A DNA stretch of 64,000 nt, taken from Acidipropionibacterium thoenii DSM 20276 (GTDB lineage: Bacteria > Actinomycetota > Actinomycetes > Propionibacteriales > Propionibacteriaceae). The notes below the pieces were generated by a model. That model was not told the DNA's origin. It saw only the letters and a program-made list of their open reading frames with translations, and did no database searches. Location of the stretch: contig NZ_AUHZ01000007.1 in NCBI RefSeq assembly GCF_000423445.1, forward strand, positions 62,001-126,000. The letters are read 5' to 3'. Made by a program: the position numbers and the translations under genes. Positions 1 to 64,000 of this stretch are shown in pieces (position 1 is the stretch's first letter; each line of letters opens with the position of its first letter).

Positions 1-932
1 GCCATCACGGCCTCGTTGCGCTCGCGCATGGTGGCCAGGGCGGCCCGCTCGATCTGGCGGACCCGCTCGGCGGTGATGCCCCAGACCTTGCCGATATCGG
101 CCAGCTTGGCCTGTCGACCGTCGACCAGCCCGTAGCGGCGGCGCACCACATCGGCCGAGCGCTCGTCGAGGTCATCGAGAAGTCCCTCCAGCCGGCTGCG
201 GTCCTCGGCGTCCAGCACGATGTCGTCGGGGCCGGGGGCGGTCTCCCGGGCGATCAGGTCGCCGAGGCTGGTGTCCCCGTCCTCCTCCACCGGGGCGTCC
301 AGGCTGACGTGGTCGCGACCGAATCGGATGAGCTCGACGATCCTCTCCTCGGGCAGGCCGAGCTCATCGGCGATCTCGAAGATCTCGGGTTCGCGGCCCA
401 GCTGGCGCTCCAGGTTGCGGCGGGCCGCTGAGACCTGGTTGACCTGCTCGGCGACGTGAACCGGGAGCCGGACGATACGGCCCTGCTGGGCGATGCCACG
501 GCTGATCGCCTGTCGCACCCACCAGGTGGCGTAGGTCGAGAACTTGAACCCCTTGGCGTAGTCGAACTTCTCCACTGCGCGGATCAGTCCGGTGTTGCCC
601 TCCTGGACCAGGTCGAGCAGCGGCATCTGGGAGCGGCCGTACTTGCGGGCCACCGAGACCACCAGGCGAAGGTTGGCACGGACGAAGTGGGCCATCGCCT
701 GCTCCCCGTCCTCGGCGATCTCCTGCAGCTCGGCGCGGGTCGCCCTCACCTTGGTCTTGGTGTCCCCGTCGAGAACGGCCTGTGCGAAGACACCGGCCTC
801 GATACGACGGGCCAGAGCGACCTCCTGGGCGGCGTTGAGCAGGGGGGTTCTCGCGATGCCCTCCAGGTAGAGCCCCACCGCGTCCTTGCCATCGATGCCG
901 TCTGTGGTGCGAATTCGAGACTTGGTATCCAT
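1..932 (-). CDS. sigB: Group 2 sigma-70 factor, SigB-like (C-terminus cut by window edge)
   Basis: RNA polymerase sigma factor of the sigma-70 family, directing core polymerase to promoters in stress or stationary phase in related actinobacteria. About 310 residues are visible. It starts ATG at 932, 5-8 bases after a GAAAGGCGG ribosome site. It has region 1.2 (DAVGLYLEGIARTPLLNA), region 2 with the core-binding and -10 recognition helix ([20 protein letters not shown], then YATWWVRQAI), region 3, and the region 4 helix-turn-helix (GKVWGITAERVRQIERAAL). It lacks the long Ala/Lys-rich N-terminus of the neighbouring principal sigma factor, which supports group 2. Only the last few residues are missing. 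It is divergent from rpoD. Family is certain; the SigB name rests on the short N-terminus and the position beside rpoD. Confidence 0.9.
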   Translation of the reverse strand, partial: MDTKSRIRTTDGIDGKDAVGLYLEGIARTPLLNAAQEVALARRIEAGVFAQAVLDGDTKTKVRATRAELQEIAEDGEQAMAHFVRANLRLVVSVARKYGRSQMPLLDLVQEGNTGLIRAVEKFDYAKGFKFSTYATWWVRQAISRGIAQQGRIVRLPVHVAEQVNQVSAARRNLERQLGREPEIFEIADELGLPEERIVELIRFGRDHVSLDAPVEEDGDTSLGDLIARETAPGPDDIVLDAEDRSRLEGLLDDLDERSADVVRRRYGLVDGRQAKLADIGKVWGITAERVRQIERAALATMRERNEAVM

Positions 933-974
933 GTGCTCCGCCTTTCAACGTGATCAGTTCAACGTCAACGCATC

Positions 975-1005
975 AATGACAACGCCGTTCGAAGTGGTTG
1001 TCATT
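975..1005. repeat. Perfect 9-bp inverted repeat in the sigB promoter
   Basis: Arms AATGACAAC (975-983) and GTTGTCATT (997-1005) are exact reverse complements separated by 13 bases. The arms overlap both elements of the candidate ECF promoter, so this may be an operator as well as an accident of the promoter sequence. Confidence 0.5.
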
Positions 1006-1007
1006 CC
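981..1007 (-). promoter_or_regulatory. Candidate ECF-type promoter of sigB
   Basis: On the minus strand GGAAT (1007-1003) is followed after 19 bases by GTT (983-981). This matches the GGAA(T/C)-N18-19-GTT pattern of SigH/SigR/SigE-type ECF promoters, which drive sigB in mycobacteria. A transcript would start near 975 and have a leader of about 43 bases. Confidence 0.5.
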
Positions 1008-1121
1008 ACCGGGAGGTATTGACCCCTGTAGTGGTGGGGCCGGCGGGCGGTATCAGACCGTGGTCGTACTCTGGGAGATGCTCCCTGCCCCCGGCGGAGG
1101 AAGACGACCCTGAGGTCGAGT

Positions 1122-1150
1122 TTGGTTCCGGGGCGGGCGGGTGCCACAAT
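1122..1150 (+). promoter_or_regulatory. Candidate rpoD promoter
   Basis: TTGGTT (1122-1127) and CACAAT (1145-1150) are separated by exactly 17 bases, a housekeeping-type arrangement. It lies about 70 bases upstream of the rpoD start. The rest of the 289-base divergent region (933-1221) shows no further gene. Confidence 0.4.
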
Positions 1151-1221
1151 GGAACTCGGCTCTTGACGGCTCCCGGCTGTTCTGTGCCCTGTGAAGGTTC
1201 TGCCTTGGTGAGAGGATACCC

Positions 1222-2712
1222 GTGACGACTCGTTCCACGTCCAGCGTGACCATGACTGTTGCCGACGAGAAGGCGAAGCCCACGACAACCCCGAAGCGTT
1301 CGGCGGCCAGGGCCACCACGACCCGCAAGACCGCTGCGAAGAAGCCCAGCACCACGGCTGGGGCAGCCGAGACCGGGGCGCAGCAGCCCGCCACCTCGAC
1401 GTCGGCAGCCTCGAAGAAGTCCGGCACCACGAGGACGTCGTCCACCACGAAGAAGTCCAGCCCTGCGAAGAAGGCGGCCGCCACCAAGAAGCCGGCCGCT
1501 GCCAGGAAGTCCTCCACCACCAGAAAGACCACCGGGCGGTCCCGTTCGGCGGCCAAGAAGCAGACCACCATCGCCGAGGCGGCCTCGGGCCATGTCGACG
1601 TCCACGTCGAGCGCGACGGCGATGAGGTGGTGCTCACCGTCGGCGGCAAGAAGCGTTCCCTCGATGACGTCGACGACAGCAAGTACGACCCTCATCAGGC
1701 CGCCAAGGACGAGGCGGAGATCAACAAGGAGACCGAGGGGTTCATCGTCTCCGACACCGACGATGCCGACGAGCCCGAGCAGCAGGTGATGGTGGCCGGC
1801 GCCACCGCCGACCCGGTCAAGGACTACCTCAAGCAGATCGGCAAGGTCGCCCTGCTGAACGCCGCCCAGGAGGTCGACCTGGCCAAGCGCATCGAGGCCG
1901 GCCTGTTCGCCGGCGAGCAGCTCGCCGACCCCGAGGTCAAGGTCCCCGCCTCGAACCTCGAGGACTACGAGTGGATCGCCGGCGACGGCAAGGCCGCCAA
2001 GAATCACCTGTTGGAGGCCAATCTGCGGTTGGTGGTGAGCCTGGCCAAGCGCTACACCGGTCGAGGAATGCTCTTCCTCGACCTGATCCAGGAGGGCAAC
2101 CTCGGGCTGATCCGCGCAGTCGAGAAGTTCGACTACACCAAGGGCTACAAGTTCTCCACCTACGCGACCTGGTGGATCAAACAGGCCATCACCCGCGCGA
2201 TGGCCGACCAGGCTCGCACCATCCGCATCCCGGTGCACATGGTCGAGGTCATCAACAAGCTGGCCCGCGTCCAGCGCCAGATGCTGCAGGACCTGGGCCG
2301 CGAGCCCACCCCCGAGGAGCTGGCCAAGGAACTCGATATGACCCCTGAGAAGGTCGTCGAGGTCCAGAAGTACGGTCGCGAGCCGATCTCCCTGCACACT
2401 CCGCTCGGCGAGGACGGGGACTCCGAGTTCGGAGATCTCATCGAGGACTCCGAGGCCATCGTGCCTGCCGATGCGGTGAACTTCACCCTTCTCCAGGAGC
2501 AGCTGCACGACGTCCTGGACACCCTCTCGGAACGGGAGGCAGGAGTCGTCTCGATGCGCTTCGGACTCACCGACGGCCAGCCGAAGACCCTTGACGAGAT
2601 CGGCAAGGTCTACGGCGTCACCCGCGAGAGGATCCGCCAGATCGAGTCCAAGACGATGTCGAAGCTGCGCCATCCGTCCCGCTCCCAGGTGCTCCGCGAC
2701 TACCTTGACTGA
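1222..2712 (+). CDS. rpoD: Principal RNA polymerase sigma factor (SigA/HrdB/RpoD)
   Basis: Primary sigma factor, 496 residues. GTG start at 1222 preceded by GAGAGGAT; an ATG at 1252 is an alternative. Residues 1-120 are Ala/Lys/Thr/Ser-rich and low complexity, as in actinobacterial SigA/HrdB. Then come region 1.2 ([18 protein letters not shown]), region 2 ([20 protein letters not shown] and [17 protein letters not shown]), region 3 ([15 protein letters not shown]) and region 4 with the -35-binding helix ([20 protein letters not shown]). In Streptomyces the homologue hrdB also lies near parE, as here. Its stop overlaps the next gene by 8 bases. Confidence 0.97.
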
Positions 2713-3775
2713 GCCGGCGTACCAGTGGCGCGGTCTGGGACTGGACGTCACGCGTCACTTCTTCGGGGTTGACGACGTCAAACTCGTCATCGACCTGATG
2801 GCCGAGCAGCAGCTCAACGTCCTGCACCTCCACCTGTCCGACGACCAGGGCTGGCGGATCGAGATCCCCGGCTGGCCAGAACTCGCCGGGAGATCCTCGG
2901 GGACCGCCGTCGACGGCGATCCCGGCGGTTACTACACGCTGGCCGACTGGGCCGAGATCAGCAGCTACGCCGATCGTCACGGGATCGCCGTGATCCCGGA
3001 GTCCGACCTTCCGGGCCACACCAACGCCGCCCTCCATGCGGTGCCGGGCCTCAACCCGGACGGCCGGACCCCCGATCCCTACACCGGCATCGAGGTGGGA
3101 TTCTCGACCCTGTCGACGGCCGCCGCACTCACCGAGAGATACATCGAGCAGATCGTCACCCAGCTGGCCGCCCTGGGCAGGGGCTGGGTCCACATCGGCG
3201 GCGACGAGTCCAAGGCTACCCCTCACGACCAGTACCGGATCCTGGTCCAGCAGGCCGTCGACGCCGCTCATCGGGCCGGCGCCCGCGTGATGGCCTGGCA
3301 GGAGGCCGCCGATCTGCTCGCCGCCGGCGACGTCGTCCAGGTCTGGGACAAGGCGATCGGCTACCAGGGGGTGCTGGACGCCGCGGCCCGCGGGGTCAGG
3401 GTGGTGCTGTCGCCCGGCGACCACGCCTACCTGGACATGAAGTACGACCCCGACTGCAGGCTCGGGCTCAGCTGGGCGGGAACCATCGAGCTGCGCGACG
3501 CCCTGGAATGGGATCCCCGCCAGATCATTCCCGGCCTGGACCCTGCCGCGGTGATCGGCGTCGAGGCCTTCCTGTGGACCGAGACGCTGCGCACCCGCGA
3601 TGACCTCAGCTACATGCTGCTGCCGCGGCTGGCGGCGTTCGGTGAGGTGGCCCGAGATGGCTCTGGTGTCGGTCGTTGGCAGGAGTTCGCCCCCCAGGTC
3701 GCCGACCAGGCCCGGGGCTGGACCGAGCGAGGACTTCGCTGGCACCGGTCGCCGGGGGTCGACTGGCTCGACTGA
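2705..3775 (+). CDS. GH20 beta-N-acetylhexosaminidase, catalytic domain only
   Basis: Glycoside hydrolase family 20 enzyme releasing terminal N-acetylhexosamine by substrate-assisted catalysis. Conserved blocks are [25 protein letters not shown], the catalytic Asp-Glu pair in HIGGDES (D167-E168), WQEA and EAFLWTE. Most GH20 proteins carry an N-terminal GH20b domain of 100 or more residues; here the catalytic barrel begins at residue 8, so the protein has 356 residues and no signal peptide. I chose TTG at 2705, which overlaps the rpoD stop (TTGACTGA) and has no good ribosome site, so translation probably depends on coupling. A frame open from 2591 would lie inside rpoD and is less likely. Probably cytoplasmic, perhaps in glycan or wall-sugar turnover. 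Confidence 0.85.
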
Positions 3776-3854
3776 GCCGGGAAGGGGCCCGGATCGGCTC
3801 GACGATCGGACCGGGAACGGCGCCGAATCGCCTCCTGACAGGCCCGGTCGACGG

Positions 3855-3860
3855 TAGGCT
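3855..3860 (+). promoter_or_regulatory. -10 element for a leaderless GNAT mRNA
   Basis: TAGGCT ends 6 bases before the ATG at 3867, and no Shine-Dalgarno sequence lies between. Confidence 0.4.
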
Positions 3861-3866
3861 CATGCC

Positions 3867-4421
3867 ATGATGGCAAGCTCGCTCAGCAATGGTGCTCCCG
3901 AGGACGCCCCCCAGGGCCCGGGCCGATTCGTGGTGCGGCAGGCCCGGCGCAAGGATTTCGCCGAGGCAGCCGCCGTCCAGGCGCTGTGCCTGCGCGAGAT
4001 CGGCGAGGGGGTGATTCCTCCGGAGGCTCTGGACGAGCTCACCGGGCCGCAGACGGTGCGCGCCACGGTGGACTCCTGGCAGCACCTGACCGAGGCCGGA
4101 GCGAAGGTCTGGGTGATCGACGATCTGCTCGACATGAAGATCGTCGGAGTTGCGATGACCCAGCCCGCCGCTGATCCCGATGCCCCGACCCCCCTTGAGC
4201 TGTCCACCCTGCATGTCATGCCGGTGGCCAGGACCTGCGGAGCACCCGATGCCCTCATCACCGCAGCCCTGGGTGACCGGCCGGCCCACTTCTGGGTGTT
4301 CAAGGACAACCTGCGGGCCCAGCACTTCCTACGGCGTCACGGATTCGAGCTGGAACCGGACAGCGCCGACAACTCGTTGGGCGGAGTCATCCTGGAGCGG
4401 ATGGTGCGCGAGGTGGTCTGA
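3867..4421 (+). CDS. GNAT-family N-acetyltransferase-like protein
   Basis: 184 residues. The N-terminal 20 residues are low complexity, then FVVRQARRKDFAEAAAVQALCL begins a GNAT fold. The middle has WVIDDLLDMKIVGVAM (strand 4) and LELSTLHVMPVARTCGAPDALI, where the acetyl-CoA loop would lie, followed by NLRAQHFLRRHGFELE, typical of the GNAT C-terminal helix and strand. The usual Q/RxxGxG/A loop is weak (ARTCGAP), so cofactor use is uncertain and the substrate is unknown. It may start at 3867 or the adjacent ATG at 3870. It is monocistronic, with a strong terminator downstream. Confidence 0.6.
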   Translation: MMASSLSNGAPEDAPQGPGRFVVRQARRKDFAEAAAVQALCLREIGEGVIPPEALDELTGPQTVRATVDSWQHLTEAGAKVWVIDDLLDMKIVGVAMTQPAADPDAPTPLELSTLHVMPVARTCGAPDALITAALGDRPAHFWVFKDNLRAQHFLRRHGFELEPDSADNSLGGVILERMVREVV

Positions 4422-4458
4422 ACCGGCCCTCTCGTGGGGGATCCGGGGGCACACGCAA

Positions 4459-4489
4459 CGGGCCCCCGGACTCGATGTCCGGGGGCCCG
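4459..4489. terminator. Bidirectional terminator hairpin
   Basis: A perfect 12-bp stem (4459-4470 with 4478-4489) and 7-base loop lie between the convergent GNAT and DUF7455 genes. There is no T-run, as is common for actinobacterial terminators. Confidence 0.75.
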
Positions 4490-4512
4490 CCTCAGGTACT
4501 GGAAGTGAGCTG

Positions 4513-4710
4513 TCAGCTCAGACGTCCGGTCTCGTCGTGGATCGACAGTGCCACCTGCTTCAGCTTGTCCTGATGGGCCTTGGCGTGGTGGGCGCAGAAC
4601 AGCAGCTCTCCGCCGTTGTGGAGGGTGACTCGGAAGTACGCCTGCGCTCCGCAGCGGTCACAGCGATCAGCCGCGGTCAGTGCGCGGTCCTCGATCATCG
4701 TGGTACCCAT
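4513..4710 (-). CDS. DUF7455 small zinc-binding protein
   Basis: 65-residue actinobacterial protein. CDRCGAQAYFRV and FCAHHAKAH form a compact metal site (CxxC plus C/H ligands). Start ATG at 4710 after a strong GAGGAGG. Similar small proteins sit beside sigma factor and topoisomerase genes in other actinobacteria, but no function is known. A possible -10 (TAGAGT) is seen upstream on the minus strand near 4827. Confidence 0.8.
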   Translation of the reverse strand: MGTTMIEDRALTAADRCDRCGAQAYFRVTLHNGGELLFCAHHAKAHQDKLKQVALSIHDETGRLS

Positions 4711-4971
4711 GACAACCTCCTCTGTGTGGGTGCAGCTGCCGTTTGGAAGCCGCTGTCCAAGACCGCCTGGGCGGCCTCGGGAACCATACGTGTCAACGCA
4801 CGGGTGGCTCCTTGTGTTCCACTCTAACGACCGGTGCCCAGATCGCCGTCACCAGCCGGGCCGAGGACACCGAACCGCAAGGATCCTGCCGAGGGCTGTC
4901 AGGCAACGGTGACCGCTGGTCCAGCTGCGGTGCCGTGGGCGCCTCGACACGAAACTGTCGGTGACGACCGG

Positions 4972-4977
4972 TAATCT
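4972..4977 (+). promoter_or_regulatory. -10 element for leaderless parE
   Basis: TAATCT ends 7 bases before GTG 4985. This favours GTG 4985 over the in-frame GTG at 4961, which also lacks a ribosome site. Confidence 0.45.
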
Positions 4978-4984
4978 GCCTGTC

Positions 4985-7150
4985 GTGACCACAGTTCAGC
5001 AGAAGGCCAGCCGACAGCAACTGCAGCCGGCGGATCCCACCGCCCCCTCGAGCGCGGCGACAGCCGGATCTGCCGGGGAGTACGGCGCGCGGAGCATTCT
5101 GGTCCTGGAAGGCCTGGAGGCGGTCCGCAAGAGGCCGGCGATGTACATCGGGTCCACCGACACCCGGGGCCTGATGCACTGCCTGTGGGAGATCTTCGAC
5201 AACGGGGTGGACGAGGCGCTGGCCGGCTTCGGACGGCTCATCACGGTGGCTCTGGAGGCCGACGGGTCGATCGTCGTGGTCGATCAGGGACGTGGCATCC
5301 CGGTCGACACCGAGCCGAGGACCGGGCTGTCCGGGCTGGAGGTGGTCTACACCAAGTTGCACGCCGGCGGGAAGTTCGGCGGTGGCGCCTACAAGGTCTC
5401 CGGTGGTCTGCACGGGGTCGGCGCGTCGGTGGTCAACGCCCTGTCGACCAGGCTCGACGTCGAGGTGGACCGCAAGGGCACCACCTGGGGGATGAGCTTC
5501 AGACACGGGGTGCCCGGGCATTTCGAGGGTGAGGGCCCCCAGGCGCCGTTCACTCCCGGCTCCGGGGTCGCCAAGCTCCGCAAGGCCAAGCGAGGGGTCA
5601 CCGGCACCCGGGTGCGGTACTGGCCCGATCGGCAGATCTTCCTGCCCGAGGCCCAGCTGTCGTGGCGCAAGCTGGTGGACCGGGCCCGGCAGACGGCCTT
5701 CCTGGTGCCGGGTCTGGAGATCCGGATCGCCGACCGGCGAGGTGTCCAGACCGACGCCGAGACCGGTCAGCCCCTCGATGAGGTGAGCGAGACGCTGCGC
5801 TTCGACGGGGGCATCTCCGAGTTCGCCGAGTACCTGTCGAGCGGTGCGCCGCTCACCGACGTGGTGAGGCTCCAAGGGGTTGACAGCTTCACCGAGACGG
5901 TCCCGGAGCTGGACGCCGATGGCGCGATGGTGCCCACCGACGTGGAACGGCGGTTGGAGGTCGATATCGCGGTGCGCTGGGGGGACGGATACGACACCAT
6001 CGAGAAGTCCTTCGTCAACATCATCGCCACTCCCAAGGGCGGCACCCATGTCCAGGGTTTCGAGCACGGTCTGCTGAAGGCCTTCGCCGCCGCGTTGGAG
6101 GGCACCAGGCTGCTGAAGTCCTCCGAGGAGATCATCAAGGATGACATCCTCGAGGGGCTCACCGCGGTGGTCACCGTCCGGTTGGCCGAACCCCAGTTCG
6201 AGGGCCAGACCAAGGAGGTGCTGGGCACCCCGCCGGTACGCCGACTGGTCTCACGGATCGTGGAGTCCGAGATGACCGATTTCCTCACCTCCACCAAGGC
6301 GGCGGTCAAGCCGGTGGCCCGCACCCTGCTGGAGAAGGTGGTCGGGGCATCGCGCACCCGGGTCGCGGCCCGGGCCCACAAGGAGAACCAGCGACGCAAG
6401 AACGCCCTGGAGTCATCCCATCTGCCCCCCAAGCTCAAGGACTGCCGCTCCTCGGATCCCGATCTCACCGAGCTGTTCATCGTCGAGGGGGACTCGGCAC
6501 TGGGAACCGCCAATGTGGCCCGCAACTCCGAGCACCAGGCCCTGCTGCCGATCCGCGGCAAGATCCTCAATGTCCAGAAGGCCGACCTGGGGGCGATGCT
6601 GCGCAACGCTGAGTGCGCCTCCATCATCCAGGTGGTGGGCGCAGGGTCGGGCAAGACCTTCGACATCGATCAGGCCCGCTACGGCAAGGTGATCTTCATG
6701 GCCGACGCGGACTCCGACGGGGCCCACATCCGGACCCTGCTGGCGACCCTGTTCTTCAAGTACATGCGGCCGATGATCGAGGCCGGCCGGGTGTACTCGG
6801 CGGTGCCCCCGCTGCACCGGTTCGAACTCATCAATCCCAAGCGGGGGATGGCGAAGTACCTCTACACCTATTCCGACGCCGAGTACCAGCGCACCCTGGC
6901 CAGTCTCACCAAGAAGGGGATCAGGTTCAAGGAGCCCCAGCGGTACAAGGGTCTGGGCGAGATGGACGCCTCCCAGCTCAAGGAGACCACGATGGATCCA
7001 CGCCACCGCACCTTGCGCCGGATCACCATCGATGACGCCGAGGAGGCCGAGAACACCTTCACGGTCCTGATGGGAAGCGATGTCGCCCCACGCAAGGAGT
7101 TCATCGTCCAGGGTGCCTACCGGCTCGACCAGGATCAGATCGACGCCTGA
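4985..7150 (+). CDS. parE: Type IIA topoisomerase subunit B (ParE-like)
   Basis: ATPase subunit of a second gyrase/topoisomerase IV type enzyme, 721 residues from GTG 4985. The GHKL ATPase domain has LVLEGLEAVRKRPAMYIGS, the Mg-binding EIFDNGVDEAL, and GRGIPVD and GGLHGVGASVVNALS loops. The transducer ends near residue 400. The TOPRIM domain has the catalytic Glu in ELFIVEGDSALG and the DxD in FMADADSDGAH. The C-terminus QRYKGLGEMDASQLKETTMD contacts subunit A. The likely partner is parC at 10759-13386. In Streptomyces the equivalent gene lies next to hrdB. I cannot exclude gyrase activity from sequence; the partner's degenerate GyrA-box favours topoisomerase IV. Confidence 0.9.
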   Translation: MTTVQQKASRQQLQPADPTAPSSAATAGSAGEYGARSILVLEGLEAVRKRPAMYIGSTDTRGLMHCLWEIFDNGVDEALAGFGRLITVALEADGSIVVVDQGRGIPVDTEPRTGLSGLEVVYTKLHAGGKFGGGAYKVSGGLHGVGASVVNALSTRLDVEVDRKGTTWGMSFRHGVPGHFEGEGPQAPFTPGSGVAKLRKAKRGVTGTRVRYWPDRQIFLPEAQLSWRKLVDRARQTAFLVPGLEIRIADRRGVQTDAETGQPLDEVSETLRFDGGISEFAEYLSSGAPLTDVVRLQGVDSFTETVPELDADGAMVPTDVERRLEVDIAVRWGDGYDTIEKSFVNIIATPKGGTHVQGFEHGLLKAFAAALEGTRLLKSSEEIIKDDILEGLTAVVTVRLAEPQFEGQTKEVLGTPPVRRLVSRIVESEMTDFLTSTKAAVKPVARTLLEKVVGASRTRVAARAHKENQRRKNALESSHLPPKLKDCRSSDPDLTELFIVEGDSALGTANVARNSEHQALLPIRGKILNVQKADLGAMLRNAECASIIQVVGAGSGKTFDIDQARYGKVIFMADADSDGAHIRTLLATLFFKYMRPMIEAGRVYSAVPPLHRFELINPKRGMAKYLYTYSDAEYQRTLASLTKKGIRFKEPQRYKGLGEMDASQLKETTMDPRHRTLRRITIDDAEEAENTFTVLMGSDVAPRKEFIVQGAYRLDQDQIDA

Positions 7151-7237
7151 ATGACGATCAGCTGAACACTCATGGCGCCTCTTCCTGACCGGCATGCCGC
7201 AGGCGGTTCGGGTCGCCCCGGCCGCTCGTAACTCCGG

Positions 7238-7243
7238 TAGCGT
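7238..7243 (+). promoter_or_regulatory. -10 element for leaderless UMF1 gene
   Basis: TAGCGT lies 8 bases before ATG 7252. Confidence 0.35.
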
Positions 7244-7251
7244 GCACAGCC

Positions 7252-8628
7252 ATGAGCTCCGAACTCGCGGACGCCGGCCACCGGCCGGGCACACCACATC
7301 CCTCCGAGGATCCCGGAGACCGCAGGCAACGGCGTCGCAGGATGCTGGGCTGGGCCCTGTGGGATCCCGGCACCCAGCCCTACGCCTCGGTGATCACCAC
7401 CTTCGTGTTCAGCGTCTACATCGTCAGCGACTCTTTCGGGTCGAATGACCTCACCAGTACCTCGCTGTCGTGGACGATGGCCCTGGCGGGCCTGCTGATC
7501 GCTCTGCTGGCCCCGGTGGCCGGGCAGTGGGCCGACCGCAGGGGCCGGCGGATCAGCCTGCTGAAGTGGCTCAGCTGGGCACTGGCAGTGATGGCCGGAG
7601 CACTGTTCTTCGTCCAGGCCAAGGCCTCCTTCCTGGTGCTGGGACTGATCCTGCTGGGGGTGGGCACGGTCATCAGCGACGTGGCCTCCTCGATCTACAA
7701 CGGGCTGCTCGACGACGTCGCCGAACCCTCCAAGGTGGGACGGATCTCCGGGCTGGGCTGGGGGTTGGGCTATGTCGGCGGCATTCTCGCCCTGCTGGTG
7801 ATCTACATCGGATGGATCAAGCCGACGATCGGCTGGTTCGGGGTGAGTTCGGCCAATGGCATGGACATCCGTGTCTCGATGCTGTTCTGCGGGGCGTGGA
7901 TCCTGCTGCTCACGCTGCCCACCTTCATCATCCTGCGCGATCCCCCCAGTGCTCCCCGGGCCGCCGGGGAGGCGCCGGGCAGCCTGTGGGCCAGCTATGT
8001 CGAACTGGGCCACTCCATCGCCAGGCTGTGGCGGGATCACCGGCCGATCATGGTCTTCCTGATTGCCTCGGCGCTGTTTCGCGACGGTCTGAACGGCGTC
8101 TTCCAGTTCGGCGGGCCGATAGCCAAGCAGACCTTCGGGTTCAGCTCATCGGAGGTCCTGATCTTCGGGATCGCCGCCAATCTGGTGGCGGGTGTGGCGA
8201 CCATCGCCTTCGGCCTGCTCGACGACAGGATCGGGCCCCGGCGAGTCATCATCCTGTCGTTGGTGGTGCTGATCATCGCGGGGGTGGCGGTCTTCGTGCT
8301 GCACGGCGGGGGCCCGATGGTGTTCTGGATCGTCGGGATGGCGATGTGCGCCTTCGTCGGGCCGGCCCAGTCGGCCTCCCGCAGCTATCTGGCGCGAGTC
8401 TGCCCGGCCGGCATGGAGGGGGAGGTCTTCGGCCTCTACGCCACCACCGGCAAGGCGGTCTCCTTCCTGGCCCCACTGATGTTCGGGATCTTCATCACGA
8501 CCGGTCACCTGCTCAGCGGTGGGGACAACAACCAGTACTGGGGGATCCTCGGGATCGTGGTGGTGCTGCTGGCCGGCCTGCTGGCGATGATCCCCGTCGG
8601 TGAGGCGGTGCGACCAGACGGCGAGTGA
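7252..8628 (+). CDS. UMF1/Atg22-family MFS transporter
   Basis: 458-residue inner-membrane protein with about 12 predicted helices. The first helix region WALWDPGTQPYASVITTFVF is characteristic of the UMF1 (vacuole effluxer Atg22-like) family. The loop between helices 2 and 3 has the MFS signature GQWADRRGRRI. YNGLLDDVAEPSKVGRISGL and the sequence near residue 320 (GLLDDRIGPRR) repeat this in the second half. The substrate is unknown; yeast Atg22 exports amino acids. Start ATG 7252. The strong hairpin after the stop separates it from the convergent gene. Confidence 0.85.
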   Translation: MSSELADAGHRPGTPHPSEDPGDRRQRRRRMLGWALWDPGTQPYASVITTFVFSVYIVSDSFGSNDLTSTSLSWTMALAGLLIALLAPVAGQWADRRGRRISLLKWLSWALAVMAGALFFVQAKASFLVLGLILLGVGTVISDVASSIYNGLLDDVAEPSKVGRISGLGWGLGYVGGILALLVIYIGWIKPTIGWFGVSSANGMDIRVSMLFCGAWILLLTLPTFIILRDPPSAPRAAGEAPGSLWASYVELGHSIARLWRDHRPIMVFLIASALFRDGLNGVFQFGGPIAKQTFGFSSSEVLIFGIAANLVAGVATIAFGLLDDRIGPRRVIILSLVVLIIAGVAVFVLHGGGPMVFWIVGMAMCAFVGPAQSASRSYLARVCPAGMEGEVFGLYATTGKAVSFLAPLMFGIFITTGHLLSGGDNNQYWGILGIVVVLLAGLLAMIPVGEAVRPDGE

Positions 8629-8661
8629 TCCTGGCGGCCCCGGGGTCAGGGGCCCGACGGC

Positions 8662-8702
8662 ACGATGCCCCGCGACCCTCGGGCAGGGTCGCGGGGCATC
8701 GT
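8662..8702. terminator. Strong bidirectional terminator hairpin
   Basis: A perfect 18-bp stem (8662-8679 with 8685-8702) and 5-base loop CGGGC lie between the convergent UMF1 transporter and the 8740-10098 gene. Confidence 0.8.
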
Positions 8703-8739
8703 CTGGTCGAAGCAGGCTCCTCGCCGGCGAGACGGTGGC

Positions 8740-10098
8740 TCAGGAGGTCGGCCAGGTCACCGCCGGGTTCTCTGCACTGAAGTCGACAGTCGGCTTGGTG
8801 CTGGTGACGGTCGCCGTCCCGGAGGCATTGCCGCCATTGGCGGTCTTGGCAGTCACCCTGACGACCATGTACATCGAGCCGACGGCCTGCATGGTTCCGG
8901 CCGTGAGCCGTGGTGTCATGGTCTCCACACTGGCGGCCGAACTGGTGGAGTAGGTCACCGAGTTCTCCTGGATCGCCGTGCCCTGGCTGGTCTTGTCCGA
9001 GACGTAGAAGGGGCAACCGGCGGGCTTGATCTTGGTGGAGGCCAGGCACTTGCTGAGGCTGTCCTTCACCAGATTCCGCCAGGTGCTGAGCCCCTTGGTG
9101 GTGAGGGCCGGCTCCATGTCATAGGTCGACACGTAGCCGGAGGGCTCCTTGACGTAGAGGGTGGAGTCGTCATTGCCGTACTGGACGTACGCATTACCCG
9201 ACTCGAGGGTGTAACCACCGGGGAACAGCGCGATCTTGGACGCCGAGACGTCCTGACCGTTGATCTTGACCGTCTCACCACCGAGCCGACTCAGGTCCAC
9301 ATTGGCGGCGGCCTGGGACATCTGCCAGTGGGATCCCTTGTCGCTGCGCCTGAGACGGTAGGTGCTGGTGACCGACTCCTCGGCGATGTCATAGGAGGCG
9401 TTGACCGTGGCGCTGTAGTCGGTGGTGGTCCCGGCGTCCAGGGTCAGATTCTTGATCGGGTTCTGCTTCTGGGCGGCATTCATCACGTCGGCGGTGAGGT
9501 ACTTCGAGGACCCCGACGGGCTGTTGCGGCCGTAGCTCAGTGCCCGCTTCGGATCCCCCTTCATGACTGCGTCGAAGTAGTCCGCCAGGGCAGCCTTGGG
9601 ATCGTCGACGACCTTGGTGGATCCCGAACCGGAGGTCTGACCTGCCGATGTCGATGTGCCAGGAACCGCCTGCTCACCGTCGTCCTTGTTCCGATTGAGC
9701 AGGAAGAAGGTCAGTCCGAGAGCCACCACCACCACGGCCGCGATGACTCCGATCAGGATCCCCTTGCCGGAACCACCCGAGCCGGAGCCGCCGGACCCGT
9801 ACTGGCCGCCGGGTCCACCCGGGGACCCCGGGCCGCCGGCGCCCTGGGGTGTCCAGTTCTGCTGCCCGCTCCAGGTGCCGCCGGCCTGAGCATTCGGATC
9901 GTAGCCGCCGCCCTGCCAGTTCTGCTGGCCGGGGTAGGGCTGTTGCTGCTGATTCCAGCCCTGCTGGCCCTGCGGGTCCCAGCCCGGTGCGGGCTGCTGG
10001 GGGGATTGCGGTTGTCCGGGTGGGGGATTGGCCGAGCCCCAGTTCTGCGGGGTGGAGTTCGGATCCCAGGGGGAGCCGGGGTGCTGGCTGTTACTCAT
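8740..10098 (-). CDS. Unknown Gln/Pro-rich single-pass membrane protein
   Basis: 452 residues; no family recognised. Residues 1-110 are rich in Gln, Pro, Gly and Trp (repeats such as QQNW), presumably cytoplasmic. One transmembrane helix follows (GILIGVIAAVVVVALGLTFFLL), then a Ser/Thr-rich linker and an outside domain of about 300 residues. That domain begins with DPKAALADYFDAVMKGDPKRAL, resembling NTF2- or DUF4878-like export domains, and contains one cysteine pair (KCLASTKIKPAGC) that could form a disulfide. ATG 10098 is preferred over GTG 10101 because AGGAG is better spaced. Similar layouts occur in actinobacterial envelope proteins of unknown role. Confidence 0.7.
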   Translation of the reverse strand: MSNSQHPGSPWDPNSTPQNWGSANPPPGQPQSPQQPAPGWDPQGQQGWNQQQQPYPGQQNWQGGGYDPNAQAGGTWSGQQNWTPQGAGGPGSPGGPGGQYGSGGSGSGGSGKGILIGVIAAVVVVALGLTFFLLNRNKDDGEQAVPGTSTSAGQTSGSGSTKVVDDPKAALADYFDAVMKGDPKRALSYGRNSPSGSSKYLTADVMNAAQKQNPIKNLTLDAGTTTDYSATVNASYDIAEESVTSTYRLRRSDKGSHWQMSQAAANVDLSRLGGETVKINGQDVSASKIALFPGGYTLESGNAYVQYGNDDSTLYVKEPSGYVSTYDMEPALTTKGLSTWRNLVKDSLSKCLASTKIKPAGCPFYVSDKTSQGTAIQENSVTYSTSSAASVETMTPRLTAGTMQAVGSMYMVVRVTAKTANGGNASGTATVTSTKPTVDFSAENPAVTWPTS

Positions 10099-10183
10099 CA
10101 CTTCTCTCCTTCTCAGGGCTGATCGACAGGCTGGGTGGTGTGGGGGGGTGAGGGCACAGTTCGTGGTGCGGATGACTGGGAGG

Positions 10184-10687
10184 CTAGTCCTCTGCTGGCG
10201 CGGGGTAAACCTGGGCGATCTGCCCGGTGTCGACGTCGTACATGAATCCCGCGACCTCGGCGTCGATCAACGGGTTGGCCCGCAGCTGGTCGACGTCGAA
10301 GTGGAGGGCGGACAACTGGTCGGTGGTCGCCCCGATCCGCATCCCGTGGACATCCGTGCCATCAGCGGCCTCGATCGCCGCTGCCATCTGGACGTCGTCG
10401 CCGGCGGCCATCGCGCATCGGGTGTGGGCGATCACCATGATCCGGTCGACCCCGAGCAGGTGACTGCCGACGACCAGGGCGGTGGTGACGTCGGGGGTGA
10501 CCCGGCCGCCGGCGCTGCGCAGCACCTTGGCGTCGCCGACCTTGAGGTCGAGCATCGCCAACGGGTCGAGCCGGGAGTCCATGCAGGTCACCAGGCCTAC
10601 TCTCCTGGCGGCCCTGCCGGGCACCCCTTTCTCGGCGAAGGAAGCGCTGTACCGCGCATTGCCCTCGAGCAGATCTGTGAATGCCAT
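10184..10687 (-). CDS. Beta-class carbonic anhydrase
   Basis: 167-residue cytoplasmic zinc enzyme interconverting CO2 and bicarbonate. Zinc ligands and catalytic dyad are visible: C35, D37 and R39 in TCMDSRLDP, then H88 and C91 in IAHTRC. The length matches the short beta-CA subfamily (Mtb Rv1284 type). Bicarbonate supply would serve carboxylation reactions such as those of propionate metabolism; that link is inference. It has no close operon partner; parC lies upstream on the same strand with about 70 bases between. Confidence 0.9.
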   Translation of the reverse strand: MAFTDLLEGNARYSASFAEKGVPGRAARRVGLVTCMDSRLDPLAMLDLKVGDAKVLRSAGGRVTPDVTTALVVGSHLLGVDRIMVIAHTRCAMAAGDDVQMAAAIEAADGTDVHGMRIGATTDQLSALHFDVDQLRANPLIDAEVAGFMYDVDTGQIAQVYPAPAED

Positions 10688-10694
10688 GTCGCCG

Positions 10695-10700
10695 ACCCTA
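10695..10700 (-). promoter_or_regulatory. -10 element for leaderless carbonic anhydrase
   Basis: On the minus strand TAGGGT ends 7 bases before ATG 10687. Confidence 0.4.
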
Positions 10701-10758
10701 CCGATATCCAGTCCAGCTCGGCGGGCATCTCGACTGCCCCTCAGGGGTGTCGGCGGAG

Positions 10759-13386
10759 TCAGTCGAAGAGGCCGGGCTGATCGGGGTCAGGAGCGGGCCC
10801 GGAATCCTGCGATTCTCCAGTGGCAGCATCATCACTGCTTGTCAGAGGACTCCTTGCGGTGTCATCGGGGGTTCTGTGAGGGGTCTTGCCGGGATCCTCG
10901 CCGGCGTGCGATGTGGTGCTGCCGGCCGCTCCGCGTGGCTCCGGCGTATCGCCATCGGCGCAACCTTGGCGGCGGCTGGCCACAGCCACCACCGGGGCCG
11001 ATGTGCGGTCCCCGGAGCCATCTCGGCGACCGTGCTCGGCGGGAAGTTCGACGGGCGCGCCCTTGCTCGTGCAGGCGATCGCGGGGGCCGGACCGGCCCA
11101 GCCGAGGACCAGGGCGTTCTCGGTGGACAGGAAGCGGTGGCAGCGCATCCCGGCGGTGGCCCTTCCCTTCGCCGGGTACTGGGACAGCTCGGTGATCTTC
11201 ACCGAGCTGGCGGGATCACCGAGCCGATCGGCATCCGGGGCGGCCACCGTGACCACCTCGGCATCGTTGTCGGGCACGACGCCGAAGAAGATCACCGGTG
11301 CACTGGCCTTGATCCCGGCGATCCCGGAGCCCTTGCGGCCCTGGGGGCGGACCAGGCCGGCGCGGAAGTGCAGTAGGTGGGCGTCGGCGGTGATGAAGCA
11401 CAGCTGTGCATCGGGGTCGGTGCACTCGGCGGCACCGACCAGCCGATCCCCCTGTTTGAGGGTGATGACTTCCCACGAGTCGCCCGTCGGCAGGTCGGGG
11501 TTGACCCGCTTGACGACGCCGTCCCGGGTTCCCAGGGCCAGTTCAGGGCCGTCGCCCGCCAGGCCGGTGAGCGCGATGACCTTCTCCTCGGCCGTCAGGT
11601 CGACCAGTTCGGCGACGTCCCTACCACCGGTCAATGAGGGCGCGGTGGCGGTGGCCGGCAGACTCACCAGATCGATGGTGCGGATCCGGACCAGCCGGCC
11701 GGCCGAGGTGATCGCCCCGAACTGGCCACGGGTGGTGCTGCGGGCGGCCGAGACGATGGTGTCGTGGGCAGCGCGGGGCCCCTGCCAGGGGAGGTCCTCG
11801 GCGGTGTCGACGCGGGCCAGCCGACCGGTGGCCGACAGCAGAACCCAGCTGGGGGCGTCGGGCACCTCCAACGGTTCGTCGGTGGCGGCACTGACTCCGG
11901 CGGAGTCCAGCAGCACCGTGCGGCGCGGGGTCCCGAAGGTCCGGGAGACCGCAGCCAGCTCCTTGGAGACCACCTTGCGCAGCTGGTTGTCGTCGGTGGC
12001 GATGATGGTGAGCTTGTCGATGTCGGCCAGCAGGTCGTCGCGCTCGGACTCCAGCTCGATGGTGGAGTAGCGGGTCAGCCGGCGCAGCTGCATGTCGAGG
12101 ATGTAGTTGGTCTGCACCTCGTCGAGTTCGAAGGCCTCCATCAGTCGGGTGCGGGCCTCGGCGACGTCCTGGGAGGAGCGGATGATGGCGATGACGTCGT
12201 CGATGTCGACGATCGCGGTGAGCAGCCCCTCGACCAGGTGGAGCCGGTCCTTGGCCTTGCGCAGCCGGTAATTGGTGCGCCGCAGGGTGACGTCCAGGCG
12301 GTGCTCGAGGTAGATCTGCAGCAGCTCCAGCAGCCCGAGGGTGCGAGGTTGGCCCTGGACCAGGGCGACCGCGTTGACAGCAAAGGTGTCCTCGAGCTTG
12401 GTGAGGCGGTAGAGCCGGTTCAGCATCGCCTCGGCGTTGATGCCGTTCTTGACCTCGATGACCAGCCGGGTGCCATTGGTGAGATCGGTGAGGTCCTTGA
12501 CGTCGGCGATACCCGAGATCCGCTTGGACTGCACCAGGGTCTTGATCTGGTCGATGATCTTCTCCGGGCCCACCATGTAGGGCAGTTCGGTGACGACGAT
12601 GCCCATCCGTCGCGGGGAGACCCGCTCGATGGTCGTGGTGGCTCGGATCCGGAAGGTTCCCCGTCCGGTGGCGTAGGCGTCGTGGATGCCGTCCAGGCCG
12701 ATGATGCGTCCGCCGGTGGGCATGTCGGGGCCGGGGATGAAGCGCATGATGTCGTCGAGGTCGGCATCCGGATGCATCAGCAGGTGGCGCAGCGCGGCGA
12801 TCACCTCGACCAGGTTGTGGGTGGCGATATTGGTGGCCATCCCCACCGCGATCCCGGAGGCGCCGTTGACCAGCAGATTCGGGAAGGCGGCCGGAAGGAC
12901 ACCGGGTTCGGTCTCCTTGCCGTCGTAGTTGGGGACGAAGTCCACGGTGTCCTCTTCGAGCCCCTCGACCATCGCCATCGCCGAGGGGGCCATCCGGCAC
13001 TCGGTGTACCGCATCGCCGCGGGACCGGCGTCCAGGGCTCCGAAGTTCCCGTGGCCGTCGACCAGCGGCAGCCGCATGGCCCACGGTTGGGCCATCCGTA
13101 CCAGGGCGTCGTAGATCGCCGAGTCGCCATGGGGATGCAGTTGGCCCATCACCTGGCCGACCACTCGTGCCGACTTCACATGGGGGCGGTCGGGGCGCAC
13201 GCCCATGTCGGACATGCTGTAGAGGATGCGTCGTTGGACCGGTTTGAGACCGTCCCGGGCATCGGGCAGGGCCCGGGAGTAGATCACCGAGTACGCGTAC
13301 TCCAGGTAGCTGTTCTCCATCTCACTGGAGACGTCCACGTCGATGATGTTCTCGGTGAAGTCATCGTCCACGGTCGACCTGGCCAT
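10759..13386 (-). CDS. parC: Type IIA topoisomerase subunit A (ParC-like)
   Basis: DNA cleavage subunit, 875 residues. The winged-helix CAP region has the active-site Tyr127 in [10 protein letters not shown] and the quinolone region [17 protein letters not shown] with Ser89 and Asp93, the usual sensitive residues. The coiled coil and the [14 protein letters not shown] region follow. The C-terminal beta-pinwheel is present, but where gyrase has the QRRGGKG-type GyrA-box this protein has [11 protein letters not shown], as topoisomerase IV subunits do. The last 70 residues are low complexity, ending DPDQPGLFD. Start ATG 13386 after GGAGCGCAGGA. Partner: parE at 4985. Confidence 0.9.
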
Positions 13387-13440
13387 TGATGTCCTGCGCT
13401 CCTCAAGTCCCGGGAGCTCTGCTGCACCCGGCTGCCCACG

Positions 13441-14532
13441 CTACTGGATGGGGTCGGTGGCTGCGAGGGCATCCCTCAGCTTCGGGTACAGCCGGTCACC
13501 ATCGGGGGCGCGCACCAGGGGTGCGGAGCCACGCGACCTGGCCGAACGGGAGCCCTGTTCCAGGGCGCTTGCCGCACCGTGGGCCAGGATCTGCTGGGCC
13601 GGCGACAGCTCGCGGATCGCGATCGCCCGGACCTGGCCGGGCCGACCCTCGTCCAGCTCGGTGTACAGCTCGACGTCATGCTGGCCGTCGTCGCCGACCA
13701 GCACCCATCGGATCCGTGGGAAGTCGCGGGTGAGTTCGCGCAGCGCGGCGCGTTTGTGCTCGGGTCCCGAACGGAACCAGCCGGTATTGGTCGGGCCCCA
13801 GTCGGTCAGCAGCAGGGGCCCCCTGGGATACCCATGGCGTGCCAGGAAGCGGGTGAGGAAGGGATAGGTGTTCCAGGCCCCGGTCGACACGTAGACCACC
13901 GGCGCATCCGGGTGATCGGCGAGCAGGCGCTGGTACATCCGGGCCATTCCGGGCACCGACTGGCGGGCCTGCTCAGTGCGCACGAAGGAGTTCCACGCCG
14001 CGATCAGGGAGCGGGGCAGGAAGGTGGCGATCACGGTGTCGTCGATGTCGGAGATGATGCCGAAGGTCGCCTGGGGGTCGACCACCAGGACCTCGACCGG
14101 CAGCGCCTCGGTGTGATCATCGGCGGAGCCCGTGTGCGCTGCCGATGTGCTGGGGCCCTGCACGGTCAGGGTGTGCCAGCCCGGTTCCAGACCGGGATTG
14201 GCCACCCTCAGGTCGAGGTAGCCGTTGCGATCCGCGTGCAGGGTCATCAGCTCCGAGTTCAGCCCTAGCCGGATCTGCGCGTCGGGAGCCGGCAGCTGGA
14301 GGAAATTGCGCCAACCGCGCTGACCCAGGAAGTCGTCTGCCACCCGTCCCAGGATGGTGCGTCCCAGGGGAGGAGCCATCACGGCTCGTGCCAGGATCCG
14401 GATCCCGGTCTCGGAACCGTAGCCGTAGAACGGGATCACCTTGGTGATCCAGCCGCGCCGGCCCAGGATGCGGTTGAGGCGACGAGTGATCGCAGCCTCC
14501 AGCCGGGCACCGATGAAGGGGCGGTTCGTCAT
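13441..14532 (-). CDS. App1-type phosphatidate phosphatase domain protein (DUF2183)
   Basis: 363 residues. The C-terminal domain contains the HAD-like motif SDIDDTV (DxDxT), VVYVSTGAWNTYPFL, LLLTDWGPTN, EHKRAAL and VLVGDDGQHDVELY, the conserved blocks of the App1/DUF2183 family; yeast App1 dephosphorylates phosphatidic acid. The N-terminal half is a beta-rich region of unknown role. ATG 14532 fits both family length and a -10 just upstream; the frame stays open to 14610 but adds only low-complexity sequence. No signal peptide. Lipid substrate is inferred from the family only. Confidence 0.8.
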   Translation of the reverse strand: MTNRPFIGARLEAAITRRLNRILGRRGWITKVIPFYGYGSETGIRILARAVMAPPLGRTILGRVADDFLGQRGWRNFLQLPAPDAQIRLGLNSELMTLHADRNGYLDLRVANPGLEPGWHTLTVQGPSTSAAHTGSADDHTEALPVEVLVVDPQATFGIISDIDDTVIATFLPRSLIAAWNSFVRTEQARQSVPGMARMYQRLLADHPDAPVVYVSTGAWNTYPFLTRFLARHGYPRGPLLLTDWGPTNTGWFRSGPEHKRAALRELTRDFPRIRWVLVGDDGQHDVELYTELDEGRPGQVRAIAIRELSPAQQILAHGAASALEQGSRSARSRGSAPLVRAPDGDRLYPKLRDALAATDPIQ

Positions 14533-14539
14533 GGCCCCG

Positions 14540-14545
14540 ACCTTA
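14540..14545 (-). promoter_or_regulatory. -10 element for leaderless App1-like gene
   Basis: TAAGGT on the minus strand ends 7 bases before ATG 14532. Confidence 0.4.
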
Positions 14546-14699
14546 GTGCAGCCACCACCCCGGGTCCTCGCGCGCTGGATCTGCGGGAGGGCGGAGTCGA
14601 CAGCAGGCATGGGCTAGTCTGACGAGACTGCCGCATATCACGGCAGTGGCCGGTGGACATCGTCGCGGCCCGGACAGCTCCGAGGAGAAGTGGGGCCAC

Positions 14700-15905
14700 G
14701 TGTCAGAACCGTCATCAGGGCGCGGATCCTCATCCGGCCCGGAACCGTCATCCGGACCGGGCTGGCCCGAGGAGTTCGTGATGCCCCGCCACGGGGTGGC
14801 CACGGTGGCTGAACTGGTTCCGGCGATCGGCTCCCATCTGAGTCCAGGACCCTCCCGGCAGGACCCCTTCGAGCTACCGGCAGCCAGCCACTACGTCTTG
14901 CTGCTGGTCGACGGCATGGGGGAGCAGCTGCTGGACGCCAACCGCGGGCTGGCCCCGCAACTGGCCGGGATGGACCGAGTGGGGACCTCCGTGACCTGCG
15001 CGGTGCCGTCGACCACCGCGACCTCGCTGAGCTGCCTGGGAACCGGTGCGCCCCCCGGCCGCCACGGCGTCATGGGGTACACCTTCAGGTCGCCGGTGGG
15101 CGGGCAGATCATGAACGCACTGAGCTGGCAGCACGGGGACGATCCCCGTGTCGTGCAGGCCCATCCGACGGCATTCGAGGATCTGGTGTCGGCGGGGGTG
15201 GCGGTGACCAGTGTCGGCCCGGAGAGGTTCGAGAGGTCGGGACTGACCCGCGCCTCGCTGCGCGGCCCGGCCTTCCTGGGGGTCCGCGACGAGAACGACA
15301 TCGATTGGAGGGTGGACCTGGTGCGCCAGGCCCTGGACCATGACGGCCCCTCGCTGTGCTACCTCTACGAGCGTTCCCTCGATCATGTCGGGCACGGTCA
15401 GGGCTGTCAGTCGCCGGCCTGGCAGCGTCGCCTCAGCTGGGTCGATGAGATGGTTCAGGCGCTGTCGGAGGAACTCGACGCGGACACCGTGGTCATCGTC
15501 ACCGCCGACCACGGGATGATCGACATCCCCCAGGACCGCCGGATCGTCGTCGAGGACGTGCCGGACATGATGACCGGCGTCGATGCCATCGCGGGGGAGC
15601 CGAGGTTCCGCTCGCTGTACACCCGCCACCCCCGCGAGGTGGCCCGACGCTGGTCTGCGCTGCTGGGCGACCGGGGTTGGGTGATCACCGGTGACCAGGC
15701 GATCGAGGCAGGCCTGTTCGGTCGATGGGATCCGGCCCTGCGTCCGCGGCTGGGAGATGTGCTGGTCGCGATGCGCCGGGACTGGGCCGTGATGACGCGC
15801 ACCGTGGCCCAGGAGATGCGACTGATCGGTATGCACGGTTCATTGACGCCGGCCGAGATGACCATTCCGGTGCGATGGCTGCGGGTCGGAAGTCCTGCCT
15901 GGTGA
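14700..15905 (+). CDS. Nucleotide pyrophosphatase/phosphodiesterase-like (alkaline phosphatase superfamily)
   Basis: 401 residues from GTG 14700, 10 bases after GAGGAGAAG. Alkaline phosphatase superfamily metal sites are visible: YVLLLVDGMGEQLL (first Asp), the nucleophile Thr region in VPSTTATSLSCLGTG, GRHGVMGYTFRSP, DHVGHGQG (Asp/His) and VIVTADHGMIDIP (Asp-His). The N-terminal 45 residues are Ser/Gly/Pro-rich. No signal peptide, so probably cytoplasmic. The homologue neighbours sepH in other actinobacteria, as here where the two genes are convergent. Natural substrate unknown. Confidence 0.85.
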   Translation: MSEPSSGRGSSSGPEPSSGPGWPEEFVMPRHGVATVAELVPAIGSHLSPGPSRQDPFELPAASHYVLLLVDGMGEQLLDANRGLAPQLAGMDRVGTSVTCAVPSTTATSLSCLGTGAPPGRHGVMGYTFRSPVGGQIMNALSWQHGDDPRVVQAHPTAFEDLVSAGVAVTSVGPERFERSGLTRASLRGPAFLGVRDENDIDWRVDLVRQALDHDGPSLCYLYERSLDHVGHGQGCQSPAWQRRLSWVDEMVQALSEELDADTVVIVTADHGMIDIPQDRRIVVEDVPDMMTGVDAIAGEPRFRSLYTRHPREVARRWSALLGDRGWVITGDQAIEAGLFGRWDPALRPRLGDVLVAMRRDWAVMTRTVAQEMRLIGMHGSLTPAEMTIPVRWLRVGSPAW

Positions 15906-15962
15906 GCTCAGGCCGCCAGCCAGGTCAGGTGGGCGGGTTCGGGGCCGACCGGGACCGTCCCG

Positions 15963-17063
15963 TCAGACGTGGGGTGTCGGACCGCCGAACATGATCTCGT
16001 CCCAACTCGGCACCGAGGCCCGCTTGGAGTGACTGCCGCGCTTGCGCCGGCGTCCCCCGGGCTTGGGCCCGGTGGTGTCGGGGGTGTCCTCGATGTCGAG
16101 CTGAGGTTCCTGGGTCTGCTCGTCGGGGGCGACCGGGGGCTGTGATGCGGGTCCTGAGTCGTCGGCCGGCGAATCGGGCTCGGGGTCATCGCCGGTCTCG
16201 GGGTCGCTGTCAGGGTGCTGGTCGCGGGCCGGTGCCGCATCGGCAGTGGGGGACTCGTCACCGCCGACCACCGGCGGCTCCTCCAGACCCTGATAGATGT
16301 TGACCGAGTCCTCCTGGAACCCGGCCAGCATCTCGTAGAGCATGTCCATCTGCTGATCTGCACTCGGGGCGAAGTCGTAGACCCCGTCGGTCTGTGTCAT
16401 TCCAGGCAGAGCCGGCAGCTGTGAGCTCCCCGGGGCGTCCACCGGCTCGGCATCGGCGGACGGCGAACCGGCCGATGAGGTCGACCTGCCGGTGGCCCGG
16501 CGGCGTCCAGATCCCTTCCGGGGCCGATCTGTGACGGCTCGGACGATGGCGAGCTCGTCCTTCAGATCAATGGTGGGTTCCAGATCGGGATCACCCTGAG
16601 CGCCCCCCGGATCGGTCGGCCCGGAACCGCCGAGGGGGGACCGGTCATCGACCAGCCAGCGGGCCCCGGCGTCCTGAGGGTTGGAGTAGCGACCGCGAGG
16701 ATCGAAGCGGAAGGAGGCCTGGCCCTCACCCGGGCCCGGCTCACCCTGCCAGCTGGCCAGCAGCTCCCAGCTTCGGTCCTGATGGCGCCAGCACCGCCAG
16801 TGCACCCCATCGGGGTCGATGTCATGAGAGTTGCAGACCTGAGTGACGACAGAACTCAGGCTGCAGTGCGAACCGGGCTCGGCCTGCCGGCGCACCGGAG
16901 CCCCCAGTGCCGTCGTGATGATGTGCTCGAGCTCGGCCACCACCGGCACGGCGAAGGGCTCCAGCTGCTCGGTCGGCACGCCCGCCTCAGCGGCGACGTC
17001 GTCCAGGCTGGCCCCGGAACGGATCTTCGCCTGAATCTCGCGGGGGCTCAACGCGCTGTCCAT
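15963..17063 (-). CDS. sepH: Septation protein SepH (DUF3071), short N-terminus
   Basis: 366-residue actinobacterial cell-division protein; in Streptomyces SepH binds FtsZ and promotes filament assembly. The helix-turn-helix-like core is clear (SPREIQAKIRSGASLDDVAA, then VPTEQLEPFAVPVVAE), followed by the conserved WRCWRHQDRSWELLASWQ and ASFRFDPRGRYSNP blocks. The remainder is an acidic, disordered Pro/Asp-rich region ending in a basic stretch and PSWDEIMFG. Usual SepH proteins carry 50-60 residues before the helix-turn-helix; this one starts almost directly at it, with ATG 17063 after GGAAGGA. I saw no upstream exon-like remnant. Confidence 0.88.
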   Translation of the reverse strand: MDSALSPREIQAKIRSGASLDDVAAEAGVPTEQLEPFAVPVVAELEHIITTALGAPVRRQAEPGSHCSLSSVVTQVCNSHDIDPDGVHWRCWRHQDRSWELLASWQGEPGPGEGQASFRFDPRGRYSNPQDAGARWLVDDRSPLGGSGPTDPGGAQGDPDLEPTIDLKDELAIVRAVTDRPRKGSGRRRATGRSTSSAGSPSADAEPVDAPGSSQLPALPGMTQTDGVYDFAPSADQQMDMLYEMLAGFQEDSVNIYQGLEEPPVVGGDESPTADAAPARDQHPDSDPETGDDPEPDSPADDSGPASQPPVAPDEQTQEPQLDIEDTPDTTGPKPGGRRRKRGSHSKRASVPSWDEIMFGGPTPHV

Positions 17064-17322
17064 CTTCAGTCCTTCCCACCCGGGGGAGCCGTGCCCTGGA
17101 GGTACTTGCTTGTCGATTCGAGCTCTTCCGGCACTTTACCGGCGCTGTCGCAGCGAGGCATCTTTTTTGTTGAGGGTTCGGCCCGGGGCGTGCGGTTTGG
17201 GGCCAGCCTTGCACGGTGTGATACACATGGGGCCGAACATCGACCGGTGAGGATATTTCACAGCCTCCTCGCTGCGCTGCACCGGCCGCATCTCACCCCA
17301 GGTCCGCTACGGGAGGGTAACT

Positions 17323-17619
17323 ATGGCGACCGATTATGACGCCCCACGCAAAACAGATGACGATCCCAACGAGGACTCGATTGAGGAACTCAAGAGTCGC
17401 CGCAATGACAACAACTCCGGAAAGGTCGATGAGGACGAGGTCGAGGCGGCGGAGTCCTTCGAGCTTCCTGGCGCTGACCTGTCCCATGAGGAACTCACCG
17501 TCCGGGTGCTGCCCCGTCAGTCCGGCGAGTTCACCTGCGCCTCCTGCTTCCTGGTGAAGGGCCGCTCCCAGCTGGCCGAGGTCCGCGACGGCAAGCCCTA
17601 CTGCGTCGACTGCGTGTGA
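17323..17619 (+). CDS. DUF4193 family zinc-ribbon protein
   Basis: 98 residues, homologue of mycobacterial Rv2699c. The N-terminal half is acidic (DEDEVEAAESFELPGADLSH), and the C-terminus has two CxxC knuckles (TCASC and YCVDC) suitable for one zinc. Start ATG at 17323 after GGGAGGG. Function unknown, but the gene is highly conserved among actinobacteria and keeps its place between sepH and dut. Confidence 0.9.
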   Translation: MATDYDAPRKTDDDPNEDSIEELKSRRNDNNSGKVDEDEVEAAESFELPGADLSHEELTVRVLPRQSGEFTCASCFLVKGRSQLAEVRDGKPYCVDCV

Positions 17620-17641
17620 GTGGTGCTGGGGGGTGAGCGGG

Positions 17642-17692
17642 GCTGGGTGCCAGTGGCGCGTGATGTGGTCACGACAGTCCCACTGGCCCAGC
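17642..17692. terminator. Imperfect terminator hairpin between convergent genes
   Basis: GCTGG plus GCCAGTGG (17642-17656 region) pairs with CCACTGGC plus CCAGC (17680-17692), 13 pairs with a 2-base bulge and a long loop. It lies between DUF4193 and DUF4235. Confidence 0.5.
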
Positions 17693-17719
17693 CTCCAGGG
17701 GGAGAGCCCGACGGTGGCC

Positions 17720-17983
17720 TCAGTGAGCCGAGACCCCCTTCTCCACCTGCTGACGCCGGATGAAACGGCTGACCAGCAACTGACTGACCGCCACCCCGAG
17801 GCCACTGACCAGCACCCAGCTGACGGCCTTGCTGGTCGAGACATCCGGATCATCGGAGATCGGGGGCTCCTCGTCACCGGTGACGATCCGCCAGCCCAGA
17901 TTCGCCGCCTTCTGGGCGGCCAGCGTGGCGACGGCGCCGGCGATTCCGGCGTACACCTTCCAGAACAGCTTGTCAGAGATCAT
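17720..17983 (-). CDS. DUF4235 small membrane protein
   Basis: 87 residues from ATG 17983. Two hydrophobic segments are seen: WKVYAGIAGAVATLAAQKA and VSWVLVSGLGVAVSQLLV, with a short Asp/Glu/Pro loop between (GDEEPPISDDPD). KLFWKVYAGI and AAQKAANLGWR are typical of DUF4235. No function known. I prefer this start to ATG 17992 because a TAGGAT hexamer overlaps the latter. Confidence 0.85.
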   Translation of the reverse strand: MISDKLFWKVYAGIAGAVATLAAQKAANLGWRIVTGDEEPPISDDPDVSTSKAVSWVLVSGLGVAVSQLLVSRFIRRQQVEKGVSAH

Positions 17984-17990
17984 GGTCGCC

Positions 17991-17996
17991 ATCCTA
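17991..17996 (-). promoter_or_regulatory. -10 element for leaderless DUF4235 gene
   Basis: TAGGAT on the minus strand ends 7 bases before ATG 17983 and overlaps the alternative ATG 17992, which decides the start. Confidence 0.45.
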
Positions 17997-18106
17997 TGGT
18001 CCTTGCGGCGCCTGCCGTAAGTTGCTTCTCGGGGGCTGCCGTCCCCGGGGCACCGGGGACAACGGCTGAATGAGTGCGGTATCCATCAATGATCAGTGAG
18101 GCCGAG

Positions 18107-18655
18107 ATGACCGGCGAGGCAGAGACCGCCAGCAGTCGAGCGCAGGGCCGTCAGTACCGCGAGAGGCTGACCATGTCGCCGTGGTGGGCGCTGGTGGTGG
18201 TCCTGTTCGCCCTGTCAGTGGGTGTCGCAGTGCTGGCCTGGCTTCCCTCGCCCGCCGGGATGGGCATCACGGCGCTCATCCTGGCCCTGGTGACGTGGGC
18301 GGTGATGGCAGCCGGATCGATCCGCGTCAGCGCCGATGCCGAGGGGCTGCGGGTCGGCCGCAGCGCCATCGAGTGGCAGTACCTGGACCGGGTACGCGGC
18401 TGTGACGCCGCGACCATGGCAGCCGTGCTGCACAGCCCCCATCAGATCGGATCCTTCCTCGTGACCCGTCCGTGGATATCAACCGGGGTGGTGGTCCGGC
18501 TGGCCGATCCCGCCGATCCGCACCCGGCCTGGATCGTCTCCACACGCCATCCCGGGCAACTCGCCGAGGTGATCCGCCGGCACATCTCGGACCAGACCGA
18601 CTCTGCCGACAGCAGTGTCACCCGTCCAGCGACCACCAGCCAGGAGGAGCGATGA
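18107..18655 (+). CDS. DUF3093 membrane protein
   Basis: 182 residues, homologue of Rv2698. Two closely spaced transmembrane helices near the N-terminus (PWWALVVVLFALSVGVAVLAWL and GITALILALVTWAVMAAGSI) are followed by a cytoplasmic beta-rich domain resembling a PH-like fold (IRVSADAEGLRVGRSAIEW). GSFLVTRPWISTGVVVRLADPADP and WIVSTRHPGQLA are conserved DUF3093 sequence. I chose ATG 18107 behind GTGAGG; ATG 18089 is possible. Stop overlaps dut by 4 bases (ATGA), so they are co-translated. Confidence 0.85.
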   Translation: MTGEAETASSRAQGRQYRERLTMSPWWALVVVLFALSVGVAVLAWLPSPAGMGITALILALVTWAVMAAGSIRVSADAEGLRVGRSAIEWQYLDRVRGCDAATMAAVLHSPHQIGSFLVTRPWISTGVVVRLADPADPHPAWIVSTRHPGQLAEVIRRHISDQTDSADSSVTRPATTSQEER

Positions 18656-19110
18656 CTCGCACGAGGGAGCAGATCGACGTGCCGATGGTGGTGGAGGAGG
18701 GTGCTCATGCCCCGCGCTACGCCCTGCCAGGAGACGCCGGCGCAGACCTGTCCACCACCGTGGCTGTCGACCTGGGACCGGGGGAACGCCTGCTGGTGCC
18801 GACCGGGGTACGGGTGGCACTGCCCCCGGGCTGTGTCGGGCTCATCAATCCCAGGTCGGGGATGGCAGCGCGAACCGGGCTGAGCATCGTCAACGGCCCG
18901 GGAACCATCGATTCGGGGTATCGCGGGGAGTTGAAGGTGTTGCTCATCAACACCGACCGCCATCAGCCGATCCACCTGGATGCCGGAGACCGGATCGCCC
19001 AGCTGGTGATCGTGCCGGTGCTCTCAGCCCGGTTCCTGCCGGCCGAACAGCTGGAGAGCTCTGCCCGAGGTGACGGCGGATACGGATCGACCGGCCTCGG
19101 ATCGGCGTGA
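18652..19110 (+). CDS. dut: dUTP diphosphatase
   Basis: Trimeric dUTPase hydrolysing dUTP to dUMP and PPi, 152 residues. All five motifs are present: PGDAGADL (I), NPRSGMA (II), GTIDSGYRGE (III), DRIAQLVI (IV) and the C-terminal arm RGDGGYGSTG (V). Motif II begins with Asn-Pro rather than the more common Val/His-Pro, a mild deviation. ATG 18652 follows AGGAGGAG and overlaps the DUF3093 stop. PPi released here can feed PPi-using enzymes, a minor source. Confidence 0.97.
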   Translation: MTRTREQIDVPMVVEEGAHAPRYALPGDAGADLSTTVAVDLGPGERLLVPTGVRVALPPGCVGLINPRSGMAARTGLSIVNGPGTIDSGYRGELKVLLINTDRHQPIHLDAGDRIAQLVIVPVLSARFLPAEQLESSARGDGGYGSTGLGSA

Positions 19111-19256
19111 TAGTCATCTGATAGAAGGGTCCAGGCGGGAGACCTGGACGATGAGCGCTGGGAGTCGGACCGCGTGGATCGCGCCACGTGGCGCGGATAG
19201 ACTGCGGAGACGCTCCAACGGCATCAGTGATGGGCTAGTGATGGAAGGACCCGGTT

Positions 19257-20051
19257 GTGATCTTTGGTCGTAGGAAGAGGACGGACCCCGAGGTCGAGGA
19301 GGCCCTGGATGCCGACGCTCTGGCCGATGACGCCTCCGGCGCCCCGTCGGCCGAGGCGAGCTCGGCCGACGGGGCAACTGAGGCCGACGAGGCAGCTGAG
19401 CAGTCCGGGGTCGGCGAGGCTGATGACGCCGATCAGGCCACCGACGAGGACAACGGCCTGGACGCCTACCGGATCAACCTCGAGCGAGAGGATGGGCCCT
19501 TCGACATCGACGAGGTCGACCTGGATGCCGACGACATCACCAGGTTGGACTTCGGTTCGCTGGTGGTCACTCCCTACGAGAACATGCAGATGCAGATCCA
19601 GATCGATCAGGACAGCGGCGAGGTCCAGAGCCTATTGGTGGTGCGCGACAACAGCGCACTGGAGGTGGCCCTGTTCGCCGCTCCCTCGACCGGAGAGATG
19701 ATCAGCCAGATCCACCAGGAGATGATCACCGGTACCGAGGCGCAGAACGGTCAGGCAGCCGTCACCGAGGGTCCACTGGGTCCTGAACTGCACCGCGTGG
19801 TGCCGATGACCGGCCCCGATGGGCAGAGCGGCTACCACGTCTCGCGGAGCTGGCTGGCGCAGGGGCCGCGGTGGCTGCTGCGAGGAGTGCTGATGGGAGA
19901 CGCCGCGGTGGGGGAGGAGCTCGACCCCACCGGTCAGCTGCTGATGGAGTTCTTCTGCAATCTGGTGGTCCGCCGCGATGAGCGGCCCAGGGTTCCTGGC
20001 GACGTCATCCCGCTCAAGGTTCCCGACGAGTTGCGCGGCGAGGAGTCCTGA
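19257..20051 (+). CDS. DUF3710 protein
   Basis: 264 residues, homologue of Rv2696c. It starts MIFGRRKR, followed by about 60 acidic, Ala-rich disordered residues, then the conserved DUF3710 domain (DDITRLDFGSLVVTPYENMQ, LEVALFAAPST, WLAQGPRWLLRGVLMG). GTG start at 19257 after GGAAGGA. Shares a one-base overlap with the OB-fold gene downstream, so the two form an operon. Function unknown. Confidence 0.88.
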   Translation: MIFGRRKRTDPEVEEALDADALADDASGAPSAEASSADGATEADEAAEQSGVGEADDADQATDEDNGLDAYRINLEREDGPFDIDEVDLDADDITRLDFGSLVVTPYENMQMQIQIDQDSGEVQSLLVVRDNSALEVALFAAPSTGEMISQIHQEMITGTEAQNGQAAVTEGPLGPELHRVVPMTGPDGQSGYHVSRSWLAQGPRWLLRGVLMGDAAVGEELDPTGQLLMEFFCNLVVRRDERPRVPGDVIPLKVPDELRGEES

Positions 20052-20461
20052 TGGCCCCGGGCGAGCCGAACCGGAAGGTCGCCGGGAGCACCGGGCCCAG
20101 GCCCGGGGTGCTGCGCCGGGTGCTCTACCGGTTGGCCGCCTCCAACGACGACCTCGTTGATGACGAGCTGCGTCAGGAGTCGGTGGACGCCGGCGCCAGC
20201 ACCATCGCCACTGCGCAGATGCGCACCAGGGTGCACATCCAGGGCCGCATCGAGGTCCTCACCCTCAATCCCACTGGCACCAATCGATGGTTGGAGGCCG
20301 AGCTCAACGACGGCACCGGATCGGTGCACCTGATCTGGATGGGACGACGTCGCATCCCCGGTCTGCGAGCCGGACGCCGGCTCGCTGTCGATGGGCTGAT
20401 CGCCGCCAATGACGGCCAGCGGATCATGTACAACCCTCGCTATCAACTGCTGAGTGACTAG
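20051..20461 (+). CDS. OB-fold nucleic-acid-binding-like protein
   Basis: 136 residues, homologue of Rv2694c. The C-terminal 80 residues form an OB fold of the RecG-wedge/tRNA-anticodon type (RVHIQGRIEVLTLNP, WLEAELNDGTGSVHLIWMGR, LRAGRRLAVDGLIAANDGQ). Translation probably couples to DUF3710 through TGATG. Nucleic acid binding is inferred from fold; no catalytic domain is present. Confidence 0.8.
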   Translation: MAPGEPNRKVAGSTGPRPGVLRRVLYRLAASNDDLVDDELRQESVDAGASTIATAQMRTRVHIQGRIEVLTLNPTGTNRWLEAELNDGTGSVHLIWMGRRRIPGLRAGRRLAVDGLIAANDGQRIMYNPRYQLLSD

Positions 20462-20483
20462 GGCGAGGGGGACGATCCCTGTC

Positions 20484-20502
20484 GGCCCCCGTGGCGGGGG
20501 CC
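20484..20502. terminator. Short bidirectional terminator hairpin
   Basis: GGCCCCCG (20484-20491) pairs with CGGGGGCC (20495-20502) around TGG, between the convergent OB-fold and TrkA genes. Confidence 0.55.
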
Positions 20503-20559
20503 TGGTGCGCGGCGGGCCTGAGCCCTGTCGGCCCGATCCTCCGAACCCCCCGGCGGCGG

Positions 20560-21222
20560 CTACTCCTTGGGAGCGAGCAGCTGGACCAGATCGGACTCGT
20601 AGGCCGGCGAGACGATGAACAGCAGCTCATCGCCGGCCTCCAGGGCGGCGTCACGTTCGGGGACCCGACCCTGACCGTCCCGGATGACAGCCACCAGGAC
20701 CCCGTCGCCGGGCAACTGGATGTCGCGAACCCGTTCCCCGACCCGGGGGCTGGAGTCGGGCAGCGTCAGCTCGACCAGATTGGCCCGGCCCTTCTGGAAG
20801 GTGAACAGCCGCACGAGATCGCCGACTGTGACGGCCTCCTCGACCAGGGCTGCCATCAGCCGTGGGGTGGAGACGGCGACGTCGACCCCCCACACCTCGT
20901 CGAACATCCACTCGTTGCTGGGGTGGTTGACCCGGGCCACCGTGCGAGGTACCCCGAACTCCGTCTTGGCCAGCAGCGAGTGGACCAGATTGGCCTTGTC
21001 ATCGCCGGTCGCAGAGATCGAGACGTCGCAGTGGTCCAGCCGTGCCTCGTCCAGGGAGTCCAGCTCGCAGGCGTCGGCGCACAACCACTCCGCCTCCGGC
21101 ACGGTGTCGGGCTGCATGGCGTGGGGGTTGCGGTCGATGAGCAGGATCTCGTGACCGTGAGCGATCAGCTCACGGGCGATGGAACGGCCGACGTTGCCGG
21201 CCCCCACGATGGCGATGCGCAA
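20560..21222 (-). CDS. ceoC: TrkA/RCK potassium-transport regulator, second copy
   Basis: 220-residue cytoplasmic RCK protein, homologue of mycobacterial CeoC. The N-terminal Rossmann fold binds NAD(H): MRIAIVGAGNVGRSIARELI, with an acidic residue at the end of strand 2 (LLIDRN). The C-terminal TrkA_C domain (residues 140-215: ANLVELTLPDSSPRVGERV, DELLFIVSP) is of a type that can bind cyclic di-AMP in other bacteria. It starts with TTG at 21222; the nearby ATG is out of frame. It lies 30 bases after ceoB. No TrkH/TrkG channel gene is in the window. Confidence 0.9.
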   Translation of the reverse strand: MRIAIVGAGNVGRSIARELIAHGHEILLIDRNPHAMQPDTVPEAEWLCADACELDSLDEARLDHCDVSISATGDDKANLVHSLLAKTEFGVPRTVARVNHPSNEWMFDEVWGVDVAVSTPRLMAALVEEAVTVGDLVRLFTFQKGRANLVELTLPDSSPRVGERVRDIQLPGDGVLVAVIRDGQGRVPERDAALEAGDELLFIVSPAYESDLVQLLAPKE

Positions 21223-21252
21223 TTTGAACCATGCCTTTCAGGTGTGCCCGGC

Positions 21253-21915
21253 TCAGCGGCGGGCAGGGGGAGCGGCGAGCAGTCGTTCGATCTCGGGCAC
21301 CCTGTCGACCTCGACTGCTGCGTAGACGACGTCACCATCCTGCAGAAGAGTGGAGGGGGAGGGCACCATTCCTGTCCCGAACCGTTGCAGGAAGGGCAGC
21401 GGGGTGTGGATCTGATCCTCGATGGCACTGATCCGCATCCCCACCCAGGCCGCATGGGTGTTGACCCGGATGAGCCTCGCCTGGCCCGACGGGTCCCGCC
21501 AGGCGGGTTCAGAACCCTCCGGCATCATCGACCGCAGCACCTGGTCGGCGGCCCACCTCACAGTGGCCACCGTCGGTATCCCGAGCCTCTCGTAGACCTC
21601 GGCGCGGGCCTGGTCGTAGATCCGGGCCACCACATTGTCGATGCCGAACTCCTCGTGCACCACCCGTGCCGCCAGGACATTCGAGTTGTCGCCGCTGGAG
21701 ACCGCTGCGAAGCCGTCGGCATTGCGGATGTCGGCCTTCTCCAGGACGGTACGGTCGAAACCCACACCCTTGACCGTGACGCCGCGGAACTCAGGGCCCA
21801 GACGTCGGAAGGCCTCGGCCTCCTGATCGATCACAGCCACACTGTGACCACGCTTCTCTAGCGACCTCGCCAGACTGGAACCGACTCGACCGCATCCCAT
21901 GATGACGATGTGCAC
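21253..21915 (-). CDS. ceoB: TrkA/RCK potassium-transport regulator, first copy
   Basis: 220-residue paralogue of the downstream ceoC. The GTG start at 21915 follows GGGAGG; the frame extends upstream without a ribosome site. It has a Rossmann motif (HIVIMGCGRVGSSLARSLE), DQEAEAF after strand 2, and a TrkA_C domain with PLPFLQRFGTGMVPSP and DVVYAAVEVDRV. As in mycobacteria the pair is divergent from an APC-type permease (KimA-like here), suggesting the RCK proteins gate that transporter or a distant Trk channel. Confidence 0.9.
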   Translation of the reverse strand: MHIVIMGCGRVGSSLARSLEKRGHSVAVIDQEAEAFRRLGPEFRGVTVKGVGFDRTVLEKADIRNADGFAAVSSGDNSNVLAARVVHEEFGIDNVVARIYDQARAEVYERLGIPTVATVRWAADQVLRSMMPEGSEPAWRDPSGQARLIRVNTHAAWVGMRISAIEDQIHTPLPFLQRFGTGMVPSPSTLLQDGDVVYAAVEVDRVPEIERLLAAPPARR

Positions 21916-22004
21916 GTGACCTCCCGTCACTTCTTCGCTGTCATTCTGCCCTGTTGAGGCCGCACTGACCCACCGCCCGGGTTCTCGACCGGTTGTGGCA
22001 GACG

Positions 22005-22010
22005 TAGAGT
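22005..22010 (+). promoter_or_regulatory. -10 element for leaderless KimA-like gene
   Basis: TAGAGT lies 8 bases before GTG 22019. With no leader there is no room for the c-di-AMP riboswitch that controls kimA in Bacillus. Confidence 0.4.
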
Positions 22011-22018
22011 GACCGCTC

Positions 22019-24049
22019 GTGAATATAACGCAGGGCCTGAAGCGACTGCTCATCGGGCGCAAGCTCGAGAGCAGCAAACTTGGTGAGACGCTGCTGCCGA
22101 AGCGGATCGCCCTGCCTGTCTTCGCCTCCGACGCGCTCTCCTCCGTGGCCTATGCCCCCGACGAGATCCTCATCACCCTGTCACTGGCCGGAGCAGCCGG
22201 TTACGCCTTCTCGTGGAAGATCGGTATCGCGGTCGCCTGCGTGATGCTGGTGGTGGTGATGTCCTACCGCCAGACGGTTCACGCCTACCCCTCCGGGGGC
22301 GGGGACTACGAGGTCGCCACCGCCAACCTCGGCCCCGATGCGGGCCTGGTGGTGGCCAGTGCGCTACTGGTCGACTACCTGCTCACGGTGGCCGTGTCGG
22401 TCTCCTCGGGGGTCCAGAACGCGGAGGCGATGATCCCCGCCATCCACGGTCATGAGGGCTTGGCCGCGGCGGGGGTGATCGTCGTGCTGACCGGGCTCAA
22501 CCTGCGCGGTACCCGGGAGTCCGGGACCTTCTTCGCGGTGCCGGTCTACGCCTTCATGATGAGTGTCGCGGCGATGGTGATCTGGGGGCTGGTGCGGGTC
22601 TTCGTGCTGGGCGATCCGCTGCGCGCCGCCACTGCAGGGCTGAGGGTGGAGGGGGAACCCAAGTACTCCTCGCTGGTGGGTCTGGCGATGGTGGCCCTGT
22701 TGGCGCGCACCTTCTCCTCCGGATGCGCCGCCCTGACCGGTGTCGAGGCGATCTCCAACGGAGTTCCCTCCTTCCGGGAGCCGAAATCCCGCAACGCGGC
22801 CGCCACCCTGGCTCTGCTGGGCGGTATCGCCGTCTCGATGCTGATGGGAATCATCGTGCTGTCCCGGGTCATCGGCGTCCAGATGTTCGACGAGACCGGC
22901 GGCGGGTCACGGATCCTCGACGCCAGCGGGCGCCCGCTGGCCAGCCAGACCACGGTGGTCGGTCAGCTCGCAAGGGCGGTGTTCTTCGACACCTTCCGGC
23001 CGGGCTTCTACATCATGATCATCTGCACGATGGTGATCCTCTTCCTGGCCGCCAACACCGCATTCAATGGTTTCCCGGTGCTCGGGTCGATCCTGGCCAA
23101 GGACGGCTTCCTGCCCCGCCAGCTGCACACCCGCGGAGACCGGCTGGCCTACTCCAACGGGATCATCACGCTGGCCGTCGGCGCGGCCGTCCTGGTGCTG
23201 GTGTTCAACGCCTCGGTGACCGCCCTGATCCAGCTCTATGTGGTCGGGGTCTTCATCTCCTTCACCGTCAGCCAGACCGGGATGCTGAGGCACTGGACAC
23301 GACTCCTCCGCTCGGACCTGCGGGCCCCCAAGGAGCAGCGCCGCGTCTGGATGCGCTCGCGGCTCATCAACGGCGTCGGACTGGTGATGACCGGCATCGT
23401 GCTCATCATCATCCTCATCTCCAAGTTCACCCGCGGCGCCTACCTGGCCCTGCTCGCGATGGTCGGCCTGTTCGCCCTGATGAAGTCGATCCACCGCCAC
23501 TACGACAAGGTGCACGATGAGCTCGAGCTGTCCGACTCCTCGGACCGTGCGCTGCCATCGCGGGTGCACGCGGTGGTGATGGTCGCCGACCTCAACAAGC
23601 CGACGATGCGTGCCCTGCAGTTCGCCAAGGCCACGGTGCCGACCTTTCTGGAGGCCGTCACCGTCGACGTGGACCCCGACGCCACCGAGAAGGTGCTGTC
23701 GGCCTGGCAGAAGGAGGACGTCGACGTCCCCCTGAAGGTCATTGCATCGCCGTACCGCGAGATCACCAATCCCTTCATCGAGCACATCAGACGGATCCGC
23801 AGTGAGAACCCGCGTGACATGGTCGAGGTCTTCATCCCCGAGTACGTTGTCGGGCACTGGTGGGAGCGCCTGCTGCACAACCAGACCGGGGTGATGATCC
23901 GTGCCAGGCTGCACTTCATGCCCGGGGTGCTGATCTCCACGGTGCCCTACCAGCTCAGCTCCTCCAGATACGCCGAGCGGCGGTGGCGTCGCGAGGAGCC
24001 GCGGTCCTGGCGCGAGGCCGGCAGGCCGGTCGGGCGCTCGAGGGACTGA
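22019..24049 (+). CDS. KimA-like APC-superfamily permease (probable K+ importer)
   Basis: 676-residue membrane protein with about 12 helices and a cytoplasmic C-terminal domain of about 150 residues. From memory it follows Bacillus subtilis KimA closely: SDALSSVAYAPDEILI, SYRQTVHAYPSGGGDYEVA, LLVDYLLTVAVSVSSGVQNA, FSSGCAALTGVEAISNGVPS and SNGIITLA. The tail resembles the KimA regulatory domain (SRVHAVVMVADLNKPTMRAL, and later HWWERLLHNQTGVMIRARL). KimA is a proton-coupled, c-di-AMP-inhibited K+ importer; Rv2690c is the mycobacterial counterpart. Databases often call such proteins amino acid permeases. Divergent from ceoB/ceoC. Confidence 0.85.
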   Translation: MNITQGLKRLLIGRKLESSKLGETLLPKRIALPVFASDALSSVAYAPDEILITLSLAGAAGYAFSWKIGIAVACVMLVVVMSYRQTVHAYPSGGGDYEVATANLGPDAGLVVASALLVDYLLTVAVSVSSGVQNAEAMIPAIHGHEGLAAAGVIVVLTGLNLRGTRESGTFFAVPVYAFMMSVAAMVIWGLVRVFVLGDPLRAATAGLRVEGEPKYSSLVGLAMVALLARTFSSGCAALTGVEAISNGVPSFREPKSRNAAATLALLGGIAVSMLMGIIVLSRVIGVQMFDETGGGSRILDASGRPLASQTTVVGQLARAVFFDTFRPGFYIMIICTMVILFLAANTAFNGFPVLGSILAKDGFLPRQLHTRGDRLAYSNGIITLAVGAAVLVLVFNASVTALIQLYVVGVFISFTVSQTGMLRHWTRLLRSDLRAPKEQRRVWMRSRLINGVGLVMTGIVLIIILISKFTRGAYLALLAMVGLFALMKSIHRHYDKVHDELELSDSSDRALPSRVHAVVMVADLNKPTMRALQFAKATVPTFLEAVTVDVDPDATEKVLSAWQKEDVDVPLKVIASPYREITNPFIEHIRRIRSENPRDMVEVFIPEYVVGHWWERLLHNQTGVMIRARLHFMPGVLISTVPYQLSSSRYAERRWRREEPRSWREAGRPVGRSRD

Positions 24050-24164
24050 CCGCGGGGTTCCGAGGGTCGGACGCCGGTGGCGCCCGGGGCCTTGAGCAGC
24101 GTCGCCGATCTGCTCGCAGTGCGCACCACCGGGTGCCGCACAGACAGGAAGGAAGCTGATCCGA

Positions 24165-25334
24165 ATGACTCAGCAGCAGCTGGCAGGGCCCGTTCTGGAG
24201 CTGGATCTGGGCCCGGTCGCCCACGGCGGATTCTGCGTGGCCAGATCCGAGGGGAGAGTGGTCTTCGTGCGCGGCGGGCTGCCTGGCGAGCGGGTCCGGG
24301 CCCGGGTCATCGACGACTCGAAGGCCTCCCACTGGTTCGCCACCACCACGCAGGTGCTGCGGGCCGATCCCCACCGCATCGATCCGGTCTGCCCGGTGGC
24401 CGGGGAGTGCGGCGGGTGCGACTTCCAGCACGTCGAGATCGGCTTCCAGCGTGAGCTCAAGCGGCGGGTGGTCGCCGAGCAGCTCGACAGGATCGCCGGC
24501 ATCGACTGGACCGGAGTGGTGGAGCCGGCCCGCGAGGCCGAGGACGGGCTCGGCTGGCGTACCCGGATGCACTATCGGACGACCGATGGCGCCCCTGCTC
24601 TGAGGGCCTTCCGCTCCCACGACCTGGTGCCGGTGCCTGCGCAGGGTTGCCCGATCTCCCATCCCGCCGGACGTCAGGCGGCCCGCCGGGTCGCCGCGGA
24701 GGGGCCCGAGGACCTCCAGGTGACGGTATCAGGCACCGGCGCCGGCACGCCGCAGGTCAGTGTGCTCGCCGACGGCAAGGTGGTGGAGGGCCGGGCCACG
24801 GTCACCGAGACCGTCGACCGGCTGGGCCTCCAGGTGGATGCCGGCGGTTTCTGGCAGGTGCACCCGCTGGCGGCGCAGAAGCTGGGAGAGGCCGTCATCG
24901 AGGGACTGCAACCGGGTCCGGGGGACAGAGCCCTGGACCTGTACTGCGGGGTGGGCCTGTTCGCCGCCCTGATGGCACGAGCCGGGGCGCGGGTGGCGGG
25001 GGTCGAGGTCTCCCGGCGGGCCGTCCAGCTGGCCCGCCACAATGTCGAGGGGCGGTTCCTGGTGGGCCGGACCGAGCGGGCCTCTCACCAGTTGCCCCGG
25101 CATGCCGACCTGGTGGTGCTGGACCCTCCGCGCAAAGGCGCAGGGCGCACAGTGGTGGGCGAGGTGGTAACCCGCCGCCCGAGGGCCGTGGCCCACGTGG
25201 CCTGCGACCCGGCGTCCCTGGCCAGGGACCTGACGCTGTTCGCCGAGGGCGGCTACCACCCCGTCTCGATCCGCGCTCTCGATCTGTTCCCGATGACCCA
25301 CCACGTCGAGTGTGTGGCGATCCTGGCCCCCTGA
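24165..25334 (+). CDS. TrmA/RumA-family RNA uridine methyltransferase
   Basis: 389-residue SAM-dependent 5-methyluridine methyltransferase, homologue of Rv2689c. An N-terminal TRAM domain (residues 8-70, with VFVRGGLPGERVRARV) is followed by iron-sulfur type cysteines CPVAGECGGCDFQH plus a later GCPI, then the Rossmann methyltransferase with DLYCGVGLFAALMA, VVLDPPRKGAG, the catalytic Cys in VACDPASLARDL, and FPMTHHVECVAIL with the base Glu. GGAAGGA lies 13 bases before ATG 24165. Target (tRNA U54 or an rRNA uridine) cannot be told from sequence. Confidence 0.88.
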   Translation: MTQQQLAGPVLELDLGPVAHGGFCVARSEGRVVFVRGGLPGERVRARVIDDSKASHWFATTTQVLRADPHRIDPVCPVAGECGGCDFQHVEIGFQRELKRRVVAEQLDRIAGIDWTGVVEPAREAEDGLGWRTRMHYRTTDGAPALRAFRSHDLVPVPAQGCPISHPAGRQAARRVAAEGPEDLQVTVSGTGAGTPQVSVLADGKVVEGRATVTETVDRLGLQVDAGGFWQVHPLAAQKLGEAVIEGLQPGPGDRALDLYCGVGLFAALMARAGARVAGVEVSRRAVQLARHNVEGRFLVGRTERASHQLPRHADLVVLDPPRKGAGRTVVGEVVTRRPRAVAHVACDPASLARDLTLFAEGGYHPVSIRALDLFPMTHHVECVAILAP

Positions 25335-25393
25335 GGCGTCCAGCGGCTGCCCCCGGGGCCCGGGGACTGCTCCGAGGGCCGCGCCCAGCGTGG

Positions 25394-25411
25394 TATCTTG
25401 ACATCAAGATA
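25394..25411. promoter_or_regulatory. 18-bp operator-like inverted repeat upstream of acn
   Basis: TATCTTGA (25394-25401) and TCAAGATA (25404-25411) are perfect 8-bp arms around CA. It lies 85 bases before the aconitase start and contains TTGACA and a -10-like GATAAA at its edge, so a bound regulator would block or contact polymerase. The binding protein is not in the window. Confidence 0.6.
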
Positions 25412-25495
25412 AATGGGCCGAGCGCCATTGTGGACCGAAAGGGACCATGATGGGTCCTGGACCGTTCCAGACCGCTACAGCTTGGAGTTCAATCG

Positions 25496-28180
25496 ATGAG
25501 CATCAACAGTTTCGGTGCCCGAAGGACCCTCGACGTCGAGGGCCAGCCCTACGAGATCTACGGCGTCGACGCCGTGGAGGGTTCGGCGGATCTGCCGTAC
25601 AGCCTCAAGGTGCTGCTGGAGAACCTGCTGCGCACCGAGGACGGTGCCAACATCACCGCCGAGCAGATCTCCTCGCTGGGGCACTGGGACCCCGAAGCCC
25701 AGCCCTCCCATGAGATCCAGTTCACCCCGGCGCGGGTCATCATGCAGGACTTCACCGGAGTGCCCTGCATCGTGGACCTGGCGACCATGCGCGAGGCGGT
25801 CAAGGGGCTGGGGGGAGACCCTCAGCAGGTCAATCCGCTCTCGCCGGCCGAGATGGTCATCGACCACTCCGTCATCGTCGAGAGCTTCGGGACTCCCAAG
25901 GCCTTCGAGATCAATCAGCAGATCGAGTACCAGCGGAACCGTGAGCGCTACCAGTTCCTGCGCTGGGGACAGAGTGCCTTCGAGAACTTCCGGGTCGTCC
26001 CGCCGGGCACCGGGATCGTCCACCAGGTCAACATCGAGCACCTGGCCCGGGTCACCTTCGTCCGCGACGAGGACGGTCGGAAGGTCGCCTACCCGGACAC
26101 CTGCGTGGGCACCGACTCGCACACCACGATGGTCAACGGCCTGGGTGTGGTCGGTTGGGGGGTCGGCGGTATCGAGGCGGAGGCCGCGATGCTCGGCCAG
26201 CCGGTCTCGATGCTGGTTCCCCGGGTGGTCGGGTTCAAGCTCCACGGGTCCCTTCCCGAGGGCGTCACCGCCACCGACCTGGTCCTCACCATCACCCAGA
26301 TGCTGCGCGAGCACAAGGTGGTGGGCAAATTCGTGGAGTTCTACGGGCCCGGCGTGGCGGCCGTGCCGCTGGCCAACCGCGCCACCCTGGGCAACATGAG
26401 CCCCGAGTACGGGTCCACCATCGCGGTCTTCCCGATCGACCAGGTGACCCTGGACTACCTGCGCCTGACCGGGCGTCCCGAGCACCAGATCGCCCTGGTG
26501 GAGGCCTACGCCAAGGAACAGGGGATGTGGCACCGGCCCGATCACGAGCCCCGCTACTCCGAGTACATGGAACTCGACCTGTCCACCGTGGAGCCCTCGC
26601 TGGCCGGCCCGAAACGCCCCCAGGACCGCATCCCGCTGACCTCCTCCAAGCAGGCCTTCGAGAGGACGGTGCCGGACTACTCCTCCCAGCCCGACATCGC
26701 GGTACCGGTGACGCTGTCGGATGACCGGTCCTTCGAGCTGCGCAACGGGGCGGTCAGCGTCGCCGCGATCACCTCGTGCACCAACACCTCCAACCCGAGC
26801 GTGATGATCTCCGCCGGCCTGGTCGCCCGCAAGGCACGAACCCTCGGACTCAGCCCCAAGCCGTGGGTGAAGACCTCCCTGGCACCGGGCTCCCAGGTGG
26901 TCACCGACTACCTGGACCGCTCCGGGTTGACCGGGGATCTGGACGCCCTGGGATTCGACCTGGTCGGCTACGGGTGCACCACCTGCATCGGCAACACCGG
27001 GCCGCTGATCCCCGAGATCTCCGCCGCAGTCAATGAGAACGACATGGCCGTCACCGCCGTGCTGTCGGGCAACCGCAACTTCGAGGGACGGATCAGCCCC
27101 GACGTCAAGATGAACTATCTGGCCTCGCCGCCACTGGTGGTGGTCTACGCGCTGGCCGGCACGATGGACATCGACCTGGCCACCGAGCCGATCGGCACCG
27201 CGTCGGACGGGACCGATGTCTACATGAAGGATGTCTGGCCCTCTGCCGAGGAGATCGGCGAGATCGTGGACTCATCGATCTCCTCCCAGATGTACGTCCG
27301 GCGTTACGCCGATGTCTTCGACGGCGGCCCCCGCTGGAAGTCCCTGGAGACCCCTGAGGGCAAGACCTTCGCCTGGGACCCTGACTCCACCTATGTGCGC
27401 AAGCTGCCGATCTTCGACGGGATGCCCGCCGAGCCCGCCCCGGTCGCCGACATCACCGGCGCCCGGGTGCTCCTGAAGCTGGGCGACTCGGTGACCACCG
27501 ACCACATCTCCCCGGCAGGAGCGATCAAGGCCGGCTCCCCGGCCGGCCGCTGGCTGGCCGAGCGAGGCATCGCCCGCAAGGACTTCAACTCCTACGGCTC
27601 CCGGCGTGGTAACCATGAGGTGATGATGCGTGGCACCTTCGCCAACATCCGACTGCGCAATCAGTTGGCACCCGGCACCGAGGGCGGATTCACCCGCGAC
27701 TTCACCGAGCCCGACGGGCCGGTGACCACGGTCTTCGAGGCCTCCCAGCACTATCAGCAGTCCGGCATCCCCTTGGTGGTTCTGGGCGGCAAGGAGTACG
27801 GCTCGGGATCCTCCCGGGACTGGGCCGCCAAGGGCACCATGCTGCTGGGGGTGCGTGCGGTCATCACCGAGTCCTACGAGCGGATCCACCGCTCCAACCT
27901 GATCGGGATGGGGGTGCTGCCCCTGCAGTTCCCGGAGGGCTCCTCCGCCGACTCGCTGGGACTTGATGGCACCGAGACCTTCGACATCAGCGGTGTCGAG
28001 GCCCTCAACGAGGCCATCCCCAAGACGGTCCACGTCCGCGCCACCAGGGCCGACGGCCCGCAGGCCGGCAGCACGGTGGAGTTCGATGCGGTGGTGCGCA
28101 TCGACACCCCGGGTGAGCGCGGCTACTACCTCAATGGCGGCATTCTGCAGTACGTGCTGCGTCACATGGCTGCTCACTGA
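25496..28180 (+). CDS. acn: Aconitate hydratase
   Basis: 894-residue AcnA/IRP-type aconitase of the citric acid cycle, interconverting citrate and isocitrate. The Fe-S cluster cysteines are in [12 protein letters not shown] and [12 protein letters not shown]. Other family blocks: [37 protein letters not shown], the C-terminal swivel domain [12 protein letters not shown], and [13 protein letters not shown] with the active-site SSRDWA. Length is normal. The ribosome site is only weak (CTTGGAG about 12 bases upstream). A dyad operator lies upstream. The gene is probably monocistronic, as dxs has its own promoter. Confidence 0.97.
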
Positions 28181-28315
28181 GGGCAGTCCCGAATCACTTC
28201 CTCGAGTCGAGGGCGGCGATGCAGGTCCATCCTCCGCGTGCGGCCCGAGGGTCGCATCCGGCGCACCTGGACCAGGAGCGGCATCGCCACCCCGCACCGG
28301 GCTCGGGGCCCGCAA

Positions 28316-28321
28316 TAGGAT
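28316..28321 (+). promoter_or_regulatory. -10 element for leaderless dxs
   Basis: TAGGAT ends 7 bases before ATG 28329 and overlaps the alternative ATG 28320, favouring the downstream start. Confidence 0.45.
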
Positions 28322-28328
28322 GGACGTC

Positions 28329-30314
28329 ATGGCTCTGCTCGAGATGATCCACGGTCCCGAGGACCTGAGACGGCTCTCCGACGCGCAGACTGTCGAGCTC
28401 GCTGCCGAGATCCGTCAGTTCCTCATCGACCATGTCAGCCGGACCGGCGGCCATCTGGGCCCCAACCTCGGCGTCGTGGAACTCACCCTGGCCATCCACC
28501 GGGTGTTCAGCTCGCCGCAGGATCCGATCGTCTTCGACACCGGTCACCAGAGCTACGTGCACAAGATGATCACCGGGCGGGCCGACCTCTTCGACACCCT
28601 GCGCACCGAGAACGGGTTGTCGGGATACCCCTCGCGTGCCGAGTCCGAGCACGACTGGGTGGAGAACTCCCATGCCTCCACCTCGCTGTCGTGGGCCGAG
28701 GGGATGGCCGAGGGGATCGCGCTGAGTGGCCGCGACCGCACCGTGGTTGCGGTGGTCGGTGACGGTGCCCTGACCGGTGGGATGGCCTGGGAGGCGCTGG
28801 ACTCGATCGCCGCCCAACAGGATCTGCGGCTGGTCATCGTGGTCAATGACAACGGCCGCTCCTACTATCCGACGGTCGGCGGGCTGGCCAACCACCTGTC
28901 CGCGATCCGCACCGACCCGCGCTACGAGGAGACCCTGGAGCGGATCAAGCAACTGGTCTCCGACAAGCCACTGGGACGTCAGGTCTACGGGCTGATGCAC
29001 GCTGCCAAGACAGGTATGAAGGACGCCCTGATCGGCAACCAGGGAATCTTCTCCGACCTGGGAGTGAAGTACCTCGGTCCGGTGGACGGCCACGACCTCG
29101 ACGCCCTGGAGAGGGCCCTGGAACTGGCCAAGCGCTACCGTCAGCCGGTCATCGTCCATGCCATCACCTCCAAGGGCAAGGGTTACCCGCCGGCCGAGCA
29201 CGACCAGGAGGACCACTTCCACACCGTCGGTGCCCTGGACCTGGCCACCGGAATGCCCCGCAGCGTCAAGGATGCCGACTCCTGGACGGCCGCATTCTCC
29301 CAGGCGATGGTGGAGATCGGTGCTGCCCGCCCGGAGGTGGTGGCGATCACCGCCGCGATGCTGCACCCGGTCGGTCTGGCCGCTTTCGCCGAGCGCTTCC
29401 CGGATCGGATCTTCGACGTCGGTATCGCCGAGCAGCACGCGCTGACCTCGGCAGCCGGGCTGGCGGCGATGGGCCTGCACCCGGTGGTCGCGCTCTACTC
29501 CACCTTCCTCAATCGTGGCTTCGACCAGCTGTTGATGGATGTCGGTCTGCACCGGGCCGGGGTCACCGTGGTGCTGGACCGGGCCGGGGTGACCGGCCCC
29601 GACGGAGCCAGCCACAACGGCATGTGGGACACCTCGATCTGCGGCATCGTCCCCGGCATGCGACTGGCCTGCCCGCGCGACCGCCACCGACTGGACGCTG
29701 CGCTGCGGCAGGCGGTCGACATCGATGACGGGCCGACCGTGATCCGCTACTCGAAGGACCGGATGCCCGCCCACCTCCCCGTGCTGCGGACCGTGTCGGG
29801 CCGAGGCGTGCTGGGCGACCTGGATGTGCTCCTCCAGACCCGTGGGGACCGTGACCAGGTCGATGTCCTGATGGTCTGTCACGGCCAGCTCTGCGCCGAC
29901 ACGGTGGCAGCCGCCGAGCAGCTGAGCACCGACCCGGGCCTGGACGGGGCCGGCATCACCGTGGTGAGCCCGCGTTGGTCACTGCCGGTGGACCCTGAGC
30001 TGGTGGCGATGGCCGCCTCGGCCCGGGCGGTGGTCAGCGTCGAGGACGGGCTGGTGGTGGGCGGTCTCGGGTCGAGACTGAGCACCCAGATGCATCGGGC
30101 AGGGGTCTGGACGCCGCTCCTGGAGCTCGGGATCGACTCGCAGTACCTGCCCCATGCCTCGCGATCCAGCTTGATGCACCGTCTCGGACTGGACGCCGAG
30201 GGAATCGCCGAGCGGACCCGCAGTCTGCTGCGCGTCCTCAGCACCGGCGGCCCGCAGCTGGCCGCCGACGCCGATCCGATCACTCCGGATCACCCGAGGC
30301 AGCACCGGATCTGA
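28329..30314 (+). CDS. dxs: 1-deoxy-D-xylulose-5-phosphate synthase
   Basis: First enzyme of the MEP isoprenoid pathway, condensing pyruvate and glyceraldehyde 3-phosphate with thiamine diphosphate; 661 residues. MALLEMIHGPEDLRRL is the usual DXS N-terminus. HVSRTGGHLGPNLGVVELT, FDTGHQSYVHKMITGR, the ThDP/Mg motif VVGDGALTGGMAWEALD to VNDN, VDGHD, the catalytic Glu region DVGIAEQHALTSAAGLA and DRAGVTGPDGASHNGMWD are all intact. It converges on the RNase D-like gene with only 13 bases between. The frame is open upstream into acn, but that is shadow. Confidence 0.96.
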   Translation: MALLEMIHGPEDLRRLSDAQTVELAAEIRQFLIDHVSRTGGHLGPNLGVVELTLAIHRVFSSPQDPIVFDTGHQSYVHKMITGRADLFDTLRTENGLSGYPSRAESEHDWVENSHASTSLSWAEGMAEGIALSGRDRTVVAVVGDGALTGGMAWEALDSIAAQQDLRLVIVVNDNGRSYYPTVGGLANHLSAIRTDPRYEETLERIKQLVSDKPLGRQVYGLMHAAKTGMKDALIGNQGIFSDLGVKYLGPVDGHDLDALERALELAKRYRQPVIVHAITSKGKGYPPAEHDQEDHFHTVGALDLATGMPRSVKDADSWTAAFSQAMVEIGAARPEVVAITAAMLHPVGLAAFAERFPDRIFDVGIAEQHALTSAAGLAAMGLHPVVALYSTFLNRGFDQLLMDVGLHRAGVTVVLDRAGVTGPDGASHNGMWDTSICGIVPGMRLACPRDRHRLDAALRQAVDIDDGPTVIRYSKDRMPAHLPVLRTVSGRGVLGDLDVLLQTRGDRDQVDVLMVCHGQLCADTVAAAEQLSTDPGLDGAGITVVSPRWSLPVDPELVAMAASARAVVSVEDGLVVGGLGSRLSTQMHRAGVWTPLLELGIDSQYLPHASRSSLMHRLGLDAEGIAERTRSLLRVLSTGGPQLAADADPITPDHPRQHRI

Positions 30315-30327
30315 GCGGGGGGAGGGT

Positions 30328-31662
30328 TCACCGGCCCAGGAGTCGGCTGAGCTCCCCGCACACCAGGTTCCGCTGCCAGGCCCGCGCCCCCAGATCGGCC
30401 AGGAAGGCGTCGACCCCCCGGGGTGAGAGGTCGGCGGGGGGCTGCCAGCACAGCCGGCGCAACCAGTCGGGGGAGATGAGGTTCTCCGGCGGGAGATCCA
30501 GATCCGCGGCCCGCTCATTCATCGCCGGGCGGACCACCTCCCAGCGTGCCGCCGCGTCGGGATGGTGGGCTGCCCAGCTGCGCGGTGGTGGCGGGCCGTC
30601 GGGGGCGGCGCGCCGCTGCGGGTAGTCCTTGGGGCTGGCGGCAGTGGCGTGTGCCAGTGCCTGCGTCCAGTCCCGCACATAGCGCTTGGCCCGGCCACGC
30701 CTGAAGCCCGAGGAGCGCAGCAGGTCGTCGGAGGTCAGAGTGACCCGCTCACCGGCATGGGTACCCAGCGCCGACAGGGCCCGGTCGTTGACGATCCGGC
30801 CAGGCGCGATGTCGGTCCGCATCGCGACCCGTTCCCTGGCCCACCACAGATCTTTGACCAGCTCCAGACCGGCACGGGTCCGCACGTCGTGCAGCCCGGT
30901 GGTGCGGCGCCAGCGGTCCGGGCCCGGGCCCGGCAGCTCGTCGGGAAGCTCTGCTCCGACCTGGACCAGGTGCTGGAACTCCTCCTGCGCCCACCCCATC
31001 TTGCCGGCGTCCCGCAGATCGGCGATGAGTCTGTCGCGCAGCGGGATGAGCAGTTCGACGTCGAGGGCGGCATAGGGTATCCAGTCGGCGGGCAGCGGCC
31101 GGGTGGACCAATCGGCTGCCGAGTGCTCCTTGAGCAGATGCACCCCGAAGTAGTGCTCGATCATCGGTCCCAGGCCGACCCGGGGCAGGTTCAGCAGTCG
31201 TCCGGCCAGTTCCGAGTCGAACAGCTCGGCGGGGCGCAGACCTTCGATCGCCAGGCAGGGCATGTCCTGGGTCGCGGCGTGCAGGATCCACTCGGTCCCG
31301 GCCAGGGCCTCGGCCAGCGGGGCCAGACCGGAGCCTGGGCCCTCCGGATCCAGCGCGGCCGGGTCCACCAGGTGGGTGCCCGAACCCGCCCTGCGCAGTT
31401 GGATGAGGTAGGCGCGGGTGCTGTAGCGGTAGCCGTGAGCCCTTTCGGTGTCGATGGCCACCGGGCCGGTCCCGGCTGCCAGCCTCTCGGCCGCGAGGCG
31501 CAGCGCCTGCGGGGTGTCGACCAGTGGGGGAATGCCGTCGGCCGGACAGTCGAGGATCGGCAGCTCGGCCTCCTGGTCCGCCGGATCAGTGCTCGCGGGG
31601 CTGGTGTGGCCGGGGCCCGCGGGGCTGGTGTCGCCGGGTCCCGGCGATGTGGAGAAAGTCAC
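30328..31662 (-). CDS. rnd: RNase D-like 3'-5' exonuclease with HRDC domain
   Basis: 444 residues, homologue of Rv2681. The DEDDy exonuclease domain has the first Asp-Glu pair in VAIDTERAHGYRYS, the second Asp region in EWILHAATQDMPCL, and YAALDVELLIPL with the last acidic residue. HRDC follows (residues 270-350). A Ser/Pro/Gly-rich N-terminus of about 35 residues precedes the domain. GTG 31662 overlaps the DUF3000 stop (GTGA), so the two are coupled. Likely RNA 3'-end trimming. Confidence 0.9.
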   Translation of the reverse strand: MTFSTSPGPGDTSPAGPGHTSPASTDPADQEAELPILDCPADGIPPLVDTPQALRLAAERLAAGTGPVAIDTERAHGYRYSTRAYLIQLRRAGSGTHLVDPAALDPEGPGSGLAPLAEALAGTEWILHAATQDMPCLAIEGLRPAELFDSELAGRLLNLPRVGLGPMIEHYFGVHLLKEHSAADWSTRPLPADWIPYAALDVELLIPLRDRLIADLRDAGKMGWAQEEFQHLVQVGAELPDELPGPGPDRWRRTTGLHDVRTRAGLELVKDLWWARERVAMRTDIAPGRIVNDRALSALGTHAGERVTLTSDDLLRSSGFRRGRAKRYVRDWTQALAHATAASPKDYPQRRAAPDGPPPPRSWAAHHPDAAARWEVVRPAMNERAADLDLPPENLISPDWLRRLCWQPPADLSPRGVDAFLADLGARAWQRNLVCGELSRLLGR

Positions 31663-32282
31663 GCGTCGGCCTCCCAGCGACGTCGGGGCCTGATCATCAC
31701 GACGTCGTCCCCGGAGGGCGGAAGTCCGCAGATGTGGCACAGCAGATCCTGCCAGCCATCCAGATGAGCGGTGAGCTGACCGGCATCGTCGATCAGCGGG
31801 GTCCAGGAGGCGCGGAACTCGATGCGGTTGTCAGGCTGCTTGTCGGCCAGGTTGCCGAAGGGCCGACTCATCACCGAGGTGACCGTTCCTGCCAGGCAGG
31901 TGTAGCGGGCGGCGAAGCCGTCCAGGGCCTCGGTGAGCCAGGAGCAGGCGACTCCGGCCAGCAACGGATCGGTGGCCATCTCGGGGTCGACGTCGGCCCG
32001 CACGACGGTCACCAGCCGGGTGCTGCCCTGCCAGGACTCGGGGGCCGATGGATCATGGAGCACGATCAGGCGCCCCTGGCCCAGGTCTGGGGGATCGGCA
32101 GGGCCGGGGTGCCGACCGGGCGCATGGTGGACCGTGGCATCGACGGCCATCGAGTCCGGTGCGATCCGGGTCGGAGCGGGAATCTGAGTCACCGTGAACT
32201 CATCACGCCACAGGTGGTCGAGAATGCACCTGCGGGTGGCGTCGAAGCCGCCCGGAAGGTCGATCGGTGAGTGAGTGTTCAC
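31659..32282 (-). CDS. DUF3000 protein
   Basis: 207 residues from GTG 32282, homologue of Rv2680. Conserved blocks are RPEI-like TRIAPDSMAVDATV, GRLIVLHDPSAPESWQG, TRLVTVVRADVDPEMATDPLL, WLTEAL and RIEFRASWTPL, with a carboxyl end DVVMIRPRRRW. No catalytic motif is evident. It sits upstream of and overlaps the RNase D-like gene in the same order as in mycobacteria. No Shine-Dalgarno sequence. Confidence 0.85.
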   Translation of the reverse strand: MNTHSPIDLPGGFDATRRCILDHLWRDEFTVTQIPAPTRIAPDSMAVDATVHHAPGRHPGPADPPDLGQGRLIVLHDPSAPESWQGSTRLVTVVRADVDPEMATDPLLAGVACSWLTEALDGFAARYTCLAGTVTSVMSRPFGNLADKQPDNRIEFRASWTPLIDDAGQLTAHLDGWQDLLCHICGLPPSGDDVVMIRPRRRWEADA

Positions 32283-32289
32283 ATCTGGG

Positions 32290-32295
32290 AGGCTA
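32290..32295 (-). promoter_or_regulatory. -10 element for leaderless DUF3000/rnd operon
   Basis: TAGCCT on the minus strand ends 7 bases before GTG 32282. Confidence 0.4.
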
Positions 32296-32364
32296 ATCGC
32301 GAGAGGTTCGAGTGGCCTACGGGGCGCGCCGCTGGAGGGCCAGAGCGAGGCTGGCGGCACCTGA

Positions 32365-32811
32365 TCAGGAGTCGTGGTCCTGGTCCTGTGCCGGTTCCAG
32401 GGTGAGACAGATCGAGTTGATGCAGTAACGCAGATCGGTCGGGGTGTCGTAGCCCTCGCCGGCGAAGACGTGGCCGAGATGGGAGTCGCAGGCTGCGCAC
32501 CGTACCTCGGTACGGGGGCTGCCCGGCAGCGAGGTGTCGGTGATGTAGCGCACCCGGTCCTCGGCCAGTGGCGAGAAGAAGCTCGGCCAGCCGCAGTGGG
32601 AGGAGAACTTCTCGGTGCTTCGGAACAGTTCTGCCCCGCAGGCCCGGCAGCTGTAGACCCCTTCGGTGGTGGTGTCGGTGTACTCGCCGATGAAGGGCGC
32701 CTCGGTGCCGGCCTGGCGCAGCACCTGGAACTCCGCGTCGGTGAGACGCTGGCGCCACTGGGCCGGGGTGAGCTTCACCTGGGGGGTGACGTCATGGTCG
32801 CTGGTGGTCAT
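32365..32811 (-). CDS. msrB: Peptide-methionine (R)-S-oxide reductase
   Basis: 148-residue repair enzyme reducing methionine-R-sulfoxide. Two CxxC zinc knuckles (CRACG and CAACD), SSHCGWPSFFSP, LGHVF and the catalytic Cys in LRYCINSICL are all seen. A second Cys three residues after INS (usually Ala-Ser) is unusual. ATG 32811 follows AAGGAG. It stands alone; the 200 bases upstream are shared with ppk2. Confidence 0.95.
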   Translation of the reverse strand: MTTSDHDVTPQVKLTPAQWRQRLTDAEFQVLRQAGTEAPFIGEYTDTTTEGVYSCRACGAELFRSTEKFSSHCGWPSFFSPLAEDRVRYITDTSLPGSPRTEVRCAACDSHLGHVFAGEGYDTPTDLRYCINSICLTLEPAQDQDHDS

Positions 32812-33031
32812 CGGATGCTCCTTGTGCAGACGGTCCGGATGCTCATGCGCTGTGGTGGTGCTACTGGTGTGCGCACCACCTGCTGGATGTGAATGTCTCC
32901 CATCCGCGCAGGCTCGAACACCGTCAACGCCGGAGCCCTCCTCGATGTTCCCCGATGCACGCCGGCCGGGGAGGGGCTGGTTCGGCGGGCCCTGCGGTCG
33001 CCGGCCCCGTGACCTGAGGCGAATCAGGGGG

Positions 33032-33037
33032 CAGGAT
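33032..33037 (+). promoter_or_regulatory. -10-like element for leaderless ppk2
   Basis: CAGGAT ends 7 bases before ATG 33045 and overlaps the in-frame ATG 33036, so 33045 is the preferred start. Confidence 0.35.
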
Positions 33038-33044
33038 GGGCGCC

Positions 33045-33905
33045 ATGACCAAGCCCTTGGATGGACCCCTCATCGGTGACCTGCTGCGCTGCCCCCAGGG
33101 GGCGGTCGACATCGGCTCGTTCGACGCCCGCGCCACTGCCGGGGCGGAGGCCGGCAAGAAGGCCACCCTGGCCGGGATGGAGGAGCTCGGCGCGGAGCTC
33201 TCGGAGCTGCAGGAGAGGCTCTTCGCGGCCGGTCGCTCCGAACCCTCGAGTGCTCGTCGGCTGCTGGTGATCCTGCAGGGCCTCGACACTGCTGGAAAGG
33301 GCGGCGTGGTCCGCCACACCTTCGGCCTGGTGGATCCGCAGGGTATCCATCTGCACGCCTTCAAGGCGCCCACCCCCGAGGAGCTCGATCATGACTTCCT
33401 GTGGCGGATCCGTCGGGCTCTTCCCGGCGCCGGCATGATCGGTGTCTTCGACCGGTCCCAGTACGAGGACGTCCTGGCGGTGCGGGTGAACAAGCTCGTC
33501 GAGGAGTCGGTGTGGCGGCCGCGATTCGACATCATCAACGACTTCGAGGCGGAACTGGCGCAGTCCGGGGTGAGAATTGTCAAGTGCTTCCTCAATGTGT
33601 CCAAGGCCGAGCAGAAGAAACGGCTGATGGCGCGGCTGGAGAACCCGGCGAAGTACTGGAAGTACAGCTCCTCGGATCTGGACACCCGCTTGAAGTGGGA
33701 TGACTACATGGTCGCCTACAGCGAGGTGTTGGAGCGCTGCAATCCGGATCAGGCGCCGTGGTACGTCATTCCCGCCGATCGCAAGTGGTACCGCAACTGG
33801 GCGGTGGCGAGGATCATGCTGGAGACGATGCGCTCGATGCAGCTCACCTGGCCGCCGGCAGATTTCGACGTGGCGAAGGAGCAGCAGAGAGTGGCCAACT
33901 CCTGA
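33045..33905 (+). CDS. ppk2: Polyphosphate kinase 2 family phosphotransferase
   Basis: 286-residue PPK2 enzyme transferring phosphate between polyphosphate and a nucleotide. Walker A is LQGLDTAGKGG, the lid module follows, and Walker B is GVFDRSQYEDVL. FKAPTPEELDHDFLWRIRRALP and KYWKYSSSDLDTRLKWDDYM are typical of the polyphosphate:nucleotide phosphotransferase group, and WYVIPADRKWYRNWAVARI closes the domain. Whether it acts on AMP, ADP or both cannot be settled by eye. It fits the polyphosphate/PPi-rich metabolism of propionibacteria. Confidence 0.9.
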   Translation: MTKPLDGPLIGDLLRCPQGAVDIGSFDARATAGAEAGKKATLAGMEELGAELSELQERLFAAGRSEPSSARRLLVILQGLDTAGKGGVVRHTFGLVDPQGIHLHAFKAPTPEELDHDFLWRIRRALPGAGMIGVFDRSQYEDVLAVRVNKLVEESVWRPRFDIINDFEAELAQSGVRIVKCFLNVSKAEQKKRLMARLENPAKYWKYSSSDLDTRLKWDDYMVAYSEVLERCNPDQAPWYVIPADRKWYRNWAVARIMLETMRSMQLTWPPADFDVAKEQQRVANS

Positions 33906-33936
33906 GCCGCCGGGGCCTGAGGAGTCGGGGCAGAGG

Positions 33937-34692
33937 TCACTCCTGGGAGGAGGCCTCCGCCACCGAACCCATGGCCGCAGAGCAGTACCTCTCGAAGGCC
34001 CATCTGGCCAACAGCGGATCGTCGCCGATGGGCTCTGAGACCACCTCGGCGCCGGCCTCCAGGGCCGCCAGGTCGTGCTCGTGGGACTCGACGCCGTTGT
34101 TCACCCACAGGCTGCCGACCGCGACGTGGCGGCGTCCCTCCGCCCGAAGGGCGTGGATCACCTCGGCCACCTGACCGGAGCCGGTGGCACCGGTGGCCAA
34201 CCGCACCGGGATGTGATGGTGCTGGGACCACATCCGGGACATCCGTGACAGCATCGCGGCGCCGCGCCGGTCACCGCCATCGGGGGCCGACAGGACCAGC
34301 GCGTCGATCTCCTGGGTGTGTGCGCGGTGGGTCGCCATCCAGACCCGGGAGTCGATGACGCCGAGCAGGGCGGGACCGGGGCCCAGTGGACGGGAGACCC
34401 TCACCGACAGCTCGGCATGGTCCTGGGAGAGCTGTTCGGCCAGGGCCAGGACCGGATCCTGAGGGTCCTGGAGGTGGGTGAGGTCGACGGGCACCAGAAC
34501 GACCTCGCTCCAGCTGCTCTTGGGAGCGGGGGGAACGGCCGGGACGTCTTCGGTGCCGGCGAAGGCGATCGCCGTCTCCACATGCGGATGGAGCTTCGCC
34601 AGACGTTGCCGAAGCCGGTGCGCCGACATGGTGGCCGCACCCGAGGAGCCACGAGGCATCACCAAGACGAGCACCGGTGCGGTCACGGTCAT
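33937..34692 (-). CDS. CbiX/sirohydrochlorin chelatase-like protein, catalytic His missing
   Basis: 251 residues with two repeated chelatase-like halves. Strand 1 reads VLVLVMPRGSSGAATMS, where active CbiX/SirB enzymes have the HGS motif, so the metal-binding His is replaced by Arg. The second half begins DALVLSAPDGGDRRG. The metal-loop region HHHIPVRLATG and the segment HVAVGSLWVNNG remain recognisable. It may be a degenerate chelatase or a protein of other function. ATG 34692 follows GAGAGGAGGG. Convergent with ppk2; the tRNA terminator lies upstream. Confidence 0.65.
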   Translation of the reverse strand: MTVTAPVLVLVMPRGSSGAATMSAHRLRQRLAKLHPHVETAIAFAGTEDVPAVPPAPKSSWSEVVLVPVDLTHLQDPQDPVLALAEQLSQDHAELSVRVSRPLGPGPALLGVIDSRVWMATHRAHTQEIDALVLSAPDGGDRRGAAMLSRMSRMWSQHHHIPVRLATGATGSGQVAEVIHALRAEGRRHVAVGSLWVNNGVESHEHDLAALEAGAEVVSEPIGDDPLLARWAFERYCSAAMGSVAEASSQE

Positions 34693-34784
34693 GCCCTCCT
34701 CTCAGCAGTCTGCGAGTCATTGTCGCATCGATGGGCCCGGAAGGGCATCCGAGAACCGGGATGTCAGTGTCAGCAGACAGAGAA

Positions 34785-34816
34785 TGGGGTCGGTCGGCAG
34801 ATGCCGACCGACCCCA
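34785..34816 (-). terminator. Terminator of the tRNA Gly-Cys-Val unit
   Basis: Perfect 15-bp arms (34785-34799 and 34802-34816) lie directly after tRNA-Val on the minus strand, followed by TTCTCTGTCT. The actual loop is probably 6 bases. Confidence 0.75.
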
Positions 34817-34824
34817 GTTTCTGC

Positions 34825-34899
34825 TGGTGGGCGATGCCAGGTTTGAACTGGCGACCTCTTCCGTGTCAGGGAAGCGCGCTACCGCTGCGCCAACCGCCC
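34825..34899 (-). tRNA. tRNA-Val (GAC)
   Basis: 75 bases including encoded CCA. The cloverleaf folds: acceptor GGGCGGT with ATCGCCC, D-arm GCGCAGCGGTAGCGC, anticodon stem CTTCC/GGAAG with loop CTGACAC (anticodon GAC), T-arm GCCAG-TTCAAAC-CTGGC. Last gene of a three-tRNA unit; one base separates it from tRNA-Cys. Confidence 0.95.
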
Positions 34900-34900
34900 G

Positions 34901-34971
34901 AGGTGGAGACGGGATTCGAACCCGTGTACACGGATTTGCAGTCCGTTGCCTCGCCTCTCGGCCACTCCACC
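34901..34971 (-). tRNA. tRNA-Cys (GCA)
   Basis: 71 bases, no encoded CCA. Acceptor GGTGGAG with CTCCACC, anticodon stem CGGAC region with loop CTGCAAA (anticodon GCA), T-arm ACGGG-TTCGAAT-CCCGT. Middle gene of the unit. Confidence 0.95.
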
Positions 34972-35048
34972 ACGATCGCCGGTGCCGGTGATCGGTACCG
35001 ATCATCGTGACGAGCCGTCTTGGATCCAGGTCCGAAAGACCTTCTCCG

Positions 35049-35121
35049 AGCGGACGACGGGACTCGAACCCGCGACCCTCACCTTGGCAAGGTGATGCTC
35101 TACCAACTGAGCCACGTCCGC
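35049..35121 (-). tRNA. tRNA-Gly (GCC)
   Basis: 73 bases, no encoded CCA. Acceptor GCGGACG with CGTCCGC, anticodon loop TTGCCAA (anticodon GCC), T-arm GCGGG-TTCGAGT-CCCGT. First gene of the unit, about 40 bases after its promoter. Confidence 0.95.
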
Positions 35122-35159
35122 ATGTTTCCGGTCGGCAATGCGCCCGGCGACGGGAAGAA

Positions 35160-35188
35160 ACAGTATCTCACGGGCCCATTCGGTGCAA
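35160..35188 (-). promoter_or_regulatory. Promoter of the tRNA Gly-Cys-Val unit
   Basis: On the minus strand TTGCAC (35188-35183), 17 bases, then TACTGT (35165-35160). Good match to a housekeeping promoter, 39 bases before tRNA-Gly. Confidence 0.65.
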
Positions 35189-35289
35189 ATCGGATGGCCT
35201 GGTGCCGAGCCCGTCACGGACTCGTGATCCGTGCCGCCGGAAGAGTCCGCGGAGGGTCGGTCGGGTGGCCCCGGCAGTTCTCCCTGAGG

Positions 35290-35318
35290 TGGACAACAGC
35301 CCACGGCTCTGGCATAGT
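35290..35318 (+). promoter_or_regulatory. Promoter of tRNA-Val (CAC)
   Basis: TGGACA (35290-35295), 17 bases, CATAGT (35313-35318), 13 bases before the mature 5' end. It is divergent from the other tRNA promoter. Confidence 0.6.
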
Positions 35319-35331
35319 CATCTCTCGCGCT

Positions 35332-35406
35332 GGGCGGTTGGCGCAGTGGTAGCGCGCTTCGTTCACACCGAAGAGGTCGCGGGTTCGAAACCCGCATCGC
35401 CCACCA
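35332..35406 (+). tRNA. tRNA-Val (CAC)
   Basis: 75 bases with encoded CCA. Same acceptor stem and nearly the same D-arm as tRNA-Val (GAC) on the other strand, but anticodon stem CTTCG/CGAAG with loop TTCACAC (anticodon CAC) and T-arm GCGGG-TTCGAAA-CCCGC. The two probably arose by duplication. Confidence 0.95.
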
Positions 35407-35465
35407 GATGGCCCTTGGCGGAACAACGGGGCCTCACATTGCAGATCGGAGCGTGTCGCTCCGGT

Positions 35466-35497
35466 ACCAGGGGCGTCCCGGACGGGGCGCTCCTGGT
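35466..35497 (+). terminator. Candidate terminator after tRNA-Val (CAC)
   Basis: ACCAGGGGCG (35466-35475) pairs with CGCTCCTGGT (35488-35497), 10 pairs including one G-U, with a 12-base loop; no T-run. Confidence 0.4.
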
Positions 35498-35629
35498 GCG
35501 TCCTCAGGGCCGGGTCGGGATGCGCCGAAGGCTGCTGGCGAGACCGGCACGCGGGTACAGTCGCAGGTGTTGACGTAGTGACAGTGATTCCCGCTCCGGG
35601 GTCGCGTCCCGTCTGCGGGGAGGCCTGTG

Positions 35630-35779
35630 ATGGCTTGGAGGATTGCGATCCTGGGATCAGGGTCGGATCACGGGGCCCTGCGCCGCTGGATCGGCCGGAC
35701 GGTCGCAGCGGGTCTGGCGGCGGCGGTGTGGTGGGTCATCGCTGAAGCGGGCCGGCGACGCGACCGGAGTGAATGGTGA
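35630..35779 (+). CDS. Possible 49-residue small membrane protein
   Basis: ATG 35630 is 6 bases after GGGGAGG. The product begins MAWRIAILGSGSDHGALRRW, then a weak hydrophobic stretch TVAAGLAAAVWWVIAEAG, and ends in a basic tail RRRDRSEW. Third-position GC is high but the frame is too short to judge coding bias. No homologue recognised; it may be chance. Confidence 0.3.
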   Translation: MAWRIAILGSGSDHGALRRWIGRTVAAGLAAAVWWVIAEAGRRRDRSEW

Positions 35780-35839
35780 TCTCCGGTGGCGCGGTTCACC
35801 GAAACGACGGTCCTGATCCGATGTTCTTGGAAGCCGTGC

Positions 35840-35845
35840 TACTGT
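35840..35845 (+). promoter_or_regulatory. Candidate -10 for cspA with long leader
   Basis: TACTGT with no good -35 hexamer. If used, the cspA mRNA would carry a leader of about 210 bases. Long structured leaders regulate cspA in enteric bacteria by temperature; whether this one does is inference. Confidence 0.35.
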
Positions 35846-36060
35846 CGTAATTGTTGTATGCACTTGTAGTGAGTTTCCTTCACTGGTTGTGACACCCAGT
35901 ATGACGCCGATGCGATCTGGTTGTGCATGCCACCAATCCCATGCGCTGTGGTCGTGAGCTCATACCCCGACATGACGCGCATTCATTGAGGCGCGCGGCG
36001 AATCCGTCGTGACGCCATGACGTGGTCTGGGGAATTCCCGGCCAGAAGCGAAGGACAATT

Positions 36061-36267
36061 ATGAGTACTGCTGGAACTGTCAAATGGTGGAATTCCGACC
36101 GAGGTTTCGGATTCATCTCCCCCGATGACGGCTCGGCGGACGTGTTCGCCCACCACAGCCAGATTCAGGGCAACGGTTACCACGACCTTCAGGAGAACCA
36201 GAAGGTCGACTTCGACACCGAGGCCGGCCCCAAGGGCCCGAGGGCGACCAACATTCACACCCGCTGA
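36061..36267 (+). CDS. cspA: Cold-shock protein, CspA family
   Basis: 68-residue single-stranded nucleic-acid binding OB-fold protein acting as RNA chaperone. [20 protein letters not shown] contains RNP1 (GFGFI), and DVFAHHSQI contains RNP2. ATG 36061 follows GAAGGA. VKWWN (usually VKWFN) and SDRGFGFI (usually AEKGFGFI) are mild changes. Alone in its transcription unit, with a terminator downstream. Confidence 0.95.
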
Positions 36268-36349
36268 TCCGTCTCGTGCGCCGCTGGCGCGCGGAGATCT
36301 GGTAGAAGTACTTTCCCAGCTCGCCGCGCTCCACGCATCAGACCAGAGG

Positions 36350-36399
36350 AAGGTTCTGGCACCGGCACCTCGTGTGCCGATGACAGGACCTTCTTTCTT
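36350..36399 (+). terminator. Intrinsic terminator after cspA
   Basis: AAGGTTCTG (36350-36358) pairs with CAGGACCTT (36384-36392), an inner GGCAC/GTGCC hairpin fills the loop, and the tail TTCTTTCTT follows. It is one of the few T-rich terminators in the window. Confidence 0.75.
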
Positions 36400-36422
36400 G
36401 TGCCCGGGCATCGCGCGGAGTC

Positions 36423-36442
36423 GCCGATCAGCACTGATCGGC
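36423..36442. promoter_or_regulatory. 20-bp dyad operator upstream of the orphan gene
   Basis: GCCGATCAG (36423-36431) and CTGATCGGC (36434-36442) are perfect 9-bp arms around CA. The expected -35 position for the downstream CACAAT element falls inside it, so binding would repress or control transcription. Confidence 0.5.
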
Positions 36443-36454
36443 CCGGCGATGCTC

Positions 36455-36460
36455 CACAAT
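36455..36460 (+). promoter_or_regulatory. Candidate -10 for the orphan gene
   Basis: CACAAT, 54 bases before ATG 36515; the -35 region would be 36432-36437, inside the dyad. Confidence 0.35.
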
Positions 36461-36514
36461 CTGTGCGGAACCGGCCCCAGAGGCCATCACATCATCGTTC
36501 AATCAAGGAAGCTC

Positions 36515-36781
36515 ATGGCAACAATCACCATAGGAACTGGACACTCAAGGTTCTGGATCGAGGGATCCGAGGAGGACATCAAGAACTACGCCAACCGCAT
36601 CGCGACCGGGTTCCGGACCGTGAACGGCGCCTGGATCAGCAATGGGAAGTGGACCGCCTGGGTCCCCTCGTCCGCGCAGGTCTGGGTGAATCCCGGCGCC
36701 CCGGTCGAGTCCGGGATCGATGTCATCATGATCGAGGGACTTCACCGCGAGGAGGGGGACCAGCCGGACCTGGCGCGCTGA
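36515..36781 (+). CDS. Unknown 88-residue protein
   Basis: No family recognised. Starts ATG 36515 after CAAGGAAG. The sequence is compact and Trp-rich: TGHSRFWIEGSEEDIKNYA, RTVNGAWISNGKWTAWVP and SAQVWVNPGAPVESGIDVIMI suggest a small alpha/beta cytoplasmic protein with amphipathic strands and an acidic C-terminus (HREEGDQPDLAR). No signal peptide or cysteines. It has its own promoter-like region and dyad, and lies between cspA and the DUF1345 gene without obvious link to either. Confidence 0.6.
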   Translation: MATITIGTGHSRFWIEGSEEDIKNYANRIATGFRTVNGAWISNGKWTAWVPSSAQVWVNPGAPVESGIDVIMIEGLHREEGDQPDLAR

Positions 36782-36939
36782 CAGGTCAGGGTCTGCTCCG
36801 CGTGCCGTGGCAGCCAGACCGGTGCACCTGGAGGCACACTCGTGGTGGCGATCGCCCCACGGGTCGTGCAGTGTCGGCCCGCGTGATGGCCCTGACGACA
36901 TGCCGGGCCACCTGATGGCCGGGCGAGGAGGTTGGGCGG

Positions 36940-37611
36940 ATGAGACGCAACTGGCCCTGGTTGGAGGCCCGCGGAGCAGTCGCGCGGATGGTGGTGGCGG
37001 TGGCCGCGGGGGCGCTGGCGGGTATCGCGGGCTGGCTGCTGGGCGGCTGGCCCTGGGGTCTGCTGTGGGCGCTGGCCACCCAGTCGGTGTGGTTCTCGGT
37101 GGCGAACTGGTTGGCGCTGTGGCCGGCCGATGCCGACCGGACCATGGAGCACGCCCGCCGCGATGAGTTCCGACCGGTGCAGGAGGAGATCGTCATCGTG
37201 GCGCTGCTCGCCGCCGGGATCGCCGCCACGCCACTGCTGGGACGGGTGGCCCCGGGGAGCAGGCGGTCCGGTGCTGCACTGCTGGCCCTGGCGGTGGTGT
37301 TCATGCAGTGGTTCGGTCTTCACGCCATGTACGCGGCCAGATACGCCTACGAGTACTACCTCGCCGGACCGAGCGGGGACCGGAATCCCGGTGGGATCGA
37401 CTTCAACCAGAGCGAGGCCCCGGCCTACCGGGACTTCCTCTACTTCAGCTACAACCTCGGCATGACCTACCAGGTCTCCGACACCGCCGTGACGAACTCC
37501 CGGATCAGGGCGGTGGTGCTGAGGCACTGCCTGGTCTCCTACGCCTTTGCCCTGGTCATTCTGGCCAGCACCGTCAACGTGGTCACCGGCGTCCTCGCCG
37601 CAGGCCTCTGA
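36940..37611 (+). CDS. DUF1345 membrane protein
   Basis: 223 residues with four or five hydrophobic helices (AGIAGWLLGGWPWGLLWALA, IVIVALLAAGIAATPLL, GAALLALAVVFMQWFGLHAM, SYAFALVILASTVNVVTGVLA). The conserved DUF1345 block is complete: GGIDFNQSEAPAYRDFLYFS, then LGMTYQVSDTAVTNSRIR and LRHCLVSYAF. ATG 36940 follows GAGGAGG. Function unknown. Confidence 0.88.
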   Translation: MRRNWPWLEARGAVARMVVAVAAGALAGIAGWLLGGWPWGLLWALATQSVWFSVANWLALWPADADRTMEHARRDEFRPVQEEIVIVALLAAGIAATPLLGRVAPGSRRSGAALLALAVVFMQWFGLHAMYAARYAYEYYLAGPSGDRNPGGIDFNQSEAPAYRDFLYFSYNLGMTYQVSDTAVTNSRIRAVVLRHCLVSYAFALVILASTVNVVTGVLAAGL

Positions 37612-37765
37612 GATCCGCCTGCCGAGAGCCGCCGGCCGGGCCGGGCGGCCCCGATCCCTCAGGGCCCGAGGGGACCGATGAGCGCCGGGGGATCGGTTTC
37701 GGGCATGATAGACAGGTCGGTCGGTGGCGCGGCCACTCGCGTCCCTGCGACCGGCGCGACATCCG

Positions 37766-37783
37766 ACCCGGGTCCGCCCGGGT
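37766..37783 (+). promoter_or_regulatory. GC hairpin in the thrS leader
   Basis: ACCCGGG (37766-37772) and CCCGGGT (37777-37783) form a 7-bp stem with loop TCCG, ending 23 bases before GTG 37807 and close to the ribosome site. It could modulate thrS translation, but such hairpins are easy to find in GC-rich DNA. Confidence 0.3.
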
Positions 37784-37806
37784 GCATCGAGAGAGAGAAC
37801 GTCATC

Positions 37807-39873
37807 GTGTCCATCACCATCACCGTGCAGCGATCCGGAGATCCCGAGGAGCGCCAGGTGGACACTACGACGACCGGCCTGGACCTGTTCGGAGCCGACC
37901 GCGGCGTCGTGGCCATGAGAGTCGACGGGCAGCTCCAGGACCTGCAGCGACAGATCCCGGCCGGGGCCGCGGTCGAGGCGGTGGAGGCCACCAGCGTCGA
38001 CGGGCTCAACATCATCCGGCACTCGGCCACCCATGTGATGGCCCAGGCCGTCGAGGAGATCTTCCCCGAGGTCAACCTCGGCATCGGCCCGTTCATCACC
38101 GACGGCTTCTACTACGACTTCGGCAATATCGACCCCGTCACCCCGCAGATGCTCAAGGATCTCGAGAAGCGGATGAAGCGGATCGTCAAGGAGAACCAGC
38201 GCTTCGTCCGCCGTGCCGTCACCGAGGAGCAGGCCCGCCAGGAACTCGCCGACCAGCCCTACAAACTGGAACTGGTCGGGTCCAAGGGACACCACGAGGC
38301 TGAGGGGGCCTCGGTGGAGGTCGGTGGCTCCGAGCTGACCATCTACGACAATGTCCGGCGCAACGGTGAGACCGCCTGGAAGGACCTGTGCCGGGGCCCG
38401 CACGTGCCCTCCACCAAGTATCTGGGCAATGGCTTCGCCCTCACCAAGTCCTCGGCCGCCTACTGGAAGGGCGACCAGGCCAATGATCAGCTGCAGCGCG
38501 TCTACGGGACGGCATGGGCCTCCAAGGAGGACCTGGTCGCCTACCAGACGCAGATGGCCGAGGCGGCCCGTCGCGACCACCGCAAGCTGGGGGCCGAGCT
38601 GGACCTGTTCAGTTTTCCCGAGGAGATCGGGCCAGGGCTGGCGGTCTTCCACCCCAAGGGGGGGATGCTGCGCCACATCATCGAGGACTTCATCATCTCC
38701 GAGCACCTCAAGCGCGGATTCGACATCGTCTACACCCCCGAGATCACCAAGGGCGGCGTCTTCCACACCTCCGGGCACCTGCCGCACTATGCCGAGACGA
38801 TGTTCCCGCCGATGAACGTCGATGAGGAGCGGGACGCCGAGGGCGATATCACCCGGGCCGGCCAGGAGTACTACCTCAAGGCCATGAACTGCCCGATGCA
38901 GAACCTCATCTACAAGTCGCGCGGGCGCTCCTACCGCGACCTGCCCATCAAGCTGTTCGAGATGGGCCACGACTACCGCTACGAGAAGTCCGGCGTGGTC
39001 CAGGGCCTCACCCGGATGCGCGGCTTCACCCAGGACGACTCGCACATCTACTGCACCCCTGACCAGGCTCCTCAGGTGATCCGCGACCTGCTGGGCTTCT
39101 TCGACGACGTGCTGAGTGCCTTCGGACTGGGGGAGTTCTACCTCGAGCTGTCCACCCGCGACTCCGAGGGCAGGAACCAGGACAAGTTCATCGGCTCCGA
39201 CCAGGACTGGGCGGCAGCCACCCGGATCCTCCAGGAGGTCTGTGAGGGCTCCGGTCTGGATCTGGTGCCCGACCCGGGCGGGGCCGCCTTCTACGGCCCG
39301 AAGGTCTCGGTGCAGGCCAAGGACGCGATCGGGCGGACCTGGCAGATGTCGACGGTCCAGTACGACTTCAACCAGCCCGAGCGGTTCAAGCTGGAGTACA
39401 CCGCCCCCGACGGTTCCCGCCAGCGTCCGGTGATGATCCACTCCGCCAAGCTCGGCTCGGTGGAGCGGTTCATCGGCGTCCTCACCGAGCACTACGCCGG
39501 CGCCTTCCCGGTCTGGCTGTCCCCGGTTCAGGTGCATGGCGTCCCCGTCGCCGAGGAGTTCGACAGCTACCTCAAGGACTTCGCCGGGCAGCTTCGAGCC
39601 GTCGGACTGCGCGTCGAGCTCGACACCTCCACCGACCGGTTCGGCAAGAAGATCCGCAACGCCACCCAGACCAAGGTGCCCTTCATCGTCATCGCCGGCG
39701 GCGAGGACGTGGACGCCGAGGCGGTCTCCTTCCGGTTCCGTGACGGCTCCCAGCTCAACGGCGTGCCTCTGGAGCGGGCCGTGGCGATCGTGGCCGGATG
39801 GTCGGAAGCCCGCCGCAACGACGATCCGACCGCCGCGAATGCCGAGTCGGTGCTGGACGGCCCGGAGGCCTGA
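37807..39873 (+). CDS. thrS: Threonyl-tRNA synthetase
   Basis: Class II aminoacyl-tRNA synthetase, 688 residues. A TGS-like N-terminal domain (residues 1-70) is followed by the editing domain with the [10 protein letters not shown] motif (HxxxH) and the catalytic core: class II motif 1 region ([18 protein letters not shown]), ligand Cys in MNCPMQ, motif 2 [20 protein letters not shown], and motif 3 near [16 protein letters not shown], then the anticodon domain. I prefer GTG 37807 behind GAGAGAGAG; the frame is open to 37678 but that part is not domain-like. First gene of the PIM-lipid operon, as in mycobacteria. Confidence 0.96.
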
Positions 39874-39875
39874 GA

Positions 39876-40451
39876 ATGACCGGCCAGCACGACGCGGATC
39901 AGGTCCGGGTCGAGTTCAGCGACGATCAGGTCGGCGTCCCCGACCCGTTCCGTCGACTGTGGACCCCCTACCGGATGGCCTACATCGACGGCGCGGACCG
40001 GCCCAGGACCGGCCAGGCCGGGGCGGACTGCCCGTTCTGCCGGGCCCCCCGCCAGCAGGACGAGGAGTCCCTCATCGTCCACCGCGGCCAGTACTGCTAC
40101 GTCATCATGAATCTGTACCCCTACTCGCCGGGACACCTCCTGGTCTGCCCCTACCGTCACGTCGCCGGCTACATCGAGGCCACCGCCGATGAGACCCGGG
40201 AGATGGCCGAGCTCACCCAGTCGGCGATCCGGGTGCTGACCGGGACCTCCCATCCGCAGGGGTTCAACGTCGGAATGAACCAGGGGGCGCCCGGGGGAGC
40301 CGGGGTGGCCGCCCACCTGCACCAGCACGTCGTCCCCAGGTGGATCGGAGACACCAACTTCCTGCCGATCATCGGCGGCACCCGTGCCGTGCCCCAGCTG
40401 CTGGGAGACGGCCGCACCCTGCTCGCAGAGGCCTGGGAGAGGCATGCTTGA
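39876..40451 (+). CDS. HIT-family hydrolase, Ap4A phosphorylase-like
   Basis: 191 residues, homologue of Rv2613c, a diadenosine tetraphosphate phosphorylase. The HIT triad is HLHQHV (147-152). CPFC at 52-55 may bind metal; NLYPYSPGHLLVCPYRHV and GFNVGMNQG are further HIT blocks. Begins 3 bases after the thrS stop and overlaps the next gene by 8 bases. Synthetases make Ap4A, so the coupling with thrS makes biochemical sense. Confidence 0.92.
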   Translation: MTGQHDADQVRVEFSDDQVGVPDPFRRLWTPYRMAYIDGADRPRTGQAGADCPFCRAPRQQDEESLIVHRGQYCYVIMNLYPYSPGHLLVCPYRHVAGYIEATADETREMAELTQSAIRVLTGTSHPQGFNVGMNQGAPGGAGVAAHLHQHVVPRWIGDTNFLPIIGGTRAVPQLLGDGRTLLAEAWERHA

Positions 40452-41067
40452 ACATTTCCGAGCCGGCTGGCAGAAGGTCATGCACCCACTGGCCGCCGCG
40501 CTCATCCGGATGCACGTCACCCCCGACATGGTCACCTGGATCGGTACCGTTGGCAGCATCGCGATGGCCCTCATCTTCTTCCCGCTGGGAATGTTGTGGC
40601 AGGGCCCGTGGCTGGTCGCGCTGTTCATCTTCTCCGACTCCCTGGACGGCAACATGGCCCGTCAGCTGGGCCGTCATTCCCAGTGGGGATCCTTTCTGGA
40701 CTCCTCCCTGGACCGGCTGGCCGATGGCGCCCTGTTCGCCGGCCTGGTGCTGTACTACGCCGGGCCAGGAGACTCCCGGCTGTGGGCCGGATTCGGCCTG
40801 GCGGCGCTGATCCTCGGGCAGGTCACCTCCTATGTGAGGGCCAAGGCGGAGTCGCTGGGACTGTCGGCCAAGATGGGCCTGGCCACTCGCGCCGATCGGC
40901 TGCTGGTGAGCCTGTTGGGCGCCGAGCTCACCGGCCTGGCGGCCGCCGGATTCCTCCCCCACTGGCTCATCTGGGCGTTGCCGGCGGGTCTGATCTACCT
41001 GACCATCGCCGGGGCGGTGACCGTCGGGCAGAGGATGTCAGCGGTGCACCGGCAGGTCACCTCGTGA
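40444..41067 (+). CDS. pgsA1: Phosphatidylinositol (phosphate) synthase
   Basis: 207-residue membrane CDP-alcohol phosphatidyltransferase. The metal-binding signature is intact: SDSLDGNMARQLGR, then GSFLDSSLDRLAD. In mycobacteria this enzyme joins CDP-diacylglycerol with inositol 1-phosphate for PI and PIM synthesis, and HIT, acyltransferase and pimA flank it identically. About five to six helices. ATG 40444 lies inside the HIT gene; its stop overlaps the next GTG (GTGA). Confidence 0.92.
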   Translation: MLEHFRAGWQKVMHPLAAALIRMHVTPDMVTWIGTVGSIAMALIFFPLGMLWQGPWLVALFIFSDSLDGNMARQLGRHSQWGSFLDSSLDRLADGALFAGLVLYYAGPGDSRLWAGFGLAALILGQVTSYVRAKAESLGLSAKMGLATRADRLLVSLLGAELTGLAAAGFLPHWLIWALPAGLIYLTIAGAVTVGQRMSAVHRQVTS

Positions 41068-42023
41068 GTTCCCCGACGGACCGGCCCGCCGGTTCAACGG
41101 GTCAGCCTCCGTCCGGTCGAGGATCAGGGCGCCTGGGTGCCACCGCGATGGCGGCGACACGTCACCTTCCCCGCGGCGTCTGGGATCCCGCCGCCCAGCT
41201 GGCCGGCGCGGCACTGAGCCGATTCCCGGTGCCTGCCGTGAAGCAGTGGATGCTCAATGCCGAGACGATGACGGGTACACCGCCATGTCACGCCCAGACC
41301 CGCCGGGCAGTCGTCTCCTGGGCGCGCACCCTGGTGACCTCGATGCAGCTGCCCGGCTGGTCGCGCGAGCGGATCGACCAGCAGGTCGACTTCGACCCCG
41401 GGCAGTTCCAGGTGCTGCGCGACGCGGTGGCCACCCGCGGCGCCGTGGTGGCCCTGCCGCACATGGCTTCCTGGGACCTGGCCGGAGCCTGGGTGGCTGG
41501 CCGCGGAGTGCCGATCAGCACGGTTGCCGAGCAGCTTCCGGACGCCGAGTTCGAACTCTTCGTACGGACCCGGGAGAGGCTCGGGATGAAGGTCTACGGC
41601 CACCGCCAGCCGCAGGTGGCCAGCCGGCTGGTCGCCGACCTGCGGGAGGGCAGGCTGATCAGCCTGGTCGCCGACCGTGACTTCTCCCGTCGCGGGGTGG
41701 CCGTGAACTGGCTGACCGCCACCGGACCGGTGCCAGGATCGATGCCACCAGGTCCGGCGCACCTGGCAGTGCTCACCGGGGCCGCCCTGGTCGGCGTCGT
41801 CTGCAGCTACACCTCCCCGGATCGGATGCGCATCGAGTTCTCCCCGGTTCTCGAACCGGCTGACCAGGCCACCAGCCGGGAGCGCGCCGCTGCGCTGACC
41901 TGCCGGTTGGCCGAGTGGTTCAGCCCCCGGATCGCGGCACAGGTTCACGACTGGCACATGTTCCAACCATTCTTCACCGGTCTCGGCGCCGATCCGGCGC
42001 GCACCACGGGGACATTGTCGTGA
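41064..42023 (+). CDS. patA: Phosphatidylinositol mannoside acyltransferase (PatA-like)
   Basis: 319-residue membrane-associated LpxL/HtrB-type acyltransferase. The HX4D motif is HMASWD; ADRDFSRRGVAV and the glycine/proline-rich GPVPGSMPPGPAHLAVLTGA match the family's acceptor region. In mycobacteria PatA acylates the first mannose of PIM1/PIM2. GTG 41064 overlaps the pgsA1 stop; ATG 41149 is an alternative. Stop overlaps pimA by 4 bases. Confidence 0.9.
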   Translation: MSSPTDRPAGSTGQPPSGRGSGRLGATAMAATRHLPRGVWDPAAQLAGAALSRFPVPAVKQWMLNAETMTGTPPCHAQTRRAVVSWARTLVTSMQLPGWSRERIDQQVDFDPGQFQVLRDAVATRGAVVALPHMASWDLAGAWVAGRGVPISTVAEQLPDAEFELFVRTRERLGMKVYGHRQPQVASRLVADLREGRLISLVADRDFSRRGVAVNWLTATGPVPGSMPPGPAHLAVLTGAALVGVVCSYTSPDRMRIEFSPVLEPADQATSRERAAALTCRLAEWFSPRIAAQVHDWHMFQPFFTGLGADPARTTGTLS

Positions 42024-43192
42024 ACAACGGACCGCACGCACCGCAGAACCGGGAATGGCTCAGTGTCGGACTGGTCTGCCCATACTCCTTCAGCCGCCCG
42101 GGAGGGGTCCAGAATCACCTGCTCGGGCTGGCGAGCTGGCTGCGACGACATGATCATGTGGTCAGCCTGCTCGGCCCCGGCAGTCTTGATGAGCACACCC
42201 TGGCAGACCACGATCTGCCACCGGACTGCTTCACCAGTACCGGAGGCACCGTCCCGGTGCCCGCCAACGGGTCGGTCGCCCGGCTGAGTTTCGGCGCCCG
42301 CCCGGCGATCCGGGTGCGGGCCTGGCTCAGGAGCCACTACTTCGACGTCATCCACCTCCACGAGCCACTCACCCCCTCCAGCTCACTTCTGGCGCTGTGG
42401 AATGCCGACCGACCGCTGGTGGCGACCTTCCACACCTCCTTCGAGGACTCCGACTTCGCCGAGTCCCCGCTCCTTCGCGCTGCCCGGCGGCTGGCCCCCT
42501 CCTCAGTCGCCCGGATCGACGAGGCGGTGGCGGTCTCCTCGGCGGCCGCGGAAGCTGCTCGGCGCACCTGGCGGCTCGATCCTGCGATCATCGGCAACGG
42601 CGTCGACACCTCCGAGCTGTCGGCGGTCTGGTCCTCGGCCTCTCCGTGGCGCGGCGGGGACCGGCCACGGATCTGCTTCCTGGGACGCTTCGAGGAAACT
42701 CGCAAGGGCCTGGAGTTCTTCCTGGGGGCGATCAGGCGGGTGCGGCTCAACCATCCTGACCTCGATGCGGTGGTGGTGGGGCCCGGCTCGATCCCCGCAC
42801 ACAACGACCAGGCGAGGTTTCTCGGCGCACTGCCGGATGCCGAGCGTGACCGGGTGCTGGGATCCAGTGATGTCTACGTGGCACCCAATACCGGAGGCGA
42901 GTCCTTCGGAATCGTGCTGGTGGAGGCGATGGCTGCCGGAGCGAAGGTGGTGGCCACCGACCTGTCCGGTTTCCGCGAGGTACTCACCGACGACCGCGGG
43001 CTGGTCGGCTGGCTGACCCCCGCCGGTGACCCGGCGGCCCTGGCCAGGGCCATCAACCAGGCGCTGGCCCCGGGACACACCGAGCTGGCCGATCGGGGGC
43101 TGCGCCGCGCCCGCCAGTTCGACTGGGACAGTGTCGGACCGCAACTGGTCGAACGTTACCGGGCCGCGATCGTGGCCCGCCGGAGCCGCTGA
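42020..43192 (+). CDS. pimA: Phosphatidylinositol alpha-mannosyltransferase
   Basis: GT4-family glycosyltransferase, 390 residues, adding the first mannose from GDP-mannose to phosphatidylinositol at the cytoplasmic face. The N-terminal domain has CPYSFSRPGGVQNHLLGLA and HLHEPLTPSSSLLAL; the C-terminal nucleotide-binding domain has ICFLGRFEETRKGLEFFL and the EX7E-type motif GGESFGIVLVEAMAAGAKVV. All match mycobacterial PimA. GTG 42020 overlaps patA. It ends the thrS-pimA run; the next gene has its own leaderless promoter. Confidence 0.93.
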   Translation: MNNGPHAPQNREWLSVGLVCPYSFSRPGGVQNHLLGLASWLRRHDHVVSLLGPGSLDEHTLADHDLPPDCFTSTGGTVPVPANGSVARLSFGARPAIRVRAWLRSHYFDVIHLHEPLTPSSSLLALWNADRPLVATFHTSFEDSDFAESPLLRAARRLAPSSVARIDEAVAVSSAAAEAARRTWRLDPAIIGNGVDTSELSAVWSSASPWRGGDRPRICFLGRFEETRKGLEFFLGAIRRVRLNHPDLDAVVVGPGSIPAHNDQARFLGALPDAERDRVLGSSDVYVAPNTGGESFGIVLVEAMAAGAKVVATDLSGFREVLTDDRGLVGWLTPAGDPAALARAINQALAPGHTELADRGLRRARQFDWDSVGPQLVERYRAAIVARRSR

Positions 43193-43246
43193 CCGGATCG
43201 CCGCGGTGCACGGCCCGGCACGAGGAGCCGGCTTCGAACCATCCAC

Positions 43247-43252
43247 TACGCT
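43247..43252 (+). promoter_or_regulatory. -10 element for leaderless pgsA2
   Basis: TACGCT ends 6 bases before GTG 43259. Confidence 0.4.
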
Positions 43253-43258
43253 GGCGCC

Positions 43259-43885
43259 GTGGTCACCCCCAGCTATGACACCGAGAGATTCTGGACCATT
43301 CCCAACGTCCTGTCGATCCTCCGGTTGCTCGGTGTGCCTGTTTTCCTGTGGCTGATTCTGGCCCTTCACGCCGACCTGTGGGCGGTGGTGGTGCTCGCCC
43401 TGGCCGGGCTGACTGACTGGCTGGACGGCCAGATCGCCCGACGTTTCCATCAGATCTCCCGGGCTGGTCAGCTGCTCGACCCGGCGGCCGACCGGCTGTA
43501 CATCCTGGCCACCCTCATCGCACTGATGATGCGAGGGGCGATTCCGATGTGGCTGCTGGTGGTGCTGGTGGCCCGCGATGTCGTCATCGCAGGCCTGGTT
43601 CCGCTGCTGCGAACCCGTGGCTACTCCTCCCTGCCGGTCCATTTCGTCGGCAAGGCGGCGACCTTCTGCCTGCTCTACTCCTTCCCGCTGATCCTGCTCG
43701 GCCACCTCACTGAGGGCGGCTGGACGGTGGCGCGGATCCTCGGCTGGGCACTGGCGATCTGGGGAACGGTGCTCTACTGGTGGGCCGGGCTGCTGTACTG
43801 CTACCAGACCTGGCGGATGGTCACCAGCACCCCCGCGAGATCCCAGCTGCGCTCCACCGGCCCGACTGAGGGGACCGACCGATGA
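43259..43885 (+). CDS. pgsA2: CDP-alcohol phosphatidyltransferase (phosphatidylglycerophosphate/cardiolipin synthase type)
   Basis: 208-residue membrane protein with the signature LTDWLDGQIARRFHQISRAG and LLDPAADRLY. Starts with TIPNVLSILRLLGVPVFLW, typical of bacterial PgsA. Position next to the DUF881/sbp genes matches Rv1822. The acceptor (glycerol 3-phosphate or phosphatidylglycerol) is undetermined. Its stop overlaps DUF881 by 4 bases. Confidence 0.87.
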   Translation: MVTPSYDTERFWTIPNVLSILRLLGVPVFLWLILALHADLWAVVVLALAGLTDWLDGQIARRFHQISRAGQLLDPAADRLYILATLIALMMRGAIPMWLLVVLVARDVVIAGLVPLLRTRGYSSLPVHFVGKAATFCLLYSFPLILLGHLTEGGWTVARILGWALAIWGTVLYWWAGLLYCYQTWRMVTSTPARSQLRSTGPTEGTDR

Positions 43886-44775
43886 GCGGCACCGATCACA
43901 CGACCGGGGCGGCTCAGAGCTCGTCGGGGGAGCAGTCCGGGCGGCGCAGCCAACGGCCGGATGCCAGCATGGACCTGCTGCGTCAGGTCCGCGAGGGGGC
44001 TCTGGAGCCCGAGTATCTGCACGCCGCCGACCGGCATGGTTGGCAGCGTCGGCGCGACGATGGCCGACCCGCCGAGGGCGCGAGGTCCACCAGGCCCGGC
44101 GGGCGCGGTTGGATCGGCACTGCGGTGATGCTGCTGCTCGCCGGGCTGCTGCTGGGCGGCGCATGGCGGTCCACCTCGGTGGCCCGGCCCTCCGAACTGG
44201 CCGAGCGCGACGACCTCATCAATCGGATTCAGTCGGCCCAGGCCCACCAGTCGGGTCAGCAGGCAGCGGTCAATCGGCTGCAGGTCCAGGTGAGCTCGAT
44301 GCGCGCCGCCCAGTCGGCCGACAGCAGTCTGGACACCCGGCTGGCAGCAGCCGGGAAGACGGCCGGGACAGTCGCGGTGAGCGGGCCCGGCATCCAGGTC
44401 GTCATCGATGACGCTGCTGACGGGGCCGGTGAGGGCCGGGTCGGGGACCAGGACCTTCGCCAGCTCATCAATGGCCTGTGGCAGGCCGGTGCCGAGGCGA
44501 TCTCGGTCAATGGTCACCGGATCACCACCCGCACCGCGGTGCGCTCGGCCGGCTCGGCGATCACCGTCGACTACGTATCCCTCACCCGGCCCTACCGGAT
44601 CAGTGCGATCGGCGACTCCGCCCAGCTGCCCGGCAGGTTGTCGCAGAACGGTGGGGGACAGTGGTTGACCTACATCTCCGACAACTTCGGGGTGCGTTAC
44701 TCGGTGACCACGGCCACCTCGATGCAGTTGCCGGCCGCCACCCAGACCGCCGTCAACTTTGCCACCCCCCGGTAG
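43882..44775 (+). CDS. DUF881 membrane protein (first copy)
   Basis: 297 residues. A disordered, basic N-terminus (about 75 residues), one transmembrane helix (TAVMLLLAGLLLGGAW), a coiled-coil stretch (LAERDDLINRIQSAQAHQSG to MRAAQSADS) and the DUF881 domain (VSGPGIQVVIDDAADGAGEG, LRQLINGLWQAGAEAISVNG, YRISAIGDSAQL). The DUF881 fold resembles YlxW/YlxX of Bacillus, found in division gene clusters. Overlaps pgsA2. Confidence 0.9.
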   Translation: MSGTDHTTGAAQSSSGEQSGRRSQRPDASMDLLRQVREGALEPEYLHAADRHGWQRRRDDGRPAEGARSTRPGGRGWIGTAVMLLLAGLLLGGAWRSTSVARPSELAERDDLINRIQSAQAHQSGQQAAVNRLQVQVSSMRAAQSADSSLDTRLAAAGKTAGTVAVSGPGIQVVIDDAADGAGEGRVGDQDLRQLINGLWQAGAEAISVNGHRITTRTAVRSAGSAITVDYVSLTRPYRISAIGDSAQLPGRLSQNGGGQWLTYISDNFGVRYSVTTATSMQLPAATQTAVNFATPR

Positions 44776-44891
44776 CCGGAGTCGACTGGGAGAGAAACTG
44801 CTGAGCCGGCACCGGGATCGGGCAGCGGCCTGTCCGGGCGGTACCGGCGACCGACCATGGCAGGATGGGCACGTCGACGAAAGGAAGGCGC

Positions 44892-45224
44892 ATGATCGCG
44901 GTCATCGGTCTGATCGTCGGGGTGATCCTCGGCCTGCTGCTCAATCCCTCGATGCCGATCGCCCTGCAGCCCTACCTGCCGATCATGATCGTCGCGGCGC
45001 TGGACGCCCTGGTGGGTGCTGCCCGGGCATACCTCGGCCGCACCTTCTCCGACAAGATCTTCGTGGTCTCCTTCCTGTCCAATGTGACCATCGCCGGTCT
45101 GATGGTCTGGGTGGGGGACAGGATCGGCGTCGGCACTCAGCTGTCCACCGCCGTGGTCGTGGTCCTCGGGATCAGGATCTTCACGAATGTGGCTGCCATC
45201 CGACGGGCCCTGCTCCATGTCTGA
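44892..45224 (+). CDS. sbp: Small basic protein Sbp (DUF1290)
   Basis: 110-residue membrane protein with three helices (VIGLIVGVILGLLLNPSM, IMIVAALDALVGAARAYL, LSTAVVVVLGIRIFTNVAAI). Matches DUF1290, called Sbp in Bacillus where it lies in the division cluster. ATG 44892 after GGAAGG. Overlaps the second DUF881 gene by 8 bases. Confidence 0.92.
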   Translation: MIAVIGLIVGVILGLLLNPSMPIALQPYLPIMIVAALDALVGAARAYLGRTFSDKIFVVSFLSNVTIAGLMVWVGDRIGVGTQLSTAVVVVLGIRIFTNVAAIRRALLHV

Positions 45225-46050
45225 ATCCGGCAGGGCACGACACGACAGCTCCCGCACCACCGATCCGGCCCCCGGCAGCCCGGATGCTGCCGGCCCGGCA
45301 GCCGACGCCGAGGAGACCGCCGCACCGCAGCCCTCCGTGTGGGCCCGGATCGGCCACGACCTGCTCCACCCGGGGATCGGCCAGCTGGTGGTCGCCGTGA
45401 TCCTGTGCCTGTCGACCTTCGCGGTGGTCAGCCAGATCCGCTCCCGGGCCGAGGATGATCCCTTCTCGGGGATGCGCCGGGCCGATCTGGTGACCATGCT
45501 GGACAATCTGTCGACCTCCTCGCGCCAGCTGGACTCCGAGCTCGCCGAGTTGCGCGACACCCAACGTGAGTTGCAGTCGGGGGCCGACTCCCAGCAGGCC
45601 GCCCGCAAACAGGCCGCCAGCAGGCTCTCCCAGCTCCAGGTGCTGTTGGGCACGGTGCCGGTGCAGGGTCCCGGTATCACCCTGGTGATCAAGGACCCCG
45701 ATGCGAAGGTGACCTCCGACATGCTGCTGGACGCCGTCGAGGAGCTTCGCGATGCCGGGGCCGAGGCGATCTGCCTCAATGGCAGGGTCCGGGTGGTCGC
45801 CAGCACCTGGTTCGCGTCGGGGGCGGACTCGGTGCTCGCCTCCGGGACGCCGATCAGCCGTCCCATCACCATCCAGGCGATCGGCGACCCGCACTCCCTG
45901 GAGGAGGGTGCCCGGTTCCGCGGTGGCCTGGTCTCGCAGGTGGAATCGGCACAGAGCGGGGCCACCGTGCAGATCACCCAGAAGCAGCAGATCAGGATCG
46001 ACGCGGTGGCCGCCTCCGCGCCGATGAGCAACGCCACGCCGGTCCGCTGA
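45217..46050 (+). CDS. DUF881 membrane protein (second copy)
   Basis: 277 residues with the same layout as the first copy: disordered N-terminus, one helix (QLVVAVILCLSTFAVVSQI), coiled coil (LTMLDNLSTS to QQAARKQAASRLSQLQ) and DUF881 domain (VQGPGITLVIKDPDAKVTSD, LLDAVEELRDAGAEAICLNG, ITIQAIGDPHSLEEG). Together with sbp and the first copy it probably forms one membrane complex; partner interaction is inference. Confidence 0.9.
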   Translation: MSESGRARHDSSRTTDPAPGSPDAAGPAADAEETAAPQPSVWARIGHDLLHPGIGQLVVAVILCLSTFAVVSQIRSRAEDDPFSGMRRADLVTMLDNLSTSSRQLDSELAELRDTQRELQSGADSQQAARKQAASRLSQLQVLLGTVPVQGPGITLVIKDPDAKVTSDMLLDAVEELRDAGAEAICLNGRVRVVASTWFASGADSVLASGTPISRPITIQAIGDPHSLEEGARFRGGLVSQVESAQSGATVQITQKQQIRIDAVAASAPMSNATPVR

Positions 46051-46152
46051 GCCCCGGGCCGGCGCAGTCGTCGCGGGCCCGGTGGGCCCGACCATCGGGT
46101 TGCGGCGAGTCAAGATACCGCCGCCAGCTCGCCGGACGGCTAGTGTTGGGGG

Positions 46153-46174
46153 CAGCACGGCGGCCGCCGTGCTG
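46153..46174. repeat. 22-bp perfect palindrome upstream of the gcvH-like gene
   Basis: CAGCACGGCGG (46153-46163) is followed immediately by its reverse complement (46164-46174). It could be an operator for gcvH or a hairpin ending the DUF881 transcript (9-bp stem, GGCC loop, no T-run). A -10-like TACCAT follows near 46193. Confidence 0.6.
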
Positions 46175-46221
46175 TGGTCTCCGCGCAACGGATACCATCC
46201 GACGTCCAGGAGGTTTCTGCG

Positions 46222-46611
46222 ATGGCCGACGCCCCGGAGGATCTCCAGTACGCCACCGACCACGTCTGGGTGCGTCCTGGTAACGGTGACGAGGTACGGG
46301 TCGGGCTCACTGCCGCCGGTGTCGAGAACCTCGGCGAGGTGGTCGGAGTCACCCTTCCCGAGGTCGGCGACGAGCTGGCCAGGGGAGATGTCGCAGTGGA
46401 GATCGACACCGATGACGAGGCGGTCGACGTCGACGCACCGGTGAGCGGACAGGTGGTGGCCGTCAACCAGGTGATTGTCGATGCCGTCTCGGCGTTGGTC
46501 TCCGACCCCTATGGCGACGGCTGGTTGATAGCCGTGGAACTGGGGGATCCCTCCGAGCTGGACGACCTGCTGGACGTCGACGGTTATGAGAGCCTCACGG
46601 AGTCCTCATGA
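46222..46611 (+). CDS. gcvH: Glycine cleavage H-protein-like, no lipoyl lysine
   Basis: 129 residues with a full H-protein fold: LQYATDHVWVR, VRVGLTAAGVENLGEVVGV, APVSGQVVAVN and SDPYGDGWLIAVEL. In functional H proteins a lysine eight residues before this APxSG proline carries lipoate (ESxKS/A). Here that stretch is EIDTDDEAVDVDAP, with Asp65 at the lipoyl position, and the whole protein contains no lysine. It is very acidic. It cannot be lipoylated, so it probably does not shuttle aminomethyl groups. ATG 46222 follows AGGAGG. Position before garA matches Rv1826 gcvH. Confidence 0.85.
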   Translation: MADAPEDLQYATDHVWVRPGNGDEVRVGLTAAGVENLGEVVGVTLPEVGDELARGDVAVEIDTDDEAVDVDAPVSGQVVAVNQVIVDAVSALVSDPYGDGWLIAVELGDPSELDDLLDVDGYESLTESS

Positions 46612-46738
46612 GCCGACTGTCCATCATGGGGGCAGCCTGGTCCGCAACGAGCAGACTTGATCGAGAAGGCACACCCGGCAAGCGGCACGGGTGCCGGGTA
46701 ACAGAACCCTGAGAAGGGTCGAGAGCGAGGATGACGAG

Positions 46739-47245
46739 ATGAACAAGTGCCTCAGGTGCGGGCAGGACAACGTCGAGGACGCCAACTTCTGCTCACGCTG
46801 CGGAGCGCGGCTCGGCGCGGCTGCCGGGATCCCCGGCGACAACACCGGCGTCATCCCGGTGATGACCGATGATGTCGTCACCGAGACCCCGGCGCTGTCG
46901 GGGGAGGCCCTCTCGGCGATCGAGAACCTGGCCGAGGGAAATGGCTTGTTGGTGGTCGAGCGTGGGCCCAATGTCGGCACCCAGTTCGTGCTCGACCAGG
47001 ACGTCACGACCGCTGGCCGTAGCACCCACTCCGACATCTTCCTCGACGACATCACGGTCTCCCGACACCATGTGAAGTTCCTCAAGAAGGACGGCAGGAT
47101 CTTCGTCGAGGACCAGGGCAGCCTGAACGGCACCTATGTCAATCGGACCCTGGTCGACGGCTCTGCGCCGCTGCGTGAAGGTGACGAGGTCCAGATCGGG
47201 AAGTTCCGGATGATCTTCCACGCCGGCGGGAGCGGTCTGCGCTGA
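46739..47245 (+). CDS. garA: GarA/OdhI-like FHA protein with N-terminal zinc ribbon
   Basis: 168 residues. An N-terminal zinc ribbon (C4, C7, C18, C21: CLRCGQDN and CSRCGARL) precedes a Thr-containing linker and a FHA domain (LVVERGPNVGTQFVLDQ, TAGRSTHSDIFLDDITVSRHH, GSLNGTYVNRTLVDG, GDEVQIGKFRMIF). The FHA region matches GarA/OdhI, which inhibits 2-oxoglutarate dehydrogenase until phosphorylated on a Thr in ETTSVF. That motif is absent here; VTETPALSG and TGVIPVMT are candidate Thr sites. ATG 46739. Overlaps ftsR by one base. Confidence 0.88.
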   Translation: MNKCLRCGQDNVEDANFCSRCGARLGAAAGIPGDNTGVIPVMTDDVVTETPALSGEALSAIENLAEGNGLLVVERGPNVGTQFVLDQDVTTAGRSTHSDIFLDDITVSRHHVKFLKKDGRIFVEDQGSLNGTYVNRTLVDGSAPLREGDEVQIGKFRMIFHAGGSGLR

Positions 47246-47964
47246 TGGCTGGTCAGGTCTGGAGCATTGGGCAGGTGATGAAGCTGCTGAAGCCCGAGTT
47301 CACCGACCTGTCCATCTCGAAGATCCGATTCCTGGAGTCGGAGGGTCTGCTGAGCCCCGAGCGCGCTCCTTCCGGCTACCGCAAGTACGCCCAGGCCGAT
47401 GTCGAGCGGCTGCAGTACATCCTCACCTGTCAGCGCGACAACTTCCAGCCGCTCAAGGTGATCCGTGAGCACCTGGAGATGATCGATCGCGGCGAGGAGC
47501 CGCCTGCGGTGGACCAGCCCTCCCCGCCGGGCGGACCGGCCGAGACGGAGCCCGCCGGCGGAGCAGCCGGCGTCGGCCCGGCAGTGATCCGCCGGGCCAA
47601 GGGCCCGATCAGGATGAACCGGCGGGAGCTGGTCCGTGCCAGCGGGATCACCGAGGCGCATCTGGTCGAGCTGGAGCGTCACCAGCTGGTCCGCACCAAG
47701 CGGGGCCAGCAGTGGTACGGCCAGGAGGCCCTGATGGTCTGCGTCGCCTCTCGGCGACTGCGTGACTTCGGGATGGACACCCGACACATCCGAGCCATCC
47801 GCCAGGCCGCCGAACGTGAGGCAGGAATGATCGAGCAGACCGTGATGCCCCATGCCCGGCGCGCCCACCAGGCCGACCAGCAGGTCAGCAAGCTGGCCTC
47901 TGAGATCACCCAGCTGGTGATCCACGCGCACGCCGCGATGGTCTATGACCTCCTGGAGCACTGA
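47245..47964 (+). CDS. ftsR: MerR-family regulator, FtsR-like
   Basis: 239 residues, homologue of Rv1828; the corynebacterial FtsR activates ftsZ. The N-terminal winged helix has SIGQVMKLLKPEFTDLSISK, RFLESEGLLSPERAPSGYRKY and VERLQYILTCQRDNFQPLKV. A Pro/Gly-rich linker (residues 90-115) leads to a second conserved domain with a predicted effector/dimer helix. Coupled to garA by TGATG, so it is likely in the same operon. Confidence 0.9.
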   Translation: MAGQVWSIGQVMKLLKPEFTDLSISKIRFLESEGLLSPERAPSGYRKYAQADVERLQYILTCQRDNFQPLKVIREHLEMIDRGEEPPAVDQPSPPGGPAETEPAGGAAGVGPAVIRRAKGPIRMNRRELVRASGITEAHLVELERHQLVRTKRGQQWYGQEALMVCVASRRLRDFGMDTRHIRAIRQAAEREAGMIEQTVMPHARRAHQADQQVSKLASEITQLVIHAHAAMVYDLLEH

Positions 47965-48012
47965 CCACCACCGGCCCGCGGTTCGCTGACAGGTCGCAGT
48001 ATCCGGGCTGAG

Positions 48013-48018
48013 TAGGCT
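48013..48018 (+). promoter_or_regulatory. -10 element for leaderless bifunctional nuclease
   Basis: TAGGCT ends 7 bases before ATG 48026. Confidence 0.4.
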
Positions 48019-48025
48019 TGTCGAC

Positions 48026-48493
48026 ATGGTGGTCGAACTGGAGGTCGTCGGAATCCGACTCGACCAGATCTCCCAATCGCCCATTCTGCTGCTCAAGGAG
48101 GCTGGCGGACGGCGTCATCTGGCGATCTGGATCGGTGCCGGGGAGGCTGCGGCCATCGCCCAGGCCCTCGACGACGTCGAGCCTCCGCGCCCTCTGACCC
48201 ACGACCTGATGGCCACGGTGCTCACAGAACTGGGATGCCCCTCTCCGGTGATGACGATCACCCGGGTCGAGGATGGCATCTGGTACGGGCAGATGACGCT
48301 GTCCGAGGACCAGCAGATCGAGGCCAGACCCTCCGATCTGGTGGCTCTGGCGCTGCGAATGGGAGTCCCGGTGAGCTGTCGGCCGGAGGTCCTGGAGGAC
48401 TTCGGCATCCTGCTGGACGAGTCCCCGCAGGACGAGGTGGCTCGGTTCAAGGAGTTCCTGGACCATGTCAGTCCCGACGATTTCGAGGACTGA
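48026..48493 (+). CDS. Bifunctional nuclease family protein (DUF151)
   Basis: 155 residues, homologue of Rv1829. PILLLKEAGGRRHLAIWIGAGEA, PLTHDLM, GIWYGQMTL and EARPSDLVALALRMGVPV are typical. Plant relatives have DNase/RNase activity; bacterial role is not settled. The usual QxxR-type acidic tail DFED is present. Confidence 0.92.
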   Translation: MVVELEVVGIRLDQISQSPILLLKEAGGRRHLAIWIGAGEAAAIAQALDDVEPPRPLTHDLMATVLTELGCPSPVMTITRVEDGIWYGQMTLSEDQQIEARPSDLVALALRMGVPVSCRPEVLEDFGILLDESPQDEVARFKEFLDHVSPDDFED

Positions 48494-48717
48494 CACCCTC
48501 GGGCGCACCACTGTGGGGCGGTCAGGCCGACAACCCTCCAGTTCCACTTCACCCTCGATATCGCGTGGAAACCCCTAGTCAGATGGGTATTGAAGGTGAG
48601 ATCCGAGGCGTGTGCGCCGAACTCCGGCGTGGCTCCGGGTGAGCCGGGACGGTGCCACGTAGCGTCTGTGAGCGATGGGGACGGCAACGGGCCGTCCCAG
48701 GACAGAGGGTGATCCAG

Positions 48718-49287
48718 ATGGTCGAGACAGCGGCGCACCAGCCCCCCTCGCCCAGGCACGCCCAGGGCGTGCTCTTCGACGGAGACTTCTCCCCACTGCC
48801 CGTGGACGTCGGCTTCCGCGGCCCGGTGGCCTCCGGAGCGGCCGGGATCACCTACCGGCAGCTCGACTACTGGGCCCGCACCGGCCTGGTGCGTCCCGAG
48901 ATCCGCGGCGCCTCGGGTTCGGGCAGTCAGCGGCTCTACTCCTTCCGTGACATCCTGCTGCTCAAGGTCGTCAAGAGACTGCTGGACGCCGGCGTCTCCC
49001 TTCAGCAGATCAGGATCGCCATTGACCACCTGCGCGCCAACGGCGTCGAGGAGCTGTCGACGGTCACCCTGATGAGTGACGGTGTCTCGGTCTACGAATG
49101 CACCCGCGATGACGAGGTCATCGATCTGCTGCGCGGTGGCCAGGGGATGTTCGCCATCTCCCTGGGCGGGGTCTGGCGCGACGTCAACGGGTCGCTGTCC
49201 AAGCTGCCGCATGAACACATCGGGGTCGGTGTCGCCCAGCACGATGACGAGCTGTCGCGCAGAAGGGCCTCGCGTCGGGCATCCTGA
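48718..49287 (+). CDS. MerR-family transcriptional regulator (Rv1830-like)
   Basis: 189 residues from ATG 48718, behind AGAGGGTGA. After 40 residues of unstructured N-terminus the winged helix reads GITYRQLDYWARTGLVRPEI, QRLYSFRDILLLKVVKRLLD and SLQQIRIAIDHLR. The C-terminal half (DGVSVYECTRDDEVIDLLRGG) is conserved with Rv1830 and may bind a ligand or partner. It closes the cluster begun by pgsA2. Confidence 0.88.
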   Translation: MVETAAHQPPSPRHAQGVLFDGDFSPLPVDVGFRGPVASGAAGITYRQLDYWARTGLVRPEIRGASGSGSQRLYSFRDILLLKVVKRLLDAGVSLQQIRIAIDHLRANGVEELSTVTLMSDGVSVYECTRDDEVIDLLRGGQGMFAISLGGVWRDVNGSLSKLPHEHIGVGVAQHDDELSRRRASRRAS

Positions 49288-49297
49288 GAGGGTGAGG

Positions 49298-50632
49298 ATG
49301 CTCGACAAGCTCAAGGAGTTCGGCCAACGGGCCCTTCGGCGACCTGCCATCTCTCATCTGGTGCGCGCTCAGGCGCGGTACTCCAGTCGGCTCGGCAACC
49401 ATTTCGCGGCGGCCATCACCTATTTCACCGTGCTGGCCGCGGTCCCGGTGGTGGCATTCTCCTTCTCGGTGCTGTCGGTGGTGCTCACCCGGGTCCGGCC
49501 CGATGTCATCGAGGCCATCAAGAACCTGGTGGTGAGTTCGCTGGGGGCCACCGGCGGCTCGGGCAAACTGACTGAGATCATCGACTCCTCGGTGCGCACC
49601 ACCGGGTCCTGGTGGACTCTGATGACCACCGTGGCCGTCACGTTGTGGGCCGGGGTCTCGTGGGTGGGTCACATCCGGGCCGGCATTCGCGCCCAGTCCG
49701 AACCGGCCTTCAGCATGGTCCCGGAGGACGAGAACTATCTGATGGGCAAGGTCCGCGACTCGCTGTCCTTCATCACGGCCCTGGTGGTGCTGCTGGTCAC
49801 CTTCGCCACCGCCCAGGGCGGCGCGACGATGTCGGGGCAGCTGGGCCGCAGGCTCGGCATCGATCTGCTGCCCGGCCACAAGGTCTATCTCACGCTCGCC
49901 GGTCTGGTGGTCTCCACCGGGGCCGGCACCTTCTTCTTCGTCTTCCTCTACGGGTTGGTGCCGCGGTCGCGGCGCAACTGGCCGGCGATCCTGCGCGGCT
50001 CGCTGGCGGCCGGGATCTGCCTTGCGGTGGTCCAGACCGGAGCAGGGGTCCTGGTGCGGGCGGTGAGAGTCAACCGGGCGGTGCAGGCCTTCGGCTCGAT
50101 CATCGTCGTGATGCTGGTGCTCAACATCCTGGCCCGGATGATCCTGCTGGTGGCGGCCTGGATCGGCACCACGAATCAGCCGGCCGTCCCCTACCGCTGG
50201 AATGACGCCGACGCCGCGCTCGAGCACGACGAGGACGCCTGGATCGTCGAGGAGCACTGGGCGGCGGCCCATGCCGACAAGAAGGCGAAGGAGGCAGAGC
50301 AGGAGGGCCACCCCGATGCGAAGGAGGAGGCTCCGGACGACCGATCGGGGGAGTCGGGGACATCACCGGGCGATGGGCGCGTGGCCCGGCCTGATTCCGG
50401 CCGGCAGGCGGCCGGGTCGAAGGGGGCCGGCTCGAAGGGGGCCGGCTCGAAGGGGGTCGAGGCGAGCCGGGCCGGCAGCGGCAGGGACGCCCTGCGGCCG
50501 AGCCGGGAGACCATCACTTCGGCGCCGGGGACATCGGGGGCCTTCCGCAGGGCGGGCCTGCGGGGATTCCTCCTGGGAGCGGTGTTCGGTGCTCTGGTGG
50601 CTGCGCTGAGCGCCCGGGGTCACCGGGACTGA
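49298..50632 (+). CDS. YihY/BrkB-family membrane protein
   Basis: 444 residues with about six helices in residues 30-300: FAAAITYFTVLAAVPVVAFS, LMTTVAVTLWAGVSWVGHI, SFITALVVLLVTFATAQGG, LTLAGLVVSTGAGTFFFVFL, GSLAAGICLAVVQTGAG and IIVVMLVLNILARMILLVAAW. The C-terminal 140 residues are disordered, with a short GSKGA repeat, then a last hydrophobic stretch (GFLLGAVFGALVAALSA). ATG 49298 behind GAGAGG; in-frame GTG 49292 is possible. Once thought to be RNase BN, the family's role is unknown. Confidence 0.85.
   Translation: MLDKLKEFGQRALRRPAISHLVRAQARYSSRLGNHFAAAITYFTVLAAVPVVAFSFSVLSVVLTRVRPDVIEAIKNLVVSSLGATGGSGKLTEIIDSSVRTTGSWWTLMTTVAVTLWAGVSWVGHIRAGIRAQSEPAFSMVPEDENYLMGKVRDSLSFITALVVLLVTFATAQGGATMSGQLGRRLGIDLLPGHKVYLTLAGLVVSTGAGTFFFVFLYGLVPRSRRNWPAILRGSLAAGICLAVVQTGAGVLVRAVRVNRAVQAFGSIIVVMLVLNILARMILLVAAWIGTTNQPAVPYRWNDADAALEHDEDAWIVEEHWAAAHADKKAKEAEQEGHPDAKEEAPDDRSGESGTSPGDGRVARPDSGRQAAGSKGAGSKGAGSKGVEASRAGSGRDALRPSRETITSAPGTSGAFRRAGLRGFLLGAVFGALVAALSARGHRD
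50411..50455 (+). repeat. 15-bp tandem repeat (3 copies) in the BrkB-like gene
   Basis: Three copies of GCC-GG-G/C-TCGAAGGGG start at 50411, 50426 and 50441. In frame they encode Ala-Gly-Ser-Lys-Gly, so copy-number change would keep the frame. Confidence 0.8.
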
Positions 50633-50710
50633 CCCTCGGACTGCTGCCGACTCGACTGCCCGGTGCCGAGCGCGGGCCGGCGGCGTCCATCCGCACTCGG
50701 CGGAGATGGC

Positions 50711-50745
50711 GAGGGGCCCGCTCCGACAGCGGGAGCGGGCCCCTC
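50711..50745. terminator. Bidirectional terminator
   Basis: Perfect 14-bp stem (50711-50724 with 50732-50745), 7-base loop, between the convergent BrkB-like gene and pfp. Confidence 0.8.
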
Positions 50746-50767
50746 GGCGTCGAGGACGGCTGTGAGG

Positions 50768-51985
50768 TCAGTCCTGGGCCGGGCCGGGCTGGCCGATCTC
50801 ACCGAGCATCTGGGTGAACCAGGGCTGGGTGACGTCGAAGGGCTTGCCCCCCTTGATCCGGTCGAAGGCGATATTGGTCAGCACATCGCCGGCCTCCTCG
50901 TCCTGGCCGATCACTCCGGAACGACCCGACAGGGCGCACTCGACGGCCAGATCGGTGCAGCGGCCGATGAGTTCCAGGTCGGCCTCGTTGGAGGCGGCCG
51001 ACCGGGAGAAGTAACCCGACTTCTGGACCATCGTCTTCTCGGCCGACAGCCGCTGGGCGAACTGCTTGCCGAACCAGGCCCCGGGGTTGATCTTGTCGAG
51101 CTTGACGTGGCCGAAGGGGTCACGCGGGACCTCCTCGCCGGACTTCTCGAGGTCGGCGACGATGGCGTCCAGACCGGCTCCCTCCGACAGGAAGATGGTG
51201 ACATTCCCGACGGTGTCCATCACCTTGTTGAGGCGCTCGGCCTCGGCGTCCAGGTCGATCCCGGCCTCGGGGACGTAGACGGCGTGGATGTCCCAGGCCT
51301 CACGCGACAGGCCGATCTCGGGCACCCACTCCTGGCTGTCGAGCCACTGACGGTACTTCTGGGCGGTGGCGGCAGTGAGGTAACCGCAGTTGCGGCCCAT
51401 CACCTCGTGGATGATGAGCATCCGGGATCCGGAGTTGTGCTCGGCCACCACATTGGCGGCGAACCTCGCGCCCTGTTCGGCGGCGGTCCAGGCCCCCAGG
51501 GACTGGCGGATCGGGATGATGTCGTTGTCGATGGTCTTCGGCAGGCCGACGACAGTCAGTCCGTAGTCGTTCTCGGCGAGGTAGCCCGCCAGATCGGCCG
51601 CCGTGGTGTTGGTGTCGTCGCCGCCGATGGTGTGCAGCACGTCGACGCCGTCAGCGACCAGCCGGTCTGCGGCGACCTTGAGGGGATCCTCACCCTCGGC
51701 GACCAGACCGCGCTTGACCAGGTCGTCCTTGTTGGTCAGCTTGACCCGGGAGTTGCCGATCGGGGAACCGCCGAAGCGGTGCAGTACATCGGCCTTGGCG
51801 CGCACCTCGTCGGTGATCTCCAGGAAGTCGCCCTTGAGCAGACCCTGATATCCGTACCGGTAGGCGATGATCTCGACGTCTGGTGCTACCTCCGTGTAGC
51901 GCTTGACCAGCCCGCCGATCGCCGTGGAGAGGCAGGGTGCGAAGCCGCCCGCCGTGAGGAGGGCGACCTTCTTGACCTGGGCCAT
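50768..51985 (-). CDS. pfp: PPi-dependent 6-phosphofructokinase
   Basis: 405 residues. Reversible phosphorylation of fructose 6-phosphate using pyrophosphate, the main propionibacterial glycolytic/gluconeogenic enzyme. From memory it matches the Propionibacterium freudenreichii PFP along its length: VKKVALLTAGGFAPCLS, FGGSPIGNSRVKLTN, GGDDTNTTAADLAGYLA, VGLPKTIDNDI. The Asp-Asp in GGDDTN (121-126; ATP enzymes have Gly at the first of these) and Lys150 in PKTIDND mark PPi use. ATG 51985 after GAAAGGT. Confidence 0.96.
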   Translation of the reverse strand: MAQVKKVALLTAGGFAPCLSTAIGGLVKRYTEVAPDVEIIAYRYGYQGLLKGDFLEITDEVRAKADVLHRFGGSPIGNSRVKLTNKDDLVKRGLVAEGEDPLKVAADRLVADGVDVLHTIGGDDTNTTAADLAGYLAENDYGLTVVGLPKTIDNDIIPIRQSLGAWTAAEQGARFAANVVAEHNSGSRMLIIHEVMGRNCGYLTAATAQKYRQWLDSQEWVPEIGLSREAWDIHAVYVPEAGIDLDAEAERLNKVMDTVGNVTIFLSEGAGLDAIVADLEKSGEEVPRDPFGHVKLDKINPGAWFGKQFAQRLSAEKTMVQKSGYFSRSAASNEADLELIGRCTDLAVECALSGRSGVIGQDEEAGDVLTNIAFDRIKGGKPFDVTQPWFTQMLGEIGQPGPAQD

Positions 51986-52125
51986 GGTGTGGTGACCTTT
52001 CGTTGAGTGAGATTTCGCCCTCCAGCCTATGACACCGGCGCCCTTGACATTCCCGGAGGGCCGATCGCCGACGGAGTGGCCCGATCGCTTCCCAGCAGGG
52101 CACCCGGCATGGTGAGCTTGTCCTC

Positions 52126-52557
52126 ATGACCGCGGTCCGGGGATTCAGCAGGCTGCCAGAGCGGGGCGCCAGCATGTCGGTGACCGCCGTGCTGCTGATG
52201 CCCTGTCTGATCCTGGCAGGCGGCCTGGCCGTCGACGGCGCTCAGCAGGCTCGGGCCCGCCGACAGGCCCACACCGTCGCCTCGCAGGCGGCCAGGGCCG
52301 GCTGCGACCAGTCCTCCGCGGCCCAGCTGACCGGTCGGTCGGGGGCCTCCGGTGATGGTGACGGGCGTGCCCGGGCCGCACAGGTCGCCGCTGCCGCCCG
52401 GCCCGAGGGCGGTTCGGTCTCCTCAGCGGTGCGGGTGGAGGACGATCTGCTGACGGTCACCGTGACCGTCACCAGAGCGACCATCGTGCTCTCGGCGATC
52501 GGACTGGACTCGGTGCGGGGCCAGGCGGTGTCCAGCTGCCGGTTGATCCCCCGCTGA
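52126..52557 (+). CDS. TadE/TadG-like pilus-assembly protein
   Basis: 143 residues. A short basic N-terminus (GFSRLPERGASMS) precedes one hydrophobic helix (VTAVLLMPCLILAGGLAVDGAQQARARRQ), matching TadE/TadG and Flp pilus-locus secretion proteins. The outside part has two Cys (GCDQSS and SSCRL). No other tad gene is nearby, so it is an orphan or part of a dispersed locus. A GAGCTT hexamer lies 6 bases before ATG 52126, possibly leaderless. Confidence 0.7.
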   Translation: MTAVRGFSRLPERGASMSVTAVLLMPCLILAGGLAVDGAQQARARRQAHTVASQAARAGCDQSSAAQLTGRSGASGDGDGRARAAQVAAAARPEGGSVSSAVRVEDDLLTVTVTVTRATIVLSAIGLDSVRGQAVSSCRLIPR

Positions 52558-52597
52558 CCACCGCCGGTAACTCCCACGCGCCGGACCGTGGCCCCGA

Positions 52598-52603
52598 TAC
52601 GAT
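52598..52603 (+). promoter_or_regulatory. -10 element for leaderless yciO
   Basis: TACGAT ends 6 bases before ATG 52610. Confidence 0.4.
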
Positions 52604-52609
52604 CGGGGG

Positions 52610-53230
52610 ATGACCCACTACTACCCGGTGCACCCGGTCAACCCGCAGCGTCGTGCCCTCAACCAGTTGGTCACCATCCTCAAGGAGGGTGGCCTGATCG
52701 GCTATCCCACCGATTCCGGATATGCCTTCGGGGCCCGGCTCGGCAACAAGGACGCCCTGGAGCGGATCCGTCGGATCAGGGGCCTGGACGAGAAGCACCA
52801 CTTCACCCTGGTGATGAGCGAGTTCAGCCAGGTCGGCCAGTACGTGCAGATGGAGAACTCGGTGTTCCGCGCCATCAAGGCCGCGGTGCCCGGTCGCTAC
52901 ACCTTCATCCTGCGAGCCACCCGTGATGTGCCCAAGGTGATGCTGCACCCCAAGAAGCACACCGTGGGAGTCCGGGTCCCCGAGCACGTCACCTGCCTGG
53001 CACTGATGGACGCCCTGGGTGAACCGATCGTCTCCTCGACACTGATCCTGCCCGGCCAGGACCGGCCGATGGACGATGGCTGGCAGGTGAAGGAGGCACT
53101 CGACAACGAGCTGGACGCCGTGCTGGACTCCGGGGACTGCGGCACCGACCCGACCACTGTGATCGACTTCAGTTCCGGCGAGGCGGTCATCACCCGGATG
53201 GGTGCCGGCGACCCGGCACCCTTCCAGTGA
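52610..53230 (+). CDS. yciO: YciO-type Sua5/YrdC-domain protein
   Basis: 206 residues, the same length as E. coli YciO. YYPVHPVNPQRRALNQLV, GLIGYPTDSGYAFGARLGNK, ERIRRIRGLDEKHHFTLVMS, PGRYTFILRATRDVPKVML and KKHTVGVRVPEH follow the family closely. The YrdC fold makes threonylcarbamoyl-AMP for t6A37 tRNA modification, but YciO paralogues may have another role; TsaC proper is not in the window. Stop overlaps mtnN (TGATG). Confidence 0.92.
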   Translation: MTHYYPVHPVNPQRRALNQLVTILKEGGLIGYPTDSGYAFGARLGNKDALERIRRIRGLDEKHHFTLVMSEFSQVGQYVQMENSVFRAIKAAVPGRYTFILRATRDVPKVMLHPKKHTVGVRVPEHVTCLALMDALGEPIVSSTLILPGQDRPMDDGWQVKEALDNELDAVLDSGDCGTDPTTVIDFSSGEAVITRMGAGDPAPFQ

Positions 53231-53964
53231 TGGCAGGCAGCCCGGCCGTGCCGAAGGACACCACGAGCATCCCGGTCCTCGGGCTGCTGGGAGCGATGGA
53301 CGACGAGATCCGCCTGATCCGAGGCGACCTCGCGGACGCCCGAGCCCTGCCCGGACCCTGCGAGATGGTCTCGGGGAGGTTGGACGGCCACCCGGTGATC
53401 CTGGCGAGATCCGGCATCGGGAAGGTCAATGCAGCCCTGGCGGCCTCGGCGATGGTCTCTGCAGGTGCCTCGGCGATCGTCTTCACCGGGGTGGCCGGGG
53501 CGGTCGCCACGGGGCTGGGAATCGGCGACGTCGTGGTGGGCGACCGGTTCGTCCAGCATGACGCGGACGGCACCGCCTTCGGCGACCCGATCGGCCAGCT
53601 ACCCGGCGAACCGCGCTACTGGGCCCCGGACCCCCAGCTGCGGGAGCGGGTCCGGCAGGCTGCCCTGGAGCTGGCCGGCGGTGGCGCTCATGCGGTGGTG
53701 TGCGGCACGATCGCCAGCGGCGACCAGTTCATCGCCGACCCCGCCCAGGTGACCTGGCTGCGTCGGACCTTCAACGCCTCGGCGGTGGAGATGGAGGGGG
53801 CCGCCCTGGCCCAGGCGGCGTCCCACCTGTCAGTGCCATTCGCAGTGGTGAGGATCCTGTCGGACTCCGCCGACGGGAACGCCGTCGCAGACTTTCCGGC
53901 ATTCCTGGCCGAGGCCTCGCAGCGCGACCGTGAGCTGGCCCACGCGCTGGTCGCCCAGCAGTGA
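53230..53964 (+). CDS. mtnN: 5'-methylthioadenosine/S-adenosylhomocysteine nucleosidase
   Basis: 244 residues; hydrolyses methylthioadenosine and S-adenosylhomocysteine to adenine and a ribose derivative. PVLGLLGAMDDEIRLI, RSGIGKVNAALAASAMV, ASAIVFTGVAGAV, the substrate loop ASAVEMEGAALAQAA and the catalytic Asp in RILSDSADGNA are present. ATG 53230; the GTG at 53227 is also in frame. Co-translated with yciO. Confidence 0.93.
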   Translation: MAGSPAVPKDTTSIPVLGLLGAMDDEIRLIRGDLADARALPGPCEMVSGRLDGHPVILARSGIGKVNAALAASAMVSAGASAIVFTGVAGAVATGLGIGDVVVGDRFVQHDADGTAFGDPIGQLPGEPRYWAPDPQLRERVRQAALELAGGGAHAVVCGTIASGDQFIADPAQVTWLRRTFNASAVEMEGAALAQAASHLSVPFAVVRILSDSADGNAVADFPAFLAEASQRDRELAHALVAQQ

Positions 53965-53970
53965 ACCGGA

Positions 53971-53996
53971 GCCGGCCCGATGAGCTGCGGGCCGGC
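53971..53996. terminator. Bidirectional terminator
   Basis: GCCGGCCCG (53971-53979) with CGGGCCGGC (53988-53996), 9 bp and an 8-base loop, between convergent mtnN and the diacylglycerol kinase-like gene. Confidence 0.7.
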
Positions 53997-54010
53997 AGCG
54001 CGTGGCGGCC

Positions 54011-54922
54011 TCAGGCCCGCACCAGCAGGGCCCCGCTGTCGATCCGGACCCGCATCGTGGTGGCCATCGAGAGCGGATCCCCGTCGGCCTCGGTGAGGAC
54101 CTTGCGGTCGGTACTGACCAGGCAGGTGTAGGCCGAGGCGTGCCGGATGATGCGATGGCCCCTGCGGTGCAGGGTGACAGCGCGGAGGGTCGCCGCGGCC
54201 CAGCCCACCAGGCCCGAGGGGGAGAAGGTCATCAGGTCCAGCCGACCGTCGTCGATCCTGGCCTCGGGCACCAGTTCGATCCCGCCGGGCAGCAGCCCGC
54301 AGTTGCAGGCCAGCACCATCTGGCACCGACCGGTGACCGGTTGACGGCCATCCACCGTGGTCTCGGCGCTGAACCCGCGCTGGGTCAGCGCTCTGAGCCC
54401 CGAGACGATATACGCCAGCCAGCCGATCCGTTCCTTGGATCTGGACTGTGTTCCCGCCAGTGCCTCGGCATCCAGGCCCATTCCCGCGATGACGGTGAAA
54501 CACATCTCGGCGCCCTCGTCGAAGCGCACCCGGCCCAGGTCCACCGCGCGCGGGGAACCCTCGAGCACTGCTGTCAGCGAGGCCCTGAAGTCATTGTGCG
54601 GCAGCCCCAGGTTCCGGGCGAGCAGATTGCCGGTGCCCAGTGCCAGGACGCCCATCGCGATCCCGGTGTGTGCCATCGCCGAGGCCACCTCGCGAACCGT
54701 GCCGTCGCCACCCATCGCACAGACCAGGTCGGCGCCGGAGTCCACTGCACGACGGGCCATCCCTGCGCCATGATCCTCGGCGGTGGTCGCGACCCACTGG
54801 GGTCGGGCCCAGCCGTGACCCTCGAATATCGAGGCGGCGATGTGCCTGTGGGCGTCGAGGTCGTCGATCTTCAGCGGGTTGTAGACGATGACCGGCCGTG
54901 TACCAGGGGTGCTGGTGGTCAT
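54011..54922 (-). CDS. Diacylglycerol/lipid kinase family protein
   Basis: 303 residues, cytoplasmic or membrane-peripheral. The DAGK catalytic domain has VIVYNPLKIDD, the nucleotide loop CAMGGDGTVREVASAMAH and LALGTGNLLARNLGLP; the second domain has GMGLDAEAL and the DGRLDLMTFSP loop. Phosphorylates diacylglycerol or a related lipid, likely recycling lipids near the phospholipid genes; substrate inferred from family. Confidence 0.88.
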   Translation of the reverse strand: MTTSTPGTRPVIVYNPLKIDDLDAHRHIAASIFEGHGWARPQWVATTAEDHGAGMARRAVDSGADLVCAMGGDGTVREVASAMAHTGIAMGVLALGTGNLLARNLGLPHNDFRASLTAVLEGSPRAVDLGRVRFDEGAEMCFTVIAGMGLDAEALAGTQSRSKERIGWLAYIVSGLRALTQRGFSAETTVDGRQPVTGRCQMVLACNCGLLPGGIELVPEARIDDGRLDLMTFSPSGLVGWAAATLRAVTLHRRGHRIIRHASAYTCLVSTDRKVLTEADGDPLSMATTMRVRIDSGALLVRA

Positions 54923-54928
54923 GCCAGG

Positions 54929-54934
54929 AGCCTA
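54929..54934 (-). promoter_or_regulatory. -10 element for leaderless lipid kinase gene
   Basis: TAGGCT on the minus strand ends 6 bases before ATG 54922. It lies inside the stop region of the GH3 gene. Confidence 0.4.
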
Positions 54935-56122
54935 GCCCGGCAGTCCGGAGATGAGGGTGTCGATCCGTGAGGAGGACTCCCGGATCCGCGCGGCCGAGGT
55001 CCGGGCGGTGATTCCCTCGACCATCGCGGGCACCAGTGAGGGGTCTGCGCACAGGGCCAGGTCACCGCCGGCGTCGAGGAACCGCGAGCCTCGGTCCCGC
55101 ACCGGCACTGCTGACACCGCCTTCGCCGAGCCGAGGTCATCAGAGAGCACCACGCCGGCGAAGCGCAGCGCCGAGCGCAACAGGTTCGGGATCACCTTCG
55201 AGGAGAAGACCGCCGGGACGGTGGGGTCGATCCGCGAGTAGATCGCCGAGGAGACCATCACGGTCTGCGAGCCGGCGGCGATCCCGGAGCGGAAGGGCTC
55301 CAGGTTCGCCGAGTCGGCAGAGGTCGTGGTGTCGGTGGCCACCGCCAGATCGGTGTTGGCCCGAACCGCTCCCAGCCCCGGGAAGTGCTTGACGGTGGTG
55401 GCCACCCCGCCCTGCCGGTAGCCGGTGACCGCAGCGGTGACGAATCGGCTCACGGTGGCCGGATCGGTGCCGAAACCCCGGTGCAGTGCTCCAATGGGTG
55501 CATTGCCGGAGCCCAGCTGCGGATCGACGACATCGGCCACCGGTGCCAGCACCAGGTTGAGGCCGGCCCTGGTCATCTGGGCCCCCATGGTGCGGGTGAG
55601 GGCCTGGCAGCTGGCCGCCGAACCGGTACCCATCCGGGCGGCCGAGGGCAACGGGGAGAAATCGGAGGATGTCAGATTGGCCACCAGGCCGCCCTCCTGG
55701 TCGGCGGCGATCAGAGCTCGCGGGGCCCCGGCGGCCCGCGCTGCCCGATGGATCCGGGCGGTGGCGGCGCGGATCCGAGAGGTGGAGGTCCAGTGGCCCA
55801 GCAGGAAGACCCCGGCCAGCCGGTGTCGGGTCACCAGGGCGGCGACCTCCTCCAGGTCGGAACCGGTGCTCAGCCCCACCAGCATGCAGCCTCCGGCCAG
55901 TTCGGCCGGGTCGGCAGAAGAGGCGGTCCGCGAGGGACTGGGACTGGGTGAGCGCGACACGCTGACAGACGAGTCGGCCGGTGACGGTGCCGGTGAACCG
56001 GTGCCTGCGGCGGGTGTGCTCGTCGAGGCCGAGGGCTCACTCCGCGGGGCCGCGGGGGCACAACTGGCCAGCACCGGGGTGAGGGCGGCACCAGCCAGGA
56101 GGGCTCGTCGTGAGAGGACCAT
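54932..56122 (-). CDS. GH3-family lipoprotein (NagZ/LpqI-like)
   Basis: 396 residues, exported lipoprotein: MVLSRRALLAGAALTPVLASC has a twin-arginine-like RR and a lipobox with Cys21. A Ser/Pro/Thr-rich linker (residues 22-70) precedes the GH3 barrel: AADQEGGLVANL, VLAPVADVV, TVKHFPGLGAVRANTD and the nucleophile Asp in VVLSDDLGS. In NagZ the acid/base Asp-His dyad lies in an ADSH-type motif just after KHFPGHG; here the sequence is ANTD, without His. It may be a GH3 subgroup with different chemistry. ATG 56122 sits directly behind a TAGCGT -10 hexamer. Confidence 0.87.
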   Translation of the reverse strand: MVLSRRALLAGAALTPVLASCAPAAPRSEPSASTSTPAAGTGSPAPSPADSSVSVSRSPSPSPSRTASSADPAELAGGCMLVGLSTGSDLEEVAALVTRHRLAGVFLLGHWTSTSRIRAATARIHRAARAAGAPRALIAADQEGGLVANLTSSDFSPLPSAARMGTGSAASCQALTRTMGAQMTRAGLNLVLAPVADVVDPQLGSGNAPIGALHRGFGTDPATVSRFVTAAVTGYRQGGVATTVKHFPGLGAVRANTDLAVATDTTTSADSANLEPFRSGIAAGSQTVMVSSAIYSRIDPTVPAVFSSKVIPNLLRSALRFAGVVLSDDLGSAKAVSAVPVRDRGSRFLDAGGDLALCADPSLVPAMVEGITARTSAARIRESSSRIDTLISGLPG

Positions 56123-56129
56123 GGATTTC

Positions 56130-56135
56130 ACGCTA
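56130..56135 (-). promoter_or_regulatory. -10 element for leaderless GH3 lipoprotein
   Basis: TAGCGT on the minus strand ends 7 bases before ATG 56122; this rules against the longer frame from 56158. Confidence 0.45.
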
Positions 56136-56203
56136 GTCACGTCTGGGCCCCTCAACAATGCCCGAGGGCCACCCGGTGCGATCTGGTGGTTGCGGTGGAT
56201 GGC

Positions 56204-57031
56204 TCACAGGTCCACCCAGCTGCTCCCCGATGCCGTCAACTCCACTGGTCGCCCCAGCAGGCTGCTGACCCTCGCTCCGAGCTCGGCAGCGACCTCGCCG
56301 GCGGTCGCCTGGTCCGGGGCCTCGTCCAGCTGGGCCAGCCTCAGCACGACCCGGTCGGGCAGATAGCTGATCCCGGTCACCGGCACCCCGGCCGCCCGCA
56401 GCGCAGCCTCCTCCCGGCCGGCCTGCGACAGTTCGAGGCTGGTGGTGAACTCAGCGGATCGGATCCGCCGGCTGAAGGTGGCGATCGCCAGTGCCCCGGT
56501 GACGGCCCGGGAGTAGCTGCGAAGCAGCCCGGAGGCACCGAGTTTGATCCCGCCGAAGTATCGGGTGGTGACGGCCACCAGATCCGACAGATCTGCTGGG
56601 TGCGGCTCATCGCCACCGGGCCGGTGGCAGACCCCGGGAGATCGGGGTGGTGGACCACCGCGGAACTGGAGCAGAGCCTCCAGGGTGGGGATACCGGCGG
56701 TTCCGGCGGGTTCCCCGTCATCACTGGAGCGCTGGACGGCCCGGCTGGGGCCGAGCAGGAATGCACTGACGTGGTGACGGGCGTCATGGTGGCTGCGGCG
56801 CTGGTCGGCGATCACCTGACGGGCGGCGTCCTCCTCGGTGACCCGGACCAGCCGGGTCAGGAAGATCGAGCGCTTCACCTCGATCCGGTGACTGATGTCA
56901 GTGCCTTCTCCCAGCACGGTGTAACCCACTCCGGCAACCCTGCCACAACCGCGGATGTGGCCGACTGCGCGCCACCTGGCCGGGGCCCGGTGCGGCTCCT
57001 CAGGTTCCGCTGGCGCCATCGGGCCGGTCAC
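56204..57031 (-). CDS. yigZ: YigZ/IMPACT family protein
   Basis: 275 residues. The UPF0029 domain has EVKRSIFLTRLVRVTEEDAA, HHDARHHVSAFLL, SSDDGEPAGTAGIPTLEAL, then VAVTTRYFGGIKLGASGLLRSYSRA. About 25 residues rich in Pro/Gly/His (GGPPPRSPGVCHRPGGDEPH) interrupt the domain after LLQF, absent from typical YigZ. The C-terminal DUF1949 domain is present. Eukaryotic IMPACT regulates translation; bacterial role unclear. GTG 57031. Confidence 0.85.
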   Translation of the reverse strand: MTGPMAPAEPEEPHRAPARWRAVGHIRGCGRVAGVGYTVLGEGTDISHRIEVKRSIFLTRLVRVTEEDAARQVIADQRRSHHDARHHVSAFLLGPSRAVQRSSDDGEPAGTAGIPTLEALLQFRGGPPPRSPGVCHRPGGDEPHPADLSDLVAVTTRYFGGIKLGASGLLRSYSRAVTGALAIATFSRRIRSAEFTTSLELSQAGREEAALRAAGVPVTGISYLPDRVVLRLAQLDEAPDQATAGEVAAELGARVSSLLGRPVELTASGSSWVDL

Positions 57032-57039
57032 CTAGGGGG

Positions 57040-57045
57040 ATAATC
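57040..57045 (-). promoter_or_regulatory. Weak -10-like element for yigZ
   Basis: GATTAT on the minus strand lies 8 bases before GTG 57031. Confidence 0.25.
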
Positions 57046-57079
57046 GCCGCCCGGTGTTCCCTCCCGGGACCCAGCCGTA

Positions 57080-57085
57080 CAGAAT
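57080..57085 (+). promoter_or_regulatory. -10-like element for leaderless PPi-PEPCK candidate
   Basis: CAGAAT ends 6 bases before ATG 57092; an overlapping TACAGA starts 2 bases earlier. Confidence 0.3.
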
Positions 57086-57091
57086 GGGGCC

Positions 57092-60000
57092 ATGGCTGAA
57101 TCATCGATGATCGACGCAGCGAATCTCAGACTTGCCATCAACGGACTGCCGTTGCCCACCGGCGGTGCCTCCACCGGCATCGAGGCGGTGGCCCCGGTGC
57201 TGGCCCGCCAGCGAGAACTGCGCCGGGAGCTGCCGGAGGCACTGTGCCCGGCCGACCGGCGGATCCAGCGGTTCATCGATCGCTACCTGGATCAGGCAGG
57301 CGTGGCGGACCTGAGACCCAGAATGCCGGCCACCACCCTGGTGCTCGACGAGGCCGGCCTGGCACGCACCTTCTCACTGCCGGTCGACGGCGACGAGTTC
57401 TCCTCGGACCTGCTGTCCAGCTACCGGGTGGCCAACGGCGTCCTGCACAATCCGCGCAACGACCGGCGCACCACCGCCGGGGTCTTCCACATCGTCGAGG
57501 GAGGCCTGGCGATTCCCGACGACAAGAAGGCGGTCCCGGCCAGGGTCTTCGCCCAGCTGCTGGAACGCGCATTCCAGGCCCCTCGGGCCGACACCCTGCT
57601 GCCCTACAGCGCCGACCAGGACGCCGAGCACCAGGCCCACAGCTACGTCTCCCTGCTGATGCGCCCGATCGTGGTGCCCGCGGTTCCCGGCCTGGTCTCC
57701 GAGCGTCGGATGGAGACCCGGTTCTTCGCCCCCGGTGGGCTGGTCTCCAACCTGGACTTCGTGGAGGGGATCTTCGGCAATGCCGGGGATCCGTTGCTGC
57801 CGGTCAACGACGCCGCCCTGGCACCGACCTCGTGGACCGGCCACACCGGATGCGTCATCCTGGCCCCGCACCTGAGCCGTGTCACGAAGAAGGAGCTGGG
57901 CCTGCCGCATGTCGACCAGGCCACCGAGCGCCAGCGCCGCGATGGGATGTGCTGGCGGGAGGAGTCGGAGTACTACAACGAGGGCAAGCCGTTCAAGCTC
58001 TGCGCCCGCGATGAGTCCGGGGTGATCGTGACGATCATCGCCGACAACTACTACGGCTACTGCAAGAAGGAGGTCAAGACCCAGATCGGGTACTCGGCCA
58101 ATCTGTTCGGCATCAGCGAGGAGGAGCACTCCGGGGGAGCGCGGGCCTACACCGCCTACAACGAGGGCCTGGAGTACACCACCACCTCGGAGCCGGGTGA
58201 TCCCGAGGTCGCCGATGTGGTGGCCGCCAGTCCGGGTCGGTTCACCCTCCAGCCGGAGGGTTATGCCATCGACAATGAACTCGACGGAGTGGTCATCGTC
58301 CCGGGTGAGGCCCGGTACTCACTGCTGAAGGGCACTGTCTCCTGGACCGGGAGCGACGGCGTCGAGCAGTCCCTGCGGCTCAGGGTGGACCACGAGTACC
58401 TCGGGCCGACCGGCACGCGGATGCGGATGGAGCACTCCGAGATCGACAACCAGTGGGCGCTGAACCTGGTCGACGGGGCGTCGACCACCCTGCACAAGCA
58501 GTGCACCGTCTCGGGAGGCGGCAAGTCGGAGATCTCCAAGGCGATCTCCGATGCCTTCATCCCGGGCTCGGCCTACACCCCCGATTTCGAGGCCGACATG
58601 GCTGCGGTCGACCAGATCCTGCACCGCGACTACTCGATGAGATTCGCCGATCCGGGGCTGGCCGGCTCCGATCACCGCCCGATCCTGTCGAGGGAGCGCT
58701 CGGTGGGTTCGGTGATCAAGCTGCTCACCGCCTCCAGCGACTTCACCGAGGACTACAACTCCTGGGTGGAGTCGATCCCGCAGTTCCGCAAGGAGCTGGT
58801 CTTCACCATCAAGCGCTACTACAAGCCCGAGTGGGGGTCGGACTGGAAGTCCCACTTCTCGGTCTCTCCGACCAACGGTCGGCACGGCACGATGGTGCGT
58901 CTGGACGGCGAGAAGATCCGCGTCGACATGCTGCGGGTCGGCTTCGACGAGAACGGCTCCTGGCGGCTGTTCACACTGCGCCATGACTACGCCCCCGATG
59001 TCAAGGTCCAGACCGAGGACGACATGACCGCCTCGGCGGTGGTGCCGGCCGGACTGACGGTCGGACCGCAGGATCTCTCCAGCAAGGTGGTGGCCAACTG
59101 TGAGGCCCTGCTCTTCCAGCGCCCCGACGACGCCATCCACCGCGGCTACGACCGGCAGACCGAGCGCGACATGGCCGGGTCGGGGCTGTTCATCTCCAAC
59201 TACCAGCCGCTGACCCGCGCCGATGTCGCCCAGATGAGGGACGACGTCGTCGAGTTCTCCAAGTTCTCCGCGCCGATGCGCTCCTTCCTGTCGCAGTTCG
59301 CCGACTCCGACCCCGCCGCCGGACCGGCCTATGCCGTCTCCAGCGCCGACCCGCGGCTGGTCGACGGGGTGCGGTCGAAGAACCCTCGCTACCTTCAGGT
59401 GCGCCCCGACATCTCCCATTCCCGCCTGACCCGGATCGCCGACCTGGCCAGTCACCTGCACCATCGTCGCCCGGTCGCCGAGAAGCTCCTGCTACCGGTC
59501 GACATCGTGGCCGCCGGAAGACGCAACAACCCTCCGGAGGAGAACGTCCCGGCGCTGTGCTCCTACAACCCGCTGCACTACATGGAGCTGCCCGAGCTGT
59601 TCATGGAGTTCATCTCCTCGATGACCGGCAAGAGTCCGTCGACCACCGGCGCCGGTTCCGAGGGGGCGCTCACCAAGGGCCCCTTCAATGCGATGCCGGC
59701 GGTCTTCGACCTCAACTCCTCGTTCCTGTCCTTCGCCCTGTCGGGATACGACGGCTGGCTGTCCTCGGCCGGCTGTATCGGCCCGAAGGTCCAGGTCGCC
59801 CACGACATCTCACTGCTGATCCCCGAGCTGTTCTCCCGGATGTCGCCGGCCGAGAGGGATGCCGCAACCCTGATCCGCGGCGGATACCTGGAGAAGCTGA
59901 CGGACTACCAGTTCGACGGTGAGACGATTCCGGCCTCCCGGCTGGGCTACCGGATGACCGAGAAGTTCATGAAGATGTACTTCGGGCGGATCTTCATGCA

Positions 60001-60496
60001 CCCCGACACGATCTTCACCCCCGAGATGCTGCGTCCCGAGCTCCAGGACGAGCAGGTCTTTGCCGACTCGGTGCGAACCATCGCCGCGACCCACGCCCGG
60101 GTCGCCCGGGCCTACTTCGACGACGGCACGATCGCGATGGCGGTACCTCCGATCCGGGCCCTGCTGGAGGTGATGGCCAACGGTCGGTCGGCCGAGGGCT
60201 ACACCCTGGACTCGGCGGAGCTGCGCCAGATGTTCACCCGGGAGTCCGTGCTCGCCTCCGACTGGTACGGCGCCCGGCTGGACGCCAAGCAGGCCGAGGA
60301 CATCAGGCGCAGCGAGGCAGGGCTGGCCCATCTCCAGGAATTCATCGACGATCCCCGCAACGGGACAGCCTCGGCCGAGATCGGCGTCGAGGACAGGCTG
60401 GCACAGGTACGGGCCTATCACGATCTGGTGACCTCGCAGGGCTACCGCGAGTTGCTGGTGGGAACTCTCGGCCGGCAGGTCGATTTCCGGTTCTGA
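57092..60496 (+). CDS. Probable PPi-dependent phosphoenolpyruvate carboxykinase
   Basis: 1134-residue cytoplasmic protein. Size and conserved blocks match what I recall of the PPi-type PEP carboxykinase (EC 4.1.1.38) of Propionibacterium and Entamoeba, which interconverts oxaloacetate plus PPi with PEP, CO2 and phosphate. Visible blocks: DNYYGYCKKEVKTQIGYSAN (residues 318-337), a P-loop-like CTVSGGGKSEISKAI (470-485), SDHRPILSRERSVGS, FISNYQPLTRADVAQM and DLNSSFLSFALSGYDGW (872-888). No similarity to ATP/GTP enzymes is visible outside the P-loop. No signal or membrane segment. Many databases list relatives as hypothetical. It fits with pfp and ppk2 nearby. Identity is from memory, not a search. 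Confidence 0.7.
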   Translation: MAESSMIDAANLRLAINGLPLPTGGASTGIEAVAPVLARQRELRRELPEALCPADRRIQRFIDRYLDQAGVADLRPRMPATTLVLDEAGLARTFSLPVDGDEFSSDLLSSYRVANGVLHNPRNDRRTTAGVFHIVEGGLAIPDDKKAVPARVFAQLLERAFQAPRADTLLPYSADQDAEHQAHSYVSLLMRPIVVPAVPGLVSERRMETRFFAPGGLVSNLDFVEGIFGNAGDPLLPVNDAALAPTSWTGHTGCVILAPHLSRVTKKELGLPHVDQATERQRRDGMCWREESEYYNEGKPFKLCARDESGVIVTIIADNYYGYCKKEVKTQIGYSANLFGISEEEHSGGARAYTAYNEGLEYTTTSEPGDPEVADVVAASPGRFTLQPEGYAIDNELDGVVIVPGEARYSLLKGTVSWTGSDGVEQSLRLRVDHEYLGPTGTRMRMEHSEIDNQWALNLVDGASTTLHKQCTVSGGGKSEISKAISDAFIPGSAYTPDFEADMAAVDQILHRDYSMRFADPGLAGSDHRPILSRERSVGSVIKLLTASSDFTEDYNSWVESIPQFRKELVFTIKRYYKPEWGSDWKSHFSVSPTNGRHGTMVRLDGEKIRVDMLRVGFDENGSWRLFTLRHDYAPDVKVQTEDDMTASAVVPAGLTVGPQDLSSKVVANCEALLFQRPDDAIHRGYDRQTERDMAGSGLFISNYQPLTRADVAQMRDDVVEFSKFSAPMRSFLSQFADSDPAAGPAYAVSSADPRLVDGVRSKNPRYLQVRPDISHSRLTRIADLASHLHHRRPVAEKLLLPVDIVAAGRRNNPPEENVPALCSYNPLHYMELPELFMEFISSMTGKSPSTTGAGSEGALTKGPFNAMPAVFDLNSSFLSFALSGYDGWLSSAGCIGPKVQVAHDISLLIPELFSRMSPAERDAATLIRGGYLEKLTDYQFDGETIPASRLGYRMTEKFMKMYFGRIFMHPDTIFTPEMLRPELQDEQVFADSVRTIAATHARVARAYFDDGTIAMAVPPIRALLEVMANGRSAEGYTLDSAELRQMFTRESVLASDWYGARLDAKQAEDIRRSEAGLAHLQEFIDDPRNGTASAEIGVEDRLAQVRAYHDLVTSQGYRELLVGTLGRQVDFRF

Positions 60497-60500
60497 GAGT

Positions 60501-60535
60501 CGGGTCGGGGGGGCATCAGAGCCGGCCCCGACCCG
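60501..60535. terminator. Bidirectional terminator
   Basis: CGGGTCGGGG (60501-60510) pairs with CCCCGACCCG (60526-60535), 10 bp with a 15-base loop, between the convergent PEPCK candidate and Hsp70-like gene. Confidence 0.65.
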
Positions 60536-60549
60536 GTCCGGCGGTTGAC

Positions 60550-62055
60550 TCAGCGGGAACCGGTGGGCACCGCCGAGAGCACCGGCAGGTCGCGCCCCAT
60601 CGTGGTGGTCAGCGACCAGCCGGTGTCGGTGTCGGTGATGGTGGCACTCACCATTCCCGACGGGTCGATGGTGTACCTCTCCTCGACCTGGTGGCCGTCG
60701 GCGACCTGGCGGACCTGGCTGGCGTCGAGCTGGGCCCCGGACTGCTGGAGCTCGCGGTCGAAGGGCACCACGATCTGGGCGAAGGGGGTGAGATCCCCGC
60801 GGGGGGTGCCGTCGACGTCGGTGCGGGAGAACTCGACGAAGCGGTAGACGCCGACATTGTGGCGGCTGCGGTACTGCCGGGTGATGGTCACCGGGGAGTC
60901 CAGCCGAAGGGTCTGGTCGGCCAGCACGTCGAAGGCGACCTGGGTGCCCCAGTTGGTCTCTCGGAAGACCCCGAAACCGCGGGACAACCGGTCACGGATG
61001 CTGTGCGGCGAGCTGGGGTCGGCTGCGATCGCCAGTCCGATGGCGGTCGATGCGGTGGGGCTGGGGGAGCGGTGCACTCGCCGTCCGAACAGTTCACGGA
61101 CCCGGCGGGCGACCAGTGGCAGTGCGGTGGCCCCACCGACCATGTCGATCCCGGCGATGTCGGAGTTGGCCGGATCATCCTGCAGCAGGGCGCTCAGCGG
61201 GGTCATCACGGCCAGGCTGCGGTCCACCAGCGGCTGGCAGGCGGCCTCGAACTCGGCCACCGGAATACGCACCGTCTGGTCGGGAAGGTCCACCAGCACA
61301 TTGCGCGACTGGGTCCGGACGGCCTCCTTGGCGATCCGGCAGGTCTCCAGAAGTGCTCCTTGCTCGGGCAGCGGGCCCTCGACCCGTCGTCCGACCATGT
61401 CGGCCAGCACCTGGTCGAAGTCGTCACCGCCCAGATCGTTGAGACCGACCGAGTCGACCACCTCACCGGAGGTTCCCGCCATGTCGACCAGGGAGGCATC
61501 GAAGGTGCCACCGCCCAGGTCGTAGATGATGACCCGGGTGCGCTTGGAGTTGAGCGTTCTGGACTGGCGCAGGGAGTACTCCAGGCCCGCGGCCGATGGC
61601 TCGTTGACCATTCCCAGCACGGTGAAACCAGCGGCCCGGAAGGCCTCGATGGTGACGAAGCGCTGCCCGGTGTGGGCGTGCGCCGGCACCCCGATCACAG
61701 CCCTCAGCGGCCCCTCCACGCCGGCCATCCGGATCTGGGCGGCGACATGGCGCAGGTAGCAGGTGAGCAGCTCACCGATCGGCACCGGCGTCCCACCGAT
61801 CATCACGGGGGTCGAGAAGGTGACCGACGGATCGGCCAGCGAACGCTTGACCGATCGGATCCCGGGATGGCCGGCCGCCATCGCCTCGGCGGCCTCGAAA
61901 CCGTGCACCAGTTCGCCGTTGACCAGCGCGGAGAGGCTGGGGATGTGGTCGTGGGAGTCATCCTGGCTGTCCTGGAAGGACATCACCGGGTAGTTCCCAC
62001 GATCCACCGAGGCGACGACGGTGTGGGTGGTTCCAAGGTCAATGCCGAGATCCAT
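60550..62055 (-). CDS. Hsp70-family protein without lid domain
   Basis: 501 residues. The actin-like ATPase domain is complete: DLGIDLGTTHTVVAS (phosphate 1), GFTVLGMVNEPSAAGLEY, VIIYDLGGGTFDASLVD (phosphate 2), NDLGGDDFDQVL and GIDMVGGATALPLVARRV (adenosine). The interdomain linker lacks DnaK's LLLDVTPLSLG and a shorter beta substrate-like domain follows (PVTITRQYRSRHNVGVYRF); the helical lid is missing. So it is not the housekeeping DnaK, more like HscC-type or orphan Hsp70s. No J-protein nearby. Confidence 0.85.
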   Translation of the reverse strand: MDLGIDLGTTHTVVASVDRGNYPVMSFQDSQDDSHDHIPSLSALVNGELVHGFEAAEAMAAGHPGIRSVKRSLADPSVTFSTPVMIGGTPVPIGELLTCYLRHVAAQIRMAGVEGPLRAVIGVPAHAHTGQRFVTIEAFRAAGFTVLGMVNEPSAAGLEYSLRQSRTLNSKRTRVIIYDLGGGTFDASLVDMAGTSGEVVDSVGLNDLGGDDFDQVLADMVGRRVEGPLPEQGALLETCRIAKEAVRTQSRNVLVDLPDQTVRIPVAEFEAACQPLVDRSLAVMTPLSALLQDDPANSDIAGIDMVGGATALPLVARRVRELFGRRVHRSPSPTASTAIGLAIAADPSSPHSIRDRLSRGFGVFRETNWGTQVAFDVLADQTLRLDSPVTITRQYRSRHNVGVYRFVEFSRTDVDGTPRGDLTPFAQIVVPFDRELQQSGAQLDASQVRQVADGHQVEERYTIDPSGMVSATITDTDTGWSLTTTMGRDLPVLSAVPTGSR

Positions 62056-62062
62056 GTGGCTG

Positions 62063-62068
62063 AGCCTA
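62063..62068 (-). promoter_or_regulatory. -10 element for leaderless Hsp70-like gene
   Basis: TAGGCT on the minus strand ends 7 bases before ATG 62055. Confidence 0.4.
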
Positions 62069-62136
62069 TCGCCGCAGGGTGGGCGAGCCCGCGGCCCATC
62101 TGGGCCGAGTCTCCGGGGCGCACTCCCTGCGGGTGT

Positions 62137-63243
62137 TCAGGAGTTCCAGGAGTCGTCGCCGTGACGGGGCCGGTAGGGGCCGGTCTCACCGGACTCCCCG
62201 TCGTCGTGGCCGGGGCCCTGCTCGGAGGAGTCCTCGCTGCTCCGCTTGGCACCACCGGGTTCCTCCTGGTCGGAGGCCGCATCGGCGTCTGGTCCACCGC
62301 TGGTCCGGTCGCCGGAGTCCTCGTCCCGGTCATCGTCGGGAGCGGACTTCTGGTCGTCGTCCATCGACCTCAGGAAAGCCTCCGCCTCGGCCCCGATATC
62401 GTCGGCGCTGGGCAGCACGACATGCTTGGACTCGATCTCCTGGCGGCCGTTCTGGCTGTCGTACTGCTCCTCCAGATTGTGGATCATCGCCGAGAGCTCC
62501 TCGGAGTTGTCGACCTGGCTGGTGATCTGGGCACGCACCACCCCGGCGGCCATCGCCAGGGCATGGCTGGGCAGTGCCAGCCCGGTGGTCTTGCGGATCG
62601 CCTCGACCAGGGCGCGGGCGGCATCGGGGTAGTCCAGATCGGCCAGGTAGTGGGGCACGTGAGCGGCCAGTCCCAGCACGTCGTGACCGTGTTCGGCCAG
62701 CCGCTGGGACAGCATGGCAGGGAACGATGCCGGCATCTGGATCCGTCCGAAGGGGGACTCCTCTCCGAGGATGAGCTCCGGGCGGGAGGCCCACTTGGTG
62801 ACCTGAACCGGGCGGGTGTGCGGAGCCGCCATCGGGATCGCCTGGGTGACGATGCTCAGCCTCACATCGGTGGCCTTGACGATCTTCTCGATGGACTCGG
62901 CCAGACCCTCCCAGCGCAACGCCGGCTCAGGACCGTCCAGCAGCAGGAAGTGCTGCTCCAACTCATCGGTCATCTCGTAGAGGGTGATCTCGGGCGCCTG
63001 GTAGCCCTCGAAATGGTTCTCGTCGAAGACGATCGGCGGCCGGGAGTCGCGGTGGTCCAGGATCTCGTCGAGGGTGAACCCGCCCAGCTCCCGATGGGCC
63101 AACTCGCTCAGCAGACTCTGGCGCAGCAGGTGCTGGGCATGACCGGCGTCGATGAAGGCGCCCAGGGTCATCACAAGGGTCGACACATCCAGTTCATCTG
63201 GATCGACCTCGGGACGCCAGCGGAACAGCTGCTCGTCGCTCAT
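62137..63243 (-). CDS. PAC2-family protein (Rv2714-like)
   Basis: 368 residues. PAC2 (proteasome assembly chaperone 2-like) domain in residues 15-270: VMTLGAFIDAGHAQHLL, PIVFDENHFEGYQAPEITLY, FLLLDGPEPALRWEGL, IPMAAPHTRPVQVTKW, GLAAHVPHYLADLDYPDAA. The last 90 residues are disordered and very acidic. ATG 63243 behind AAGGAGG. PAC2 proteins are widespread in actinobacteria with unknown role; I see no proteasome gene here. Confidence 0.87.
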   Translation of the reverse strand: MSDEQLFRWRPEVDPDELDVSTLVMTLGAFIDAGHAQHLLRQSLLSELAHRELGGFTLDEILDHRDSRPPIVFDENHFEGYQAPEITLYEMTDELEQHFLLLDGPEPALRWEGLAESIEKIVKATDVRLSIVTQAIPMAAPHTRPVQVTKWASRPELILGEESPFGRIQMPASFPAMLSQRLAEHGHDVLGLAAHVPHYLADLDYPDAARALVEAIRKTTGLALPSHALAMAAGVVRAQITSQVDNSEELSAMIHNLEEQYDSQNGRQEIESKHVVLPSADDIGAEAEAFLRSMDDDQKSAPDDDRDEDSGDRTSGGPDADAASDQEEPGGAKRSSEDSSEQGPGHDDGESGETGPYRPRHGDDSWNS

Positions 63244-63377
63244 GATGCCTCCTTGTTGTCTGGAAGGTGTTTCCGCACCGGTTGCGGACCCGGGTGCAAG
63301 AACACCACGGGTTCAACAACAGCACGGCTACCGGTGATATTCCAGTGGACAGGCCCGTCAGCGGGCCGTGTCACCGC

Positions 63378-63383
63378 TAGATT
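63378..63383 (+). promoter_or_regulatory. -10 element for leaderless arfB
   Basis: TAGATT ends 6 bases before ATG 63390. Confidence 0.4.
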
Positions 63384-63389
63384 GGCGGT

Positions 63390-63830
63390 ATGGACGGGGT
63401 ATGGGTACCGCTGCGGGATGACCCCAGGGGCGGATTCCAGATACCCGAGTCGCGGCTGTCCGAGAGGTTCACGCACAGTTCCGGTCCCGGCGGCCAGGGG
63501 GTCAACACCTCGTCCTCACGGGTCGAGCTGAGCCTGGATCTCACCTGCTGCCCCGAGATCCCCGAGAACCTGCGCGCCCGGATGATGACCGGCCTGCAGC
63601 ATCGGCTGGTGGACGGGGTCCTCACGGTGGCCGCCTCCCAGTACCGCGAGCAGTTGGCGAACCGGCGTGCCGCCCGTGCTCGGATCTCGGAGCTGCTGAG
63701 CCGGGCCGCCAGACCGTCACGGACCCGGCGCCGCACCAGGCCCACCAGGGGATCGGTGAGACGCCGGGGCGAGGCCAAGGCCCGACGGTCGAAGCTCAAG
63801 GCGAGCCGGCGTCCTCCCACTGATTGGTGA
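63390..63830 (+). CDS. arfB: Alternative ribosome-rescue peptidyl-tRNA hydrolase ArfB
   Basis: 146 residues. HSSGPGGQGVNTSSSRVEL carries the catalytic GGQ motif of ICT1/YaeJ proteins; there is no codon-recognition domain. The basic C-terminal tail (RRRTRPTRGSVRRRGEAKAR, then KLKASRRPP) is the part that enters the mRNA channel of stalled ribosomes. Leaderless start at 63390. Confidence 0.95.
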   Translation: MDGVWVPLRDDPRGGFQIPESRLSERFTHSSGPGGQGVNTSSSRVELSLDLTCCPEIPENLRARMMTGLQHRLVDGVLTVAASQYREQLANRRAARARISELLSRAARPSRTRRRTRPTRGSVRRRGEAKARRSKLKASRRPPTDW

Positions 63831-63855
63831 TCGGGCTCTGGGAGCCGGGGGAGAG

Positions 63856-63887
63856 ACGGCCCTGCCACCAGCTGGTGGCAGGGCCGT
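63856..63887. terminator. Bidirectional terminator
   Basis: ACGGCCCTGCCACC (63856-63869) pairs with GGTGGCAGGGCCGT (63874-63887), 14 bp around AGCT, between arfB and the convergent gene at the window edge. Confidence 0.75.
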
Positions 63888-63912
63888 CGTCGGGGCGTGA
63901 ACGAGTGCCTGA

Positions 63913-64000
63913 TCAGTCCTTCGACGAGGAGGTGTCGGGGACGATGTCGGCCAGCTGGTGGTCGATGTCTCCCAGCTCCTGGTCGCCATTGAGGCGGGAG
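63913..64000 (-). CDS. C-terminal end of an unidentified protein
   Basis: The last 28 residues of a minus-strand gene entering from the right edge, ending GDQELGDIDHQLADIVPDT-SSSKD before the TGA at 63915-63913. Coding bias and the terminator downstream support a real gene; too short to identify. Confidence 0.5.
   Translation of the reverse strand, partial: SRLNGDQELGDIDHQLADIVPDTSSSKD

Follow-up and report, generated by a model that had tools for sequence, protein, structure and literature searches.

In Acidipropionibacterium thoenii the gcvH-like gene next to garA encodes a glycine-cleavage H protein that has lost its lipoyl lysine, and the same loss is found at this locus throughout the Acidipropionibacterium and Cutibacterium copies that we could collect. 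The gene of both genera is under purifying selection and is not a dead gene. The reading that we favour, and hold to be probable, is that the garA-locus gcvH has turned into a non-carrier, a retained protein with the H fold that works independently of lipoate in a putative binding or scaffold role. The gene lies in a stretch of 64,000 nucleotides from strain DSM 20276 (contig NZ_AUHZ01000007.1, positions 62,001 to 126,000), here called the window, and all coordinates are counted from its first letter. The gene and the parts of it that matter for the argument are the following.

46208 to 46213, forward strand: Shine-Dalgarno-like AGGAGG, 8 bases 5' of the ATG of the H gene
46222 to 46611, forward strand: gcvH-like gene of the garA-locus type without the lipoyl lysine, 129 amino acids, no lysine and no cysteine (PF01597, 88.4 bits; AlphaFold/Foldseek)
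46264 to 46266, forward strand: codon of Val15, which replaces the arm-holding Glu (E. coli Glu14; alignment and residues of PMC7733448)
46273 to 46299, forward strand: N-terminal hairpin Arg18 ... Gly20-Asn21-Gly22 ... Arg26, residues kept in 13/13 copies
46414 to 46416, forward strand: Asp65 codon (GAC), where the lipoyl lysine is encoded in other H genes (translation and alignment with E. coli H)
46423 to 46425, forward strand: codon of Val68, which replaces the cavity Ser (E. coli Ser67; alignment and residues of PMC7733448)

The alignment of the product with E. coli H spans residues 1-127, and in the profile search its PF01597 score of 88.4 bits stands against a cut-off of 22.2. It only just reaches the less strict NF002270 subfamily (118, cut-off 117) and falls under the cut-off of the TIGR00527 gcvH equivalog (97.2, cut-off 115.85). 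The AlphaFold model has a pLDDT of 86.8; its top Foldseek match is 1onl, with TM values of 0.92/0.94, and M. tuberculosis H (3hgb and 3ift) and E. coli H (3a8i) are matched as well, with TM values of about 0.9. Lysine-bearing H proteins make up 44 of the 48 rows in the alignment from which the model was built; its H fold was therefore to be expected and is uninformative on function. The lipoyl-site region is spanned by the stretch EIDTDDEAVDVDAP; it aligns without gaps, and Asp65 stands opposite the lysine of E. coli ESVK (PDB 3a8i). An earlier note, made from the letters of this DNA, had described an H-protein fold, 129 residues, a complete absence of lysine and Asp65 at the lipoyl-lysine position, and the profile and Foldseek matches, the open reading frame and the E. 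coli alignment bear out each of these points. The same note had stated that the protein cannot carry lipoate, and the sequence, with Asp65 at the usual lipoyl site and no lysine, agrees with this.

Upstream and downstream of the H gene, profile searches gave the neighbours listed here.

43259 to 43885, forward strand: CDP-alcohol phosphatidyltransferase, pgsA-like
43882 to 44775, forward strand: DUF881 protein, the first of two
44865 to 45224, forward strand: DUF1290 small basic protein, which we take to be sbp
45187 to 46050, forward strand: DUF881 protein, the second of two
46691 to 47245, forward strand: FHA protein of the GarA/OdhI kind, zinc ribbon at its N terminus; the start codon is uncertain
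47245 to 47964, forward strand: FtsR, a MerR-family regulator (NF050798, 250.6 bits, cut-off 150)

The gene order is pgsA, DUF881, DUF1290/sbp, DUF881, H, GarA/OdhI-like FHA, FtsR, BFN and MerR, and it is the same around the H gene in all 13 Acidipropionibacterium and Cutibacterium genomes that have a garA-locus H. The earlier note had compared the place of the gene with that of M. tuberculosis gcvH, presumably Rv1826, and the garA-locus synteny supports this. The synteny DUF881-sbp-DUF881-H-garA-ftsR, together with Arg26, assigns the protein to the orthologue group of the garA-locus H proteins. In the FHA protein the zinc ribbon (PF13240) covers residues 19-41 of the open reading frame, and the score of 146.2 compares with an OdhI cut-off of 200.

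In the genome of the window (G000; 2.94 Mb, 99.9 % complete) a gcvT-gcvH-gcvP operon (G000:C1:419788-424285) supplies a second gcvH, a canonical one with ESTKSVSD, and lipA, for lipoyl synthase, was found too. A second gcvH with ESxK, gcvT and gcvP, for which the earlier note had proposed to search, are thus all present in the same genome and in one operon. A weak second GcvT-like match at G000:C19:8612-9313 scores 22.9 bits, below the cut-off, and is perhaps a folate-binding paralogue, a name that is a guess.

The lipoyl lysine is absent from the garA-locus H in 5/5 Acidipropionibacterium genomes searched and in all eight copies from nine Cutibacterium genomes; in the ninth, G110, there is no H gene at the garA locus. 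All 14 genomes have the gcvT-gcvH-gcvP operon, and its H has ESTKSVSD. Because the copies of the relatives also lack the lipoyl lysine, a sequencing error or frameshift can be ruled out (5 Acidipropionibacterium and 8 Cutibacterium genomes with the gene); ESVK restored in related genomes, which the earlier note had named as evidence of such an error, was seen in none of the 13. In a tree of eight garA-locus proteins the two genera are sisters (UFBoot 100), and therefore a single loss can explain both.

According to the garA-locus tree the lipoyl lysine was lost again in G024, in G055 and in G051/G080, which makes four independent losses in total. G024 has a gcvTHP operon elsewhere in its genome; genome searches gave no gcvP and no gcvT match in G055, G051 and G080. 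G051 and G055, whose garA loci are L136 and L137, respectively, have no match for gcvP, gcvT or lipA and have kept a lysine-less garA-locus H nevertheless. A tree of the H proteins only is poorly resolved and joins G024 to the Acidipropionibacterium and Cutibacterium copies (0.925), which we take as long-branch attraction; in the garA-locus tree the branch that separates G024 has a UFBoot of 76. It is possible that G024 shares the loss with the two genera, or that a transfer occurred. Because the two trees conflict, the count of independent losses is uncertain. G085 (L139) is without gcvP and gcvT matches, and its garA-locus H keeps ESTK with an insertion of three residues directly after it. 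G144 has gcvT, an intact ESTK and no gcvP match; with gcvT and the intact ESTK present, a gap in the assembly may account for the lack of gcvP.

H proteins seldom lack the lipoyl lysine. The lysine is present in 85/85 other sequences adjoining garA/ftsR, 78/78 adjoining gcvT and 15/15 located elsewhere, counts for which identical sequences were removed (91 to 85 in the garA class) and which come from loci that are no even sample. The residue counts skipped two stubs and the loci L001-L008, L033-L035, L056, L072 and L121, which duplicate regions already included, and some genomes are represented twice. Five garA-locus copies had been set apart beforehand as relics, and one of these five has the lysine. 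Among 80 named loci, which are the best matches to the lysine-less alignment and likewise no even sample, the lysine is missing only in A. jensenii, C. avidum and C. porci. A class-wide search for gcvP was positive in 217/217 genomes, and no GCS-less genomes were obtained there.

We also considered the rule that a second gcvH leads to lysine loss at the garA locus. From the genomes with at least two GCV_H matches, a subset of 60 was searched again, and 18 had at least two at E <= 1e-8. Of these, 17 were read, G200 being omitted as its second match is a contig-edge fragment, and 13 of the 17 have a copy adjoining garA/ftsR. The rule is rejected: the garA-locus copies of these other families keep ESTK and HEW in 13/13, and the second copy adjoins gcvT in seven of the 13 genomes. 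Genus g22, a member of the Propionibacteriaceae with two H genes per genome, also keeps ESVK at the garA locus (4/4). L252 (G418) and L254 (G201) hold tandem pairs of divergent GCV_H genes with ESGKWVG/ESAKWVG, in which Val replaces the Glu of HEW; the stretch read around them gave no match for gcvT, gcvP or garA. L255 (G201) holds a further single GCV_H copy with EAAKFVG. The second H at L246 (G242; 2910) has ESTK and HHW for HEW, and neither garA nor a gcv gene was matched in the stretch read there.

More than the lysine has been lost. In simulations of E. coli H, as described in PMC7733448, Glu12 and Glu14 hold the aminomethyl-lipoyl arm, and release proceeds via Ser67 and then Asp68. The position of Glu14 is Leu, Val or Ile in all 13 lysine-less Acidipropionibacterium and Cutibacterium copies, and that of Ser67 is changed in all of them as well, to Val in Acidipropionibacterium and to Trp in Cutibacterium. 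The Glu12 position stays acidic (Asp in 13/13), and the Asp68 position is Asp or Glu in the 13 copies. Because the lipoyl lysine, Glu14 and Ser67 are all missing, these garA-locus H proteins should be unable to run the aminomethyl-lipoyl cycle. Glu14 is kept in 81/85 lysine-bearing garA-locus H proteins and in 78/78 operon H proteins. Those without it come from the four g22 genomes (L048-L051), where Leu replaces Glu14 (HLW). They resemble the gene of the window in having a second H in the genome and a changed Glu14, and differ from it in that ESVK is still present; all four have a second H match, which in two of them was traced to a gcvP-gcvT-gcvH cluster. The g22 garA-locus H may represent a halfway state between carrier and non-carrier.

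The changes are unevenly spread along the protein. Between Acidipropionibacterium and Cutibacterium the identity of the lipoyl hairpin (residues 60-72) is 0.10; operon H reaches 0.98 there (from 5 and 6 genomes, respectively), and lysine-bearing orthologues reach 0.69. For segments that were drawn after the alignment was inspected, identity of the garA-locus H between the genera is 0.20 at 31-44, 0.17 at 83-94 and 0.42 at 45-59, and it is 0.61-0.70 at 5-30, 73-82, 95-107 and 108-122. In these last four segments the values for lysine-bearing orthologues are 0.51-0.74. The kept parts are the N-terminal hairpin with Arg18 and Arg26, a DPxGDGWL segment and an LLDxDxY tail; Arg18, Gly20-Asn21-Gly22, Arg26, Asp56, Asp99, Asp118 and Asp120 are invariant in 13/13. 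Arg26 is present in all 13 lysine-less copies, in 82/85 lysine-bearing garA-locus H proteins and in 7/78 operon H proteins, which mostly have Thr at this position (58/78). It is also found in 5/5 relic copies of other lineages, including those that seem to be decaying, and this weakens Arg26 as a sign of function. Arg26 may have been kept by inheritance, and the kept residues may determine the fold instead of forming a binding face.

A different explanation is that the gene is a decaying relic, which lost its function when gcvTHP took over, has no job and is on its way out. We consider this unlikely, as the selection tests show constraint. Under the M0 model (F3x4), which fits one omega per tree and was applied to few species with partly saturated synonymous sites, omega of the garA-locus H is 0.062 for the five Acidipropionibacterium sequences and 0.145 for the eight Cutibacterium sequences, and omega = 1 is rejected with LRT values of 267.6 and 215.0. 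As controls, these alignments were also read in the +1, +2 and antisense frames, and the values were above 1 (1.19-6.9). The frame is open over 126-139 codons in 13/13 copies, and GGAGG lies closely upstream of the ATG in 13/13. A pseudogene can be rejected on these omega values, wrong-frame controls and open frames. In the same genomes omega of the operon H (M0) is 0.089 in Acidipropionibacterium and 0.052 in Cutibacterium. Lysine-bearing garA-locus H proteins from three other genera gave 0.029 (n = 7), 0.065 (n = 4) and 0.014 (n = 4), and the M0 constraint on the lysine-less copies is weaker than that on most of their lysine-bearing orthologues. The NG86 medians are 0.29 (Acidipropionibacterium) and 0.13 (Cutibacterium) for the garA-locus H, and 0.35 and 0.11 for the operon H. 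Because NG86 and M0 differ in Acidipropionibacterium (0.29 versus 0.062), the exact omega is not secure. What speaks for a relic comes from the wider family, where no H gene was found at the garA locus of 19 of 20 selected genomes and the lysine was lost in the further lineages G024, G055 and G051/G080. In the GCS-less pair G051/G080 the pairwise omega of the garA-locus H is 0.51 (97 codons), compared with 0.10 for garA (162 codons). The G080 copy has also ceased to align in its C-terminal part. In these two genomes the gene appears to be decaying.

The main rival is that the protein modulates the GCS: an H protein that cannot be lipoylated would dock on P, T, dihydrolipoyl dehydrogenase or the lipoylation enzymes, compete with the real H and lower the flux. 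We give this a somewhat better chance than decay and still think it improbable. It would fit that Acidipropionibacterium, Cutibacterium and G024 have a GCS operon beside the lysine-less copy and that this copy seems to decay in the GCS-less G051/G080. It would also fit that the model is very close to E. coli H in its crystal structures with T protein and LplA (3a8i and 3a7a). However, the kept sequence is of the garA-locus type with Arg26, unlike the operon H that presumably serves the resident P and T proteins, and the parts most freed are the lipoyl hairpin, which T protein and ligase would be expected to touch, and residues 31-44 and 83-94. The two-H genomes of other families, some of them with the second copy beside gcvT, also argue against it, as their garA-locus copies all keep the lysine. 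The earlier note had offered yet another explanation, in which selection acted against lysine itself, either because it could be lipoylated or acylated by accident or because strong acidity would serve a binding role, and this we regard as very improbable. All five Acidipropionibacterium copies are indeed without any lysine. However, lysine makes up 1.16 % of the neighbouring and gcv proteins, which leads to an expectation of 1.5 per 129 amino acids and a P(0) of about 0.22, so its total absence is unremarkable at the local composition. One lysine elsewhere is present in 5 of the 13 copies without the site lysine, all from Cutibacterium (5/8), and in G053 it stands directly beside the lipoyl site; 20 lysine-bearing orthologues have only 1-4 lysines each, a count taken from 31 H frames with L007, L014, L018, L023 and L030 left aside. 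The zero count is the loss of the lipoyl lysine combined with ordinary high-GC composition, and selection against lysine finds no support in these numbers. As to acidity, the charge at pH 7 is -28, compared with -19 for the canonical H encoded in this genome, and the lysine-less protein is thus the more acidic of the two. The pI estimate is 4.05 for both; this is apparently the lowest value that the routine gives, and it is uninformative.

The earlier note had also thought it possible that the protein, placed between the membrane proteins and the GarA-like/FtsR pair, links envelope and metabolism. An obligatory partnership with the DUF881/GarA/FtsR cluster finds no support: no H gene was found adjoining garA in 19/20 Propionibacteriaceae garA loci (G110 and 18 further genomes), which were chosen mostly for genomes without gcvP or with an H adjoining gcvT/gcvP, and garA and ftsR stay where the H gene is not found. 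At L189 and L190 the absence of H is less certain, as these contigs end within 0.5 kb of garA; an FtsR match was found in 26/30 genomes queried. The garA-locus H is dispensable in the wider family, and a facultative link to GarA or the envelope is possible.

Compared with known systems, the protein is most like GcvH itself (E. coli 3a8i/3a7l, M. tuberculosis 3hgb) in fold (TM about 0.9, rmsd 1.1-1.4) and in length, and it shares the garA-locus synteny with GcvH of Actinobacteria; it differs in lacking the lipoyl lysine, Glu14 and Ser67 and in scoring under the TIGR00527 cut-off. H folds outside glycine cleavage occur in the TIGR03077 not_gcvH family, which we take to be chlamydial, and in GcvH-L (5a35), presumably of Streptococcus, and both are generally described as keeping the lipoyl lysine. 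Against TIGR03077 the protein of the window scores 69, with a cut-off of 144.05, and GcvH-L is a more distant match (TM 0.76/0.86, 19 % identity). LbpA proteins of sulfur oxidation are relatives of H with a job outside glycine cleavage, and according to PMC6067878 they strictly keep the lysine and two conserved cysteines, some archaeal ones lacking the cysteines. The H of the window has no lysine and no cysteine, and so lacks the lysine described there as conserved; among eight neighbours of its gene scanned by profile search there was no Hdr family. A search of the open-access literature, with most subscription papers outside its scope, found no report of an H protein without the lipoyl lysine for these genera. 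We class the lysine-less garA-locus H as an H-fold pseudo-carrier.

The course of events that we propose starts in the common ancestor of Acidipropionibacterium and Cutibacterium, where the gcvTHP operon would have taken over glycine cleavage and thereby freed the older garA-locus copy from carrier duty. This copy has lost the lipoyl lysine, Glu14 and the cavity Ser67. Most likely, the lysine-less copy acts by lipoate-independent binding or scaffolding through the part that was kept, and the N-terminal hairpin and the C-terminal part would form the kept face. We think, although this is the step that we hold least firmly, that the job predates the loss: the garA-locus H would already have had one beside glycine cleavage, which is unmasked here. 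We ascribe it to a pre-existing role because Arg26 marks the garA-locus H and not the operon H. A wider and more tentative extension, which we find rather less likely than not to hold, is that the garA-locus H of Actinobacteria in general has a second, lipoate-independent function, the lysine-bearing copies included. The lysine-less proteins of the two genera would then be natural separation-of-function forms, left with this second function alone.

Because the PF01597 and NF002270 thresholds are passed, automatic annotation is likely to name the garA-locus H GcvH, and metabolic models of Cutibacterium and Acidipropionibacterium may therefore count a false carrier. A gene that has no carrier chemistry and yet is maintained by selection offers a natural experiment on what H proteins may do independently of lipoate, a role that elsewhere can hardly be told apart from the one in glycine cleavage.
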